Shown here: piece by piece, positions 1 through 46,660 of the stretch
How the letters are laid out: each line of letters starts with the position of its first letter
Position numbering within the stretch: the stretch's first letter is position 1
IMG/VR virus record: IMGVR_UViG_3300020055_000036
Coordinates: 1 to 46,660 of that record
Length of the DNA: 46,660 nt
Reading direction: 5' to 3' (one strand)
Source: a virus
Position numbers and translations under genes: made by a program
The notes under the pieces: generated by a model
The model's database searches: none
What the model saw: only the letters and a program-made list of their open reading frames with translations
What the model was told of the DNA's origin: nothing

Positions 1-738
1 TCTATTGTTTCCGAATATACAGTAACGATAATTTTTGCCAGTATTATCAGACACCTTTAACTTTTCTTCTACAAACTTGCTTTTGTTTGCTTTTACTACG
101 TTTAAAATGTCTTCATCAATAAGCCATGCAGTGCTTTGTAGTTTATTAATAGCATTTACAAATGGCTCATTAAGTAGAGACTTGAACTCTTTATCTCTGT
201 CAAATCCCCAATGTTTAATGATGGGAAACCCGTTGTCCTGAAATAGTCGAGTAATAGGCTTTATAGGTTCAAACGTAGTATTTTGAATTAGCTCGTCAAT
301 TACTACGTCTGGTAAAGTTCCTATTTCTAACCATCGTTCTCCGGTTTCAATCATATAAGGTGCTCTGCTAAACGGACGCTTGCCTACTGGGTTATTTTCC
401 CAAGCGATCTGTGCTTCTGTTGGTGCACGGTAGATCTTAATATATCTACATTCATAAAAACCTTCAAGAACTAGATCTCCAAGCGTAACGTCTGCTCGAA
501 AACCTAGCTCTTGGCCGTTCTTCATAAATACGTTCTTACCGATAGCAACTGATGCCGCTGTAAGCTTGCATGTTGCAGACTCAGAGACAGAAGTTTTACG
601 AAAGTGGTATTGCAATACGGTAAGTGCATCATACACTAACTGCTTGATCGAGAGGTTGTGTTCCTTTACTAGCTTCACTGCCCAACGTTGGGGCGTTGAC
701 TCCACTTTCTGCTCCAGATAGTTTATTATCTCTTGCAT
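1..738 (-). CDS. T7-like single-subunit RNA polymerase, N-terminal part (3' end outside window)
   Basis: Open frame of 246 codons running off the left edge without a stop. It starts at an ATG preceded by GGAGAAAG. Residues near the edge (NKLQSTAWLIDEDIL) match the T7 RNA polymerase stretch around AINIAQNTAWKINKKVL, in the N-terminal domain that leads into the catalytic core. The preceding ~200 residues are mixed alpha/beta with no other recognisable domain. The catalytic palm and fingers lie outside the window, so activity cannot be judged here. If real, the enzyme would transcribe the phage genome from its own promoters, which fits the repeated GTGTCCCCTAT motif elsewhere in the window. It is the last visible gene of the leftward arm and overlaps the upstream GIY-YIG frame by 110 nt. 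The assignment rests on one short motif plus context. Confidence 0.72.
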   Translation of the reverse strand, partial: MQEIINYLEQKVESTPQRWAVKLVKEHNLSIKQLVYDALTVLQYHFRKTSVSESATCKLTAASVAIGKNVFMKNGQELGFRADVTLGDLVLEGFYECRYIKIYRAPTEAQIAWENNPVGKRPFSRAPYMIETGERWLEIGTLPDVVIDELIQNTTFEPIKPITRLFQDNGFPIIKHWGFDRDKEFKSLLNEPFVNAINKLQSTAWLIDEDILNVVKANKSKFVEEKLKVSDNTGKNYRYCIFGNNR

Positions 739-1087
739 TCTTTCTCCTCGTTCTGCGGTATGGATTGTGAGCTACATTATATAAGCTACAACCATGCCTT
801 AAGCAGCATTTAATTTCATGGGCTTCTACAATCAAAGCTTCTGCTTCAGTCATATTTCCACCCTTAATTTCTACAATTTCTTGTATTTCAAACTGTTCTA
901 ACTTTTCCAATAGCCATACATGATGGTCATATCCTCTATGAGTTATTTGAAATGGTCGATGAAGTGTACCTTTACCTACATATACTACGTCTAACGTTTC
1001 TGGATCTTTATGTACGTATACGCAATACATTTCTTCAGGATATTTAACTACTTCATCGGTACCTTCTCTTACTTTAATACTTCTCAA
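629..1087 (-). CDS. GIY-YIG nuclease-like protein
   Basis: Small protein whose N-terminal third carries a GIY-YIG-type core: YCVYVHKDP (first strand) and DVVYVGKGTLHRPFQ (second strand followed by the Arg-containing helix). This superfamily includes homing and repair endonucleases. The helical middle (MTEAEALIVEAHEI) contains a Glu-rich stretch that could supply the metal-binding Glu. No ATG opens the frame. A TTG at 1087 lies six bases after GGAG and is chosen here; an ATG at 1030, just before the domain, is the alternative. The start overlaps the dCMP deaminase stop, so translation is probably coupled. The 3' end runs 110 nt into the RNA polymerase gene, giving a Ser/Gly/Ala-rich tail unlikely to be part of the fold. 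It could be a free-standing homing nuclease or a resident phage nuclease. Confidence 0.62.
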   Translation of the reverse strand: MRSIKVREGTDEVVKYPEEMYCVYVHKDPETLDVVYVGKGTLHRPFQITHRGYDHHVWLLEKLEQFEIQEIVEIKGGNMTEAEALIVEAHEIKCCLRHGCSLYNVAHNPYRRTRRKNARDNKLSGAESGVNAPTLGSEASKGTQPLDQAVSV

Positions 1088-1493
1088 CTTCAACTCCGTT
1101 ATTTATAAGTAACAACAAAGCCTCTGGCTGATATGATTCTTTGAACACAACTCGTTTTATACGCGATTGAAGCAATAACTTAGTGCATTCAGTACACGGT
1201 GATAGAGTCGCATATAACGTGGCACCTTCCGACGACGCGTTTGATGTAGCCAATTTACAGATTGCGTTAGCTTCAGCATGAATTACTTCCCATTTAGTTG
1301 TGCCATCAGCATGGCGTGTTTCGTTTTGCATACCATGTGGTGTACCATTCCAGCCATAGCTTAAGATTTGGTTACCTTTTGCTATTACTGCTCCCACCTT
1401 ATGCTTCGCGTCATGAGACCGCCGAGAAACTAGCTCGGCGATACCCATGTATAGATCATCTTCTTTGATCCTGTTGTTTTTAAGCTTTCCCAT
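1074..1493 (-). CDS. deoxycytidylate (dCMP) deaminase
   Basis: 139 residues, a normal length for phage dCMP deaminases. The zinc-dependent deaminase signature is complete: H72-A-E74 and S-P-C100-T-E-C103 supply the zinc ligands and proton shuttle, and the substrate loop YGWNGTPHGM precedes them. The reaction is dCMP to dUMP, feeding thymidylate synthesis, in the cytoplasm. The ATG at 1493 follows AGGATAAT, and the gene starts three bases past the primase-helicase stop, so the two are probably co-translated. In context it belongs with the ThyA-fold enzyme, MazG and class II reductase as a nucleotide-pool module. It competes for the same dCMP that a dCMP hydroxymethylase would use, so the phage may balance both fates. 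Confidence 0.93.
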   Translation of the reverse strand: MGKLKNNRIKEDDLYMGIAELVSRRSHDAKHKVGAVIAKGNQILSYGWNGTPHGMQNETRHADGTTKWEVIHAEANAICKLATSNASSEGATLYATLSPCTECTKLLLQSRIKRVVFKESYQPEALLLLINNGVEVEKY

Positions 1494-1495
1494 GA

Positions 1496-3121
1496 TTATC
1501 CTATTGAAAATCCGGTTGTATCATTTATTAATCGTCCCGTTTCTCGGTTGTAAACGGCAGCTCCAGCTGGTCCGGTGAGACCTGTGAATCGTGATTTAAG
1601 GACTGTGAATCGTACCTTATTTCGTTCTTCATCTGTTTCTGCTGTAAGGTTTCTTGAGAACGCGATAATATCAAATGAGATTTGTTTGATTGAGCCTGAA
1701 CCTTTGACGTCGTCGATTGAGGCCATGTTTCCTTCTTCAAAAGCTTTACCTCCTGACTTACGTAAATGACTGATAAGACCTAGCCAAACGTTATGTTTCT
1801 TTACTATCTTAAGTAGATCAGACATAACTTTGTCGATAGCTCCATTACCTTCTTTGCCTTCAACTCCTTCCGAAACAGCAATAGTAATGTGATCAAGAAC
1901 TAGGTATTTGCATCCCATCAAACACATGTATTCTATCTTATCTATAAGAGAGTCGTCACCAACTGAGCCTTGGTGGTCAAGTAAGACAAGTCTTTCATCG
2001 CTGAAAACTCTATCAAAGCCTTTACGCAGCTCTTCATCAGGCACTTCTTCATCAGACAAGTTTCGTTCGATAGCCATACTGATAAACTTTTCAGCTGTAT
2101 CGCCAACGCTTTCTTCCAACGAAATCAAGCCAACCTTATCTTCAGTTTTATCAAGCAAATTTAGAATAATCTCTTTGATAATTGTACTTTTGCCAGAACC
2201 TGTACCACTAGTAAACAAGGTAATTTCACCTTGCCTTAGTCCTTTAAGTTTCTCATTCAAACCGTCAAGACAATCAGGATATGGTATAGACTCTGTAGCT
2301 CTACGGTCTTTGAACTGGTCCCAGATCTTTTCACCTGTTACAATACCCGCGGGTGAGTAAGTACTTGCTGACCATATAGCCTGGTTTACAGCAGCTGAGC
2401 CTTGATCAAGCAAACATTCGTTGGCGTCTTTGTATTTCTCAGTATGTACTACTTTTACTTTATCGAAACCAATAATCTTTGCAGCTGCTTGTACAGCCTT
2501 TTGACCTGCTTCATCATTATCAAACCACAATATTACATTTTGAAATTGTCTTACCCAAGCACGATGCTCAAGTAATACTGTTAGCTGATTTGCTGATGGA
2601 ATTGATACAACAGGCCAAACCTTTTTGCTCGTATTGTATGACGCTTGTGCTACGCTGAGTGCATCAACCTCGCCTTCTGTAATTACTAGCATTTTACCCG
2701 CTGAAGTAAACTCTCGTTGCCCGAAGAGCTGCTGCGGCTTGCCTAATACTCTAAATTCTTTTGGTAAGATACGAATCTTATAGCAATCATCTCCATACGG
2801 ATAGAAATGAGCTGGTTTATCGTTGTATTGGTGAGTCTTTACACCAAAGAATTCAACTACATCCTTCTGAATACCTCTACTAGGCATATCAAGACTAGGA
2901 TAGTTATGAATATCGGTGATGTCAGTTGATCCAACAATACGCTTATTGGTAGTGGGTTGTTCATCTCCCATGTATTCCTTCTTTCTTGTTTGACACGCAA
3001 AACAGTAGGTATGTCCGTCGTTAGGGTCTATCATGACTCCGTCAGAGCTGCCACAATCAGGACATGGATACCTTTTGTTTCCGTGTAAGTTTACAATTTT
3101 CTCAGTTCCACTCACGATCAT
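1496..3121 (-). CDS. T7 gp4-like DNA primase-helicase
   Basis: 541 residues, close to T7 gp4 (566). Domain order is visible. A zinc-binding primase domain has C20xxC23 and C40xxC43. A TOPRIM segment contains VITEGEVDALSV (about residue 147) and WFDNDEAGQ (about 200). The C-terminal RecA-like helicase of the DnaB/gp4 family has Walker A SGTGSGKST (about 306) and Walker B KYLVLDHI. It unwinds duplex DNA 5'-3' as a ring at the fork and lays down RNA primers for the polymerase encoded nearby. The gene follows the polymerase, exonuclease and RusA in the same leftward unit. The ATG at 3121 has an AAGAAAG purine run upstream. All hallmark motifs appear intact. Confidence 0.95.
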   Translation of the reverse strand: MIVSGTEKIVNLHGNKRYPCPDCGSSDGVMIDPNDGHTYCFACQTRKKEYMGDEQPTTNKRIVGSTDITDIHNYPSLDMPSRGIQKDVVEFFGVKTHQYNDKPAHFYPYGDDCYKIRILPKEFRVLGKPQQLFGQREFTSAGKMLVITEGEVDALSVAQASYNTSKKVWPVVSIPSANQLTVLLEHRAWVRQFQNVILWFDNDEAGQKAVQAAAKIIGFDKVKVVHTEKYKDANECLLDQGSAAVNQAIWSASTYSPAGIVTGEKIWDQFKDRRATESIPYPDCLDGLNEKLKGLRQGEITLFTSGTGSGKSTIIKEIILNLLDKTEDKVGLISLEESVGDTAEKFISMAIERNLSDEEVPDEELRKGFDRVFSDERLVLLDHQGSVGDDSLIDKIEYMCLMGCKYLVLDHITIAVSEGVEGKEGNGAIDKVMSDLLKIVKKHNVWLGLISHLRKSGGKAFEEGNMASIDDVKGSGSIKQISFDIIAFSRNLTAETDEERNKVRFTVLKSRFTGLTGPAGAAVYNRETGRLINDTTGFSIG

Positions 3122-3221
3122 ATCTTTCTTTCTTTCTAATTTTCTTTTTCATAGCGTTAATTTGCTTTTGATGTCTACGATTTTTAGCTCTAGACTTTTG
3201 GCTAAGCTGTTCAAGTATCAT
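3102..3221 (-). CDS. small basic hypothetical protein (39 aa)
   Basis: This short frame fills the gap between the RusA and primase-helicase genes and overlaps the primase start by 20 nt. The product is strongly basic and predicted helical (KSRAKNRRHQKQ, then KKKIRKKERYDREW), like small nucleic-acid-binding phage proteins. The ATG has no good ribosome-binding site. The same frame stays open upstream into the rusA end, where a TTG could give a longer product. I do not recognise a family. It may be a real translation-coupled gene or only an open spacer. Confidence 0.38.
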   Translation of the reverse strand: MILEQLSQKSRAKNRRHQKQINAMKKKIRKKERYDREWN

Positions 3222-3243
3222 AGCATCTTGTTCAACGATGTCA

Positions 3244-3627
3244 TCAATCAGTTTCTTTGAGTTCTTCAATGAGAATATCTAACCTCTCTTCGCCTTTCTT
3301 AACTAGTTCCTTATACATGTGTATTTCGTATACGTATTTATCGTTCCAATCAAAGACATGCTGCAAAGCATCTAATGTAGGCTTTGCAACATTGTCAAGA
3401 TCACTCGCTTTATTGCTGAACTTTGGAGTCAAAGTTATCTTCAATGGCTTCGTGGTATCGAACTCCCATTCCATCGAGTCCGTAGCTTCCTTGAACCTCA
3501 TCAGAAAGTTCTTGTACTCCTCCGTTGGATACGTTTGAGTGAACTTCCGTCCGTCCTTTGTTACTATTGCTCGTATTCCCTCCATCCGGTTTGCCGACAT
3601 CGGCTTTCCCGGTATAACGATCTTCAT
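3244..3627 (-). CDS. RusA-like Holliday junction resolvase
   Basis: 127 residues, typical for RusA (about 120). It begins with the family's IPGKPMSANR strand-loop and carries the acidic core SDLDNVAKPTLDALQ followed by FDWNDKYVYEI, matching the DLDN...LDAL...DD pattern that binds metal in E. coli RusA. It would cut branched DNA symmetrically, doing the job that endonuclease I (gp3) does in T7. The ATG follows GGAGG by ten bases. Unusually, the first 218 nt also encode the exonuclease C-terminus in another frame. The N-terminal strand is conserved in the family, which supports this start, so the overlap looks real. Confidence 0.85.
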   Translation of the reverse strand: MKIVIPGKPMSANRMEGIRAIVTKDGRKFTQTYPTEEYKNFLMRFKEATDSMEWEFDTTKPLKITLTPKFSNKASDLDNVAKPTLDALQHVFDWNDKYVYEIHMYKELVKKGEERLDILIEELKETD

Positions 3628-4318
3628 ATCGCCATTCCTCCATGTCCCAAGTCCTCTTCATATATATGAGATTACCTATCATGTTTAGTTGGTTTTCCCA
3701 ACCACGTCCATACTGGCGTTGCCATTCACTTACAACTTTATCCATACGGTTTTCATAAGTCGTATCTTGTAAGGCCTTTTGCGCAGTCTTTATACCATAT
3801 CCTTTACGGATTTTAGGTATGCAATCACCCGCATCGCCAATCAAAAGTTGCGTACAAAAGTTCATGTCTGCTGTATCGTCATCAACGAAGTAAACTACTT
3901 TACTGTTATAGTTGTAGTGATTACCTGCAATTTGATTTATGTCTTTGTCAATATGCGCAATAATCCAATCGTCTTCTGCTTCACGAGCTTCATGAGCCCA
4001 GATACAAACCAAATCATCGGCTTCCATACCATCTGCTGGAACAGCATTCCACTTATCAATGATATGAAAATAAGCGTCATTAAGACGTTCACGAAGATTT
4101 TCCTCCATCTTGACTTCTTTGCGTGAAGCCTTGTAGCCTTCATAAATGTCATATCTAAAATTACCTTTACCTTTAACCGCAAGATACGCTTCGTTTGAAA
4201 AGCAATCTACCAAAGTATCTCTAATAACTCTATCGACTACGTTTCTAGTATCATGCTTATTATCTTGGGTACAAGCAGCCTTAAATAGAATACTGTCAGC
4301 ATCTATAAATACTTTCAT
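3410..4318 (-). CDS. 5'-3' exonuclease, T7 gp6 / FEN-like
   Basis: 302 residues, the size of T7 gp6. FEN-family features: FIDADSILFKAA at the N-terminus (first metal Asp), the GYKASRKE helical arch, ADGMEADDLVCIWA (acidic cluster), a DKDINQIAG motif, then LLIGDAGDCIPKIRKGYG with the helix-3-turn DNA-binding motif. It removes RNA primers and processes ends at the fork. The fold seems to end near RTWDMEEWRYEDRY. The remaining ~70 residues are Gly/Ser/Asn-rich and lie in the 218 nt shared with rusA, so they look like a readthrough extension after loss of an earlier stop. The ATG overlaps the stop of a 38-codon gene (ATGA), indicating coupled translation. Confidence 0.88.
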   Translation of the reverse strand: MKVFIDADSILFKAACTQDNKHDTRNVVDRVIRDTLVDCFSNEAYLAVKGKGNFRYDIYEGYKASRKEVKMEENLRERLNDAYFHIIDKWNAVPADGMEADDLVCIWAHEAREAEDDWIIAHIDKDINQIAGNHYNYNSKVVYFVDDDTADMNFCTQLLIGDAGDCIPKIRKGYGIKTAQKALQDTTYENRMDKVVSEWQRQYGRGWENQLNMIGNLIYMKRTWDMEEWRYEDRYTGKADVGKPDGGNTSNSNKGRTEVHSNVSNGGVQELSDEVQGSYGLDGMGVRYHEAIEDNFDSKVQQ

Positions 4319-4431
4319 CTACCTTGTCCTCTATATTTCTTTCGTGTTTTGTATTTTTTGCCTGTAAAAGTAGTCCTTTTACGAGGTTTCAATTCAAAAT
4401 ACATGTTATCTTTTACTATACGCTTTGCCAT
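4315..4431 (-). CDS. small basic hypothetical protein (38 aa)
   Basis: Compact frame filling the space between the 85-residue gene and the exonuclease. It begins MAKRIVKDNMYFELKPRKR and is rich in Lys and Arg throughout, suggesting nucleic-acid contact. GGGAGTAGAAG lies upstream of the ATG, and the stop overlaps the exonuclease start as ATGA. It overlaps the end of the upstream gene by 16 nt in another frame. These junctions are typical of real phage genes. No family recognised. Confidence 0.55.
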   Translation of the reverse strand: MAKRIVKDNMYFELKPRKRTTFTGKKYKTRKKYRGQGR

Positions 4432-4673
4432 TTAACTTCTACTCCCCATTCTCCTTTAGGCTGTAAGTCTTTCCGATATAACCACTCAGCTGGACACGTT
4501 AACGCGTCAAAACCTGGATTATAGTAAGAGCTATAACACTCTACTATTTTGGTTTTATCAGACTCGTATTCAGATTTAATTTTAGAAAACCAATCTTTAG
4601 TTTCCCAGTTATCTGGTATTGGGTGACAAGTATAATTAAACCCGTCACCGAATAAATTAATGGACGTCTGCAT
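4416..4673 (-). CDS. hypothetical protein (85 aa)
   Basis: The frame is open further upstream, but the ATG at 4673 has GGAGAAAGTT immediately before it and sits inside the last codons of the DNA polymerase gene (18 nt overlap), so it is preferred over the start at 4703. The product begins MQTSINLFGDGFNYTCH and has several Trp and Tyr residues (WETKDWFSKIKSEYE, PAEWLYRKDLQ) and three Cys. It looks globular with no membrane segment. I do not recognise the family. Its place between polymerase and exonuclease suggests an accessory role in replication, which is inference only. Confidence 0.7.
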   Translation of the reverse strand: MQTSINLFGDGFNYTCHPIPDNWETKDWFSKIKSEYESDKTKIVECYSSYYNPGFDALTCPAEWLYRKDLQPKGEWGVEVKWQSV

Positions 4674-6516
4674 AACTTTCTCCAATCTTATAGTCACCAC
4701 CATCCATACACATTACACCGAAATCTTTTGGTGCTTCACGAAAAGACTCTTGTAGTATTTCACCAACACGTTTAGCGTCTTTATCACTAGCAATATAAGC
4801 TATTTCGTCATGATAAAAGATAGCTGGATACGCGTCAAGTTTCTCATCATTAATCTTATTCATAGCATAGCTTGTAGCCGCTTTACAAGTAACGCCTTCT
4901 GCAGCTTGCAATAAATAATTAAGTACCTGATAATCACTACGCGCATACACCTTACGGCCGTCAAGACCTGGTATACATCCATATCGGTTATATATTTCTT
5001 TGAGTTTTTCGACCAACGAGCCGAATCCTGGTAAGTTAGCCATGAATGCAGCTCTGGCTTCTCGTCCTTTCTTTGCATCGCTTACTCCACACAGCGTTTG
5101 ACCAAGCTTTGCATCACCCGCACCAAAGAGAATAGCGTAAAGAAAAGACTTAGCCACGCTCCGATTGCAACCCAAAACACTAGCATTCCGTGAATGTTGA
5201 TCACCGTTAATGACAAGGTCGGTGTAATCGTTATTGCCGACGTAGTGACAAAGACCACGGAGCTGGTTGCCAGCACTGTCAGCGCCAACAACTCTATAAC
5301 CTGTCTCAGCAATAAAGAGTTCTCTAAGCATGCGACCATACGGAGCATCAACTGCCGGCAAGTTAACGATAACTTCATGACGACAGCGGAAACTTGGAGT
5401 ACCAACAGTCCACATCCTACCATGAAGTCTAGGATTATTTGATTCGTCATATTTAAGTCTCTCTAACCATGAGTTTATAGTAGCCGCACGGTTCTTAATA
5501 GTATAATATCTATCAACCAGTTTACCGATACGACCAAGCTTAGCCAATGATGTTGAAGTTAGCTTAGGTCCTGTGCGTACCCACTGACCAGTCGGTCCTT
5601 TCTTTACGTTCCAATCATCAGGTACCCAGCCTATTGTATACAACCACTCTTTTACCAGGTCCATGTTTGATAAAGTAACAGGTTCTATAGTAAACCGTTG
5701 AAACTCATCACCAGGCAGCACGGGTGGGCTGTCAGACACGGCCTCTTCAGCTAAGACGGTACGACCCAAGTATTCCGATAAGATACGAGTAGTTACGGCA
5801 GTATAGTAACCCGCTTTGGTATACTTTGCCGTCTTTGGTGTCTTATCAATAAATACTTTAGTAGTTCCAAGTTTTGGTTCTACAATTGACTCAATTTTAT
5901 TCATGTGTTTATGCATAACATTTAGATTATGCTTTGCACGATTCAAATCAAACAGCCAACCTTTCTTACGAACTTCAGACTCAAATATTCCAATATCATG
6001 TTCAACACGTAAGCCTTTCTTAATTAAGCTATTGTTTTCATTAGCCTTTTTAAGTTCTGCTAGTAAAACATGATACACTCTTGTATTTAACTGCACGTCT
6101 TGCGTACAGTATTCTAACATTTTTGGTGAGTAAATCTGCCAGCCTTGCTCATTGAATTCAGAGTTATCTTGTTTCTCGTAACCAAGATATTCACCCCAAC
6201 CACCAAGACCTTGCTTGTGAGGACGATCAAAGTCCAATACTTGCGACATAATCCATGTGTCGATCACAGTAGTTTTCGAAGACGGTTTCCAACCATAAAG
6301 CTTTTCCAACGCCATTAAATCAAAGCCAATAATATTATGACCAATTAAGGCATCAGCGGTTTCCATAAATTTCAAACCGGACTCTATAGACGGTAAACCA
6401 GGCTGATCAGCGTATCTATAAATCTTTTCTGTCACAGCATCTTGACATACAAGTACGTGACAAACGGTCATCTCCTCCAAGAGACCATTAGTTTCTATAT
6501 CAAATACTAATTGCAT
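4657..6516 (-). CDS. family A DNA polymerase, T7 gp5-like
   Basis: 619 residues (T7 gp5 is 704). The 3'-5' exonuclease domain is present: VFDIETNGL (ExoI), IGHNIIGFDLMAL (ExoII) and YCTQDVQLN (ExoIII). Polymerase motif A is GADSAGNQLR with D413 as metal ligand; motif B is RSVAKSFLYAILFGAG with Tyr at the position of T7 Tyr526 / E. coli Phe762; motif C is FYHDEIAY. Motif A carries Gln (about residue 418) where T7 and E. coli have the Glu that helps exclude ribonucleotides. AAAGGATTGCT precedes the ATG. It replicates the phage genome with the primase-helicase and SSB; whether it uses thioredoxin as processivity factor cannot be read here. Tyr at the 762 position has been linked to virulent phage lifestyles. 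Confidence 0.96.
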   Translation of the reverse strand: MQLVFDIETNGLLEEMTVCHVLVCQDAVTEKIYRYADQPGLPSIESGLKFMETADALIGHNIIGFDLMALEKLYGWKPSSKTTVIDTWIMSQVLDFDRPHKQGLGGWGEYLGYEKQDNSEFNEQGWQIYSPKMLEYCTQDVQLNTRVYHVLLAELKKANENNSLIKKGLRVEHDIGIFESEVRKKGWLFDLNRAKHNLNVMHKHMNKIESIVEPKLGTTKVFIDKTPKTAKYTKAGYYTAVTTRILSEYLGRTVLAEEAVSDSPPVLPGDEFQRFTIEPVTLSNMDLVKEWLYTIGWVPDDWNVKKGPTGQWVRTGPKLTSTSLAKLGRIGKLVDRYYTIKNRAATINSWLERLKYDESNNPRLHGRMWTVGTPSFRCRHEVIVNLPAVDAPYGRMLRELFIAETGYRVVGADSAGNQLRGLCHYVGNNDYTDLVINGDQHSRNASVLGCNRSVAKSFLYAILFGAGDAKLGQTLCGVSDAKKGREARAAFMANLPGFGSLVEKLKEIYNRYGCIPGLDGRKVYARSDYQVLNYLLQAAEGVTCKAATSYAMNKINDEKLDAYPAIFYHDEIAYIASDKDAKRVGEILQESFREAPKDFGVMCMDGGDYKIGESYADVH

Positions 6517-6569
6517 AGCAATCCTTTCTATCTTATAATTCTTCTAGTAGCGGCGCTCCTGCGACGCCT

Positions 6570-6719
6570 TTATTCTATGATTATATTAGACTCTTCAATA
6601 GAACAGCTAGGACAAATGTCAGTTTCATCGTCAATTGTCATAACCTGAAACTCATCACCACACTTAGGACAAGTAGCTATTTCTAACTCTTGCCCTAAGA
6701 AGTCTATTTTATCATTCAT
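6570..6719 (-). CDS. small zinc-ribbon protein (49 aa)
   Basis: The ATG at 6719 follows AGGAGAACTAAA, a strong ribosome-binding site, so it is chosen over the upstream ATG at 6755. The product has two CPxC knuckles, C17-P-K-C20 and C36-P-S-C39, forming a treble-clef or zinc-ribbon-like metal site in an otherwise acidic protein (TIDDETD, SIEESN). Function unknown; such minimal ribbons in phages usually act as protein or nucleic-acid adaptors. It sits just upstream of the DNA polymerase, separated by 53 nt with no other feature. Confidence 0.72.
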   Translation of the reverse strand: MNDKIDFLGQELEIATCPKCGDEFQVMTIDDETDICPSCSIEESNIIIE

Positions 6720-6729
6720 TTTAGTTCTC

Positions 6730-7158
6730 CTATAAGAAGTCAGCAGTATCTCCATGATTACCTTTGTGGTCAGGTCCTTGCCAATTAGCAGGCTTTATCA
6801 AATCCGGTAAGCCAAACGGATTAGGACGGCTAGCCTTGACTCCGGGTTCTTTGGCCATATTAGCGGCATGAACTTGCCTCCAAGCGTGGTCTGCGTCCAC
6901 TCCCAGTATATCAAGCGTACCAATGGCAATAACACACATGTCAATAAGACCATCGATAATCTCTTCTGCGTCTTTATTAACAAAAGCTTCACGTGTTTCA
7001 TTGAGTTCTTCCTCTAAAAAGTTAATGCGAAAAGCTAGAAACTGGTTTAGTACGTTATATTCTTGATCGAACTGTTTAAACGCCAACCATTCATGAACGC
7101 CAAACTTTTCATGCATTTCATGAATGTCTTTTACCCATGTACTTGTTCTTTTAGCCAA
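6730..7158 (-). CDS. MazG-like nucleotide pyrophosphohydrolase
   Basis: 142 residues, all-alpha. The MazG/dUTPase-like metal motif is visible as FLEEELNETREAF followed by KDAEEIIDGLIDMCVIAIGTL, giving the ExxE...ExxD arrangement. The C-terminal tail (KASRPNPFGLPDLIKP) is common in phage members that resemble phosphoribosyl-ATP pyrophosphohydrolases. It probably hydrolyses dNTPs or non-canonical nucleotides to monophosphates. In this cluster it could lower dCTP or supply dCMP for modification, which is inference. The gene overlaps the upstream 167-residue gene by 28 nt. No good ribosome-binding site was picked out beyond the coupled overlap. Confidence 0.82.
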   Translation of the reverse strand: MAKRTSTWVKDIHEMHEKFGVHEWLAFKQFDQEYNVLNQFLAFRINFLEEELNETREAFVNKDAEEIIDGLIDMCVIAIGTLDILGVDADHAWRQVHAANMAKEPGVKASRPNPFGLPDLIKPANWQGPDHKGNHGDTADFL

Positions 7159-7634
7159 TGCGGTATCTCCCTTTCTTTATATTTTGCAAATCTAATTTTA
7201 TCTCGTTTATAGAAACCACGATAAGCATTTACAGGCCAGAACTCGTCTGTCTTCAAGTCATCGTGACCACTAAAACATTGTGGATGCTGAGTTAAAGGAC
7301 CTTGCGGTACTAAAACGTTTGCATGCTTTAACAAAAGACGGTGCTTACCTGCTCCGTGTTGTTTACCGTATCTAAAAGTATACTCCTTTAGCATAGCATC
7401 GTACAATCTCCAAGCCCAACGGTAATTAGCTCTTGTTTCACCAGCCCACTTAGTACATGGATGGTTCTTATGTACTGCACGATACAGTTCTCGCTGTTTA
7501 GCAAAACCAGGAGCGTGAAGATGCAAGACGGTACAAAGCATTTGAGCCTCTTCCAACGGCATCTTTACAATATGTTTGTCACATAGTTGCTGAGCAATCG
7601 CGTCAGGTTCTATGTCGATAATAAACCTATTCAT
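7131..7634 (-). CDS. conserved phage-type protein of unknown function (167 aa)
   Basis: The sequence begins with a strand ending in CDKHIVKMPLEEAQMLCTV, a pattern I have seen in hypothetical proteins of many tailed phages, and is rich in conserved-looking Trp, Tyr, His and Arg (NHPCTKWAGETRANYRWAW, then LTQHPQCF and VNAYRGFYKRDK). The spread of charged and aromatic residues suggests an enzyme or nucleic-acid-binding protein, but I cannot name a reaction. AAAGGGAAAAG precedes the ATG. The start overlaps the stop of the upstream 38-residue membrane peptide, and the end overlaps MazG. Its position between MazG and the ThyA-like enzyme hints at a nucleotide-related job. Confidence 0.75.
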   Translation of the reverse strand: MNRFIIDIEPDAIAQQLCDKHIVKMPLEEAQMLCTVLHLHAPGFAKQRELYRAVHKNHPCTKWAGETRANYRWAWRLYDAMLKEYTFRYGKQHGAGKHRLLLKHANVLVPQGPLTQHPQCFSGHDDLKTDEFWPVNAYRGFYKRDKIRFAKYKEREIPHWLKEQVHG

Positions 7635-7743
7635 CTTTTCCCTTTCTGAAACGATGTTTAAAGAAAACTATCAAGTTTAGAAACGTATTGATGGTTACCA
7701 TAAGCAGCAACCACCAATGCGTCCATGACTCTAATAAGTCCAT
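7627..7743 (-). CDS. small single-span membrane peptide (38 aa)
   Basis: Short frame exactly filling the gap between the ThyA-like gene and the 167-residue gene. Its ATG overlaps the TAA of the first (TAATG) and its stop lies inside the start of the second. The product has one hydrophobic segment (WWLLLMVTINTFLNLIVFF) followed by a basic tail (KHRFRKGKDE), giving an N-out, C-in single-span prediction. One of several tiny membrane peptides in the leftward arm. Function unknown; possibly modulation of host membrane proteins. Confidence 0.62.
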   Translation of the reverse strand: MDLLESWTHWWLLLMVTINTFLNLIVFFKHRFRKGKDE

Positions 7744-8426
7744 TAAAGGTTTTTCTCACACCACTCTTTTACATGATGAAAATGTCGTGGATAAATGTGA
7801 AGGCTTTGAGCTTGCCAAAAGATGTCACCAACACTAAGGTCAAGGTCAGTGGCCAATCTTTCTAGAACTCTTACTTGCCAATACTTGTCATTAAGATAGC
7901 CAAAAACTGCGTCATTACTTCTCATTTGAACTACGCAATTAAGATAGTTATCATTGTCAATGTAATAAGTAACAGCGTTTGTACAGCAAAAGTCGTTGAT
8001 ACCATCTTTACGGTAATCAACATGCATAGACGGTCTTTGATAAATCATTGAAGCACGTCTACTATTTGGATTAGTTTTTAGTTCTCGTAATACATTATCG
8101 TATTGAGATCCGTTTTCTTTACTGTAAACCATCCAACCGTAGTTAGAGTTTATATCACCACGACTATTTGCCGCATGAGTTTTCCAAATTACAGGTACTT
8201 TGCCGTATAAATCTTGAAGACGGTTTACATTACACTCTTGCGTATCATACCAATCACATTCAGCTATTTGATATGCCACGTTAGGCTCGCCAAAAATAGA
8301 GTCTCTGTTCGCTATAAAAGAGGCTCCTATAATTTCAAGCATATTTTCTTTATGTCGTTCATGCTCATTGTGCATGTACATAATTGCAAAAGTTTTTCTA
8401 ACGTCTCCTACATTATTCGTAATCAT
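7743..8426 (-). CDS. ThyA-fold enzyme, predicted dCMP hydroxymethylase
   Basis: 227 residues of the thymidylate synthase / dCMP hydroxymethylase fold. Visible: paired Arg R123-R124 for phosphate binding; catalytic Cys in NDFCCTNAV (C148); the VVQMRSNDAVFG strand equivalent to QLYQRSxDxxLG; and SLHIYPRH equivalent to THLYSNH. At the position of E. coli ThyA Asn177, which selects the uracil ring, the protein has Asp (D180, in YLNDKYW). That substitution defines T4-type dCMP hydroxymethylases. The likely reaction is therefore dCMP plus methylene-THF to 5-hydroxymethyl-dCMP. A plain thymidylate synthase cannot be excluded. The ATG follows GAAGAGATTTATA. A predicted glycosyltransferase and an Nmad1-like gene lie immediately upstream, supporting a role in DNA base modification. 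Confidence 0.82.
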   Translation of the reverse strand: MITNNVGDVRKTFAIMYMHNEHERHKENMLEIIGASFIANRDSIFGEPNVAYQIAECDWYDTQECNVNRLQDLYGKVPVIWKTHAANSRGDINSNYGWMVYSKENGSQYDNVLRELKTNPNSRRASMIYQRPSMHVDYRKDGINDFCCTNAVTYYIDNDNYLNCVVQMRSNDAVFGYLNDKYWQVRVLERLATDLDLSVGDIFWQAQSLHIYPRHFHHVKEWCEKNL

Positions 8427-8604
8427 TATAAATCTCTTCCACTTCGTTGTAGGTAAATGTTACATCTTGTATCAAGTCTTCGATTGTAGCATAAGCAGAC
8501 CATAGATCTGCTTGTACTCCTTCATGATCGATGCGCTCAATAGAGTCAAGTCCCATCTTTAAATGTCTTATTAGCTTAAGTATAAAAGCTTTATCATCAT
8601 CCAT
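8413..8604 (-). CDS. hypothetical helical protein (63 aa)
   Basis: The start at 8604 (MDDDKAFILKLIRHL) overlaps the stop of the glycosyltransferase, fitting the coupled style of this operon. An in-frame ATG at 8631 would extend it into that gene. It is predicted all-helical and acidic, with regularly spaced hydrophobic residues (LKMGLDSIERI, AYATIEDLIQDVTF) and an acidic end (EVEEIYNDYE). No family recognised. It lies between the glycosyltransferase and ThyA-like genes and ends inside the latter's start region. Confidence 0.62.
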   Translation of the reverse strand: MDDDKAFILKLIRHLKMGLDSIERIDHEGVQADLWSAYATIEDLIQDVTFTYNEVEEIYNDYE

Positions 8605-9529
8605 TTTCTTGAAGTTCCTTTCTCTTTTCATTAGCTATCTTTTGTAGCTCTTTTGCGCGTGCTTTTGTTGGTGCGCCAAGCTCTGCTCTAAGACGGTCTT
8701 CCATTTCTAACAAGACGGTTTTCTCATGAGGCCATAGCTTGCCAAGACGGATAGTCAACGCCGCTTTCTTAGTGCCCTTTTCCCAGCCATCTTTCCAACG
8801 TAATGTAGCGCAGTCAGACCACACTTCAGCAAATCTTTCCATGCCTTTGTTGTGATTATCTGTAGTGCGAGTTGTAGCACAGCCACCTGCTGCTTGTGTC
8901 TTATTACCTGCACTAGCAAACTTATTCATGTTAAGTACAGGATATCCGGCCTTTACCATTTGACATTGAATATGAAAATCTTCAGGCAAAAACTCGTCTT
9001 CTTGCCATTGTTCTCCAATCCAGTCATAGTTATGTGGGTTTATTACGCTAAAATCAAACCAAGTATTAGTGTACACACGAGAATTAACACCACCAGGAAA
9101 ATCGCTAATCCCAGCCGGAGAGATTCTCTGTCCAAGTCCTCCAACTCTGAAGCCGACGTCACACGCGGTTTGAATATCTTTAAACAAAACATTCCAATCT
9201 TCCTCTTCCATGGCGGTAAATTTCAAAAAAGGCCATGACCCGTCCATGCCGTCATCTTTAGCCTTACAAAATGTTAAGTCATCATCCATTTGCCATTGAA
9301 TAAACTCCATACCGAGCTCTTTGGCTGCCCACTCACGTCGTTTAGCGATCCCTCGAACCTCGTCAGGACATGCCTTTACATTACAGATAGATCCATACCG
9401 TTCCATATGAGCATCGTACTCTTCGGGATAAACCAGCAGAGTCGTAATATTTTGTATAGTCTTTGGCATTTGAGACAGAGTAACTTGATTATCTACTCTG
9501 CCTCTTGTAAAAATTACTGGTGTTATCAT
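8597..9529 (-). CDS. GT-A-type glycosyltransferase, TAGT-like (predicted DNA-base glycosylation)
   Basis: 310 residues from the ATG at 9529, which has a perfect AGGAGG eight bases upstream; the longer frame to 9598 lacks this. The N-terminus (MITPVIFTRGRVDNQVTL) followed by Arg-rich GIAKRREWAAKELG and the metal-binding MDDDLTFCK triad looks like the TET-associated glycosyltransferase (TAGT) group of GT-A enzymes. A further acidic motif EDEFLPEDFHIQCQM and a His/Asn-rich stretch (TRTTDNHNKGMERF) resemble that family's C-terminal half. TAGT proteins are proposed to add sugars to hydroxymethylated bases in phage DNA. With the predicted dCMP hydroxymethylase downstream, it would glycosylate 5hmC. 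The family call is from memory of motif order and needs a profile search. Confidence 0.72.
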   Translation of the reverse strand: MITPVIFTRGRVDNQVTLSQMPKTIQNITTLLVYPEEYDAHMERYGSICNVKACPDEVRGIAKRREWAAKELGMEFIQWQMDDDLTFCKAKDDGMDGSWPFLKFTAMEEEDWNVLFKDIQTACDVGFRVGGLGQRISPAGISDFPGGVNSRVYTNTWFDFSVINPHNYDWIGEQWQEDEFLPEDFHIQCQMVKAGYPVLNMNKFASAGNKTQAAGGCATTRTTDNHNKGMERFAEVWSDCATLRWKDGWEKGTKKAALTIRLGKLWPHEKTVLLEMEDRLRAELGAPTKARAKELQKIANEKRKELQENG

Positions 9530-9636
9530 TAGTACAGTCCTCCTGGAATTAAATAGAAGTCTACTAGAACCATAAGAAGGCCAATTAGAATTCCCCATGC
9601 AGCTGTGTTAATTGCTTTTAAGACTTTAATGTACAT
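9529..9636 (-). CDS. small single-span membrane peptide (35 aa)
   Basis: The ATG follows AAAGGAATAAGTA and overlaps the TAA of the Nmad1-like gene; its own TAA overlaps the glycosyltransferase ATG (TAATG at both ends). The product is one amphipathic lead-in (MYIKVLKAINTAAW) and one hydrophobic span (GILIGLLMVLVDFYLI). The tight junctions and good ribosome-binding site make it likely to be translated. Function unknown. Confidence 0.65.
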   Translation of the reverse strand: MYIKVLKAINTAAWGILIGLLMVLVDFYLIPGGLY

Positions 9637-10082
9637 TACTTATTCCTTTCCATCCATACGATAGCTCTTGCTGCGTAGTTAATCAAGTCTCGTAAACAGT
9701 CGTCAGCAGTATCAAAGTTTACTGAACCTTTCTGTTCCATGACTGATCTAAACCGCAACACTTTAGTTGTTAGCATAGTATCAAAACTGCGCCAACCATG
9801 AGGATAATAGTCATCATCCTTTACTGAACCTCCTTGATAATCTACTCCCTTACTAGCCATAAGAGAGCCACACTCTTCAAGCACTTCAATTGCGCGCTCG
9901 TAATAGCTATCTTCATCATCAAGACGGTCAAGCTCATGAAACGTTTCCGTAAGAAAATCGCTGTCATCTTCATAAGCTGCTTCGAGTAAATCACTCAACG
10001 ATTCTGCTTTCTTAGCCATTTTATCGTCTTCCTCTCTCATTCTTCGTAACATATACGCATAGTATCTCTCATTATCAGTCAT
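9636..10082 (-). CDS. Nmad1-like (DUF1599) nucleotide-modification-associated protein
   Basis: The start at 10082 (MTDNERYYAYMLRRM) is chosen because it overlaps the end of the upstream gene; the frame extends further but out of context. 148 residues. The first half is acidic and helical. The second half (KGVDYQGGSVKDDDYYPHG, MLTTKVLRFRSVMEQKG, CLRDLINYAARAIVWM) has the layout of the DUF1599 family, renamed nucleotide modification associated domain 1. Its biochemical activity is unknown to me; in phages it often sits with nucleotide metabolism and DNA-modification genes. Here it is two genes upstream of a TAGT-like glycosyltransferase and close to a predicted dCMP hydroxymethylase, the expected neighbourhood. 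The family call is from recall. Confidence 0.62.
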   Translation of the reverse strand: MTDNERYYAYMLRRMREEDDKMAKKAESLSDLLEAAYEDDSDFLTETFHELDRLDDEDSYYERAIEVLEECGSLMASKGVDYQGGSVKDDDYYPHGWRSFDTMLTTKVLRFRSVMEQKGSVNFDTADDCLRDLINYAARAIVWMERNK

Positions 10083-10323
10083 TATCGTTATCACCGTAAG
10101 AGATCTCAATAGTAATAGTACGGAAGAAGCTATCAACAAAAGCGTCAATATCCTCTCCCGTCCAGTCTTTAGCATCTTCCGCTATTTCATCGGAAATACA
10201 GTCAAGTACTTGGTAATACTCAATATGGTCCTCAGTCATATCATACTTAGAAACTAATCGACCCGCTGCTCGAGCCATCCATACACTATACATACGATTA
10301 TTTAGCGGAAAATCTAAAACCAT
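10075..10323 (-). CDS. hypothetical acidic protein (82 aa)
   Basis: The ATG at 10323 follows AGGAGTAATATA. The product begins MVLDFPLNNRMYSVWMARAA and becomes acidic (ISDEIAEDAKDWTGEDIDAF, ending YGDNDND). It is helical by composition, with no Cys motif and no membrane span. Its end overlaps the Nmad1-like start by 8 nt. The acidic, compact character is common among early phage proteins that bind host factors, but nothing specific is recognised. Confidence 0.65.
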   Translation of the reverse strand: MVLDFPLNNRMYSVWMARAAGRLVSKYDMTEDHIEYYQVLDCISDEIAEDAKDWTGEDIDAFVDSFFRTITIEISYGDNDND

Positions 10324-10340
10324 TATATTACTCCTATTTA

Positions 10341-10646
10341 TTATGCTACATCATGTACATACACATCAAAATGAGTAGCATATTCATGACGTAGGCTTTG
10401 ATCAGCGTTATAATGAACCATACTACCATCAGCCTTACGACGTGGACCACGAGCCATTAACATAACACGCTTTTTAGCACCTAACCATGAATATCTATCT
10501 AACTTCTTATTGTATTCACGTACACTAAGTTTCAAACTCGCCAACTCAGGATCTGATTTATCTTTAACTGTAAAGCGATATGCTTCGCTACGATTGTATG
10601 TTCCTGTGTCTGACTTACGAAGTTTTGTGTTTTGATAATTTGCCAT
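10341..10646 (-). CDS. hypothetical basic protein (101 aa)
   Basis: Begins MANYQNTKLRKSDTGTYNRS behind an AAGGACAGTAAAG ribosome-binding site. The middle (LSVREYNKKLDRYSWLGAKK) and GPRRKADGSM are basic, and the end carries mixed strands (HEYATHFDVYVHDVA). No known domain is apparent. It is a separate cistron with 81 nt to the DUF3310 gene upstream; that gap holds only a weak hairpin. Confidence 0.65.
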   Translation of the reverse strand: MANYQNTKLRKSDTGTYNRSEAYRFTVKDKSDPELASLKLSVREYNKKLDRYSWLGAKKRVMLMARGPRRKADGSMVHYNADQSLRHEYATHFDVYVHDVA

Positions 10647-10727
10647 CTTTACTGTCCTTCCTTTGTAAATTAATTGGCGATAAATTTCTATCGTTATGAA
10701 GTCTTGCTAAAGTTTTCTTTGACTTAA

Positions 10728-10982
10728 TTATGGATACCTTGTCTCCTGCATCAATCTCTTTAGATACCATTCGCATTTCTCCAAGTCTTCTATGCCGCCT
10801 TTATAACGGAAACGCCACAGATATTTCAATGCGTTGCCATGAAGATAAAACTCGAAACCTTCATCTTGCTCAAGACAAGCAGCAATCGCATCAATACACT
10901 CAATACTACCTTGATTGTAATGAGCAGGACTATTTACCATATCTGGCTTATCTTCTTCCTCGTCTAATAGCTTATTAAACAT
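10728..10982 (-). CDS. DUF3310 family protein
   Basis: 84 residues from an ATG at 10982 preceded by GAGGAGGGTCTCG and overlapping the end of the upstream gene by 8 nt. The DUF3310 signature is clear: VNSPAHYNQGSIECIDAI near the start and GNALKYLWRFRYKGGIEDL at the end, followed by a helix EKCEWYLKRLM. DUF3310 proteins are widespread in tailed phages and are sometimes called nucleotide-kinase-like, but no activity is firmly established. The neighbourhood is nucleotide metabolism, consistent with such a role. Confidence 0.88.
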   Translation of the reverse strand: MFNKLLDEEEDKPDMVNSPAHYNQGSIECIDAIAACLEQDEGFEFYLHGNALKYLWRFRYKGGIEDLEKCEWYLKRLMQETRYP

Positions 10983-11394
10983 CGAGACCCTCCTCATTAA
11001 ACATCTCTCTTACTACTTCATCTGCTCGTTCCATGGAATGATCTACAAGCTCTTCCCGCATCTCTTCGGTCCAATCATAACTATGCTCTAACTGATCAAG
11101 CAAACTATCTCGTACTTCTTCTTGAACCTGCTCATAAGCTGCAGTCACAGCATCTCTAGCCTCACTTACAGCAGCATCAATACTATAACTAAAGTCGTTC
11201 CTTATACACTCTTCTACATTCAACATTGCAGACTCGATAACCATGTACTCATGATCTTGAATTGCTGAAGTCATACTATGTATACAGTCACGGTAAGCGT
11301 TAGCCGCTTCATGGTTATCCTCTTTGTTTGCTACTTCTATCCATCTCTCGATTTGACTAATAACAGGATTCATTACATTTCTTAGAACATTCAT
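10975..11394 (-). CDS. hypothetical acidic helical protein (139 aa)
   Basis: First gene downstream of the leftward promoter-like motif at 11474-11487. The ATG at 11394 is preceded by GAGAAAGGAATAGTAAC. The product is nearly all helix and strongly acidic (VNEP-poor, Glu/Asp-rich): IERWIEVANKEDNHEAANAY, then AVTAAYEQVQEEVRDSLLDQ and SMERADEVVREMFNEE. It has coiled-coil character without a membrane span. No family recognised. As the lead gene of the metabolic/replication operon it may be an early regulator or host-interaction protein. Confidence 0.68.
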   Translation of the reverse strand: MNVLRNVMNPVISQIERWIEVANKEDNHEAANAYRDCIHSMTSAIQDHEYMVIESAMLNVEECIRNDFSYSIDAAVSEARDAVTAAYEQVQEEVRDSLLDQLEHSYDWTEEMREELVDHSMERADEVVREMFNEEGLDV

Positions 11395-11473
11395 GTTACT
11401 ATTCCTTTCTCATGTTCTAGATACAGACTAGAGTATAACCCTAAGCCCAGGCCCAGCCTCTCGCTCCCTTCTT

Positions 11474-11487
11474 CTAATAGGGGACAC
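11474..11487 (-). promoter_or_regulatory. leftward phage promoter-like motif (L2)
   Basis: Reads GTGTCCCCTATTAG on the minus strand, followed by AAGAAGG. It is 80 nt upstream of the first gene of the metabolic/replication operon and in that gene's orientation. Almost identical motifs occur at 13921, 15718 and 33765 on the plus strand, each near a rightward gene start. The CCCTATW core followed by a purine-rich start resembles T7-family promoters (CACTATAGGGAGA). Confidence 0.6.
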
Positions 11488-11624
11488 GCCGTAAGCCGTT
11501 ATCTCGGGTGCATAGAGTACATGTAAATTGCCACTGGAATCACCCAATGGCCATGCCTATGGCCCACCCATCGGTTTCTTATAGCTTTTCACGTGCATGC
11601 AACGGTCGCCCTTCGGTGTTTATT

Positions 11625-11693
11625 TTAATAATTCCGAACTCCGTACACGATAACAGCACACATGATCACTGCAAGAATACCTATATACATCAT
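11625..11693 (-). CDS. putative 22-aa membrane peptide
   Basis: Starts at the ATG nine bases after AGGAG; in-frame ATGs at 11702 and 11690 are alternatives. The peptide is almost entirely hydrophobic (MMYIGILAVIMCAVIVYG) with a short VRNY end. It resembles the 24-codon peptide at 12986-13060 in size and MM start. Very short, so translation is uncertain. Confidence 0.4.
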   Translation of the reverse strand: MMYIGILAVIMCAVIVYGVRNY

Positions 11694-11731
11694 TACATAC
11701 ATCTCCTAAGATTACTAATAACTACACGAGT

Positions 11732-11751
11732 GGTGGCAGGCATCTGACACC
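11732..11751. repeat. covarying hairpin, copy 2
   Basis: 20-nt hairpin: outer 4-bp stem GGTG/CACC, one mismatched pair, inner 3-bp stem CAG/CTG and loop ATGC (minus-strand reading). Related copies at 12966-12985 (inner stem CGG/CCG) and 13348-13365 (outer GCG/CGC, inner CAC/GTG) keep the loop, spacing and mismatch while changing paired bases on both sides. This is evidence for a selected structure. Confidence 0.55.
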
Positions 11752-11891
11752 CATACTGCAAGACGGTACTACAGACCTAAACAGGCCGCCGACAAGGTTT
11801 CCCTCATCGACGACCTATTCCCCTCCCACTGGACGTGGTCAGGTTCTCCTTTCAGTTACCACCGCTTTACGACCGAGGCCGACTCTGCATC

Positions 11892-11928
11892 GTTAGGCCT
11901 GGATAATTCCAGTGCGGATTTGCCTAAC
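11892..11928. repeat. 7-bp inverted repeat with inner hairpin
   Basis: GTTAGGC at 11892-11898 pairs with GCCTAAC at 11922-11928, enclosing a second short stem (CTGG/CCAG around ATAATT). This bifurcated fold lies in the gene-poor interval downstream of ssb and has no U-run, so it is not a simple terminator. Confidence 0.42.
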
Positions 11929-12039
11929 CATGAAACGGACGAGATGTAAGAACAGACAATGTACGTCGCCATACCAAAGCCTTCTATCCTACGCTGCACA
12001 GTTTCAGCTGTACACTGACCCTCGTAAGCCAGCTTCGAA

Positions 12040-12071
12040 GAAAAATAAAGGCGCAGTTTTAGGTCATGCGC
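12040..12071 (-). terminator. candidate terminator after SSB
   Basis: On the minus strand GCGCA pairs with TGCGC across an 11-nt loop, followed by CTTTATTTTTCTTC. It lies 12 nt past the ssb stop. The stem is only 5 bp, and an alternative GGTC/GACC pairing overlaps it, so strength is uncertain. Confidence 0.45.
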
Positions 12072-12083
12072 AGGACCAAGATT

Positions 12084-12578
12084 TTAGAACGGCATTTCAC
12101 CATTCTCTGCAGGCTTTTCAACTGGCACAGCTGTAAAACCTACGCTTGGTGTGTACTCTTCAAGCTTAGTTACTTGAACAGCAGTCAGAGAAGTCGCGAT
12201 ACCTTTACGACCAGGCGCTTCATACGCATACTGCCACAAATTAACGTTGACAGTCGAGCCATTACCGATGTTTTCACCGGACATAGGCTGAAGTTGCGCA
12301 TCGACGATTTTCACTGGTGTATTTGGTGTACCATCGGCTTTTAGACCTTTACGTTTCAGTTGCACAGAAAATGTACCAGCGTCTGGTGAATCTTCTTTTG
12401 CTTCTTTGACGTTAAGACCATACTCTCTCATTTCATCAGCTTTTGCAGGATCTTTTGTTTGAATCTGCATTTCCCACTGCTTCGATTTGAATGAATTCAC
12501 AGGCGCATCATCACCTGAGATTTTACACCACTTAGCAGTTACGTTTTCGATGATTATTGAACGAGGATATTCTGACAT
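12084..12578 (-). CDS. single-stranded DNA-binding protein, T7 gp2.5-like
   Basis: 164 residues from the ATG at 12578, preceded by AAAGGAAGGTCTAAA; the upstream in-frame ATG lacks such a site. The product is a predicted OB-fold: strands around SIIIENVTAKWCKI, KQWEMQIQT, GTFSVQLKRKG and GSTVNVNLWQYAY, ending with a short acidic, Phe-terminated tail (KPAENGEMPF). That tail is the hallmark of gp2.5-type SSBs, where it contacts polymerase and primase-helicase. Length and layout fit T7 gp2.5 (232 residues) in shortened form. It coats single strands at the fork. Its gene is separated from the replication operon by the hairpin-rich interval, suggesting separate, probably strong expression. Confidence 0.8.
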   Translation of the reverse strand: MSEYPRSIIIENVTAKWCKISGDDAPVNSFKSKQWEMQIQTKDPAKADEMREYGLNVKEAKEDSPDAGTFSVQLKRKGLKADGTPNTPVKIVDAQLQPMSGENIGNGSTVNVNLWQYAYEAPGRKGIATSLTAVQVTKLEEYTPSVGFTAVPVEKPAENGEMPF

Positions 12579-12757
12579 TTTTAGACCTTCCTTTAGACAA
12601 GTTTGAGACAAAGATACATTGCGCTCTCACCGAGCTTCCACGTTTTTTCATTCAGTCACCATGTGTCCTATTTCTAGGCTAGACGCTTTTCCAATATGCT
12701 AGTCGTAGTTTGCAACACAGAGGGTACAGACTATTGTGTCTGAGTTTCAGAGATAAA

Positions 12758-12774
12758 CTGTAGCGGTTCTACAG
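12758..12774. repeat. perfect 6-bp hairpin in SSB leader
   Basis: CTGTAG pairs with CTACAG around a 5-nt loop. It has no U-run on either side, so it is not a typical terminator. It lies about 180 nt upstream of the ssb start within a series of weaker hairpins. Confidence 0.45.
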
Positions 12775-12965
12775 CACGCAATGTAAGTGAGCAGTTTTAA
12801 GCCTTACTCAGGGCATCAATGCAGTTCTAGAGTCATGCATTAGGACTTGAACCAAAACTGGTTACCTCCTATGATCGCCAAAAGGCTAAGACTGGCTGCA
12901 CATAGGCATACACGACCAGAATTTAATGAAGCAGAGCAATCGTATGAATTGATTGTTGCACAGAA

Positions 12966-12985
12966 GGTGACGGGCATCCGGCACC
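12966..12985. repeat. covarying hairpin, copy 1
   Basis: On the minus strand: GGTG, mismatch C, CGG, loop ATGC, CCG, mismatch T, CACC. It starts at the base right after the TAG of the 24-codon membrane-peptide gene and is followed by TTCTGTGCA, similar to the TTCTAGTACA that follows copy 3. Same architecture as the copies at 11732 and 13348, with compensating changes in the inner stem. Confidence 0.58.
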
Positions 12986-13060
12986 CTACCTGCGTTCTTG
13001 CAATACGATTAGCCCTATGATAACAAAGGCCAAGCAGACCCAGAAACTAACTGGCATCAT
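12986..13060 (-). CDS. small membrane peptide (24 aa)
   Basis: The ATG overlaps the TGA of the upstream 44-residue gene (ATGATG junction). The peptide is one hydrophobic span (SFWVCLAFVIIGLIVL) with a basic QERR end. Coupled start and clean composition argue that it is translated despite its size. Last of three tightly overlapping mini-genes; a covarying hairpin follows its stop directly. Confidence 0.52.
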   Translation of the reverse strand: MMPVSFWVCLAFVIIGLIVLQERR

Positions 13061-13191
13061 TTTAGACTCTGTTTAATCATGGAAGCATAGGCATAGAAAG
13101 CTACGCCTACGCAAGAGGTTATAGCTGCTACAACAAACGCCAAGAAGACGTATGTAGCGATGACAAGTGCAGGTTCTAGATTAAGATCCAT
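13057..13191 (-). CDS. small membrane protein (44 aa)
   Basis: The ATG follows GGAGGTCAACT, a strong ribosome-binding site inside the end of the upstream gene (11 nt overlap). It has a short acidic N-terminus (MDLNLEPA), one long hydrophobic segment (IATYVFLAFVVAAITSCVGV) and a short KQSLK tail. The predicted location is the inner membrane. Function unknown; small early phage membrane proteins may inhibit or remodel host envelope functions. Confidence 0.62.
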   Translation of the reverse strand: MDLNLEPALVIATYVFLAFVVAAITSCVGVAFYAYASMIKQSLK

Positions 13192-13309
13192 AGTTGACCT
13201 CCACATATGTATCAACATCAATACCGTTGGCAATGATGTGAAAGATTTCGTCTACACCCAGGGCGATGCCAAAGGCTTCAAACACGTAGTCAAAGATTGA
13301 TTCATGCAT
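13181..13309 (-). CDS. hypothetical acidic protein (42 aa)
   Basis: The ATG follows AAAGGAATCCAATC. The product begins MHESIFDYVFEAFGIALG, then DEIFHIIANGIDVDTYVEV: acidic, hydrophobic and amphipathic-helical, without a clear long membrane span. First gene of the three-gene mini-cluster. No family recognised. Confidence 0.58.
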   Translation of the reverse strand: MHESIFDYVFEAFGIALGVDEIFHIIANGIDVDTYVEVNYGS

Positions 13310-13347
13310 GATTGGATTCCTTTCTTAGCATGATGTATGTACTAGAA

Positions 13348-13365
13348 GCGACACGCATGTGGCGC
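13348..13365. repeat. covarying hairpin, copy 3
   Basis: On the minus strand: GCG, mismatch C, CAC, loop ATGC, GTG, mismatch T, CGC. Both stems differ from copies 1 and 2 yet remain paired. It lies about 40 nt upstream of the 42-residue gene and downstream of the UUCG terminator, so it would be in the untranslated part of that transcript. Confidence 0.52.
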
Positions 13366-13421
13366 CCAAGCCGGAGCAAACGCATGACGGAGGTACCTGC
13401 CCTACTTCGCTCAACGGCTTT

Positions 13422-13462
13422 GGAAAAAATGTAAGGCAGCCTGACCGAAGCCAGACCGCCTT
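13422..13462 (-). terminator. strong rho-independent terminator with UUCG loop
   Basis: On the minus strand a 13-bp stem with three G-T pairs (from AAGGC at one end to GCCTT at the other) is capped by a C(TTCG)G tetraloop and followed by ACATTTTTT. It starts six nt past the stop of the first leftward gene. Geometry is textbook for intrinsic termination, leaving that gene as its own short transcript or attenuating what follows. Confidence 0.82.
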
Positions 13463-13467
13463 TACTG

Positions 13468-13620
13468 TTAGAATGGATGTGGATCATTGTCAAGATCAAA
13501 TAAGCAGAGTTGACCATCTACCTCGACAAGTGATTCATTGATAGTTTCATCTTCGTCATATCCACGAGCGCAAATATCCTTTTGTGGAATGACCTTGTTG
13601 TTTGATGGATTGTTTGACAT
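13468..13620 (-). CDS. hypothetical acidic protein (50 aa), first leftward gene
   Basis: The ATG at 13620 is preceded by AGGAGGTACAA, a near-perfect ribosome-binding site. The product begins MSNNPSNNKVIPQKDICARG and turns acidic (YDEDETINESLVEVDG, LFDLDNDPHPF). Two Cys, no membrane segment. It is the first gene left of the divergent control region and is followed at once by the UUCG terminator, so it is probably an abundant early transcript. Small acidic first genes in T7-like phages often encode host-takeover proteins; no specific homologue is recognised. Confidence 0.7.
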   Translation of the reverse strand: MSNNPSNNKVIPQKDICARGYDEDETINESLVEVDGQLCLFDLDNDPHPF

Positions 13621-13673
13621 TTGTACCTCCTATGTCAAGTTAAAGATCCCAGACCGGTCTTAGGGTATGGGGT

Positions 13674-13702
13674 TTGAAGATATTATATAGTTGTTGTATA
13701 TA
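13674..13702 (+). promoter_or_regulatory. candidate host sigma70-type promoter
   Basis: TTGAAG at 13674-13679, a 17-nt spacer, then TATATA at 13697-13702 (TATAAT begins two bases later). It points rightward. The surrounding sequence is very AT-rich, so chance matches are likely. Confidence 0.32.
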
Positions 13703-13783
13703 ATATGTACGAGAGAAAAAATGTATATTTTTTCCCTGCAGACAAACTAGATAAGATGTTGAAGAGACTAAAGCGTATATATA

Positions 13784-13797
13784 GGAATAGGGGGTAC
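13784..13797 (-). promoter_or_regulatory. leftward phage promoter-like motif, imperfect (L1)
   Basis: Reads GTACCCCCTATTCC on the minus strand, 11 of 14 positions matching the copy at 33765. It lies upstream of the first leftward gene and in its orientation, mirroring the rightward motif at 13921. Confidence 0.42.
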
Positions 13798-13884
13798 AAG
13801 AATATATAGATGTATATATAGAGAGACTAATTTTTTCGGGCTTAATCTCTTTATATAAGGGTCTAAACCTCGCCAGAAAAATAT

Positions 13885-13898
13885 CCCGGGTTTCCGGG
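13885..13898. repeat. short GC hairpin upstream of rightward promoter motif
   Basis: CCCGG pairs with CCGGG around GTTT. In the leftward direction it is followed by ATATTTTTC, so it could stop leftward transcription entering from the right arm. It stands 22 nt before the rightward promoter-like motif. Confidence 0.4.
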
Positions 13899-13920
13899 GC
13901 TGATTAAAAAATAGTCAGTT

Positions 13921-13937
13921 GTGTCTCCTATAAGAGA
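13921..13937 (+). promoter_or_regulatory. rightward phage promoter-like motif (R1)
   Basis: GTGTCTCCTATAAGAGA, 20 nt before the first rightward gene. It shares 16 of its first 17 bases with the motif at 15718 and shares the GTGTC-CCTAT core with those at 33765 and 11474. TATA followed by a purine-rich start resembles promoters of T7-type polymerases. Confidence 0.62.
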
Positions 13938-13956
13938 AATCTCGGTGGAGATAAAA

Positions 13957-14082
13957 ATGATACGCAAAATAAACCCAGTGGCTAGAAGTATGTTATCTTT
14001 GAGGAAGCCACCACAAGTTGTTAAGCCTAAGAAAGGTAAAGGTAGTTACACTAGAAAGGGTAGGAGGACAGGGCGTGGATAA
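13957..14082 (+). CDS. small basic protein (41 aa), first rightward gene
   Basis: The ATG has GGTGGAGAT upstream and lies right after the R1 motif. The product is highly basic (MIRKINPVARSMLSLRKPP, then KPKKGKGSYTRKGRRTGRG) and likely binds nucleic acid. The last 8 nt overlap the terminase start, and the AGGAGG that serves terminase lies within this gene (14061-14070), indicating coupling. No family recognised. Confidence 0.62.
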   Translation: MIRKINPVARSMLSLRKPPQVVKPKKGKGSYTRKGRRTGRG

Positions 14083-15718
14083 CAGGAAGAAATTAGCTTT
14101 ATTGAAAGAGGCTCGAAAGCGTAAGCTTATAAAAGAGTATGAGACTAATTTTAAGGCGTTTGCTGAAGATCAGGTAAAGATTATTACTAAAGACGCTAAG
14201 AAAGGTTTTGTACCTTTTACTTTTAATGAGGCTCAAGATGTAATTAACACAAAACTAGAAGAGCAGTTAGCTAAAGATAAGAAGGTTAGGGCTATTATAT
14301 TAAAAGCCAGACAGCAAGGCATATCTACTTATTGTACTGCTCGCACTGCATGGAAGAGTTATTTTACTCCGCACGCGAGGTCTGTAGTAATGGCGCATGA
14401 TAGCGCGACTTCAGACGCATTGTTTACTATGAGCAAAAACCTTATTCAGTATATGGATGATGAGTTTAGGCCATCACTAGTAGCATCAAACGCGAAGGAG
14501 ATTAAATTTGAGCACAATCAAGCAGGTTATAGGCTATACACGGCTGGTTCGCCAGAAGCCGGCAGAGGTACTACTCCATCAATTGCTCACCTATCGGAGG
14601 TGGCATTCTGGACATTTGATGAGAAGATCCTTGCAGGATTATTCCAAGGTATTTCCCAAGCTGATGGAACGGAAGTTATACTTGAGAGTACGGCTAATGG
14701 CGCGTCGGGTGAGTTCTATAGACTCTGGCGCTCTGCTGTACAAGGCTACGAGAGAGGCGAGTCAGAGTATGTTCCGATCTTTTTGCCATGGTTCATTACT
14801 TCCGAGTATAGAAGGGAGGCTCCCGAGTCTTTTGAGCCAGATACTCAAGAAGAAGGGCTTATTAAAGAGTTTGGGCTTGACTATGACCAGCTATACTGGC
14901 GCCGTCTTAAGATCGCGGAGTCGGGCGAAAGAAAGTTTATGCAAGAATACCCGGCCTACGCGGAAGAAGCGTTTCTTGTTTCAGGATCAAGCGTCTTTGA
15001 TATGAAGAAGCTAATAGACATGGAGCCATCTGCATACTTGAAAAAGATGAGGTTCGATCTAGACTCGAAGATTTGGCAAGATAGTTCAGAAGGCGATTTA
15101 GAAGTCTATAATTATCCAGGCACCCACGAGCCCTACGTAATAGGAGCTGATGTATCTTTAGGCGTAGGTCAAGACTATAGCTCAGCGGTTGTTCTAAGTA
15201 AGGATAGACAGGTTGTTGCTCTATATAGAAACAATCGTATAGATCCTAGTAAGTTTGGTGATTTGCTTTTTTATTTAGGCAGGTATTATAATAATGCCTT
15301 GCTCGCTGTTGAAAGTAATTCAATGGGTATTGCAACTTTGCAAAAGCTTGATGATTTGAGCTATGTAAACCTGTATAGGCAAACAAAGATTGCAGCTATT
15401 AATAAAGAAGAAGGCGAAAGATTAGGATTTAGGACTACAACAGCAACTAAGAGTACGATTATAGGTAATTTAAAGAATGCTATTGAAAACGAGGACGTAT
15501 ATGTTCCGTGTCCTATCATGATACAAGAACTTAAAGATTATACTGCTACTGAAACAGGTAAGACTGAGGCTGCACCAGGATGTCATGATGATACAGTCAT
15601 GTCATTAGCTATTGCATTAGAGGTTTTAAGAACTCATTGGGATAAAATAGTTACGCATAAGGTTGCATGGAATCAAAGGTGGCAAAACAATTTAGAAGAT
15701 AATACGGCATGGATATAG
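14075..15718 (+). CDS. terminase large subunit
   Basis: 547 residues from a GTG at 14075, seven bases after a perfect AGGAGG; the longer frame from a TTG at 14018 runs across the preceding basic gene and is not preferred. ATPase motifs: ILKARQQGIST (Walker A-type, about residues 74-84), GSPEAGRGTTPSIAHLSEVAFW (Walker B region with Ser-Glu) and ESTANG (coupling motif). The C-terminal nuclease begins IGADVSLGVGQDYSS (about residue 357) and ends with CHDDTVMSLAIAL, providing acidic metal ligands. It cuts and pumps phage DNA into the procapsid through the portal. A terminase small-subunit candidate lies two genes downstream. Confidence 0.93.
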   Translation: MDNRKKLALLKEARKRKLIKEYETNFKAFAEDQVKIITKDAKKGFVPFTFNEAQDVINTKLEEQLAKDKKVRAIILKARQQGISTYCTARTAWKSYFTPHARSVVMAHDSATSDALFTMSKNLIQYMDDEFRPSLVASNAKEIKFEHNQAGYRLYTAGSPEAGRGTTPSIAHLSEVAFWTFDEKILAGLFQGISQADGTEVILESTANGASGEFYRLWRSAVQGYERGESEYVPIFLPWFITSEYRREAPESFEPDTQEEGLIKEFGLDYDQLYWRRLKIAESGERKFMQEYPAYAEEAFLVSGSSVFDMKKLIDMEPSAYLKKMRFDLDSKIWQDSSEGDLEVYNYPGTHEPYVIGADVSLGVGQDYSSAVVLSKDRQVVALYRNNRIDPSKFGDLLFYLGRYYNNALLAVESNSMGIATLQKLDDLSYVNLYRQTKIAAINKEEGERLGFRTTTATKSTIIGNLKNAIENEDVYVPCPIMIQELKDYTATETGKTEAAPGCHDDTVMSLAIALEVLRTHWDKIVTHKVAWNQRWQNNLEDNTAWI

Positions 15719-15987
15719 TGTCCCCTATAAGAGATTATCCGCCAAATGATTTACCTAGAACAAAGCTTGTATGGCGAGACAGTAAAGGTAATAAGTGGCG
15801 AAAGTATGTGCGGTATACTGAGGTTCCTAATTATGCTATAGAATGGCTAATAGTTCCTGAGTTTATAGCACCACAAGAAGGATCAGAACACGCAGAAAGC
15901 TATGTACATGAGGACTGGTATAGAACTAGGTGTGGACATAGAGTTGACTTATGTCAGTGCGTATTACAAGAGAGGGAATTCAAATGA
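15709..15987 (+). CDS. hypothetical protein (92 aa)
   Basis: The ATG lies in the last codons of terminase (10 nt overlap); an in-frame GTG at 15718 is a possible alternative. The product is rich in aromatic residues (KLVWRDSKGNKWRKYVRYTE, AIEWLIVPEF) and ends with His/Cys-containing EDWYRTRCGHRVDLCQC, which could bind a metal. The promoter-like motif R2 overlaps codons 4-9. No family recognised; its position suggests a packaging or head accessory protein. Confidence 0.65.
   Translation: MDIVSPIRDYPPNDLPRTKLVWRDSKGNKWRKYVRYTEVPNYAIEWLIVPEFIAPQEGSEHAESYVHEDWYRTRCGHRVDLCQCVLQEREFK
15718..15734 (+). promoter_or_regulatory. rightward phage promoter-like motif (R2)
   Basis: GTGTCCCCTATAAGAGA, differing from R1 at one base. 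Unlike the other copies it overlaps coding sequence (the start of the 92-residue gene and the terminase stop). It could boost transcription of the head genes downstream. Confidence 0.55.
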
Positions 15988-16400
15988 GTAGAGACGGAAA
16001 AATGCATCCGAATTCTTTGAAGAACTTGAAACCCTTCACTCGAGAAGGTGCGCGCGAGGGACAACGCAACTCTGTTATAGCGCGCAAAGCGAACAAAGAG
16101 GCGCGAGAAGCGCTAAAACTATCTATGAGTGATTGGAAAGAATTAAGAGACGAATTAAAAGACGAAGCTCCAAGCGCGTTAGACGTGCTGAAGGTTGCAA
16201 TGATGAAAGCTCTTGCAGTCGAAGACATGGATGAAGCTACTCGTCTAGCTACTGTTCTCGCAGAATTTGAGGCGCCGAAACTTCAAAGACAGGATATTAC
16301 GCAAGTTACTAAGACTAGCGACATGTCAGATGAAGAGCTTCAGAAGGCAATAGAAGAATTAGGGTTCGGATTTGAAGGAGACAGATCCGTCCTAAACTAG
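15984..16400 (+). CDS. putative terminase small subunit
   Basis: 138 residues from an ATG overlapping the previous stop (ATGA) and preceded by GAGAGGGAATTC. The N-terminus HPNSLKNLKPFTREGAREGQ resembles the opening of many phage DNA-packaging small subunits. It is followed by a long charged helical region (ANKEAREALKLSMSDWKELR, DVLKVAMMKALAVEDMDEA) and a C-terminal segment SDEELQKAIEELGF. Small subunits recognise DNA and stimulate the large subunit. Order after terL is unusual but seen. Identification is by layout and N-terminal pattern, not by a firm motif. Confidence 0.5.
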   Translation: MSRDGKMHPNSLKNLKPFTREGAREGQRNSVIARKANKEAREALKLSMSDWKELRDELKDEAPSALDVLKVAMMKALAVEDMDEATRLATVLAEFEAPKLQRQDITQVTKTSDMSDEELQKAIEELGFGFEGDRSVLN

Positions 16401-16416
16401 TTCCCGTTGTCCTCAC

Positions 16417-16447
16417 TACTCCGGCGGAAGTAGGGGAAAAATCCGCC
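16417..16447 (+). repeat. hairpin in 83-nt intergenic gap
   Basis: GGCGGA (16423-16428) pairs with TCCGCC (16442-16447) across a purine-rich loop; an alternative fold pairs TACTCC with GGAAGTA. No strong U-run follows, so termination is doubtful. It may be a processing or attenuation element. Confidence 0.33.
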
Positions 16448-16483
16448 ATTTAACTCAATATAAATATAGTACAGGAGAAAACT

Positions 16484-16681
16484 ATGTTAATGTTTAAGAA
16501 AACATGGGTCTTAGAAGAAGACTATGCGGCAGGAGATCGCATTGATATTTATCACGATGGTTTAGGTCGCATGCATATTGAAAGGCATGTATCACCAGAA
16601 GAACGAGAACAGATTCAAAAGAAGAGGCGACTAAAGGCGCTTCGAGAAGAAATTGAGCTGCTTGAAAAAGAAGTAGCATAG
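16484..16681 (+). CDS. hypothetical protein (65 aa)
   Basis: ACAGGAGAAAACT precedes the ATG. The first half is beta-like and acidic (TWVLEEDYAAGDRIDIYHDG), and the second half is a charged helix with coiled-coil potential (SPEEREQIQKKRRLKALREE, IELLEKEV). No family recognised. It lies at the head of a run of tiny genes between terminase and portal. Confidence 0.66.
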   Translation: MLMFKKTWVLEEDYAAGDRIDIYHDGLGRMHIERHVSPEEREQIQKKRRLKALREEIELLEKEVA

Positions 16682-16691
16682 GAGACGATAT

Positions 16692-16901
16692 ATGAGTGTA
16701 GAGACCTTTTTACGTTGGAAAATACTTCCTCGATTTATGATGTTGGTTTCTACACTCATGTCTTGGCGATGCGCTGAATGGTTTATGGCTTTACCTGAAC
16801 CAACAGGCGCACAGTCGGCCTTTGTATCCGTAGTTATGGGTGTTATGACCGGCGTATTCGGAATATGGATGGGTCATGAACATAAGGATTTAAAGCCATG
16901 A
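16692..16901 (+). CDS. small two-span membrane protein (69 aa)
   Basis: AGGAGACGATAT precedes the ATG. Two hydrophobic segments are visible: LPRFMMLVSTLMSWRCAEW and SAFVSVVMGVMTGVFGIWMG, separated by a short ALPEPTGAQ loop and ending with a charged HEHKDLKP tail. Such 2-TM proteins are common in marine phages near packaging genes and could be holin-like or membrane-anchored assembly factors. The better holin candidate is in the lysis cassette near 33 kb. Confidence 0.68.
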   Translation: MSVETFLRWKILPRFMMLVSTLMSWRCAEWFMALPEPTGAQSAFVSVVMGVMTGVFGIWMGHEHKDLKP

Positions 16902-17092
16902 ATATAATGATTTGGGCGCTAGTATTAACTGTATGCACTGCAGATGGTAAATGTTTTAATCAAACGGTACAATGGTTTGATAAAGAAAACGAATGTTTAC
17001 GCTATAAACAAATATACGAAGATATACCTAAAGATGGTAGTTGGGCATCTGTTGAATACAAATGCGGTATTGTTGGAGCACTGGAGACATGA
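16898..17092 (+). CDS. small Cys-containing exported-type protein (64 aa)
   Basis: Starts in the last codons of the previous gene (ATGA). The N-terminus MNIMIWALVLTVCTADGKC is hydrophobic like a short signal or anchor and is followed by four Cys in total (C13, C19, C33, C55 approximately). No lipobox with Gly/Ala/Ser before Cys, so a lipoprotein is unlikely. A protein with a similar layout occurs at 32716-32925, suggesting a distant paralogue pair. Function unknown. Confidence 0.6.
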   Translation: MNIMIWALVLTVCTADGKCFNQTVQWFDKENECLRYKQIYEDIPKDGSWASVEYKCGIVGALET

Positions 17093-17217
17093 AAAGTCCG
17101 TGTGTAAAGATTTGCAAGTTAGATCCTACGGGTCGCTATTGTATCGGATGTGGTAGAACATTAGAACAAATAGAGGAGGCTGGAAATGTCGATCGAAGTC
17201 GGAGGAGAAACCTTTAG
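17089..17217 (+). CDS. DUF1289-type Cys-rich protein (42 aa)
   Basis: The ATG overlaps the previous stop (ACATGA) and has CTGGAGAC before it. The sequence MKSPCVKICKLDPTGRYC followed by IGCGRTLEQI is the DUF1289 signature with C5, C9, C18 and C21, predicted to bind a metal or Fe-S cluster. DUF1289 proteins are common in proteobacterial genomes, so a phage copy may be host-derived. The last 32 nt overlap the next gene in another frame, giving an Arg-rich end (DRSRRRNL). Its role is unknown. Confidence 0.75.
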   Translation: MKSPCVKICKLDPTGRYCIGCGRTLEQIEEAGNVDRSRRRNL

Positions 17218-17464
17218 TGGTCTCAATAAACCAAAAAGAACACCGGGACATTCCGGCTCGTCTCATGCCGTAGCTGTTCGTAATCCTAAGACTGGAAATC
17301 CGAAGCTAATTAGGTTTGGCCAGCAAGGAGTAAGCGGCGCAGGTAAAAATCCTCAGTCAAAAAAGGACAAAGCTAGGCGTAGATCGTTTAAGGCGCGTCA
17401 TCGTAAAAACATAGCGAGAGGTCCTCTGTCAGCCGCGTATTGGGCTGATAAGGTGAAGTGGTAA
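17186..17464 (+). CDS. conserved phage basic protein, DUF6321-like (92 aa)
   Basis: GAGGAGGCTGGAA precedes the ATG. Gly/Ser/Lys-rich N-terminal half (GGETFSGLNKPKRTPGHSGS), then strand LIRFGQQGVSG and a basic C-terminus KKDKARRRSFKARHRKN ending AAYWADKVKW. The pattern FG...RRxSFRARH...P..A.YWA.K.W is a recurrent phage family (recalled as DUF6321) often found beside the gene that follows here. Function unknown; likely DNA- or virion-associated. Confidence 0.7.
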   Translation: MSIEVGGETFSGLNKPKRTPGHSGSSHAVAVRNPKTGNPKLIRFGQQGVSGAGKNPQSKKDKARRRSFKARHRKNIARGPLSAAYWADKVKW

Positions 17465-17694
17465 TGTCTAACGTTAAAAGCTCATTAGCAGCTAAAGCTA
17501 AAAAATCAGGCCTTCCGTTAAGCGTTCTTAGAAAAGTGTTTAATAGAGGAATGGCAGCATACAGACAAAGTCATAGACCTAGCGTAAAGTCGCCACAACA
17601 GTGGGCCCACGCTAGAGTAAACGCATTTATAAATAAAAAGCCCACAGTATGGGGTAAAGCTGATAAAGACTTAGCTAAGCAGGCGCGTAAATAA
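17464..17694 (+). CDS. conserved phage protein, DUF5824-like (76 aa)
   Basis: The ATG at 17464 overlaps the previous TAA (TAATG) with AAGGTGAAGTG upstream; a GTG two codons earlier is less likely. Conserved pattern: AKKSGLPLSVLRKVFNRGMA, AYRQSHRPSVKSPQQWAHAR and VNAFINKK, then ADKDL. This K-SG-VYxRGxAAWxxSHRPGxxQxQWAxARVNSF signature is widespread in tailed phages (recalled as DUF5824), usually near capsid or packaging genes. Basic and predicted to bind DNA; activity unknown. Confidence 0.74.
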   Translation: MSNVKSSLAAKAKKSGLPLSVLRKVFNRGMAAYRQSHRPSVKSPQQWAHARVNAFINKKPTVWGKADKDLAKQARK

Positions 17695-17708
17695 CCCAGG
17701 AGCGGTAT

Positions 17709-17852
17709 ATGTCGAGATTCATACAAGAAGTTAAAAGGCCAAGTAAACCTAAAAAAGAAAGTACAAAAGAACTGTCTAAACCAGGATCTTATACTGTCAA
17801 GGACTTGGAAAATAGTAAAAAGATTTATTCTAATACGGGAGGTAAATACTGA
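17709..17852 (+). CDS. small basic protein (47 aa)
   Basis: CAGGAGCGGTAT precedes the ATG, and the stop overlaps the portal start (TGATG). The product begins MSRFIQEVKRPSKPKKEST and is Lys/Ser-rich with a KKIYSNTGGKY end. Tight junctions on both sides support translation. No family recognised; small proteins just before portal can be assembly factors. Confidence 0.6.
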   Translation: MSRFIQEVKRPSKPKKESTKELSKPGSYTVKDLENSKKIYSNTGGKY

Positions 17853-20011
17853 TGGCCGACCCGATGGGATACAAAGAGCCTATTACAGACGAACAATTAA
17901 TTAATCTTATTGAAAGCGGAGTTCAAAACTCTACAGGAGATTGGTTAAACTCTTCTGACTTGGCTCGTGAAAGACTGAAAGCTACTTACGAATATGCAGG
18001 AGTAGCTGATGCACATTTAACTCCACAAGGAGTCTCGTCAATTGTAGATACCTCAACTACTGAAGTTATTGAGGCTTACACAGCTATATTATCAGATCTG
18101 TTTTTGAATAATCAAAAGCTTGCGCGCTTCGTGCCATACGACGATAGTCCTGGCGCGTTTAAAGCTGCGAAAGATGCTTCTGCTATAACTAACTATTGCT
18201 TATTTAAGAAGAATAATGGTTGGGAACTTATGCAACAGTGGATGAAGTCTGCGTTGCTTTGGAAAAATGCAGTTTGTAGATGGGACTATGTTGAAGATTA
18301 CGATTATGCATTTGAAGAATACGAAGAAATAAGTCAAGCTAAATTAGACGAATTACTTTCTGACGACAACATTGAAATAATCGGTGAACTTCAGTTTGAA
18401 AACGTTACACGTATTGACGAACAAACAGGTGAAGACGCTGTTGAGCTAATGTACGTTGATGTGCGAGTTAGAAAAACAATAAATAATTCTCGCGTAAAAG
18501 TAGAGCTTATTCCACCAGAAAATTTTAGAATTTCTAGAGATTGTCAAAGTATTGATGAGTCGCAGTTTGTAGGTATTCAAACAGACATGACTCGTTCTGA
18601 AATACGAAAGTATTGGCCAGAAGTAGCAGAGTCTATTGAAAGCTGGGACGAGCTAGGACACAGTGATAGCTGGTTAGGAGCATCTAAATACGCTCAAGAT
18701 GTTGCAGCTAGAAAACATGTTGTCGGACAAGAATATTGGCAGGGATCTACGCAGCACGAAATTATGCCGTTAGAGGCAAACAGAGAAGTTACTGTTACTG
18801 AGTGCTGGTTGAGAGTTGATCGTGATGGCGACGGTATAGCTGAGCTTAAGAGGTTTATTGTTGTTGGAAGTCATATACTATATGAAGAAGATACAGACGT
18901 TATTCCGCTGGCCTCTATCGTTCCATTCGATATTCCACACGAATTTTATGGCCTATCAATGGCAGACTTTACTAGAAGCTCTACTCTTGCTTCTACTGCT
19001 ATTTTACGCGGCTTTGTAGAAAATACATATTTAACTAATTATTCGCCTAAGTTGGCTGATCCAAACGTAGTAGATTTTTCTGCTCTTCAAAATATGAAGC
19101 CAAAGCAGATTATTCCTACTAATGGTAACCCAACTGGCGCAGTTCAAACCTTATCACCAGAAGCTATTTCTACCGGGACTGTTCCGCTGTTGACTCACTT
19201 GCAGTTAATAAAAGAACAAGCTACTGGTATGTCAAAAGCTGCTCAAGGTTTGAACGATACATTATACGTTTCAGGTAACTCTGAACAAAAACTTTCCGCT
19301 GTCCAATCCGCAGCCCAGAAGCGCATTCAACATATTGCGCGGCGATTTGCAGAGACAGGCTTTAAGCGGTTAATTGCTGGCATCTACGAAACCATGCATA
19401 AGAATATGAAAGGAAAATATACTTACAATCTTGATGGCGTATATGGTTCAGTAGATATGGACGCACTTCCTTCTAAGATGGACGTACAGATTTTCTTGGA
19501 CATTGGCGAAAATTCTAATATGTCAATGATTAACAAGTTATCTAAGATTGGTGCAGAAGTTCTGCCAGCTCTCAATCAGCAAGGCGCTGGCATGGTTATT
19601 AAAAGAGAGGCACCAGCAGTTCTTGCTACGAAGCTTATTGAAGCTATGAACTTAGACAGTAATGACTTTTTAGAAGATTATACTACTGACGAGTTTAAGC
19701 AAAAAGCTATGCAAGCTGTAGAACAGCAAAGTAAGATGGCTCAAATGACAAAAGAAATAGAACAACAAAAGGCTCAGGCTGATGTTCAACTTTCTCAAGC
19801 TAATGTAGCCTATACTACTGCTCAAGCTAGAAATACTATGGAAGATAACGCAAGAGCGCTTGCAGTATCTATTGATAAGCATTTCCAAGAGTGGGCGGAT
19901 CTTACTATTAAAGCAACAAAAGAAGGCGCTCAAATGCCGCCACATCCGGGCTTTGATGAAATACTTCAAATGGCTCAAGGCATTATGATGGCCGCTGAAA
20001 AACAAGGATGA
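17852..20011 (+). CDS. portal protein (P22/SIO1-type head-tail connector)
   Basis: 719 residues, very close to P22 gp1 (725). The N-terminal region (DEQLINLIESGVQNSTGDW, then a helical MQQWMKSALLWKNAVCRWDY) and the central wing/stem region (PFDIPHEFYGLSMADFTRS, LRGFVENTYLTNYSPKLAD) match P22-like portals. The C-terminus is a long Gln-rich coiled coil (QQSKMAQMTKEIEQQKAQAD), as in the P22 barrel region. A dodecamer of this protein forms the vertex through which terminase packages DNA. GGGAGGTAAATACTG precedes the ATG. No truncation seen. Confidence 0.88.
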   Translation: MADPMGYKEPITDEQLINLIESGVQNSTGDWLNSSDLARERLKATYEYAGVADAHLTPQGVSSIVDTSTTEVIEAYTAILSDLFLNNQKLARFVPYDDSPGAFKAAKDASAITNYCLFKKNNGWELMQQWMKSALLWKNAVCRWDYVEDYDYAFEEYEEISQAKLDELLSDDNIEIIGELQFENVTRIDEQTGEDAVELMYVDVRVRKTINNSRVKVELIPPENFRISRDCQSIDESQFVGIQTDMTRSEIRKYWPEVAESIESWDELGHSDSWLGASKYAQDVAARKHVVGQEYWQGSTQHEIMPLEANREVTVTECWLRVDRDGDGIAELKRFIVVGSHILYEEDTDVIPLASIVPFDIPHEFYGLSMADFTRSSTLASTAILRGFVENTYLTNYSPKLADPNVVDFSALQNMKPKQIIPTNGNPTGAVQTLSPEAISTGTVPLLTHLQLIKEQATGMSKAAQGLNDTLYVSGNSEQKLSAVQSAAQKRIQHIARRFAETGFKRLIAGIYETMHKNMKGKYTYNLDGVYGSVDMDALPSKMDVQIFLDIGENSNMSMINKLSKIGAEVLPALNQQGAGMVIKREAPAVLATKLIEAMNLDSNDFLEDYTTDEFKQKAMQAVEQQSKMAQMTKEIEQQKAQADVQLSQANVAYTTAQARNTMEDNARALAVSIDKHFQEWADLTIKATKEGAQMPPHPGFDEILQMAQGIMMAAEKQG

Positions 20012-20014
20012 TAA

Positions 20015-20353
20015 ATGGATAAATACCGTAAGGCAGCCGAGAAGAGGCTGGGTAATAATAAATCATACGGTAGACATAAGGTTCATCCCGACGAATTGGC
20101 GCGATTGGCTCATACTAAGGGTCATTTCGCTGCCAAAGAGCGGGACGAATTTTTTGAAGAAGCGTATGGTGAAGTTTTAGTGGAATATTTTATTGAATGG
20201 TTAAAGACAGATCCTCATGAGACAAAGACTCGAGAGTTTCTGTATTCAGCCGCTATGGCTTTAGGTAGTGTAAAAGAAAAGCTAATAAGCTTTGAGACCT
20301 ATGGTAAAAATATTCCACATCTAATGGAGGACGACGAAGATGAGAACAATTGA
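20015..20353 (+). CDS. hypothetical protein (112 aa)
   Basis: Starts four bases after the portal stop. Basic N-terminus (KYRKAAEKRLGNNKSYGRHK), then helices (ERDEFFEEAYGEVLVEYFIE, REFLYSAAMALGSVKEKL) and an acidic end (HLMEDDEDENN). Lying between portal and scaffold, it may be an assembly cofactor. No family recognised. Confidence 0.68.
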   Translation: MDKYRKAAEKRLGNNKSYGRHKVHPDELARLAHTKGHFAAKERDEFFEEAYGEVLVEYFIEWLKTDPHETKTREFLYSAAMALGSVKEKLISFETYGKNIPHLMEDDEDENN

Positions 20354-20555
20354 TAATGAAAAGCTACTTAAGAATGTTACTGATATGATTAATCTTCTTG
20401 AGTATGACTCAATGCGTAGTAGCGGCAAAGCTAAAATTAACGCCGCTAATTTACGAGATTTAATTGAATTGCAAAAACATTATACTGCAAAAATTAATTC
20501 TAGTAAGCAACCTGTAGCAGCTAAAGTAGTTGCTAAGAAAAAGGAGGCTAAATAG
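20340..20555 (+). CDS. hypothetical protein (71 aa)
   Basis: The ATG lies in the end of the previous gene with GGAGGACGACGAAG upstream. An N-terminal helical part (MRTIDNEKLLKNVTDMINLL) is followed by LRDLIELQKHYTAKI and a Lys/Ala-rich tail ending AKKKEAK. The same Ala/Lys tail style closes the scaffold protein that follows. No family recognised. Confidence 0.65.
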   Translation: MRTIDNEKLLKNVTDMINLLEYDSMRSSGKAKINAANLRDLIELQKHYTAKINSSKQPVAAKVVAKKKEAK

Positions 20556-20557
20556 AT

Positions 20558-21658
20558 ATGGCTGAAGCACAAACAGACTCTACCCAGTTGGATGACTCTG
20601 TAGCTACAGATAGTCAAACTGAAGCATCTCTTCTGGATAACATTATGCGGAACACATCGTTCCTTGATGCAGAATCTTTACCCGAGCAGGAAGAGGTACC
20701 TCAAATAGACACGGAAGAATCTGACGAAGAAGTACCCGAAGCGTCAGAGGAAGACGATACTGAAGAAGTTGAAGAGGAAGTAGAAGACGAAGAAGATGAT
20801 ACCGCTGATGAGGATGCCGACGATGAGTCCGCTACCCAAGAAGCAGAGGTTTATTCTACTGACGATCTTGACTTGGAGGCTAAAGTAGTTGTTAAAATAG
20901 ACGGCGAAGATACGGAAGTTTCCTTTGGTGACCTTATTAAAGGTTACTCTACTGAACAACATCTATCAAAGAAGGGTCGTGAACTCGGTGATGCAAGACA
21001 GGAGATGGAGCAAGAGTACCAACAAAAGTTGGAACAAATCGAAAGTATTACTCAAGCTTCAGCAGCTGTCCTATATTCTGACGAACAAAAGTTTGCGAAA
21101 GAATACCACGATCTCGAGGCTAAAATTGAAAAAGCCCGAGAAGAAGGCGATAATTATGAACTAAGTGAGCTTAAAGATAAGCGTGAACAGGTTCAGAAAA
21201 ATTATTGGACTTCTAGAAATAATCGCGAAGAGCTTATGAAGCAGGTAGAACAAAACGTTCAAAAGCAAAGTGAGCAAATGTGGCAGGAACAAATCGACTA
21301 TTTTAATGAGACTATTCCTTCACTAATTCCAGACTTTAGTGAAGATACCGCAAAATCTATCAGGCAATTTGCCTTAGATGAAGGTATTTCTGCAGAAGTT
21401 TTAGACGCGATTGCAGATCCTATGATTGTAAAGTTTGTTGACGATTACAGACGCCTAAAACAAGGTGTAAGTAAAGGCGCAGCTAAACGTAAAACAGTCG
21501 TAGCTAAGAAGGCGCCTTTAAAGAAGTCAAAGCCGGCTGCTAAAAAGAAACAAGCAGCTAGCGAAAGAACTCGAGATAGGGTGCTTAGTGGTAACGCAGA
21601 CGAATCAGAACAAATGGACTTTCTCCGTGGCCTTGCAGAACGCTCTTTAAATCTTTAG
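20558..21658 (+). CDS. scaffolding protein
   Basis: 366 residues immediately upstream of the capsid gene, the usual place for scaffold. The first ~110 residues are extremely acidic (EESDEEVPEASEEDDTEEVE). A small globular segment follows (VVVKIDGEDTEVSFGDLIKG), then a long charged coiled coil (QEMEQEYQQKLEQIESITQA, NREELMKQVEQNVQKQSEQ) and a basic C-terminal tail (AKRKTVVAKKAPLKKSKPAA). Basic C-termini of scaffolds bind the capsid protein during procapsid assembly. AAGGAGGCTAAATAGAT precedes the ATG. Identification is by composition and position. Confidence 0.8.
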   Translation: MAEAQTDSTQLDDSVATDSQTEASLLDNIMRNTSFLDAESLPEQEEVPQIDTEESDEEVPEASEEDDTEEVEEEVEDEEDDTADEDADDESATQEAEVYSTDDLDLEAKVVVKIDGEDTEVSFGDLIKGYSTEQHLSKKGRELGDARQEMEQEYQQKLEQIESITQASAAVLYSDEQKFAKEYHDLEAKIEKAREEGDNYELSELKDKREQVQKNYWTSRNNREELMKQVEQNVQKQSEQMWQEQIDYFNETIPSLIPDFSEDTAKSIRQFALDEGISAEVLDAIADPMIVKFVDDYRRLKQGVSKGAAKRKTVVAKKAPLKKSKPAAKKKQAASERTRDRVLSGNADESEQMDFLRGLAERSLNL

Positions 21659-21681
21659 TACCGTTTTGGAGGTAATAAGAA

Positions 21682-22842
21682 ATGGCTACAACTCTCGGTG
21701 TACGCGGTGTAGGTGGACCAGCCGGACCAGCTCGCGCGTCTAACAAAGATGTCTCACAACGTGAGGATCTTGCTAACTTTATCACGATGATTACTCGTGA
21801 TGAGACCCCTTTTATTTCATCTATTGGTAAAACCAAAGCAACTGCTATTTACCATGAGTGGCAAACAGATACTCTTGAAGCCCCAGGTTCTTCACGGATT
21901 CCTGAAGGCCAAGACTTTCTGGAGCCAGCATCTGGTGGCGCAACAGGCACTCCTGCCGTTGGCGACAAGTTTGCTGAAAGCGGCCCAACACGCTCTCGTT
22001 TGGGTAACTACACTCAGATCAATGGTAAGACTATCGCTGTATCAGGCACACGCCGTGCAGTAGATCAGGCTGGTATTGCTGATGAGTATGCTTATCAACT
22101 GAAAAAGCGTGGCACAGAGCTGCGTCGCGATGTTGAGCATGATATGGTTCATGGCTATAACGTGTCCGCTGCAGTAGGCTCTCAAGGTAATACTGCACGT
22201 TCTGCAGGTGGCTTTCAGTCGTTTATTAACGCTGCTGCTACTGTAGATTACGTAGGTGAATTCCAAGCTCCTTCAGCTGCAGGCACAGGTGCTGGCGCAG
22301 ACGCTGCAGGTACAGCTATTGCTCGCTCAAGCATTAACGGCTCAACTACTGCTCCTGATCGTGATCCACTAGCATTGGCTAATATTGACAGTGTTATGCA
22401 AAAGATTTACCAGGAAGGTGGTAAAGCTACTCGCGTTATGGTTTCACCAAAGCTGCGTCGTGACTTCTCTGACCTAATGGTTGGCGATACAGGTGTACGT
22501 CGTAATCTTGACGAGGCAGGCAAACTGCGTCAGTCAGTAGACGTGTACATGTCAGACTTTGGCGATATTATGGTTATGCCTAACTATATCATGGGTCTTA
22601 CAAATAACATTGCATTTGACGGTGACGACAACGTTGCTCACTCAGGTGCAGGTGTAACTAACGTTGCTGACTTTGCTGCGTTGATCTATGACCCAATGTG
22701 GTTTAACATTGCTACTCTGCGTCCACTTGCAGAAGTAGACGTAGGCCAGAAAGGCGACTCAACTGTCGGCATGATGGTTGAAGAATTTACTCTTGAAGTT
22801 CGCAACCCATATGGTTGTGGCGCCATCTACGGCCTCGAGTAG
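21682..22842 (+). CDS. major capsid protein (SU10/DUF5309-type)
   Basis: 386 residues. The start region (VSQREDLANFITMITRDETP, FISSIGKTKA) followed by HEWQTDTLEAPG and the central RVMVSPKLRRDFSDLMVGD, then VDVYMSDFGDIMVMPNYI, match the DUF5309 / SU10-type HK97-fold capsid proteins. It forms the icosahedral shell. Codon use here is visibly richer in C/G-ending codons than in neighbours, as expected of the most expressed gene. GGAGGTAATAAGA precedes the ATG, and a strong terminator follows 10 nt after the stop, suggesting a defined transcript end. Confidence 0.9.
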   Translation: MATTLGVRGVGGPAGPARASNKDVSQREDLANFITMITRDETPFISSIGKTKATAIYHEWQTDTLEAPGSSRIPEGQDFLEPASGGATGTPAVGDKFAESGPTRSRLGNYTQINGKTIAVSGTRRAVDQAGIADEYAYQLKKRGTELRRDVEHDMVHGYNVSAAVGSQGNTARSAGGFQSFINAAATVDYVGEFQAPSAAGTGAGADAAGTAIARSSINGSTTAPDRDPLALANIDSVMQKIYQEGGKATRVMVSPKLRRDFSDLMVGDTGVRRNLDEAGKLRQSVDVYMSDFGDIMVMPNYIMGLTNNIAFDGDDNVAHSGAGVTNVADFAALIYDPMWFNIATLRPLAEVDVGQKGDSTVGMMVEEFTLEVRNPYGCGAIYGLE

Positions 22843-22852
22843 AACTTAATTT

Positions 22853-22885
22853 TAGGGAGGCTCTAACTAGGGTCTCCCTATTTTT
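22853..22885 (+). terminator. rho-independent terminator after the capsid gene
   Basis: An 11-bp stem with two G-T pairs (TAGGGAGGCTC against GGGTCTCCCTA), a 6-nt loop TAACTA and a following run of five T. It sits 10 nt after the capsid stop, matching the position of the main late terminator in T7-like phages. It is probably partly read through so that tail genes are expressed at a lower level. Confidence 0.85.
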
Positions 22886-22901
22886 ACTGTAGGAGAGTTA
22901 A

Positions 22902-23099
22902 ATGAAAAATTGTCCAACTTGCCCGTATCCGGATAAGTGTAATGCGGCAGGAAAATGCGTTAAAATGGCGATGCCTAAGAAAAAGCCACGTCACGCAAAT
23001 CCAAATCATCCAATGAATACAGAACGTACTGGTCCATCAACTCTTAAAGAAGATCCAGTATATAAGAAATCAGGCGGTAAAATCTATAACTGCCGTTAA
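22902..23099 (+). CDS. small Cys-rich virion-region protein (65 aa)
   Basis: TAGGAGAGTTAA precedes the ATG. Four Cys lie in the first 20 residues (C4, C7, C13, C19: MKNCPTCPYPDKCNAAGKC), a likely metal knot, followed by a basic Pro/His/Asn-rich stretch (PKKKPRHANPNHPMN) and KKSGGKIYNCR. First gene after the capsid terminator. May be a minor head or decoration protein; no family recognised. Confidence 0.66.
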   Translation: MKNCPTCPYPDKCNAAGKCVKMAMPKKKPRHANPNHPMNTERTGPSTLKEDPVYKKSGGKIYNCR

Positions 23100-23118
23100 A
23101 TAAAAAGGAGTACAGTAA

Positions 23119-23343
23119 ATGCTAGTTATTCAAACAGCTAACGGGAATACTTACCCCGCAGATACATGTGTATGGCGTACAGCAAAGATTGCTAATTCGC
23201 CAAGCTATATTTTAACCCACCTATCAGTGGGAACGCCTAGTGTAGCAGTAACCGCTGCTCCAGCAGCCGCACCAGCTGGCGCTCAGCTAGGTTATATCGG
23301 AAAGTCAGGTCGTTTTGTAGCATATACAGAACCGGCTGCCTAG
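23119..23343 (+). CDS. small virion-region protein (74 aa)
   Basis: AAAAGGAGTACAGTAA precedes the ATG. Begins MLVIQTANGNTYPADTCVWR, has a mid-segment rich in Ala/Pro (AVTAAPAAAPAGAQ) and ends GKSGRFVAYTEPAA. Mostly beta and low-complexity, as in head decoration or fibre-like proteins. No family recognised. Confidence 0.62.
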   Translation: MLVIQTANGNTYPADTCVWRTAKIANSPSYILTHLSVGTPSVAVTAAPAAAPAGAQLGYIGKSGRFVAYTEPAA

Positions 23344-23359
23344 TTAGGAGATAGAGGAC

Positions 23360-23704
23360 ATGGCTAAAGATAACGAATTTAAGTTTTATAGTAAAACAGT
23401 AGACAAAGACAATACGATTCACGCTGGTTTTGATTTAGAAACCTCTCAATGGGAAGCTAAGCAAAATGTTCAACAGTATATAGAACATGCTCGGCTAGAA
23501 AGAGAAAAGGAAGCTTACTATGGCCGTAATAAAAGTGCAGGTTATAGAAAGCTAGCAACAATTCCAGATATTGTAGCTATTAAGATATTTGAAGATCACA
23601 AGCTTGATTTGCACGATCCTGCTTTTATGCAAGATCCTAATAATCTTAAAAAGCTTAAGAAAATTTTAATGTCTGAGTATGCTGATTTACTTGTCAACAC
23701 CTAA
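23360..23704 (+). CDS. hypothetical head/neck-region protein (114 aa)
   Basis: TAGGAGATAGAGGAC precedes the ATG. The sequence suggests an N-terminal beta part (DNEFKFYSKTVDKDNTIHAG) and helical rest (QNVQQYIEHARLEREKEAYY, DPNNLKKLKKILMSEYADLL), with AGYRKLATIPDIVAIKI in the middle. Placement between capsid and adaptor fits a head-completion or neck protein. That role is inference from order only. Confidence 0.65.
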   Translation: MAKDNEFKFYSKTVDKDNTIHAGFDLETSQWEAKQNVQQYIEHARLEREKEAYYGRNKSAGYRKLATIPDIVAIKIFEDHKLDLHDPAFMQDPNNLKKLKKILMSEYADLLVNT

Positions 23705-23717
23705 TTAGGAGGCTATA

Positions 23718-24596
23718 ATGGCAAGAACTTACGGTGAACTTATAGATCTCGTTCGAGATTGGTCGAATAGAGACAACCAAGTTCTTGGCGATGGTATTAT
23801 AGAAGATTGTCTTAAATACGCGGCGGATAAAGCGTATCGATTTTTAAGAATACCACCGCTAGAAGACATAATTACTTACGGCAGCACAGCCTTAACGGCT
23901 GCTACTTCAGAGGCTGCTAACGGACTACCTAGTGTAACAACAGTCGCTTTGCCCGCTGATTTTATAGAGTTTATACAAATTCGAGAAATTGATTCAAACG
24001 GCTTAACTACTAGAGTCTTTAATGAAAAGGTCGACATTAGATCTTTTAATGACCTACTTTCCGGTATTCATTATACCAGTGATGGCTATTACTCACGTCA
24101 AGCAGGTAATATTTTGCTTGCTCCAGGATTTGGGTTTGGCAGTTTAGGAAACGCAGATAAGATTGAGATTTATTACTATAAAAGACTTCCTGCTTTAGAC
24201 GCAGCGTACACAGTTACACCTGCTAACTATTCTGCAGGTCTTTTAAACAGTGTGCTTTCTACTACGCCAAGTGCTCAAATACTTTATATCTCTACTGTAG
24301 GATCTACATCAACTGCACATACTACATTAGCGGCGGCTACAGCTGCAGGAGGTACTGTGACAACTGAGTACTTTACAGGACAATTAGTACCAAACTGGTT
24401 AAGAGACGACAACGAAAGAATTTTATTGCAAGGTGCTTTAGCAGAAGTATTCTTTTATTTGCAAGACGACGATCAAAGCGTTAAGTACGCTCAACTGTTT
24501 CAAGCAGAGATAGCGTCATTAAACGACGAAGATAAAAGAAGAAACGCTAAAGGCGGAAATATTCAAACTAATTACTCAGGAGGAGGCTTATTATGA
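23718..24596 (+). CDS. head-tail adaptor protein (SU10-type)
   Basis: 292 residues. Begins with helices ELIDLVRDWSNRDNQVLGDG and IIEDCLKYAADKAYRFLRIP, typical of phage adaptors whose N-terminal helices insert below the portal. The core contains LPADFIEFIQIREID and a C-terminal helix pair LLQGALAEVFFYLQDDDQS and AQLFQAEIASLNDEDKRRNA. It would join portal to the tail tube or nozzle. AGGAGGCTATA precedes the ATG. A beta-insertion (residues ~165-215, Ala/Thr-rich) enlarges it relative to the simplest adaptors. Confidence 0.76.
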   Translation: MARTYGELIDLVRDWSNRDNQVLGDGIIEDCLKYAADKAYRFLRIPPLEDIITYGSTALTAATSEAANGLPSVTTVALPADFIEFIQIREIDSNGLTTRVFNEKVDIRSFNDLLSGIHYTSDGYYSRQAGNILLAPGFGFGSLGNADKIEIYYYKRLPALDAAYTVTPANYSAGLLNSVLSTTPSAQILYISTVGSTSTAHTTLAAATAAGGTVTTEYFTGQLVPNWLRDDNERILLQGALAEVFFYLQDDDQSVKYAQLFQAEIASLNDEDKRRNAKGGNIQTNYSGGGLL

Positions 24597-25822
24597 GTAC
24601 AACACCCGCAACTCCTGACGTAAATCCGATAGGAGCAACAGATGACGCAGAAGGTGGAGGCCTTTTTGGCGGAACTCAAACCTCATTTGTAGGTATTTCA
24701 GCAACAGTGGCTCAAAGCGTTACAGACGCGCAAACCGCGGCTAATTCAGCAGCAGCTACGGCAGCTCAAATAGCGGCAGATACAACAACAGCTAGTAACG
24801 CGGCAACTGCCGCAGGTGTTTCAGAGACAAATGCAGCAAATTCCGCGACTACAGCCAGTAACGCAGCAACAAACGCATCTAATAGCGCTACTGCAGCTAG
24901 CACGTCTGAGTTAAATGCGTTAGCTTCTGAAAACTTAGCTGAAGATTGGGCAATTAAGACGTCTGGACCAGTGGCAAACGGCGAGTATTCTTCAAAATAC
25001 TATGCAGGAACTATAGCAGCAGATGCAGCTACGGCTAATACTAAAGCAGCTGAAGCTTCTGATGATGCTGATGACGCAGAAAAGCTAGCTATTAATGCAT
25101 ATAACGTGCAATATACGCTTAGTGATGGCGTAACAACTGGCTATTCTGCCTTACACCACGCTACTAATGCGTCTACATCTGAAACTAACGCCTTAAATAG
25201 TGAAACTTTAGCTAGCGAATGGGCAAGTAAAGTAGATGGTATTGTAGATAGCACAGATTACTCAGCTAAAGCATGGTCTATTGGTGGTACTGGTGTTACA
25301 GACACAGCTGGGGCTGGCCCCGCAAAAGATTGGGCTATTGAAACCACTGGTCAAGTAGATGGTACTGAGTATTCTGCTAAGGAATATGCTCAAGGAACCC
25401 AATCAAGCACCGGAGGTAGCGCAAAAGACTGGGCTATTAAAACTACAGCAGACGTAGATAGCGTTGACTACTCGTCTAAAGAGTGGGCTGTAGGAAGTCA
25501 GTCTTCTCAAGCAAATGGATCTGCTAAACAGTGGGCCATTGGTGGAGGAAGCACGTTTGATAGGGATACGCTTGTAGATGCTAGCGAATACTCAGCTAAA
25601 TATTACGCAGAACAGGCCAGGTTGGAAGCAGTGTCTGCTGCCGCTGCCGCGGGTGGTGGTGCAGTTAAAGTTAGTACTGCAGATACTTCCACCGGAGAAC
25701 TTTCTGTAAAGCTCGTAGAAGGAACTGAGATTAAACTTGATATTGTTGATCCAGGTGGAGCAGAAACATTAAAAGTAAGTGCGCCTAATATGGTTGCTTA
25801 TGCTATTGCACTTGGAGGTTAA
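24593..25822 (+). CDS. tail fibre-like protein with repeats (409 aa)
   Basis: Start overlaps the adaptor stop with GGAGGAGGCTTATT upstream. Residues ~35-130 are an Ala/Ser/Thr/Asn-rich helical stretch (ASNSATAASTSELNALASEN), as in trimeric coiled-coil fibre shafts. Residues ~120-350 contain five related units of the form WAIKTxxxVxxxxYSxKxxA (for example KDWAIETTGQVDGTEYSAKE). A C-terminal beta segment (AGGGAVKVSTADTSTGELSV, EIKLDIVDPGGAETLKVSA) follows. Similar repeats occur in tail fibres of T7-like and other phages. It is likely to form a trimer that positions receptor-binding parts. Confidence 0.72.
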   Translation: MSTTPATPDVNPIGATDDAEGGGLFGGTQTSFVGISATVAQSVTDAQTAANSAAATAAQIAADTTTASNAATAAGVSETNAANSATTASNAATNASNSATAASTSELNALASENLAEDWAIKTSGPVANGEYSSKYYAGTIAADAATANTKAAEASDDADDAEKLAINAYNVQYTLSDGVTTGYSALHHATNASTSETNALNSETLASEWASKVDGIVDSTDYSAKAWSIGGTGVTDTAGAGPAKDWAIETTGQVDGTEYSAKEYAQGTQSSTGGSAKDWAIKTTADVDSVDYSSKEWAVGSQSSQANGSAKQWAIGGGSTFDRDTLVDASEYSAKYYAEQARLEAVSAAAAAGGGAVKVSTADTSTGELSVKLVEGTEIKLDIVDPGGAETLKVSAPNMVAYAIALGG

Positions 25823-25824
25823 TT

Positions 25825-28800
25825 ATGGCTAAAAAACTTTTACAATATTATACGTTTGACGCAGCCACTCAAACGATTACTATTGAAGGTATCTATGGCT
25901 TAGACCGATTTTTGATGATTACAAACGTAACGGATAATATTATTCTTTATGTGTTTAGTAATCCAGACTTCGGATTTTCTAGCTATTCAATTGATACCGA
26001 GGCAGAAACAACGACAGTTGTAGTAGACTACGACACCACGTCTATGTCAAATAGCGATGAACTACAGATCTTTATTGAACAAGAAGGTCAAGAGTTTATG
26101 CCAGCAGAACCGTACATTGATGCAGTATCTAAGTTTCGGGTAACAAATCCTCAAAACTTGATTGATACTGACTTTGAATACGGTCTTCAGTCTACAAAGT
26201 GGGAAACACTTGAGCTTGTTAAAAACATTCCTACGTTTTATAGTAGAAACGGTGATGAATCGTTAGATCTTGTTAGTATTACTCGCACTAGCGGAAGCGA
26301 AATTATTAGTGTTGAAACAGATCAAGCTCACGGCTTGGCAGTAGGTAATCCGATTATTGTTCAAGGTACTGATAGTATTAGTGCTAATGGTGCTTTTGTT
26401 ATAACTAAAGTAGTTGACACTACTAATTTCCAGTATAAAAGTAAGTCTTCACAAACATCAACAGGAAGCATTTTAGATACTTATACTCAAGTATTTGTTG
26501 GTAGTGTTTATCAAGGAACAGAGTTTCAACTAAGCGATATAAACAGTATTACTACAGATAGCGCATCACCTGCTTCTACATTAACTGTAAGTACTGAAAC
26601 TCCTACAGGGTTTTCAACAGGGACTAGCTTTTTCTTAAGCAATAGCGTTGGTAGTAAACAAATAACCTTTGACGCTGCTGCAGTTGATCCTAGTAATACT
26701 GGTTGGAAAGTAGAAACTCATAACTCACCAGAAGAAACAGATGATCAAGATACTTCCGGTTGGTCAAGAATTCACTGGCAACCTTATAAGTGGACTCCTA
26801 AAAAGGCTAAGTTTTTTGTAGGTGGTACAGATCCAGATGCTACTATTACTGTACAAAATACTTATGAAATAACGTTTACTGATAGCGGTCATGGATTTTC
26901 TGATGGCGATTGTGTTATGCACTATAACGCTTCAGGTAATACAAGTCCTGGTGGCCTTTCAGAAAGGTGGTATTATATAACTACAGTAGACGCTAATACG
27001 TTTAAACTATCTACTTCTTATGCAAATTATCAAGCAGGAACGTTTGTAGCTATTACAAGTGCAGGAGCAGCTAATTTATACGCACGTAGTTGTTTTGCAG
27101 AAGCTATTGAGCCTATTTCACTAAGTTCAAATACGTTTACATTTAGACAAAATGTTCCGTATACAGATACTCCATATATTGCAGCCTATAGCACTGTTTC
27201 AAACTTTCAAGCAAGCGCTGGCTATACTGCTGCACAGTTGTTAAGCAACTATGATGATTTTGGAAACGGTCATGTTTGTTATGCTTTGTCTAGTGGATCA
27301 ACTACTACGCAGTTTTCAAACACAGATGGTGGTTCAGTAAGAACCTTTACTAGTACTACTTTTGCTGGTGTCCTAGTACCTATGAAACCATGGGCAGGAC
27401 AACATGAAGGGTTTAGTGTTTATTTGCCAGATGCAGGTTTTGAAGATGGTGATTATGTAGTTATAGAGCATGAATCTACTTATCCTGTTGGTTTAGCCGT
27501 AAACAAAATGTACGAATTATCAGAAATTGGTAGTGATTATCCTAATCGCTTTCATATTAAAAACTCTGGGAATACCGCAAATAATGATATAGTAGAGTTT
27601 ACATCTTGGGGAAATTTGAGTACAGGTAACGCTTTTCAATTTAAAGAGTCTGATTGGCGAACAATGGACGAAGCAACGACTGAAGCAGGGTTTAATTACT
27701 CTCCTTTTGATGCCCATTGGATAACTCCTGATGATGCTATTTATTTTAAGCCAGATGGTATTGACGCAACAATTGCTAATAACCAGCTTACGTTTGCTAC
27801 TCCTCATGGAATAACTAATGGCGATACTTATGCGTATTTCATGGGATACGGTAACGCAGTTATAAATACGCTAGCAGACAGTCGTTGGTATTACATAAAA
27901 GTTATTGATTCTACTACGATTGAATTCTATACAAACTCTGACTTAACTACTGGTAAACTAGCAATTACTGCGTTTGGAACTAATGGTGGAAGAACACGAT
28001 CAGCGCTTATTCGCTGTTACACTACAGCAGGAGCGTTAGGTGCTAGTGATACTAAAGAAGAGGTTTACTTTGTTGAGCCTTTAGACGGCGCAACTACTGG
28101 TGGCTCACAGGCTTATTTTCCTGTCTATACAACGTTTGCAGGATTTAGTGTTGGAACTTCAAGTAGCTTTTTGATAAATGATTATAGCAGTTATTTAATC
28201 TATCCAAAGAAAGTTACTAACAATGGCCAAACAGTAGTCTTTTCAAGCACAGTAAATGGAAGTGTAAAAAATGTTACTAGCACTACAGCCACAGGCGCAG
28301 TAATCAAGGCATCTTTAAATCCTGCTAGATGGACGATGCTTAGTAGAGACGCAAGCAAGTGGACTGTAGGAGACTATATTTATCATGTTGCTTCAGGAAC
28401 TGCTGGTGGTTTAACTAGCGGCGCGTATTATATACTCGATAAGATAGTTGGAAATAGAATTGGATTTAGAACCCTTGCTTCATCAACTTCATTAGTCCTC
28501 ACGACTCCGAGCTCATACACTACTTCTGCTTATTATAGCTATTGGCTTCCTCGTAGTTCTTATAATTCTGAAGGTGATTATATAAATGCTACAAATCATG
28601 GATTAAATGACGGTGATCTTGTTGCTTATGATGCAGGGTCAGGGAATCTGCCGTTAAAAGGATTAACAGATGGTACTACGTATTATGTGTTTAATTCCGA
28701 AAACGACAAGTTTCAATTAGCTACTACGATAGATGGTTTTTCTGAAGATGCAGTAGAGTTCAACCAAAATAACACATTTATCGGTAGCAACGTTAATATT

Positions 28801-31800
28801 TATCCAGGACCAACTACTTCTACTGTACACAACTTTAATACAGGAGATAGAGTACAGTATCTTAGCGATACGCCTGTTCCTGGGTTACAAAACGGCCAGT
28901 TTTACTTTGTAAAAGATCAGGCTAGTACTTATATTAGACTGTATCAAACTAGAGAAGGAGCTATTAATAACGTAGCTACAGACTTAATTTACATTGGATA
29001 TCCAAGAACAGGATCAGGAACGTTTAGAAAAACCACTGCTGTAGACATTCTTACGGCAGGAACAGGTAATCAAACGTTAAATGCGAGTACTGTAGGTTCT
29101 TCTGATGGTGTATATACAATAGATAGTATTGTAGACGATACGACCTTTACTATGGCCGCTAATACACAGATTAATAATAGATCTGTAAACTTTAGTGGTT
29201 TGCCAAATGTTTGGGTAGAACAAGACGCTATCTATCTTCCAGACCATTTCTTTGTAAATGGCCAAGAAGTGACTTACTCTCATGACGTTGCTTTAACTAG
29301 CATGGGTGGCTTAACTAATGGAAGTAATTACTTTATTATTAAAATAGATCGTAATTGGATTCGGTTAGCTTCAAGCGCAGCAGATGTTTTAACTAACACC
29401 TATATTACCATTACATCTAAATTTGGTGGAACGCATACTTTAACTGCTTCAGCGATTTCTGGAGAAGTAATAGGAGCAGGAACTGTAAACGTTGATAGTG
29501 GAAATGATAAAGTAACTGGTGTAGGAACTAACTTTACTTCGTTCTTTAATACTGGCGATTCAATTACGCTATATCAAGATCCTTCAACTACTAGCTTAGC
29601 AGTAACTGCTGTTAACACTTCAACAGCGGTTTATACTACAGCAGCACATGGATTAACTACTGGCGATATGGTTGTTATGGATGCAGTAGATCCTCCAGCA
29701 GGAACGGTTAATGGTTATATTTACTATGTAAATGTATTAACCTCAACTACTTTTACCATTCATACTAGCGAAGCTAATGCAATAGCAGGGACCAATGCTG
29801 CAGTTGCGTCAGACGCTGGTACTACTGTAGCGTTTAAAATCTATAATGATTTAGGTGATGTACATACAGGCATTATTAAGGCTGTTACAGGTCCAGGAAC
29901 TTTAGAGTTAACTGAAAATGCTACGGTTTCTTTGAGTGATGCAAACTATGCTATTGGTACTTCATTGCTTATGCGTGCCGACGGTTTTGCTTTGCATAGA
30001 CCTTATGATGGCGGCGTAGATCTTATTCCGTCAAAGAACCCTGACAGTTCTATGATACGTCAAACAAGACGATACTTTAGATATCAATCAGGTAAAAGTA
30101 TTCAAGTTTCTTTTGCAGTAAACTTTAGTCCGTCTACTCAAATTGAAAACTATACTTATGATTCGGTAACACAACTAGGTACTATAACTACACGTTATCC
30201 TCATCGTTTAGATGATACGCTTAGCGTAGTTATTTCAGGTGCAACTACTACTAGTCCAACTAACTATTGGAATGGGGTAAAACCGATTGATAGTATCGTT
30301 GATGATTACACATTCAAAGTAACGCAAGGAGGAGCGCCTACTGTTGATGCATCGTCAGGCCCAGGCGGTTTGCCTGAGTTTTATGTTCAAAGCTGGAGTA
30401 ATAGCGCTTTACGTTGTGGATTATTTGATGATCAGAACGGTATGTTCTTTGAATATGATGGCTCTACTTTATATGCTTGTCGTAGAAGTTCTACAGTTCA
30501 GTTAACCGGCACTTCAGCTGTTACATTTAGAAGTGGTCAAATTCTTGGCACAGGAACTAAATATACCAAGCAAGTAGTTGTTGGCGATAAAATCGTTATT
30601 AAAGGCCAAACTCATGTAATAACTAAGATTGCTAGTGATACATTGATGTACATTATGCCTTCTTATAGAGGTGTAAGTAATTCTAACGTTATTATTACAA
30701 AAACAGAAATTACAAGAGTAGCTCAAAGCGATTGGAACCTTGATCCTTGTGATGGTACTGGTCCAACAGGATTTTACTTAAGACCACACCGTATTCAAAT
30801 GGCTTATATTGATTATAGCTGGTATGGTGCAGGTAAAGTAAGATTTGGGTTTAAAGACCAAAGAGGCCGTGTTGTTTATGTACACGAGTTTGTGCATAAT
30901 AACCATAAGAACGAAGCATATTTACGTTCAGGTAATTTGCCTGCTAGATATGAAATTGAGAATGTAGGTACACCAACTTATGTTCCAGCCCTAGCACACT
31001 GGGGTACTTCAGTTATCATGGATGGTAAGTTTGATCCTGATAATGCTTATGTCTTTACTGCAGCTAGTAATAATATTCAGTTAACTGGCAGCTCAACCGT
31101 TACTGTATCGGCAAGAGCAGAAACCCAAAGCGATTACTATTATTTCTTTAATAATAGATGGTATAATATGGGTAGAGCGTTGTTAATCGAGACTCCGAGC
31201 TTCTTATATAACTCTGTTCCGGCTAACAAGATAATTGCTGGAGCAAGTGTAAATAGTAACACATATACGCGTAATCCTTATTCGTACTTTGGATTACCTA
31301 ATCAGCCTTATCAAGTTAGTTTAAGAACAAGATATGGAAGTGCTAGTGCATCAAGTACTGAAGATGTTAGGAGCTTAATGCTAATTAATCAATCACCAAC
31401 AGGAACCGCAGGAACTGTAAGTAACTATACTGTTACTGTAGCAACTACTGGTGCGCCTGTTGTTTACGATGTACCATTAATTAGTATTCGATTAGCTCCC
31501 TCGGTAGATACAAATACTCCTGGTTTCTTAGGTGAAAGAGAGATTATTAACCGTATGCAATTAATTTTGAACTCGGTAGGTATTCTATCTACACACAACG
31601 CAGAAATAACTCTAAGACTTAATGGTCTTACTACTAATACTGCGTGGGAACGAGTACAAAACCCAAGCTTAAGTCAACTTGTTTATCATACTAACCAAGA
31701 TACAATTAGTGGTGGTATTGATATATTTGAATTTAGAGCGCAAGGTGGTGTTGGTACTACAGGACGTAGCGCGTTGGTTACTGATCAAAGTCTTATTGGA

Positions 31801-31965
31801 ACTACTACGCTAGGTAACTCTATACTTGGCGGTGATAACGTATTTCCAGACGGGCCAGACGTTTTAACGGTAGTTGCAAAACTATCTGAAGATCCGTCTA
31901 CAGTTAGCAATACAAATCCGTTTAACATTACGTCAAGAATATCTTGGTCTGAATCACAAGCTTAA
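25825..31965 (+). CDS. giant tail/receptor-region protein (2046 aa)
   Basis: One uninterrupted frame behind GGAGGTTAATT. The protein is almost all beta, Ser/Thr/Asn/Gly-rich, with a recurring unit built around HGLxxGDxVxY...GLTxGxxYYVxxxxxxxFxL (for example GHGFSDGDCVMHYNASG, NHGLNDGDLVAYDAGSG, AHGLTTGDMVVMDAVD), at about residues 169, 355, 660, 925 and 1273. Each unit resembles a small beta-sandwich seen in marine-phage tail proteins. The N-terminal ~120 residues probably attach to the tail. The C-terminal ~500 residues (KVRFGFKDQRGRVVYVHEF and beyond) lack the repeat and may be the distal domain. Function as a tail or adhesion protein is inferred from composition and location; no enzyme motif seen. 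Confidence 0.66.
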   Translation: MAKKLLQYYTFDAATQTITIEGIYGLDRFLMITNVTDNIILYVFSNPDFGFSSYSIDTEAETTTVVVDYDTTSMSNSDELQIFIEQEGQEFMPAEPYIDAVSKFRVTNPQNLIDTDFEYGLQSTKWETLELVKNIPTFYSRNGDESLDLVSITRTSGSEIISVETDQAHGLAVGNPIIVQGTDSISANGAFVITKVVDTTNFQYKSKSSQTSTGSILDTYTQVFVGSVYQGTEFQLSDINSITTDSASPASTLTVSTETPTGFSTGTSFFLSNSVGSKQITFDAAAVDPSNTGWKVETHNSPEETDDQDTSGWSRIHWQPYKWTPKKAKFFVGGTDPDATITVQNTYEITFTDSGHGFSDGDCVMHYNASGNTSPGGLSERWYYITTVDANTFKLSTSYANYQAGTFVAITSAGAANLYARSCFAEAIEPISLSSNTFTFRQNVPYTDTPYIAAYSTVSNFQASAGYTAAQLLSNYDDFGNGHVCYALSSGSTTTQFSNTDGGSVRTFTSTTFAGVLVPMKPWAGQHEGFSVYLPDAGFEDGDYVVIEHESTYPVGLAVNKMYELSEIGSDYPNRFHIKNSGNTANNDIVEFTSWGNLSTGNAFQFKESDWRTMDEATTEAGFNYSPFDAHWITPDDAIYFKPDGIDATIANNQLTFATPHGITNGDTYAYFMGYGNAVINTLADSRWYYIKVIDSTTIEFYTNSDLTTGKLAITAFGTNGGRTRSALIRCYTTAGALGASDTKEEVYFVEPLDGATTGGSQAYFPVYTTFAGFSVGTSSSFLINDYSSYLIYPKKVTNNGQTVVFSSTVNGSVKNVTSTTATGAVIKASLNPARWTMLSRDASKWTVGDYIYHVASGTAGGLTSGAYYILDKIVGNRIGFRTLASSTSLVLTTPSSYTTSAYYSYWLPRSSYNSEGDYINATNHGLNDGDLVAYDAGSGNLPLKGLTDGTTYYVFNSENDKFQLATTIDGFSEDAVEFNQNNTFIGSNVNIYPGPTTSTVHNFNTGDRVQYLSDTPVPGLQNGQFYFVKDQASTYIRLYQTREGAINNVATDLIYIGYPRTGSGTFRKTTAVDILTAGTGNQTLNASTVGSSDGVYTIDSIVDDTTFTMAANTQINNRSVNFSGLPNVWVEQDAIYLPDHFFVNGQEVTYSHDVALTSMGGLTNGSNYFIIKIDRNWIRLASSAADVLTNTYITITSKFGGTHTLTASAISGEVIGAGTVNVDSGNDKVTGVGTNFTSFFNTGDSITLYQDPSTTSLAVTAVNTSTAVYTTAAHGLTTGDMVVMDAVDPPAGTVNGYIYYVNVLTSTTFTIHTSEANAIAGTNAAVASDAGTTVAFKIYNDLGDVHTGIIKAVTGPGTLELTENATVSLSDANYAIGTSLLMRADGFALHRPYDGGVDLIPSKNPDSSMIRQTRRYFRYQSGKSIQVSFAVNFSPSTQIENYTYDSVTQLGTITTRYPHRLDDTLSVVISGATTTSPTNYWNGVKPIDSIVDDYTFKVTQGGAPTVDASSGPGGLPEFYVQSWSNSALRCGLFDDQNGMFFEYDGSTLYACRRSSTVQLTGTSAVTFRSGQILGTGTKYTKQVVVGDKIVIKGQTHVITKIASDTLMYIMPSYRGVSNSNVIITKTEITRVAQSDWNLDPCDGTGPTGFYLRPHRIQMAYIDYSWYGAGKVRFGFKDQRGRVVYVHEFVHNNHKNEAYLRSGNLPARYEIENVGTPTYVPALAHWGTSVIMDGKFDPDNAYVFTAASNNIQLTGSSTVTVSARAETQSDYYYFFNNRWYNMGRALLIETPSFLYNSVPANKIIAGASVNSNTYTRNPYSYFGLPNQPYQVSLRTRYGSASASSTEDVRSLMLINQSPTGTAGTVSNYTVTVATTGAPVVYDVPLISIRLAPSVDTNTPGFLGEREIINRMQLILNSVGILSTHNAEITLRLNGLTTNTAWERVQNPSLSQLVYHTNQDTISGGIDIFEFRAQGGVGTTGRSALVTDQSLIGTTTLGNSILGGDNVFPDGPDVLTVVAKLSEDPSTVSNTNPFNITSRISWSESQA

Positions 31966-31980
31966 CGGTAATAATAATAA

Positions 31981-32016
31981 ACTCAAGAGATCTTCATGGT
32001 CTCTTGGGTTTCCTTT
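31981..32016 (+). terminator. candidate terminator after the 2046-aa gene
   Basis: A 12-bp stem with two G-T pairs (ACTCAAGAGATC against GGTCTCTTGGGT) and a 5-nt loop, followed by TTCCTTT. It lies 15 nt after the stop. The U-tract is interrupted by two C, so efficiency may be moderate. It would separate the tail transcript from the lysis genes. Confidence 0.68.
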
Positions 32017-32026
32017 GGAGGTTAAC

Positions 32027-32215
32027 ATGACTTTAGAAGCTGAAGCCGTTCAAAAGGAACTGGAGGCCCACGAACGCGAATGCGCTATAAGATACGGCGC
32101 AGTACAAGAAAAACTTGAATCGTTAGATAAACGCTTATGGCGTCTTGAAGCGATGATTATGGGTTCAACGATAGTAATTGTTGGACTTGCCCTTACTTTA
32201 ATGATGAAAATGTGA
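32027..32215 (+). CDS. small coiled-coil/membrane protein, possible holin-like (62 aa)
   Basis: Start at 32027 behind GGAGGTTAAC; the open frame extends upstream into the tail gene without a site. The N-terminal 40 residues are a charged helix with heptad pattern (EAEAVQKELEAHERECAIRY, VQEKLESLDKRLWRLEAM), followed by one membrane span (IMGSTIVIVGLALTLMM) at the C-terminus. The layout resembles XhlA-type lysis accessory proteins. First gene of the lysis region, so a role in lysis is plausible but unproven. Confidence 0.62.
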   Translation: MTLEAEAVQKELEAHERECAIRYGAVQEKLESLDKRLWRLEAMIMGSTIVIVGLALTLMMKM

Positions 32216-32232
32216 GGTTGAAATATATATAA

Positions 32233-32706
32233 ATGATAGCTGAAACCATGGCTGGAATAGCTTTGGTAAAGAGTGCTGTTGAGGGCATTAAATCAGCAAT
32301 CAATACCGCCAAAGATATCGGTGAGATAGCATCTCATGTAGATAATCTTTTAGAGGGCGAAAAACAAGTACAACAAAAGCGGGCTAAATCATCTGGCGTT
32401 GGAGGTATTGGCGACCAATTAGGTCTGAAGTCAGTGGCACAAGAGGTTATAGATGCTAGGCTTGCTCAAGAAAAAATAAATGAAATGAGAACTATGATTG
32501 ACATGAGATTTGGTCCAGGAACTTGGCAATCTATTGTTGATGAACGAGCAAAGAGGATACAACAAATAAAAGAGGCTGAAAAACAAGCTAAGAAAGAAGC
32601 GTTATTAAAACAAGAAGAGTTAATTGAAAACGTAAAAATCGGTGCTGTAGTAGTAAGCGCGTTAGTAGCGTTGTTTCTTATTCTTGTTTTAATTATCTCA
32701 AAATAG
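32233..32706 (+). CDS. conserved phage membrane-anchored protein (157 aa)
   Basis: Begins MIAETMAGIALVKSAVEGIK with helical membrane-active character, continues with a central RFGPGTWQSIVDERAKRI motif and a Lys/Glu-rich helix (EAEKQAKKEALLKQEELIEN), and ends in one strong membrane span (AVVVSALVALFLILVLIIS). The RFGPGTW...DERAKRI pattern is one I recall from hypothetical virion or lysis-region proteins in marine myoviruses, with no established function. Upstream GAGG is rather far from the ATG. Confidence 0.68.
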   Translation: MIAETMAGIALVKSAVEGIKSAINTAKDIGEIASHVDNLLEGEKQVQQKRAKSSGVGGIGDQLGLKSVAQEVIDARLAQEKINEMRTMIDMRFGPGTWQSIVDERAKRIQQIKEAEKQAKKEALLKQEELIENVKIGAVVVSALVALFLILVLIISK

Positions 32707-32715
32707 GAGGATGCA

Positions 32716-32925
32716 ATGTTTGAGGCGCTAGTATTAATATGTATAAACGGTGACATTAACGAACAATGTTTAGAGGCGGCAGACACTTATGGCCCTTATG
32801 TTACTGTTGACGAGTGTAAGCATCGTGTTGCAGAAATGGTTTATGATTTATCTATTATAGACTCACCATTCAAGCCAGCTGGAACACGTTGTCACGAAGT
32901 AAAACCAAAAGGAGATGCAGTATGA
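32716..32925 (+). CDS. small Cys-containing protein (69 aa)
   Basis: AGGAGGATGCA precedes the ATG. Hydrophobic start MFEALVLICINGDINEQC followed by a pattern of Cys (C9, C18, C34, C59 approximately) with YVTVDECKHRV. Similar in layout to the protein at 16898-17092 (ALVL-C, then C, then EC). No canonical lipobox, so it is not a clear o-spanin. It lies immediately upstream of the holin and its stop overlaps the holin start (ATGA). Function unknown. Confidence 0.6.
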   Translation: MFEALVLICINGDINEQCLEAADTYGPYVTVDECKHRVAEMVYDLSIIDSPFKPAGTRCHEVKPKGDAV

Positions 32926-33320
32926 TACAAGCGCTTATTGGACCTGCAACCGCTTTACTAGATAAGTTTATAGAAGATAAAGATCAAAAGGCAAAATTAG
33001 CTCATGACTTAGCTACTATGGCTGAGCGTCATGCGCAAGAGCTGGCTAAAGGACAACTTGAAATAAACAAAGCAGAAGCACAAAGTAGAAATATGTTTGT
33101 AGCTGGTTGGCGACCGTTTGTTGGTTGGTCTTGCGGCTTAGCCTTGTTTTGGCATTTTCTTGGACTACCTTGTACAATGTTTGCAATGTCCGTTTTAGAC
33201 GTTGCTATACCGGCCGATCTTCCGGAGTTTGATATGGATACCTTAATGACTGTGCTATTAGGTATGTTAGGACTCGGTGGCATGAGAAGTTTTGAGAAGT
33301 TTAAAGGAATTACTAAGTAA
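32922..33320 (+). CDS. holin, 3TM-type
   Basis: 132 residues from an ATG overlapping the previous stop, with AAAGGAGATGCAGT upstream; the longer frame is out of context. A soluble N-terminal helical part (ALLDKFIEDKDQKAKLAHDL) leads to NMFVAGWRPFVGWSCGLAL, the hallmark of Holin_3TM proteins (SWRP..GW), then membrane segments ALFWHFLGLPCTMFAMSVL and DTLMTVLLGMLGLGGMRS. It would make the inner-membrane lesions that release the endolysin encoded next. Start and stop overlap neighbours, indicating coupled translation. Confidence 0.78.
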   Translation: MIQALIGPATALLDKFIEDKDQKAKLAHDLATMAERHAQELAKGQLEINKAEAQSRNMFVAGWRPFVGWSCGLALFWHFLGLPCTMFAMSVLDVAIPADLPEFDMDTLMTVLLGMLGLGGMRSFEKFKGITK

Positions 33321-33760
33321 TGAATGTAGATAAATTAAGAGCAGATCTTGAACTTGACGAAGGAGTCAAACATGAAATTTATCTCGATCATCTTGGCCTT
33401 CCTACTTTTGGCATCGGCCATCTCGTACGGGAAGAAGATCCGGAGTTTGGAGAGCCAGTTGGTACATTTGTCTCAGACGATCGAGTGGCTGAAGCGTTCG
33501 AACAGGATATACAAATCACAATTGACGACTGCGAAAAACTCTATCCCGATTTTTATGAATTGCCAGAGGAAGCCCAGCTCATTATCGCAAATATGTGCTT
33601 CAATCTTGGATACCCACGACTATCTAAATTTAAAGGAATGAAACGTGGTGTAGACGCCCGTGATTGGAACACCGCAGCAGATGAAATGGTAGATAGTAAG
33701 TGGTATCGGCAAGTTCCTAATAGAGCCGAGAGGCTTGTCCAAAGAATGAAATCAATTTAG
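33320..33760 (+). CDS. endolysin, GH24 T4-type lysozyme
   Basis: 146 residues (T4 lysozyme 164). The catalytic triad spacing is exact: E14 in LELDEGVKHEIYLD, D23, and T29 in LGLPTFGIGH, corresponding to T4 Glu11, Asp20, Thr26. The C-terminal lobe (QLIIANMCFNLGYPRLSKFK, KWYRQVPNRAERLVQRM) is also family-like. It cleaves peptidoglycan between MurNAc and GlcNAc in the periplasm. No signal sequence, so release depends on the holin. The ATG overlaps the holin stop (TAATG). Bases 33372-33641 also encode a second, overprinted frame. Confidence 0.93.
   Translation: MNVDKLRADLELDEGVKHEIYLDHLGLPTFGIGHLVREEDPEFGEPVGTFVSDDRVAEAFEQDIQITIDDCEKLYPDFYELPEEAQLIIANMCFNLGYPRLSKFKGMKRGVDARDWNTAADEMVDSKWYRQVPNRAERLVQRMKSI
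33372..33641 (+). CDS. putative i-spanin overprinted inside the endolysin gene (89 aa)
   Basis: Out-of-frame ORF wholly inside the endolysin gene. Its ATG is preceded by GAAGGAGTCAAAC, a good ribosome-binding site. The product opens with a signal-anchor (FISIILAFLLLASAISYG) directly followed by basic KKIR and an amphipathic helix with Leu/Ile at heptad positions (SLESQLVHLSQTIEWLKRS). N-terminal anchor plus periplasmic coiled coil is the hallmark of inner-membrane spanins (Rz), which disrupt the outer membrane after peptidoglycan loss. No separate Rz gene is visible after the endolysin. The shared stretch looks more GC-rich than its surroundings, as expected under dual coding constraint. The known nested lysis pair is Rz1 within Rz; nesting within the endolysin would be unusual. 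Expression is unproven, and no partner lipoprotein was found. Confidence 0.6.
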   Translation: MKFISIILAFLLLASAISYGKKIRSLESQLVHLSQTIEWLKRSNRIYKSQLTTAKNSIPIFMNCQRKPSSLSQICASILDTHDYLNLKE

Positions 33761-33764
33761 TCTC

Positions 33765-33780
33765 GTGTCCCCTATTACAG
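33765..33780 (+). promoter_or_regulatory. rightward phage promoter-like motif (R3)
   Basis: GTGTCCCCTATTACAG, five nt after the endolysin stop and 44 nt before the reductase gene. It gives the reductase its own candidate promoter inside the late region. Confidence 0.6.
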
Positions 33781-33808
33781 ATCGAAACTATAATAGGAAG
33801 AGGCTAAA

Positions 33809-35545
33809 ATGCACAACATAGAATACATAGGCCCGGAGACCTCACTCTCCCAAGAAATAGATAAGATGAAGTATAGGCAAGAAAACGAAACGTTTGACGA
33901 AAAGATTAAGCGCATTGCAAAAGCCTTAAGTGATGGTGAAGAACATAGATACCAATTAGAAGATATTCTTGGCAACATGAGATTTTTACCTGCTGGTAGA
34001 GTTCAAGCCGCTATTGGATCTAATCGTATCACTACTGCCTATAACTGTTTTGTATCTGGTGAAATTGAAGACAGTATGAATAGTATAATGGAGAAAGCCA
34101 GTGAAGCAGCTGAGACTATGCGTAGAGGAGGTGGTATCGGTTATGACTTCTCTAAAATCCGCCCACGTGGTGACAGGATTAAATCACTTGATAGCCAGTC
34201 GTCGGGGCCGGTTAGTTTTATGGGCATATTTGATGCTGTATGCCAAACCATCGCGAGTTCGGGACATCGGCGAGGTGCACAGATGGGCGTTCTTAGGGTT
34301 GACCATCCGGATATTGAGGAGTTCGTTGCTGCTAAACGTAATTCTGACAAGCTTACTGGTTTTAATGTTAGTGTAGGTATAACAGATGAGTTTATGGAGG
34401 CCTTAACAAATGATGGCGACGACTCTTTTACATTGCGCTTCAATGGTATCGAACACAAGATCATTTCTGCAAAAACATTGTGGGAAGAAATCATGTCGTC
34501 GACTTGGGATTGGGCGGAACCTGGTGTGTTGTTTATTGACCGCATTGCGGAGATGAATAACCTTCACTATTGTGAAACTATATCTGCAACCAACCCTTGT
34601 GGTGAGCAACCTTTGCCTCCGTATGGAGCGTGTTTATTAGGAAGTTTTAATTTAACAAAGTATGTAGGAGACTCTACATTTGACTTTAATAAATTTAAGA
34701 AAGATATTGCGGAAGTTGTACGAGCAATGGACAACGTTATTGACCGTACGATTTACCCGCTTAAAGAACAATCAGACGAAGCAAAGAACAAACGCCGTAT
34801 GGGACTTGGAGTTACAGGGCTTGCCAATGCTGGCGAGTTATTGGGATACGAGTATGCTTCAGAAGAATTTATGGAATGGGCAGAGTCCGTCTTTGTTTCT
34901 CTCAGAGATAGCTGCTATAGAGCTTCAGCAAGACTCGCTAAGGAAAAAGGTCCATTCCCACTATACAGAGAAGAATATTTAAAGTCTAACTTTATTCGTA
35001 CTTTACCCGCATCTATTAAAAAGGAGATACGTGAATATGGTATACGCAACAGCCACCTAACTAGTATTGCACCTACTGGTACTATTAGTATCGTAGCTGA
35101 TAACGTAAGTGGTGGTATCGAACCTGTGTTTAGTCACTATTATGATAGAACAATTCAAACATTTGAAGGTCCTATTGTAGAAAGAGTGGAGGATTATGCG
35201 TATGCTAGAGGTATAAAAGGAAGAACAGCAAATGACATTTCAGTTCAGGATCATTTAGCTGTTTTGCTTTTAGCTCAACACTACATTGATTCTGCTTGTT
35301 CAAAGACTTGCAATGTAGGAGAAGACGTATCGTATGAAGAGTTTAAACAGGTTTACTTGGATGCCTGGAAAGGCGGGGCGAAAGGATGTACGACGTTCAG
35401 ACTTGGTGGAAAAAGGTTTGGCATCATGCAAGCCGTGGAAGAGGAAGAGACGAGTACTGGCGAGACTGCGGAAATGGCTGAAGAAACGGGAAAGGCAGAG
35501 GCTTGCTTTATCGACCCGACAACTGGCCATAAAGAGTGCGCATGA
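33809..35545 (+). CDS. nrdJ: class II (adenosylcobalamin-dependent) ribonucleotide reductase
   Basis: 578 residues, short for the family, without an N-terminal ATP cone. Core motifs: LPAGRVQAAIGSNRITTAYN with the first redox Cys in NCFVSG; METAL-independent dimer region RRGGGIGYDFSKIRPRG; active-site NPCGEQPLPPYGAC (about residues 261-274) with the thiyl Cys and Glu; phosphate loop SIAPTGTISI (about 418); and a C-terminal Cys pair (EACFIDPTTGHKECA) for re-reduction. The short length and PTGTISIVADNVSGGIEP favour class II, which uses B12 rather than a small subunit; no NrdB gene is seen. It makes deoxynucleotides for phage DNA synthesis. B12-dependent reductases mark marine cobaviruses. Has its own promoter-like motif. 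Confidence 0.9.
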   Translation: MHNIEYIGPETSLSQEIDKMKYRQENETFDEKIKRIAKALSDGEEHRYQLEDILGNMRFLPAGRVQAAIGSNRITTAYNCFVSGEIEDSMNSIMEKASEAAETMRRGGGIGYDFSKIRPRGDRIKSLDSQSSGPVSFMGIFDAVCQTIASSGHRRGAQMGVLRVDHPDIEEFVAAKRNSDKLTGFNVSVGITDEFMEALTNDGDDSFTLRFNGIEHKIISAKTLWEEIMSSTWDWAEPGVLFIDRIAEMNNLHYCETISATNPCGEQPLPPYGACLLGSFNLTKYVGDSTFDFNKFKKDIAEVVRAMDNVIDRTIYPLKEQSDEAKNKRRMGLGVTGLANAGELLGYEYASEEFMEWAESVFVSLRDSCYRASARLAKEKGPFPLYREEYLKSNFIRTLPASIKKEIREYGIRNSHLTSIAPTGTISIVADNVSGGIEPVFSHYYDRTIQTFEGPIVERVEDYAYARGIKGRTANDISVQDHLAVLLLAQHYIDSACSKTCNVGEDVSYEEFKQVYLDAWKGGAKGCTTFRLGGKRFGIMQAVEEEETSTGETAEMAEETGKAEACFIDPTTGHKECA

Positions 35546-35727
35546 AAATAGACCTTCCTACTGTTCCACCAGAAATAGAGAATTACAGATTTAACATATG
35601 CAAGTCATGTGACAAGTATATTAAACTAACAAACCAATGTAAACGCTGCGGCTGCTTTGTGTCTTTAAAAGTAAAGCTGCAGCAAGTACGTTGTCCTGAC
35701 GGAAAATGGGAGGCTTATGATGGCTAA
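35542..35727 (+). CDS. small zinc-ribbon protein (61 aa)
   Basis: ATG overlaps the reductase stop (ATGA). Cys pattern C20xxC23...C33xxC36-G-C38 plus C52, with FNICKSCDKYIKLTNQ and CKRCGCFVSLKVKL followed by RCPDGKW. This CxxC...CxxCGC...CPxGKW layout is common in small phage proteins of unknown function (recalled as DUF6171-like). Probably binds zinc. It overlaps the next tail gene by 8 nt. Confidence 0.74.
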   Translation: MKIDLPTVPPEIENYRFNICKSCDKYIKLTNQCKRCGCFVSLKVKLQQVRCPDGKWEAYDG

Positions 35728-38700
35728 CGAACTTGTGTCTATAAATCAGCTCGACGCAGCTGGTGTAATATTAGACGCTCCACCTTCGGGTCTTGCTCCT
35801 AACGCGTTCAGCGATGCTCGTAACGTAAGATTTAGAGATAGCGCTGCGTCTAAGATGACTGGCGAAGTTATATTGAACGCTATTCCTGACCAAGACTCAG
35901 TTCTTGTAACAGAATACGCGGCGTTTGGAACGACCTTTGGCCCTGCAAGATACCTTGCGTATTGGCCTAATCCGAATCTTGGTGAGCTTTCTGCTTATTA
36001 TATCTTTATTATGGCTGTATACAACAGTAACGGTGTTCATATAGCTGATAGGGTTTATTTGCAAGACGAAGAAGGTAATTTTAAAGACGTTACTCCACCA
36101 ACCTTAGTCAACGATGATGGCTATAAAGGGTTTAGTCCACGTGGGTCTTGGCACCATACGTCTTTTACAGGTGGATTTGCTATCATTATTAATAACGGTA
36201 TTGATAGACCTCATTACATTTTAGATACAATCAACAATACAGTCTTGAATGACGTGCCTGTGTTTGCTGAGTTGCCTGGTTGGGACTCTTACAATATTGA
36301 TATTGAAGCAATCAATATTATTTATGATACTCACCAGGGAGTCACGTTTAACTTAGGTCAAAAAGTAGATTTCGCTAATTATTATATTGAGGTAGACGTT
36401 AACGGAACAAGCTATTCAGTAGTTACAGGAACGCCAAGCGGATCAGGTACTCCTAACGGTACTGACTTTGTTCCAGGTACTTTACCTACTTCTGGAATCT
36501 CTATGTCTTCAAATCAATTTGAGATATATAATGATGCAGCCTCAGATACGACTGTTGTTGCAATCGATTCGCTTGTACAAGACGATCCATTAAGTATTAA
36601 GATTATTTCTAGAAACGTAGTTCAAGTAAGAGCAGGAGTGTTACGATCTTTTGGAAACTTGTTAGTAGCCGGAGATTTAGTTGAAATAGACTCTGTTTCT
36701 GGAGACGTTATTAGAAGATTATCAGGTGTTGTAAGAACTTCTGACATTGCTGTAACAGGCGCTATTCCTAATAACTGGAACCCGTTTGCTGCAGGAGCAA
36801 GTACTGCCGATGAGTTTACTTTGTCTGATACTAACGTAATTCAAGAAATGAAATCTATTCAAGGTAGCTTGTACATTTACACAAATAGTTCAATTCATTC
36901 CATGTCTTTAACTAATAATCCTCTGCTACCTGTTAGGTTTACTCAAGTTACAGAAAGCTACGGTTGTATTACTACAGGTGCTGTTGTTGAATACGACGGT
37001 AAACATCTAGTTGTAGGTAGTAATGATATATACGCTTTTCCTGGACATCCAGCAAATATTCAATCAGTAGCAGCAAACAGAGTTAGAAATTACTTTTATA
37101 AAAACCTAAACCCGCTGCATGAAACAAAGTTGTTTACTCTTTTAAACAAGGCTCAAGATGAGATTTGGATTTGTTACCCAACTTTGAATTCAATAACTGG
37201 CGAATGTGATGAAGCTTTAATTTGGAACTATCGCCAAAATAACTGGACAAAAAGAGATCTTAACGAAGTTATTGCTGGAGATATGTCTCCTATTCGTGGT
37301 GGAGGAATACCTCTTACAACTATAGATCTTACTTCTGGTTCTTCAGGAAACGATATAGCTATAAACACAGGTCGTCAAGAAGTTCAAACTATGACTATCT
37401 CTGGTAAAATGATGGCAGATCACGATGGTGTTAAGCAACAACAAGAATTTGACATACCTACGTTTACAGCGTTTAGTACTGAATCTCCAGAAGAAATGGA
37501 ATATACGTTTATTGGAGATACAGGACCAAATATTACTTATGCTAAGTCTAGAATTTACTTTGGTCAGGCTGGAAGAGTCATAGCTTCAAGCGATGCAGGA
37601 AATGTAAATGATGTTGTGTTTACAAGAAATGCAGCTGTAGGAGGAGGCTTAGTAATAGAGTTTACTCTTCAAAACGGCGGAGGTGCTAGTAATGTTCCTA
37701 TCAGAATTAATGGATCGGACATATATAATACTAACGATGGAGTGACTAGAACCGTTGATACGTTTCTTACAGACCTTGCAAGTTATATAAACGATCTTGA
37801 TGGTTCACACGCATTAGGAGACGTTACAGCAAGTCGCGTAATTTACGGACAAGACTCTAACGGCGATGATATTCATCTTTTAGAAATAACTTCTAACGTC
37901 CCAGGACAGCGAAGCATTACAAATGTTACTGCAGACGTTTACACTGGTACAACTGTCGGTACTTCTGGTAATGGCACAGATCAAGAAGTTGATGTTAGCT
38001 TTACTCAAACGGCAGCTACTACGCTAGGCTATTTGTGGCCTACTCAAGCAACTTACAAAGCAACTAGTACGACCACTCCTGGAACTGGTGATCCAAACTT
38101 ATCTATTCCTTTCTTTGACGAAGATTATACTTGGAACAATTTTGGTAGCACAGCTACTAGCGATTCAAGCGGTCATGAAACAGTAAGAGACGCTATTAGC
38201 GAATTACAAATGTTTATTGGAGGTTGGACAACTGCAGGAGCAGGTGGTAGTTACCCAAGCAACTTTACTACTACTTATACAGTAGCTAGAACTGGCGACT
38301 TGTACTTTATTTTAACAGGAGCTGGTGGCGGCGGTGCTGACCATAACTATGGTGGTGGAGCTGGTGGAGCTGCAGGTGGTACAATTGCTGCACAAGCAGG
38401 AGATACGATTGACGTAACAGCAGGTGCTTCAGGACCACGAGATAGTTACGGTGGTGCTGGTTATAGTGGACGCGCATCTAAGATAGTGTGGAAACGAAAC
38501 AACGTTATATTAGCAACTATTGAAGCAAAAGGCGGTGGAGGTGCAGATAACGGTTCCGTTGGCTATGGAGGCTCAGCTACGCCCAGTTCTGCGCCTAGTG
38601 GTATAACTAATTATTGGACTTATAGAGGCGAGAACTCAACAGGTTCAGTAAACCCTGGAGAAGGTAATCGTGGTGGCTCTAGAAACGGTGGTCGTGGTGT

Positions 38701-41500
38701 TTTTGCTTGGTATCAAAATACTACAGGACTAACAAGAACACTTACACTTGATCCAATTACTACTAATAATACTGGCTTAGACGGAAGAACATACGCTGGT
38801 CGTTGGTCTCCTGGTTCTCTTAATTGGAAGCCTGAATATGGTGGTTTTGGTGATGGTACACAAGCTCACTCAGATTCTCCATCCTGTTGTACATGGAATG
38901 CTATTCCGCCAGGAGCCGTATGGCTTTGGCAAGATGGTGTAACTACCGATTATACTATTACTAATAATAGAACAATTGGAAATCATTTTTTGCAGCAAGA
39001 CTTGTATAACCTTACATTAACCGCAGTTCCTGATCAAACTGTAAACTACTTAGCTACAGGTAGTTCTACTACAGTTTCTATATTAGGGGCTTATTCAGAT
39101 CTATCATGGACAGCTGAAGTGTTAGGAACACAATACTCATCTTTCAGTCTTAGTGGAGGCAGCAGTGGATACTTCCCAAACGCTGGCGGAACAGGAATAG
39201 ATGTAACTTACTCTTATCATCCTCAACAACAACCACCCGGATCATTAACTTTTACGAATAACGGTAATGCTCCGGCTACAATTTCATCGATTAATGTGGG
39301 CGGTAATACTTTTAACTTTTCAGACGCTGATTTTCAAATTGGAGAAACTCACGGTCCTTGGGGTAGCAGCCTCTCAGGGTGGACGATTAATGGTACGTAC
39401 CTCACTAACACAGGAGGAGATACTGCTTTAGGAACAGATGAATATACTTCTACGCAAGGTAATGGCGTTTATGGAATATCAGCTAATGATAGCCCATCAA
39501 TAACAATTAGGTTTGCTCAAACTGCTTCATCATATGTGCCTAACGGCTTTACAATAGATGTTACTTTACCTGCTAATGAAACAAGTAGCGAAGATATATC
39601 TTTAAATCTGGTTGCTGCGTTAAAACAAATAACTGAGTTTTCTGGTTTAGATCCTAGAATTCCAAATCAAACGCAACCAACTGGAGCTTATTATTATGTT
39701 GAAGCTAACGCAGACTCTTTACTTAGGGTTGGTAGTAATGCAGTAAACATTTTCTCGATAAGTAATGAAGATATTGATGCGTCATTGTTAGTTGTTTCTG
39801 CAATAACTAAAACGGCTAGTACAGAATATTTAAGTACTCAATTTGGCGGTCAAATGCAAATTACGCAAATCGTTAACATAGATGGCTCAACAGCTACAGG
39901 AACTAGAGCTCCAACTATTAGAATGTTATATGATAATACGTATCTTGATTTTGTTTTGTTTGGCCAAAACTGGACTCAAGAATTATTGGCTGAAAAGGTG
40001 GCGCAAGTTTTAGATAATACACCAACATTTAGGGGACAGTATTCTAATACTTCACCGTATACAGTTACTGCAACACGAGAAATAGGTGAAGCAAATACAA
40101 ACTTAATAACTATTGGAGTTATTTCAGATCCTGATAATGTTATGCCAGCTACTCTTGCTGGACAATTTACAGAAACTGTAGCAGGTGTAGACCCTAGCGC
40201 AGGTCAAGGAACTATGACCTTAACTTTACCAGCTAGTGAGTTTCTTCCCGCACAAAACGTTACTGTTAGAGTTGCAGGAAACTATAACAACCAAACCTCT
40301 ACTGGGGTAGAGTTAAATTCTAGTCAAATAGGCGACTTGATTAGAAGTACTAATATTTCTGGTTGGGTAATAGGTGGTTATGGTGCTGATGTTACCTTTA
40401 CAACCGCAGATAATTGGTCTGTAAATAGATTAGACGATGGCGCTGGTACAGGAACGGTTCAAAACTTCTTATGGGAAATGACTGCAGATGATGATGGTGG
40501 TTTATTTGCTGTTCCATCTGATCCGTTGCAAGACACTACCGCTGTTGAAACAACATCAGGAATACCTGTTAGATATTCTCAACCAACAGTATTTCGTATT
40601 TTGTACTCTGATAATACGTTTCAAGACTATGTATTTGGAGGAGGATATAATGGAGCGTTAGCTATAAGTACTCCTTATAATGCTAATTTGTATTCGGGTG
40701 GTCAAAGTACTACAACTTATACTAACGTTGAAATGGTAGATAAGCTAGAGTCTGGCATTAAAGCAATTGGTGGTAGAACTTTGAATGTAGAAAGAACAGG
40801 CAATAGCTTGCGTATTTCGCCTATTCAGTACAGTACTACGGGTCTATATATTCAAAGTGCAACACTTACTTACGGAGGAACTTTAGCTCCTCAGTCTTTA
40901 ACGGTTCCTATACAAACGGAAGTACTTTCTACATTAGGTAGTACAATAAGTTCGTTTGGAAGGTTTGATCCGGACAGGCCTTGGGCTAATGACCAAGTAA
41001 AAAGCGGTAGTATATATCCGATCTTTATACAAACAAGTAACGCTAATACTTCGGATAGTAAAATAGTTGCTGCAGATATAGGATACAAATTTAACGCTGA
41101 TCCTACTAATAATATTGCAGGTGATGAGTATATTTCTTTTGTTGAACGTAGAGAACTTGGTATTTCTCCACATTTAGATACAGAACAAATAGTTACTACA
41201 GCTTTGCAAGCTACCGGCGGTACAGCAACCGAACTTAATGGTCCTTTGTATTATCCAACGCTGCATATGAGAGTGTCGCCAACAAACTATACTGGTGATA
41301 AAGCAAATCTTTTAGCTACTGCGAGTCTTACAAATGACTACACTATAACGCAAGACTACAAGATTGATACTAAGATTACTGGTCGATTCTTAAACTATAG
41401 AATTGACGATGCAGATCAAGATCCTACAGTCGCAACTACTAGTTACGCTTGGAGCTTGTCAAGTTTACAAATGGAGATTAATAAAGGAGGATCTCGTTAA
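35720..41500 (+). CDS. giant tail nozzle/spike protein with Gly-rich domain (1926 aa)
   Basis: The second of two tandem ATGs (35720) is preferred because it lies six bases after GGGAGG. The N-terminal ~560 residues (PSGLAPNAFSDARNVRFRDS, YLAYWPNPNLG, and repeated strand pairs) resemble beta-propeller tail-tube/nozzle proteins of short-tailed phages. At about residues 865-965 lies a glycine-rich domain (GAGGGGADHNYGGGAGGAAG), of the kind found at receptor-contacting tips. The rest is a long beta-rich stretch with repeated segments containing (A/T)xEIGEANTNLITIG-like strands. Likely roles: tail tip closure and receptor binding. No catalytic motif seen. The two giant beta-proteins together dominate the tail region. 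Confidence 0.68.
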   Translation: MANELVSINQLDAAGVILDAPPSGLAPNAFSDARNVRFRDSAASKMTGEVILNAIPDQDSVLVTEYAAFGTTFGPARYLAYWPNPNLGELSAYYIFIMAVYNSNGVHIADRVYLQDEEGNFKDVTPPTLVNDDGYKGFSPRGSWHHTSFTGGFAIIINNGIDRPHYILDTINNTVLNDVPVFAELPGWDSYNIDIEAINIIYDTHQGVTFNLGQKVDFANYYIEVDVNGTSYSVVTGTPSGSGTPNGTDFVPGTLPTSGISMSSNQFEIYNDAASDTTVVAIDSLVQDDPLSIKIISRNVVQVRAGVLRSFGNLLVAGDLVEIDSVSGDVIRRLSGVVRTSDIAVTGAIPNNWNPFAAGASTADEFTLSDTNVIQEMKSIQGSLYIYTNSSIHSMSLTNNPLLPVRFTQVTESYGCITTGAVVEYDGKHLVVGSNDIYAFPGHPANIQSVAANRVRNYFYKNLNPLHETKLFTLLNKAQDEIWICYPTLNSITGECDEALIWNYRQNNWTKRDLNEVIAGDMSPIRGGGIPLTTIDLTSGSSGNDIAINTGRQEVQTMTISGKMMADHDGVKQQQEFDIPTFTAFSTESPEEMEYTFIGDTGPNITYAKSRIYFGQAGRVIASSDAGNVNDVVFTRNAAVGGGLVIEFTLQNGGGASNVPIRINGSDIYNTNDGVTRTVDTFLTDLASYINDLDGSHALGDVTASRVIYGQDSNGDDIHLLEITSNVPGQRSITNVTADVYTGTTVGTSGNGTDQEVDVSFTQTAATTLGYLWPTQATYKATSTTTPGTGDPNLSIPFFDEDYTWNNFGSTATSDSSGHETVRDAISELQMFIGGWTTAGAGGSYPSNFTTTYTVARTGDLYFILTGAGGGGADHNYGGGAGGAAGGTIAAQAGDTIDVTAGASGPRDSYGGAGYSGRASKIVWKRNNVILATIEAKGGGGADNGSVGYGGSATPSSAPSGITNYWTYRGENSTGSVNPGEGNRGGSRNGGRGVFAWYQNTTGLTRTLTLDPITTNNTGLDGRTYAGRWSPGSLNWKPEYGGFGDGTQAHSDSPSCCTWNAIPPGAVWLWQDGVTTDYTITNNRTIGNHFLQQDLYNLTLTAVPDQTVNYLATGSSTTVSILGAYSDLSWTAEVLGTQYSSFSLSGGSSGYFPNAGGTGIDVTYSYHPQQQPPGSLTFTNNGNAPATISSINVGGNTFNFSDADFQIGETHGPWGSSLSGWTINGTYLTNTGGDTALGTDEYTSTQGNGVYGISANDSPSITIRFAQTASSYVPNGFTIDVTLPANETSSEDISLNLVAALKQITEFSGLDPRIPNQTQPTGAYYYVEANADSLLRVGSNAVNIFSISNEDIDASLLVVSAITKTASTEYLSTQFGGQMQITQIVNIDGSTATGTRAPTIRMLYDNTYLDFVLFGQNWTQELLAEKVAQVLDNTPTFRGQYSNTSPYTVTATREIGEANTNLITIGVISDPDNVMPATLAGQFTETVAGVDPSAGQGTMTLTLPASEFLPAQNVTVRVAGNYNNQTSTGVELNSSQIGDLIRSTNISGWVIGGYGADVTFTTADNWSVNRLDDGAGTGTVQNFLWEMTADDDGGLFAVPSDPLQDTTAVETTSGIPVRYSQPTVFRILYSDNTFQDYVFGGGYNGALAISTPYNANLYSGGQSTTTYTNVEMVDKLESGIKAIGGRTLNVERTGNSLRISPIQYSTTGLYIQSATLTYGGTLAPQSLTVPIQTEVLSTLGSTISSFGRFDPDRPWANDQVKSGSIYPIFIQTSNANTSDSKIVAADIGYKFNADPTNNIAGDEYISFVERRELGISPHLDTEQIVTTALQATGGTATELNGPLYYPTLHMRVSPTNYTGDKANLLATASLTNDYTITQDYKIDTKITGRFLNYRIDDADQDPTVATTSYAWSLSSLQMEINKGGSR

Positions 41501-41667
41501 TGCAAAATAAACCTCCTATGGTTGAAGATAATACTATGGCTACATGGTTATTTGAAGCGACTGATAACATTAATCTTCAAGATGATAAAATGGCTAATTT
41601 GCTAGACGCTATTAAAAAGGCGACTAGCTTAGCCGACTTGCAAGATAGAGTAAAGGAACTATATTGA
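41500..41667 (+). CDS. small hypothetical protein (55 aa)
   Basis: AAAGGAGGATCTCGTT precedes the ATG, which overlaps the previous TAA. Helical and acidic (MQNKPPMVEDNTMATWLFEA, LQDDKMANLLDAIKKATSLA, DLQDRVKELY). Stop overlaps the next start (TGATG). Strong ribosome-binding site and tight junctions support translation. No family recognised. Confidence 0.7.
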   Translation: MQNKPPMVEDNTMATWLFEATDNINLQDDKMANLLDAIKKATSLADLQDRVKELY

Positions 41668-42143
41668 TGATACGTAAAATAGAGGACAATGATGTATTAG
41701 AAGCAATTAAGCTTATGGACAAGTCGACAAAAGATCATAAGTATCTTGGATACGATCGTAACGAAACTATTTGGATACAGTATTTTTTGTCGCTTGTTGA
41801 AAAGCAAAAGGAAGGAAGTCCTCATGTTTTAGTTATTGGTGACTATGCTAATGACGGAAAACTTAGAGGCTTTCTTTCTGCTTCTACATTTAGCAGTTAT
41901 TATACAAAAGAGTGGGTGATGGACGTAAAAGATTGTATTGTAGATCATGACTATAATAATACGTTTACTGTCTATCGCTTGTTTGACGCTATGATTGCTC
42001 ATGTTAAAGAGCATGGTGGTAAACATTGGCGTGCCGACTCTGTTCGTAGTGAGCAAGAAGCTATGGACTATGGTCGTTTCTTGCAACACCGCTATAACGC
42101 GGCATTACACGTTTCGGTAAGAGGCGTTATACAGGAGAATTAA
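41667..42143 (+). CDS. GNAT-like acetyltransferase fold protein (158 aa)
   Basis: Start at 41667, overlapping the previous stop, with AAAGGAACTATAT upstream. Layout is GNAT-like: N-terminal MIRKIEDNDVLEAIKLMDKS, strand HVLVIGDYANDGKLRGFLSA, strand EWVMDVKDCIVDHDY, and helix TVYRLFDAMIAHVKEHGGKH with WRADSVRSEQEAMDYGRFLQ near the end. The acetyl-CoA pyrophosphate loop (Q/RxxGxG/A) is not evident, so catalysis is doubtful. Similar proteins lie beside internal virion proteins in podoviruses. Could be structural. Confidence 0.56.
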   Translation: MIRKIEDNDVLEAIKLMDKSTKDHKYLGYDRNETIWIQYFLSLVEKQKEGSPHVLVIGDYANDGKLRGFLSASTFSSYYTKEWVMDVKDCIVDHDYNNTFTVYRLFDAMIAHVKEHGGKHWRADSVRSEQEAMDYGRFLQHRYNAALHVSVRGVIQEN

Positions 42144-42758
42144 ATGCTTTTAATTAAAATGATGGCGGGAGGAGATCCGTTTGGAAGTTCCATTGCCCGC
42201 AAAGGAGGAGGCGGTGGTGGTGGTACTACTACTACCACTGTTTCCGGTATTGATAAGGAATTTAAGCCTTATCTAAAACGAGTTCTTTCAGACGTTACTG
42301 ATCGTTACGAAGCTGAAGTAGCTGGAGGGCCAGACGCAATTGTAGCTAAGCTTGACCAAGCGCAAATTGACGCTATTAACGCACAAGAAGGCCTGGGCCG
42401 TGACGCACTAGCGGGTCGTGGTATCTATGACGTACGTGGCGCTCAAGAAAGAGACTTACAAAATCTTGCTGGCAGCCAAGCTATGCAACAATATATGAGT
42501 GGAGGCTTAGGCGGAGCAAGAGCCCAGCGTGGAATGCAATCAGCGTTGGCCGATCGTTCATCTCAAAACTTGGAAGAACAACGTAGAATACAGCAGTATG
42601 GTATGTCTCAACTAGGAGAAGCAGGTAGTACTCGACAGGCTTATGAACAACAGCGTCTTGATGCGCCTCATACGTCGGCTAGTCGCTACTTTGGATACCT
42701 TGCTGGTGCTCCACAATCTACAACGCAAACTCAAACTGGCGGAGGAGGTGGTAAATGA
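42144..42758 (+). CDS. internal virion / ejection protein (204 aa)
   Basis: CAGGAGAATTAA precedes the ATG. A Gly-rich N-terminal linker (IARKGGGGGGGTTTTT) is followed by a helical Gln/Ala-rich body (AQIDAINAQEGLGRDALAGR, LAGSQAMQQYMSGGLGGARA, RMQSALADRS-like) and a Gly-rich end. This matches the style of ejection proteins that form a channel across the cell envelope in short-tailed phages. Lies upstream of two more such proteins. Identification is by composition and order. Confidence 0.6.
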   Translation: MLLIKMMAGGDPFGSSIARKGGGGGGGTTTTTVSGIDKEFKPYLKRVLSDVTDRYEAEVAGGPDAIVAKLDQAQIDAINAQEGLGRDALAGRGIYDVRGAQERDLQNLAGSQAMQQYMSGGLGGARAQRGMQSALADRSSQNLEEQRRIQQYGMSQLGEAGSTRQAYEQQRLDAPHTSASRYFGYLAGAPQSTTQTQTGGGGGK

Positions 42759-43645
42759 TTACTTTAGCACGTCCACAAGACGAAGAAAATAAACGTCCCT
42801 TTAGACAGGCGGCCGCTCCTGCAACTCAAGCAACTCCACAGCAAAGAACTCCTGGAGCAATGGAACAGTTTGGAAACATGGCTATGCAGCGTGGTATGGA
42901 AAGAGGCCTCAACAAAGGAGAAGAGCTTGTTACTGAGTACGGTGGTAAAGCAATTGATTATGGAAAGCAAGCCTTAGGTTTTGGTACTCCAGGTCCTTTA
43001 GCAACTCCTTCAGCTACTCAAATGACTGCGCTACAGTCGGCCGCACCAATGGCTTCTGCGCCAATGGCTCCTGCAGCTACAATGGGTGTTAGTCCAGGTG
43101 CAGCACAAGCTATATTAGGATCAGGTTCTTCAGCTGCCCCTGCTGTTGCTAACGCAGCGGGTATGACAGGAACTCAGCTAGCAGGAACTACTGCGGCTCA
43201 GCTAGCAGGAACAGGTGCTGCAACAGGCGCTGCGGGTGCCGCAACAGGCGCTGCTGGCGCTGCTGGCGCGGGTCTTGCGGGAGGCGGAGCTATGGCCGCA
43301 TTAGGCACTGCTATGCCGTGGATCGGAGCTGGTCTATTAGCCGGTAAAGCGTTTGGTCTATTTAACGAAGGCGGTATGGTCGGTCCTTTGTCTCCGTCCT
43401 ATAATTTTATGGGTGGACTTATGAAAGGAGCTGGCGCGCAAATGATGGAAAAAGCTGTAACAGCTCAAGGAAACCAATCAACTGGAGGACTTCCTGGAGG
43501 AATGCTTGGCAGAGCCATGAAAGCAGGTAAAGCAGCAGGCATGATGCCATTAACTGTTCAATTAGCTCAACAATATGAGAGTGGTGGCTTAGTACAAGAG
43601 TCAGCTAAAATTAAATATGGTGGTCCATTAAGTAATAAGGAGTAG
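42755..43645 (+). CDS. internal virion / ejection protein, Ala/Gly-rich (296 aa)
   Basis: Start overlaps the previous stop (AAATGA) behind GGAGGAGGTGGTA. Pro/Gln/Ala-rich N-terminus (AAAPATQATPQQRTPGAMEQ), an amphipathic region (MQRGMERGLNKGEELVTEYG), and a long Ala/Gly membrane-active segment (TGAAGAATGAAGAAGAGLAG, MAALGTAMPWIGAGLLAGKA), then Gly/Met-rich helix. Membrane-penetrating Ala/Gly segments are typical of ejected pilot proteins. No enzymatic motif. Confidence 0.6.
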   Translation: MITLARPQDEENKRPFRQAAAPATQATPQQRTPGAMEQFGNMAMQRGMERGLNKGEELVTEYGGKAIDYGKQALGFGTPGPLATPSATQMTALQSAAPMASAPMAPAATMGVSPGAAQAILGSGSSAAPAVANAAGMTGTQLAGTTAAQLAGTGAATGAAGAATGAAGAAGAGLAGGGAMAALGTAMPWIGAGLLAGKAFGLFNEGGMVGPLSPSYNFMGGLMKGAGAQMMEKAVTAQGNQSTGGLPGGMLGRAMKAGKAAGMMPLTVQLAQQYESGGLVQESAKIKYGGPLSNKE

Positions 43646-43649
43646 TAAA

Positions 43650-46600
43650 ATGAAACTAAAAGCATATACGCAAAAGGATCGTTTTGGTAACTCCGTTTCT
43701 TTAGAATTTTTTGAAGATAACTCTATTCCGTCTATGCAAGCTATTCCTATGTACGATCATCCTGGAGATCCAAAAGGTACCGACACAGTGCCTGCTTGGC
43801 TTACTCCTGGAGAATACGTTATGAACGCAGAGTCTGTGCGCATGTTTGAGCCACAAATAGAGGCTATGAATAACGCCGGCAAAGAGGTTCAACGTATGCA
43901 AGGTGGAAGTATTCCAGAGTATAAAGCTGATGGTGGTCTTTTGTCTGATATTGGTAACAGTATTGGAGAGTTATACGATAAAGCTACTATGCCACAATCT
44001 CCTGCGCCTGGAATAACGCTTCGTAAAATGCCAGATGGCCGTTGGGGTCAATGGGCTGGTAACACTTTTAGAGGGTATTACGAAGAACCTAAAAAGACAA
44101 GTTCACGTAGAGAAAATACTTGGGATTTTTCTTTGTTTCAAAACGAAGGTGGTCCTATAGATTATAAAAACATTCTTTCTCAGTTTATAATGCAAGATGA
44201 TATAGAAGGATTTAAACCAGGCCCTTATAAAGATCCTACGGGAATATGGACTCAAGGATACGGAACTACCGGAGGAATAACACAAGACAGTGAGCCAATG
44301 AACCAAGAACAGGCTCAACAAAGGCTTATGAAAGATATTGAGGAAGTAGATAATGCATATAACAACCTTGTTAAGGTCGACCTTAATCCCTACCAAAAAT
44401 CGGCTGTACAATCTCTTATGTACAATGTCGGATCTGGTAGATTCGGAGAAAGTGACGCGCTTAAGAAACTCAACGAAGGAGATTTTGATGGCTATCTTAA
44501 AGAAGCTGGCGAGTTCCGTCTTGCTGGCGGTGAGCAATTGCCTGGACTGGTTAATCGCCGCAATAAAGAGGCTGAACTTTTTCGTACAGCGTACAGCTCA
44601 GAACCTGCACAACAAGTAGCAGAGCCTGGAATTCTTGCTAAACTGGGTATTGTTACCCCAGCTATGGCAGGAACTATGGACGCTCCGCCTCCTAAGCCGG
44701 ATGATAACGAAAGTTTCTTCTCAAAGCTATTTAGTGGTGGTACTGACGCAAACTCTATGGAAATACCTAGCGAGGACGGCTCTGATATACCTCCTCCTGC
44801 CCCTCAGGCTGCTGAGAACGCAGCAAAAACGGCAGACAGTAGTAACTCAGGTACTACAGGTAATCAAGCACCTGGCGAGGTTCCTCCCTTTGGACTCGGA
44901 GTGCCAGACCAAATAGGTCCGCGTAGCGAGGATCAAGAAATTAGAGACGCTACTATGCTTGGCAAAGATATCCCTAAAGAGGAAGAGCTAAAGGTAGATC
45001 CTGGATTAGCTAAAGCTGCGGCTGAAGCTGAAGCACAGCAACTAGCCGATAAAAGGCAAGAAGCAAAAGACCTTTGGAAAAAGACACAAGCAGAAATGAA
45101 AATGGTTCCTAACTTAGGAGGTTCTGGAATCGTTATTCAAGACATTGATGATGTCGTAGCATCTAAAGAAAAGAACGCTGAAATTGCTACTAATAATCTT
45201 ATTAACGCAGCTCAAACAGGAGATCCAGATCTCATTACTGCTGCTGCTAATAAAGTAGATGAAGCCGCTGTAGGTACTGGCGCTGCTAGAATTACGCAAT
45301 CTGGTATGACAGCTCAAGCTGATCAGTCTCGCGCTGATTCCGCTGCTGCTGCAGCTAAAAAGGCTAATGATGAAGTAACAAATCTTAGAACGCAGGCTGA
45401 GGCGCAAGCTCAGGCAGGAAACATGACTGCTGCAAACTCGTTAAACGCTGCTGCCGACGAAAAAGAAAAGAATAGCCAAGAACTACAGACAGCCGCTGAA
45501 GACGCACAAACAAAGGCTGATGCGTCTAACGCTAAGTATGACGCTGAACGAGAAGCAGGAGCAGCTAAGACAGGTGGTCAATTACCAGCTGGAACAAGTC
45601 AAGATGCCGTTAATAAAGAAGCAGCAAAGAAAAGCACTATAGACAAGATTGCAGCCAAAAGTAAAGGTCAAACGGGACCTGGTAAAGATCAACCTGGCGA
45701 AAACTCTGACGCTAAAAGCGTTCAACAAACAGGCGAAAGGCAACCACCAGCAAACAGAGATAAGGCTGAAGGCTGGCTTTCTGGATTGTTTGGGGATTTG
45801 TTTGATAAGAAAGAAATTGCCCGCATGGCTGTTATGTACTTAGGTAGTAGAGCTTTAGGTTATTCTCACGGCGGATCTTTAGAGTTTGCTGCTAAGAACT
45901 ACGTTACTCGTGTAGATAATGCTGTTGCAAAACGCCAAAAGTTTGTAGAGCAAAACGTTGATAAGTTTACTACAGAATCTTTAGAACTATATCGAAAGTC
46001 TGGTAAGTTGTCTGATCTTGAAAGAGTAGGCGCTGCAAAAGAGCGTACTGGAGAGTACAAAGAGTTCTATGGCAGAGGCAAAAATGGTAAGACCATTACT
46101 GTTAAAGCAGAAAAGGTTAAGGTAGGCAAAAATACCTATTGGGTAGATCCTGCTGGTAATCGCATTGATGGTAGCCGTTATAACGTAAACCCACAGCAGG
46201 TTCAAGGAACTAAAGAGTATAACGAATATGTAGATAAAACTACTGGCCGCTATACTGATCAGCTAAAAGAGCTTCAAACTAAGTTTGGTAAAATGGGAGA
46301 AGGCAAGGACGGACGTACTCTATACAGAACTGACGTGTCTCCTGTTACAGAAGGCAGAAAGATTGCTGAATGGGCTGTTAAGCACGGAAAAGATCCATCT
46401 GAAATGGGTGGACTTGTAGAACTTGCTATGAAGGATGCTCAAAACGATCAACGTCAAGATGGCAAGCGCGTATCTACTATTGTGCCGTACTTAAACAGTC
46501 TTGTTATTCGTGAAAAGACTGGAAATGCTGATATGTTTATGATAGAAGATCCTAACGATGACGAGAAAAAGGTTCCAGTTGACGCATTAAAGTTCCAAGA

Positions 46601-46660
46601 TCTTAATGATGATATTGTAGTTATGATGGGTCAAATAGGTATTGTAGGAGACTATTTTAA
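43650..46660 (+). CDS. large internal virion protein with GH24 lysozyme domain (3' end outside window)
   Basis: More than 1003 codons, open to the right edge. AAGGAGTAGTAAA precedes the ATG. Residues ~20-110 contain a motif (TDTVPAWLTPGEYVMNAES) common in phage virion proteins. A complete GH24 lysozyme core follows: EGFKPGPYKDPTGIWTQGYG with E186, D195 and T201 at exact T4 spacing, then SAVQSLMYNVGSGRFGESDA and GGEQLPGLVNRRNKEAELFR (to about residue 310). The centre is a long Ala/Gln/Glu-rich coiled coil (residues ~430-700). A second globular part starts near residue 710 (KKEIARMAVMYLGSRALGYS). It is probably carried in the virion and cuts peptidoglycan locally during DNA entry, like T7 gp16, which uses an unrelated lytic domain. 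Confidence 0.82.
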   Translation, partial: MKLKAYTQKDRFGNSVSLEFFEDNSIPSMQAIPMYDHPGDPKGTDTVPAWLTPGEYVMNAESVRMFEPQIEAMNNAGKEVQRMQGGSIPEYKADGGLLSDIGNSIGELYDKATMPQSPAPGITLRKMPDGRWGQWAGNTFRGYYEEPKKTSSRRENTWDFSLFQNEGGPIDYKNILSQFIMQDDIEGFKPGPYKDPTGIWTQGYGTTGGITQDSEPMNQEQAQQRLMKDIEEVDNAYNNLVKVDLNPYQKSAVQSLMYNVGSGRFGESDALKKLNEGDFDGYLKEAGEFRLAGGEQLPGLVNRRNKEAELFRTAYSSEPAQQVAEPGILAKLGIVTPAMAGTMDAPPPKPDDNESFFSKLFSGGTDANSMEIPSEDGSDIPPPAPQAAENAAKTADSSNSGTTGNQAPGEVPPFGLGVPDQIGPRSEDQEIRDATMLGKDIPKEEELKVDPGLAKAAAEAEAQQLADKRQEAKDLWKKTQAEMKMVPNLGGSGIVIQDIDDVVASKEKNAEIATNNLINAAQTGDPDLITAAANKVDEAAVGTGAARITQSGMTAQADQSRADSAAAAAKKANDEVTNLRTQAEAQAQAGNMTAANSLNAAADEKEKNSQELQTAAEDAQTKADASNAKYDAEREAGAAKTGGQLPAGTSQDAVNKEAAKKSTIDKIAAKSKGQTGPGKDQPGENSDAKSVQQTGERQPPANRDKAEGWLSGLFGDLFDKKEIARMAVMYLGSRALGYSHGGSLEFAAKNYVTRVDNAVAKRQKFVEQNVDKFTTESLELYRKSGKLSDLERVGAAKERTGEYKEFYGRGKNGKTITVKAEKVKVGKNTYWVDPAGNRIDGSRYNVNPQQVQGTKEYNEYVDKTTGRYTDQLKELQTKFGKMGEGKDGRTLYRTDVSPVTEGRKIAEWAVKHGKDPSEMGGLVELAMKDAQNDQRQDGKRVSTIVPYLNSLVIREKTGNADMFMIEDPNDDEKKVPVDALKFQDLNDDIVVMMGQIGIVGDYF

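Follow-up and report, generated by a model that had tools for sequence, protein, structure and literature searches.

The window, i.e. the whole 46,660-nt stretch of DNA analysed here (IMG/VR record IMGVR_UViG_3300020055_000036), represents an incomplete genome of a marine phage, whose nearest kin are the CRP-7-type roseophages. It encodes polA, a gp4-type primase-helicase, a gp2.5-type SSB and a T7-type RNA polymerase, the gene of which is truncated at the left edge, so the label of a T7-like phage given in the first-pass annotation is fair. CRP-7, the nearest isolate (terminase 56%, portal and capsid 54%, primase 48%), shares the genome plan and an AdoCbl-type ribonucleotide reductase with the window phage, but has no match to its hydroxymethylase, TAGT, Nmad1-like protein or MazG, and the MazG of CRP-7 belongs to another family (PF03819). 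The phage collection contained no sequence nearly identical to the window, and no exact match was found that extended its right end.

The genes of interest are compiled in Table 1. The three open reading frames from which a cytosine-hypermodification cassette had been proposed are indeed located there, all on the minus strand. The gene block Nmad1-TAGT-hydroxymethylase-MazG-polA is kept in at least four relatives, including one with a complete 58-kb genome, the TAGT proteins being 68-83% identical, and the TAGT gene adjoins the hydroxymethylase gene in every relative whose sequence spans both.

Table 1. Features of the window discussed in the text
Product	Coordinates	Strand	Remarks
dCMP deaminase	1074..1493	-	would compete for dCMP; in relatives, no match in CRP-7
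T7-type DNA polymerase A	4657..6516	-	downstream border of block; would use modified dCTP
MazG-like/PRA-PH all-alpha NTP pyrophosphohydrolase	6730..7158	-	TTG start; PF01503 6.4e-9; candidate dCTPase
Pyrimidine-dimer DNA glycosylase-like protein (PF03013)	7131..7634	-	variable passenger of block
dCMP hydroxymethylase, T4 gp42 family, 227 aa	7743..8426	-	T4 gp42 4.8e-56; full signature
Small 72-aa ORF	8413..8631	-	between glycosyltransferase and hydroxymethylase genes; closest relatives only
TAGT-family GT-A DNA glycosyltransferase	8597..9598	-	PF20691 1.3e-13; likely true start 9529 (310 aa)
DUF1599/Nmad1-related protein	9636..10082	-	constant dCMP hydroxymethylase partner; predicted to act on nucleotide pool
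DUF3310 protein (domain of T7 gp1.7 nucleotide kinase)	10728..10997	-	also in CRP-7; putative kinase

Hydroxymethylase and glycosyltransferase

The top PDB matches of the thymidylate synthase (TS)-fold protein in a phmmer search were the structures of T4 dCMP hydroxymethylase, whereas ordinary thymidylate synthases scored far more weakly (8.6e-12 at best); the latter assignment, named in the first-pass annotation as evidence against its proposal, did not arise. In the alignment, D180 of the window protein corresponds to the cytosine-selecting D179 of T4 and C148 to the catalytic Cys, and the equivalents of E60, S94, Y96, D145, C148 and D179 are complete. The signature of hydroxymethylating enzymes consists of an Asp three residues ahead of the Cys, plus Ser94 and Tyr96 (PMC6400193), and is unchanged in 194 of 195 aligned sequences. 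The full S94/Y96/D145/C148/D179 set, along with the position next to T4 gp42 in the tree (47-51% identity), settles the assignment of this protein to the gp42-type dCMP hydroxymethylases.

The neighboring glycosyltransferase exceeds the cut-off of the TAGT family clearly (PF20691, 51.8 bits against 27.5) and matches phrog_842 with an E-value of 5.8e-30, while a sequence search of the PDB gave no match at E-values up to 10. Its DDD motif (D105-D106-D107), which had been recognized from the beginning as TAGT-like, is invariant across 23 homologues, and its predicted model is confident (pLDDT 86) with GT-A structural matches reaching a Z-score of 13.9. Sequence and model together thus classify it as a TAGT-family GT-A glycosyltransferase. 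An AGGAGG ribosome-binding site precedes the Met at residue 24, and residues 1-22 are modelled with low confidence, which indicates that translation probably starts at 9529 rather than at 9598.

The namesake context of the TAGT family is a TET/JBP dioxygenase, whereas the partner in the window is a hydroxymethylase acting at the nucleotide level, as in T2/T6. No TET/JBP gene was found in the window or the complete relative, the control being positive; membership rests on the PF20691 score, and the Pfam model does not demand such a partner. Among 19 distant TAGT contigs, a TET/JBP gene was present in six, a TS-fold gene in 13, and both in none. Pairs of adjacent TAGT and gp42-type genes also occur in T2, S16, KP179 and AB2I3. 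Note that the TAGT tree does not resolve the window clade next to either the TET-linked or the T-even groups.

Putative helper genes for nucleotide supply

The synthesis of hydroxymethylcytosine (hmC) in T4 depends on a dedicated dCTPase and a dedicated kinase. The gap left by these enzymes, already pointed out in the first-pass annotation, proved to be real, as no homologue of either the gp56 dCTPase or the gp1 kinase was found in the window, its extension or the complete relative, while T4-like controls were positive. Of the two gap-fillers suggested at that stage, MazG remains a good candidate for the dCTPase, whereas the 167-residue protein drops out as a kinase candidate: its score of 25.2 bits against Pyr_excise (PF03013) exceeds the cut-off of 23, it also hits phrog_624, and PF03013 proteins are present in the blocks of L074/L031 but missing from those of L033, L034 and G001.

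The metal motif EExxE...DxxxD of MazG (E50, E51, E54, D69, D73) is invariant in 59 homologues, and the gene is conserved within the block of relatives. Moreover, gp56 is encoded on none of 16 hydroxymethylase contigs carrying an Nmad1-like gene, but on seven of 13 without one, which argues for MazG as the likely dCTPase. The two small helper genes appear to replace at least one of the two helper enzymes of T4. With regard to the kinase, members of the thymidylate kinase family are absent from the window, the complete relative and the sister phages, and the only convincing P-loop among the early gene products is that of the helicase. The DUF3310 protein is a possible kinase, since this domain is tied to the nucleotide kinase gp1.7 of T7 (PMC10700055).

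The second putative helper, the Nmad1-like protein, matches DUF1599 (PF07659) with an E-value of 0.003, but its 18.3 bits fall short of the 25 demanded by Pfam, while a homologue in L085 exceeds this value with 27.3 bits. The relatedness to DUF1599/Nmad1 predicted earlier is therefore retained, but by its own score the protein is no formal member of the Pfam family. Its gene lies beside a dCMP hydroxymethylase gene in all 39 non-redundant viral loci, which usually also carry a MazG closely related to that of the window; conversely, hydroxymethylase loci with full flanks contain the Nmad1-like gene in 24 and MazG in 22 of 29 cases. These counts make the Nmad1-like protein a constant companion of dCMP hydroxymethylase, and phrog_18404 even unites MazG and Nmad1 regions within one family. 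Profile comparisons revealed no homology to DUF3310 or MazG, so that a kinase function finds no support in the sequence, and the AlphaFold model is unusable (pLDDT 55). Regarding the gene as a plain replacement of gp56 or gp1 is too simple, because phage Muldoon carries it together with both. More speculatively, and rather unlikely in our estimate, the protein may represent an unrecognised P-loop-less enzyme, either a kinase of 5-substituted dCMP or one that channels this compound toward the triphosphate by another route; together with a MazG dCTPase, it would form a compact two-gene substitute for gp1 and gp56, enabling many unrelated phages to replace cytosine. A search of genome contigs for the gene yielded only two metagenome-assembled genomes and was of no use for host prediction.

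Predicted pathway and alternative readings

The proposed cytosine-hypermodification cassette is supported by profile searches and trees as well as by the active-site residues and the conserved order of the genes, and we consider it probable that cytosine is replaced before replication and sugar-capped afterwards by the combined action of hydroxymethylase, MazG, polymerase, TAGT and the Nmad1-like partner. MazG would break dCTP down to dCMP, so that ordinary dCTP is cleared from the pool and substrate is supplied to the hydroxymethylase, which is expected from its homology and full signature to convert dCMP and methylene-tetrahydrofolate to hydroxymethyl-dCMP. Some kinase of host or phage would generate the triphosphate, and the T7-type polymerase would incorporate it into DNA. 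TAGT would then move one sugar from a host nucleotide-sugar directly onto hmC, a single step proposed for want of a second detectable DNA glucosyltransferase in the phage. Linkage and the fused family suggest that the Nmad1-like protein acts with MazG on the nucleotide pool as a dedicated partner of dCMP-modifying enzymes. Our best prediction for the phage DNA is hmC bearing one TAGT-added sugar, which may shield it against host restriction and CRISPR nucleases, as in T4-type phages.

There is a small chance that TAGT instead attaches a second sugar, or follows another glycosyltransferase, yielding a disaccharide as in T6. Homologues of the T2/T6 type are annotated as beta-glucosyl-HMC-alpha-glucosyltransferases, and TAGT probably adds the second glucose onto alpha-glucose in T6-like phages (PMC13390438), which keeps its direct action on hmC a prediction for the window clade. 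However, neither a beta-GT (PF09198; T4 and S16 controls positive) nor another glycosyltransferase was found among the annotated or sampled uncharacterised proteins of the complete relative. Replacement may also be partial, since no T4-type nuclease for host DNA was identified in the phage. An only partial incorporation of hmC, in which the sugars added by TAGT at scattered sites would act as a signal instead of giving full protection, would fit the lack of an identified kinase, gp56 and such a nuclease, but is very unlikely given that the conserved MazG with its intact metal site suggests dCTP removal, and that the contigs enriched by MetaGPA, which carry these domains too, were fully modified (PMC8670742).

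We see hardly any room for a TS-fold enzyme yielding 5-hydroxy-dCMP or 5-methyl-dCMP instead of 5-hydroxymethyl-dCMP. The exchange of Asn for Asp at D180, taken in the first-pass annotation as the mark of T4-type hydroxymethylases, led to the correct enzyme but is not defining by itself, as the same Asp occurs in the TS-like protein of RB69, whose Mosigvirus family produces 5-hydroxy-dCMP (PMC13390438). PaMx28, AXL_1 and Kolga (gp35) likewise have it in their TS-fold proteins. The hydroxymethyl signature is incomplete in all four (T94/E145 in RB69, N145 in PaMx28 and AXL_1, I94/L145 in Kolga, whose enzyme is perhaps a dCMP methylase), whereas the window protein has S94, Y96 and D145 in place and clusters with T4 gp42. 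Equally remote is a glycosyltransferase acting on host surface polysaccharide or protein and located in the operon by coincidence: GT-A folds serve many acceptors, and the closest structural matches of the model are protein or polysaccharide glycosyltransferases, but PF20691 membership, the fact that TAGT genes of unrelated contigs are paired exclusively with those of hydroxymethylating enzymes, either TET or TS-fold, and the constant position of TAGT beside the hydroxymethylase gene in the relatives argue against it.

Comparison with other phages

Formation of hmC at the nucleotide level is textbook T4 biology. The window phage shares with T4, T2 and T6 (Straboviridae) the gp42-family enzyme with its full signature, with T4 a dCMP deaminase, and with T2, S16 and KP179 a TAGT gene adjoining gp42. 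While T4, T2 and T6 use gp1 and gp56, it carries MazG and the Nmad1-like protein; it further differs by lacking a detectable beta-GT, by its T7-type DNA and RNA polymerases, a genome of ~58 kb and its marine origin. This phage and many environmental relatives thus possess a hydroxymethylase without detectable gp56 or gp1, which narrows the question of hmC synthesis in other phages to two small named proteins. The DUF1599 family, hitherto just "modification-associated", gains dCMP derivatives as its expected substrate class, and TAGT becomes a candidate single-step tool to label hmC in DNA.

Similar gene sets are known from cytosine-modified contigs recovered by MetaGPA, on which TS, PRA-PH and dCMP-deaminase domains co-occur with a carbamoyltransferase (PMC8670742). 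As in the window phage, each genome combines a TS-fold enzyme, a PRA-PH/MazG-like enzyme and a dCMP deaminase, but the decorating enzyme is the carbamoyltransferase instead of TAGT, and the main text of that paper does not name an Nmad1-like partner. In the cultured Pelagibacter phage Kolga EXVC016S, no TAGT was present among the proteins checked, while gp36, gp35 and gp34 encode an Nmad1-like protein, the TS-fold enzyme and a MazG of the window type in a row.

The dCMP hydroxymethylase and similar TS-fold proteins

All three frames named in the first-pass annotation were found on the minus strand. T4 gp42, the dCMP hydroxymethylase of T4, is the top PDB match of the ThyA-fold protein (4.8e-56), with ordinary thymidylate synthases following at 1e-11 or worse. 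Because Pfam reaches only the superfamily level (PF00303), it is the residues and the tree position that carry the assignment. Ser94, Tyr96 and an Asp three positions ahead of the catalytic Cys make up the hydroxymethylase signature, and cytosine is selected by Asp179 (PMC6400193); the window enzyme and four relatives show the complete signature and Asp179, as do 194 of 195 aligned sequences. Phylogenetically, the window clade is the sister of the T4-type gp42 group, while the RB69 protein and the dUMP-type enzymes fall elsewhere. As judged from these concordant sequence features, the protein is a T4-type dCMP hydroxymethylase, as previously proposed.

Features of the cassette region
Feature	Position	Strand	Length (aa)	Basis
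MazG-like PRA-PH enzyme, adjoins polA	6730-7158			profile match
Pyr_excise-matching protein	7131-7634		167	Pyr_excise match
T4-type dCMP hydroxymethylase	7743-8426	-	227	PDB match, signature residues, tree
TAGT-family glycosyltransferase	8597-9598	-		PF20691, phrog_842, GT-A model
DUF1599-related (Nmad1-like) protein	9636-10082	-	148	sub-threshold DUF1599 match
DUF3310 protein	10728-10997			domain shared with T7 gp1.7

The residue originally taken as decisive, D180, indeed corresponds to T4 D179, but Asp by itself is not diagnostic. It also occurs in the TS-like protein of RB69 (5-hydroxy-dCMP is made by Mosigvirus; PMC13390438), in the TS-fold proteins of PaMx28 and AXL_1 (with N at 145), and in Kolga gp35 (with I94/L145). 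The hydroxymethyl residues are missing from the latter three proteins, which may be dCMP methylases. Pelagibacter phage Kolga EXVC016S, a cultured SAR11 phage, encodes Nmad1-like, TS-fold and MazG proteins consecutively (gp36-gp34), and its candidate methylase would possibly give 5mC. In PaMx28 and AXL_1, a gene for a nucleotide pyrophosphohydrolase that matches the Nmad1-like protein adjoins the TS-fold gene (Asp179, Asn145), dCMP deaminase and DHFR; the gene annotated as thymidylate synthase possibly codes for a dCMP-modifying enzyme instead.

The TAGT glycosyltransferase and the predicted sugar

Profile searches confirmed the proposed TAGT family membership of the glycosyltransferase (PF20691, 51.8 bits against a cut-off of 27.5; phrog_842, 5.8e-30), and its DDD motif is present and invariant. 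The top structural matches of a model built from 23 homologues (pLDDT 86) are GT-A enzymes, e.g. GalNAc-T2 (Z 13.9, rmsd 4.6, 230 residues). The true start is likely at 9529, given the AGGAGG upstream of Met24 and the low model confidence of residues 1-22 (pLDDT < 50).

TAGT directly adjoins gp42 in T2, S16, KP179 and AB2I3. In a set of 19 distant contigs with TAGT, TET/JBP is found in six and a TS-fold gene in the other 13, the two never occurring together, indicating that TAGT accompanies whichever enzyme makes the hydroxymethyl group. All eight distinct TAGT-paired TS-fold genes checked code for Asn at 179 and D145 and look like dUMP hydroxymethylases, which suggests glycosylated-hydroxymethyluracil phages (L042, L055, L057, L059, L061, L062, L066, L068). 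The window contains a dCMP-type enzyme, no TET and no beta-GT (controls matched), and no other glycosyltransferase turned up among the annotated proteins and a sample of the unknown proteins of the complete relative G001; the simplest reading is thus that TAGT would add a single sugar directly to hydroxymethylcytosine (hmC). Six sister phages (polA 75-77%; L167:7755-8594, L165, L170, L173, L174, L182) carry the Nmad1-like, hydroxymethylase and MazG genes, and TAGT had no match in them. A SAM-methyltransferase-like gene (PF13489) immediately precedes MazG in these phages and perhaps represents an alternative hmC decoration.

Nucleotide supply and the Nmad1-like protein

T4 requires the dCTPase gp56 and the kinase gp1. 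As noted before, neither is evident here: no gp56 or gp1 was found in the window, the near-identical contig L017 or the complete relative G001, while T4-like controls matched. The 167-residue protein, of unknown identity in the first-pass annotation and considered there a possible partial gap-filler, matches Pyr_excise instead. The predicted DUF1599 relationship of the Nmad1-like protein holds, but its score stays below the Pfam threshold, which is exceeded by the family member from L085.

Both the Nmad1-like family and the hydroxymethylase served as queries against IMG/VR, and in the best 80 loci of each, a sample leaning to window-like sequences, a dCMP hydroxymethylase occurs at all 39 non-redundant Nmad1-like loci (at most 1 kb away in 32), and of the hydroxymethylase loci flanked by 2.5 kb or more in both directions, 24/29 contain an Nmad1-like gene and 22/29 a window-type MazG. 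No gp56 was detected in large Nmad1-positive contigs (0/16 vs. 7/13 Nmad1-negative ones; Fisher p 0.001, in a test ignoring relatedness, with three of the seven gp56 contigs looking like near-copies and several contigs being fragments), and a search of 17 large contigs for gp1 gave no match. A 2013 paper reportedly named Nmad and TAGT, so some link between Nmad1 and modification is surely known already; its almost one-to-one association with dCMP hydroxymethylase and its complementarity with gp56 are new to our knowledge. MetaGPA recovered TS, PRA-PH and dCMP-deaminase domains together with a carbamoyltransferase on cytosine-modified contigs (PMC8670742); the window shares the same TS/PRA-PH/dCMP-deaminase set, which provides independent experimental support for this class of module, and the main text of that study contains neither the Nmad1 partner nor TAGT.

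MazG, whose metal motif is intact in 59/59 relatives, is the best dCTPase candidate. In Pamexvirus and Bosavirus, MazG and Nmad1-like functions are linked: a single family, phrog_18404, holds both regions, and its gene adjoins those for the TS-fold protein, dCMP deaminase and DHFR. The Nmad1-like protein does not detectably resemble DUF3310 or MazG, and about 11 residues are invariant across 69 relatives, as expected of an enzyme. Since Muldoon carries it beside both gp1 and gp56, it is no plain substitute for either; it may act as a kinase for 5-substituted dCMP, as a specificity partner of MazG, or as a MazG-hydroxymethylase scaffold. The DUF3310 protein is a further putative kinase, because T7 gp1.7 contains this domain (PMC10700055), which also occurs in Roseobacter phage CRP-7 and is therefore not cassette-specific.

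The phage and its relatives

The window, a linear fragment of a virus, begins inside a T7-type RNA polymerase gene (1-738, minus strand), which is truncated by its left edge. The whole gene is found at L017:9373-11736, on a contig with 99.6% identity to the window across 10.1 kb; beyond it follow three small ORFs and an opposing structural gene, so the early region is seen in full. The nearest isolate is CRP-7 (terminase 56%, portal 54%), a podovirus of the RCA Roseobacter lineage (PMC6918029), in which the cassette has no match. G001 (58,114 bp with a 55-bp terminal repeat; regarded as complete) shares synteny with the window and contains, in order, Nmad1-like, TAGT (69%), hydroxymethylase (61%), MazG (58%) and polA (77%). 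This order is kept in L030/L074, L031, L033 and L034, with the Pyr_excise gene and a 72-aa ORF variably present. Between hydroxymethylase and MazG, the place of the Pyr_excise gene is taken by a DUF932 protein in L071:19885-20000 plus L072:1-838 (G001 19885-20838), and L185 has a weak DUF932 match close to its Nmad1-like gene.

The late region of G001 (50977-57381) contains about ten ORFs of similar size, near 160-240 aa, one matching a tail fibre family. The window also encodes an AdoCbl-dependent ribonucleotide reductase (33809-35545, plus strand; TIGR02504, above cut-off) and a conserved protein (629-1093, minus strand; 70% in G001) that looks GIY-YIG-like by eye and has no Pfam or PHROG matches. 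GATC occurs 160 times over the whole window against 133 expected, a count reached by none of 100 shuffles.

Follow-up and report, generated by a model that had tools for sequence, protein, structure and literature searches.

What is the role of a small family of hairpins in the leftward early region of a 46,660-nucleotide stretch of viral DNA (IMG/VR record IMGVR_UViG_3300020055_000036, positions 1 to 46,660; the whole stretch is referred to as the window)? An earlier note, based on the letters of this DNA, had described three minus-strand hairpins that share an ATGC loop and differ by compensatory base changes in their stems, and had interpreted them as selected RNA or cruciform structure. 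Promoters in the form of extruded DNA hairpins have been characterised for phage N4 and inferred for its family, and to our knowledge a hairpin-promoter system is known in detail only from these phages. This paper describes the hairpin family of the window and of several dozen related viral contigs, found by searches with the neighbouring single-stranded DNA-binding protein (SSB) and DNA polymerase. The data revealed an element of fixed geometry with conserved pairing and a mostly intergenic placement on the early strand, the loops of which switch jointly between closely related phages. These hairpins are, with good probability, N4-type early promoters that serve a compact second RNA polymerase, and the phages concerned belong to a lineage close to roseophage CRP-7.

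Hairpin copies in the window

The three hairpins described in the earlier note were present and paired as stated there, with all inner and outer stem pairs of the Watson-Crick type and a mismatch that was pyrimidine-pyrimidine each time (Table 1). Their exact pattern was encountered three times on the early strand of the window and not at all on the late strand, whereas 300 dinucleotide shuffles averaged 0.06 and never exceeded 1. The similarity of the 3' flanks was genuine as well, and its spacing was constant, the stem being followed by 4 nt and a GTRCA-like sequence. Reading all hairpins in a single register (8-bp stem, 4-nt loop, 4-nt spacer, GTRCA-like flank) revealed two further copies in the window (copies 1 and 5), so that the family proved larger than the three members initially described. 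Window loops are not uniform (ATGC, ATAC, and AGGA); the ATGC loop and the pyrimidine mismatch are shared by the three original hairpins but are not essential to the element, since in relatives the loop sequence differs and the stem is often paired throughout. A scan of the window with a pan-lineage flank, which was derived from these same sequences, recovered four of the five copies (missing the one at 11732) and one extra match near 42148, with a mean of 0.39 and a maximum of 4 in shuffles, none of 200 of which reached 5.

Table 1. Positions of the hairpin copies and of associated features (window coordinates unless a relative is named).
Feature	Position	Strand	Sequence	Context or basis
Copy 1 with flank	13696-13734	minus	hairpin 13715-13734, GAAAAAAT-ATAC-ATTTTTTC; flank TCTCGTACATA / TCTCGTACATATTATATAC	fixed-geometry scan
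Copy 2 with flank	13329-13366	minus	hairpin 13347-13366 (8-bp register), GGCGCCAC-atgc-GTGTCGCT; flank TCTAGTACATACATCAT	noted earlier as 13348-13365, GCG-C-CAC-ATGC-GTG-T-CGC
Copy 3 with flank	12948-12985	minus	hairpin 12966-12985, GGTGCCGG-atgc-CCGTCACC; flank TTCTGTGCAACAATC	upstream of SSB gene; noted earlier, GGTG-C-CGG-ATGC-CCG-T-CACC
Copy 4 with flank	11714-11751	minus	hairpin 11732-11751, GGTGTCAG-atgc-CTGCCACC; flank ACTCGTGTAGTTATTAG	noted earlier, GGTG-T-CAG-ATGC-CTG-C-CACC
Copy 5 with flank	6530-6568	minus	hairpin 6549-6568, GGCGTCGC-AGGA-GCGCCGCT; flank ACTAGAAGAATTATAAG
gp2.5-like SSB gene	12084-12575	minus		downstream of copy 3; phrog_112, E 5.8e-13
Family A DNA polymerase gene	4657-6516	minus		downstream of copy 5; phrog_17, E 1.7e-88
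Terminator-like UUCG hairpin with T-run	13433-13462 (G000 33199-33228)	minus	AAGGCGGTCTGGC-ttcg-GTCAGGCTGCCTT-acattttttcc	between the 50-aa ORF and copy 2
Predicted T7-like RNA polymerase promoter	11468-11489 (motif at 11470)	minus	GTGTCCCCTATTAGAAG	motif recurrence
Probable T7-like RNA polymerase promoter motif	13921, 15718, 33765, 46335	plus	GTGTCYCCTATTAGAGA	recurs in close relatives
GAAA-loop hairpin near primase	G002 28699-28730; G003 18867-18892; G004 12036-12067; G005 45599-45630		GTTGGCAGTT-GAAA-AGACTGCCGAC type	oriented genomes

Copy 1, which combines an AT stem with the same flank as the other copies, is located 95 nt before a 50-aa ORF (13468-13620), and in relatives, too, an all-AT-stem copy lies nearest the divergent region. 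Copy 2 is located 38 nt upstream of a 42-aa ORF (13181-13309); its stem and loop are identical in relative L005 (SSB identity 71%), and a compensated counterpart precedes the orthologous ORF in L008. A hairpin upstream of the SSB gene, corresponding to copy 3, is found in most relatives whose upstream region is readable, and copy 4 lies 338 nt upstream of ORF 10975-11394. Finally, copy 5 directly follows a stop codon, the DNA polymerase start being 33 nt further on, and its orthologues precede the DNA polymerase gene in G001-G005 and G011.

A strong GAAA-loop hairpin is present on the minus strand at 11784-11815, beside an untranslated stretch (11845-11888) that is 85% identical over 47 nt in L005. 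In four relatives, the region upstream of the primase gene contains a second conserved hairpin, the loop of which is GAAA.

The element across related phages

Relatives carry three to eight copies of the element on the early strand, usually immediately ahead of a gene, and its geometry is constant, with a stem of 7-8 pairs of free sequence, ranging in composition from all-AT up to nearly all-GC, a loop of 4-5 nt that starts with A, and, at a set distance, an AT-rich flank. Nearly all strong copies are situated on the early strand in gaps between genes, often just past a stop codon, with the next start 25-50 nt further on, and some precede the first early gene. Pairing was found in 365 of the 376 stem cells of 47 distinct copies, as compared to a mean of 210 and a maximum of 237 in 1,000 shuffles, a figure that overstates the conservation because the copies were partly chosen by pairing; independent signals come from the orthologous positions, from loop conservation, and from the flank. 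Position 7 of the arm is a pyrimidine in 45 of 46 copies and position 8 in all 46 (T in 37, C in 9), while flank position +2 is C or T in 44 of the 46 and flank position +7 is A in 43 and G in 3. The first loop base is A in every listed copy, and the loop type varies by lineage.

The covariation that the earlier note had taken as a sign of selected structure was substantiated by many more copies in the relatives, which carry compensatory stem changes; a lack of covarying copies or stems broken by mutation, the outcomes that would have spoken against it, were looked for in the relatives and not encountered. In L005 and L008 (SSB identity 71% and 67%, respectively) the element occurs at matching places with compensated stems, and orthologous copy pairs show compensated closing pairs. 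The element is likewise located upstream of the SSB and DNA polymerase genes in more distant relatives, each lineage having its own loop over differing stems. For example, ATAAA is repeated seven times in G003 and ACAAG four times in G002, and AGAA and ATTC are the repeated loops of G001 and G005, respectively. Such same-loop hairpins within a genome exceeded the shuffles in five genomes, the top same-loop count being reached in 5, 1, 0, 0, and 5 of 200 shuffles for G000, G001, G002, G003, and G005, respectively. The hairpin scan did not reveal the family in CRP-7, G007, G009, or G010, and one clade of relatives (G007 and others) is without the element.

Three tandem hairpins with AT stems and ATTC loops, 72 and 84 nt apart, are found in L037 (935-1110), in a strikingly G-poor leader ahead of the first early gene. 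Pseudoknots between loop and flank were considered and rejected, as inspection by eye gave no consistent pairing.

Protein A and concerted loop switching

The window record (46.7 kb) does not reach the RNA polymerase gene, which would be expected after the primase gene, nor the gene of a further protein, designated A; for the window, A was read from another contig, the DNA polymerase of which is 100% identical to that of the window. A (1,172-1,599 aa) is encoded next to a T7-like RNA polymerase, which is a single chain of 787-806 aa, and beside virion/ejection genes. Neither HMM scans (PF00940, PHROGs) nor a first motif regex flagged A as a polymerase, and a search of PDB sequences with the A profile (hmmsearch) returned nothing. 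The motifs of single-subunit RNA polymerases appeared only in the alignment of the A family, where DGxTxGP (VExDGxTHGP), KKPPMTLxYG (FLKKPPMTLAYGQ), and IQxIDGAWMN (IQGIDGAWMN) were found. A tblastn search with A of G002 against 50,697 phage records gave 14 weak matches, all to Salmonella, Escherichia, or Shigella phages of 68-73 kb, annotated as virion RNA polymerase (8), RNA polymerase (1), or hypothetical or unnamed (5). With A of the window-identical contig there were 12 matches (best E 3e-5), all to Vibrio and Klebsiella phages of 70-78 kb, including five records of virion RNA polymerase (as in the RefSeq versions) and one of RNA polymerase, the others having generic GenBank names. Moreover, hhalign of A against four N4-like virion RNA polymerases gave 92.9% (E 3.8e-7), compared to 1.5% for protein B and 1.4% for the T7-like polymerase as controls with the same profile. 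An earlier structure model of A from 6 sequences was too poor (pLDDT 49), whereas the core predicted from 13 sequences (pLDDT 69) could be superimposed on T7 RNA polymerase (Z 21.4, rmsd 4.0, 453 residues aligned) and on promoter complexes of N4 mini-vRNAP (Z 20.5, rmsd 5.9, 530 aligned). A is a single-subunit RNA polymerase, the nearest sequence relatives of which are the N4-like virion RNA polymerases.

Two pairs of near-identical phages connect this protein to the hairpins, as in both pairs the loops change together at sites that are kilobases apart, while the stems stay paired. G005 and G011, with RNA polymerases 98.6% and DNA polymerases 99.5% identical, have ATTC and ATAAA, respectively, at three orthologous sites (SSB, a 155-aa gene, and DNA polymerase), and the closing pairs are altered on both sides at two of these three sites. 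The same loop difference separates G002 (ACAAG/ATAAA) from G004 (ATTC/ATAC), with RNA polymerases 98.7% and DNA polymerases 95.8% identical; at the DNA polymerase site, for example, GGCGCGGG-ATAAA-CCCGCGCT is found in G002 versus AGCGCGGT-ATAC-ACCGCGCT in G004. Both pairs diverge in the segment left of SSB and in the virion genes adjoining the RNA polymerase gene, above all in that of A, which is the outlier of both pairs with an identity of only 46% (G005/G011) and 45% (G002/G004).

The simplest cause of the switching is a trans-acting reader of the loop. The T7-like RNA polymerase was rejected for this role, as it can not easily be the reader when it remains approximately 99% identical while the loops switch. 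Protein A is the probable reader and the probable cognate polymerase of these hairpins. Nevertheless, exchange of the gene segment left of SSB accompanies the loop switches, and a product of that segment could act as the reader in place of A; no domain was found in its small early proteins as candidate readers.

In the proposed mechanism, each inverted repeat would fold back as a DNA hairpin with a stem in which the bases need only pair, the loop would carry the specificity, and transcription would begin in the AT-rich segment at a fixed distance from the hairpin. A would read the hairpins and is probably carried in the virion and injected with the DNA, like the virion RNA polymerase of N4. 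In addition, we lean slightly towards a broader reading, in which hairpin promoters with a compact second polymerase also occur beyond Schitoviridae and the loop acts as a specificity code, switched genome-wide in concert with the polymerase, resulting in mutually exclusive polymerase-hairpin pairs (loop classes ATNC, AGNN, and AYAAR).

Proposed promoter role versus other possible functions

Hairpins in early mRNA, the loop of which is read by a phage protein at a translational operator, antitermination, or stability site, would explain that the copies are intergenic and confined to the early strand, and GC-rich copies would be stable as RNA; copies with all-AT stems, however, would be weak in that form (-1.3 to -2.7 kcal/mol). 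The stems contain 38 G.T pairs versus 9 A.C mismatches, as expected for RNA, but most of this excess is due to a single fixed T at the stem base and to the outer pairs, pairs 1-7 alone having 5 G.T and 1 A.C, and the asymmetry was dropped as proof of RNA. Moreover, Rfam holds no matching family: no match above gathering score covered the hairpins in the window and eight relatives, where only manA (RF01745; L019 10267-10471) and two tRNAs were detected, in relatives. There is no apparent candidate for an RNA-binding protein, a homologue of hairpin-promoter polymerases being present instead, and action of the hairpins at the RNA level is considered unlikely. Of the two forms left open by the earlier note, RNA or cruciform, the structure itself stands and we infer that its DNA form acts; the fixed spacing, the all-AT stems, the position ahead of early genes, and the co-varying second RNA polymerase that is homologous to N4 virion RNA polymerase favour a DNA-hairpin promoter.

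Intrinsic terminators, or hairpins that protect mRNA 3' ends between genes, are very improbable. Many copies are located immediately past stop codons and a few have a T-run (G003 8680-8710 and some G005 copies), but the T-run is absent from most copies, including all five in the window, and terminators need neither a conserved loop nor a position-locked flank; moreover, a separate terminator-like hairpin with a T-run lies nearby (Table 1), and the copies ahead of the first early gene do not fit a 3'-end function. Spread by copying, as with mobile or duplicated palindromic repeats (REP-like), can be dismissed almost completely, for although the element is multi-copy and some G005 copies are nearly identical, it has a single orientation before genes, its stems vary while loop and flank stay, orthologous copies before the SSB and DNA polymerase genes persist over distant relatives, and loops switch in concert at orthologous sites.

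Hairpin promoters read by A are thus favoured on basis of the N4-like architecture, the early-region location, the encoded homologue of a hairpin-reading enzyme, and the recovery of the TCC-loop hairpins of N4 at 564 and 4553 by a scan of the same type. In N4, the promoters are short hairpins in which variable stem bases need only pair, and recognition is by the loop and fixed spacing (PMC4496689). The early promoters P1-P3 of N4 (Schitoviridae; PMC4496689, PMC12633501) resemble the present elements in their paired but exchangeable stem bases, conserved loop, fixed downstream distance, and location before early genes, as illustrated by the N4 hairpin at 559, which is 27 nt before gp2. In both systems a second single-subunit RNA polymerase, homologous in sequence and predicted fold, is encoded beside virion/ejection genes. 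N4 has three promoters with 3-nt loops and a polymerase of 3,500 aa, whereas here there are up to eight elements, a far shorter polymerase, stems of 7-8 pairs, and lineage-specific loops that switch together; the loops of 4-5 nt differ from the 3-nt loop that defines N4-type hairpins, the central base of which is a purine on the template strand. Likewise, the virion RNA polymerase of approximately 3,500 aa and the heterodimeric middle RNA polymerase that characterise Schitoviridae are not found here, the other polymerase being one chain. Promoters of the N4 type also require supercoiling and SSB, are active as the template-strand hairpin, and give transcription starts at a set distance.

By capsid and portal (54% identical to those of the window) the lineage is nearest to the roseophage CRP-7 group (PMC6918029), which also has a T7-like RNA polymerase after the primase. 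CRP-7 gp33 lies at the position of A with 15-20% identity, and the counterparts of A in CRP-7 and G009 (14-20% identity) are assigned by position and not by homology. The description of the CRP-7 isolate mentions one RNA polymerase (ORF30) and names no hairpin promoters (PMC6918029). For Poorviridae phage vB_PunP_Y3, a virion RNA polymerase is reported outside Schitoviridae, and hairpin promoters are unmentioned in its description (PMC11654794). In a 2025 preprint, the large virion polymerase is described as unique to the family of N4 (PMC12633501). Within the limited open literature covered, what is new relative to known N4-type promoters is the lineage, the shorter polymerase, the larger number of sites, the longer loops, and their joint switching. 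If true, the occurrence of a shorter homologue, additional promoters, and switchable loops in a marine lineage would imply that the mechanism is wider and evolves by changes in loop specificity, and the near-identical phage pairs would represent a natural experiment on promoter change by a single-subunit RNA polymerase.

Besides the hairpins, the motif GTCYCCTATTAGAGA recurs in close relatives with one early-strand copy and up to four late-strand copies, and is likely the promoter of the T7-like RNA polymerase, which would use it separately from A. Just past a predicted late promoter of the window and ahead of the terminase gene, a small and very basic ORF (MIRKINPVARSM...) is found at 13957-14082 on the plus strand, and a similar basic INPVAR peptide is encoded in relatives, including in the early region of G005.
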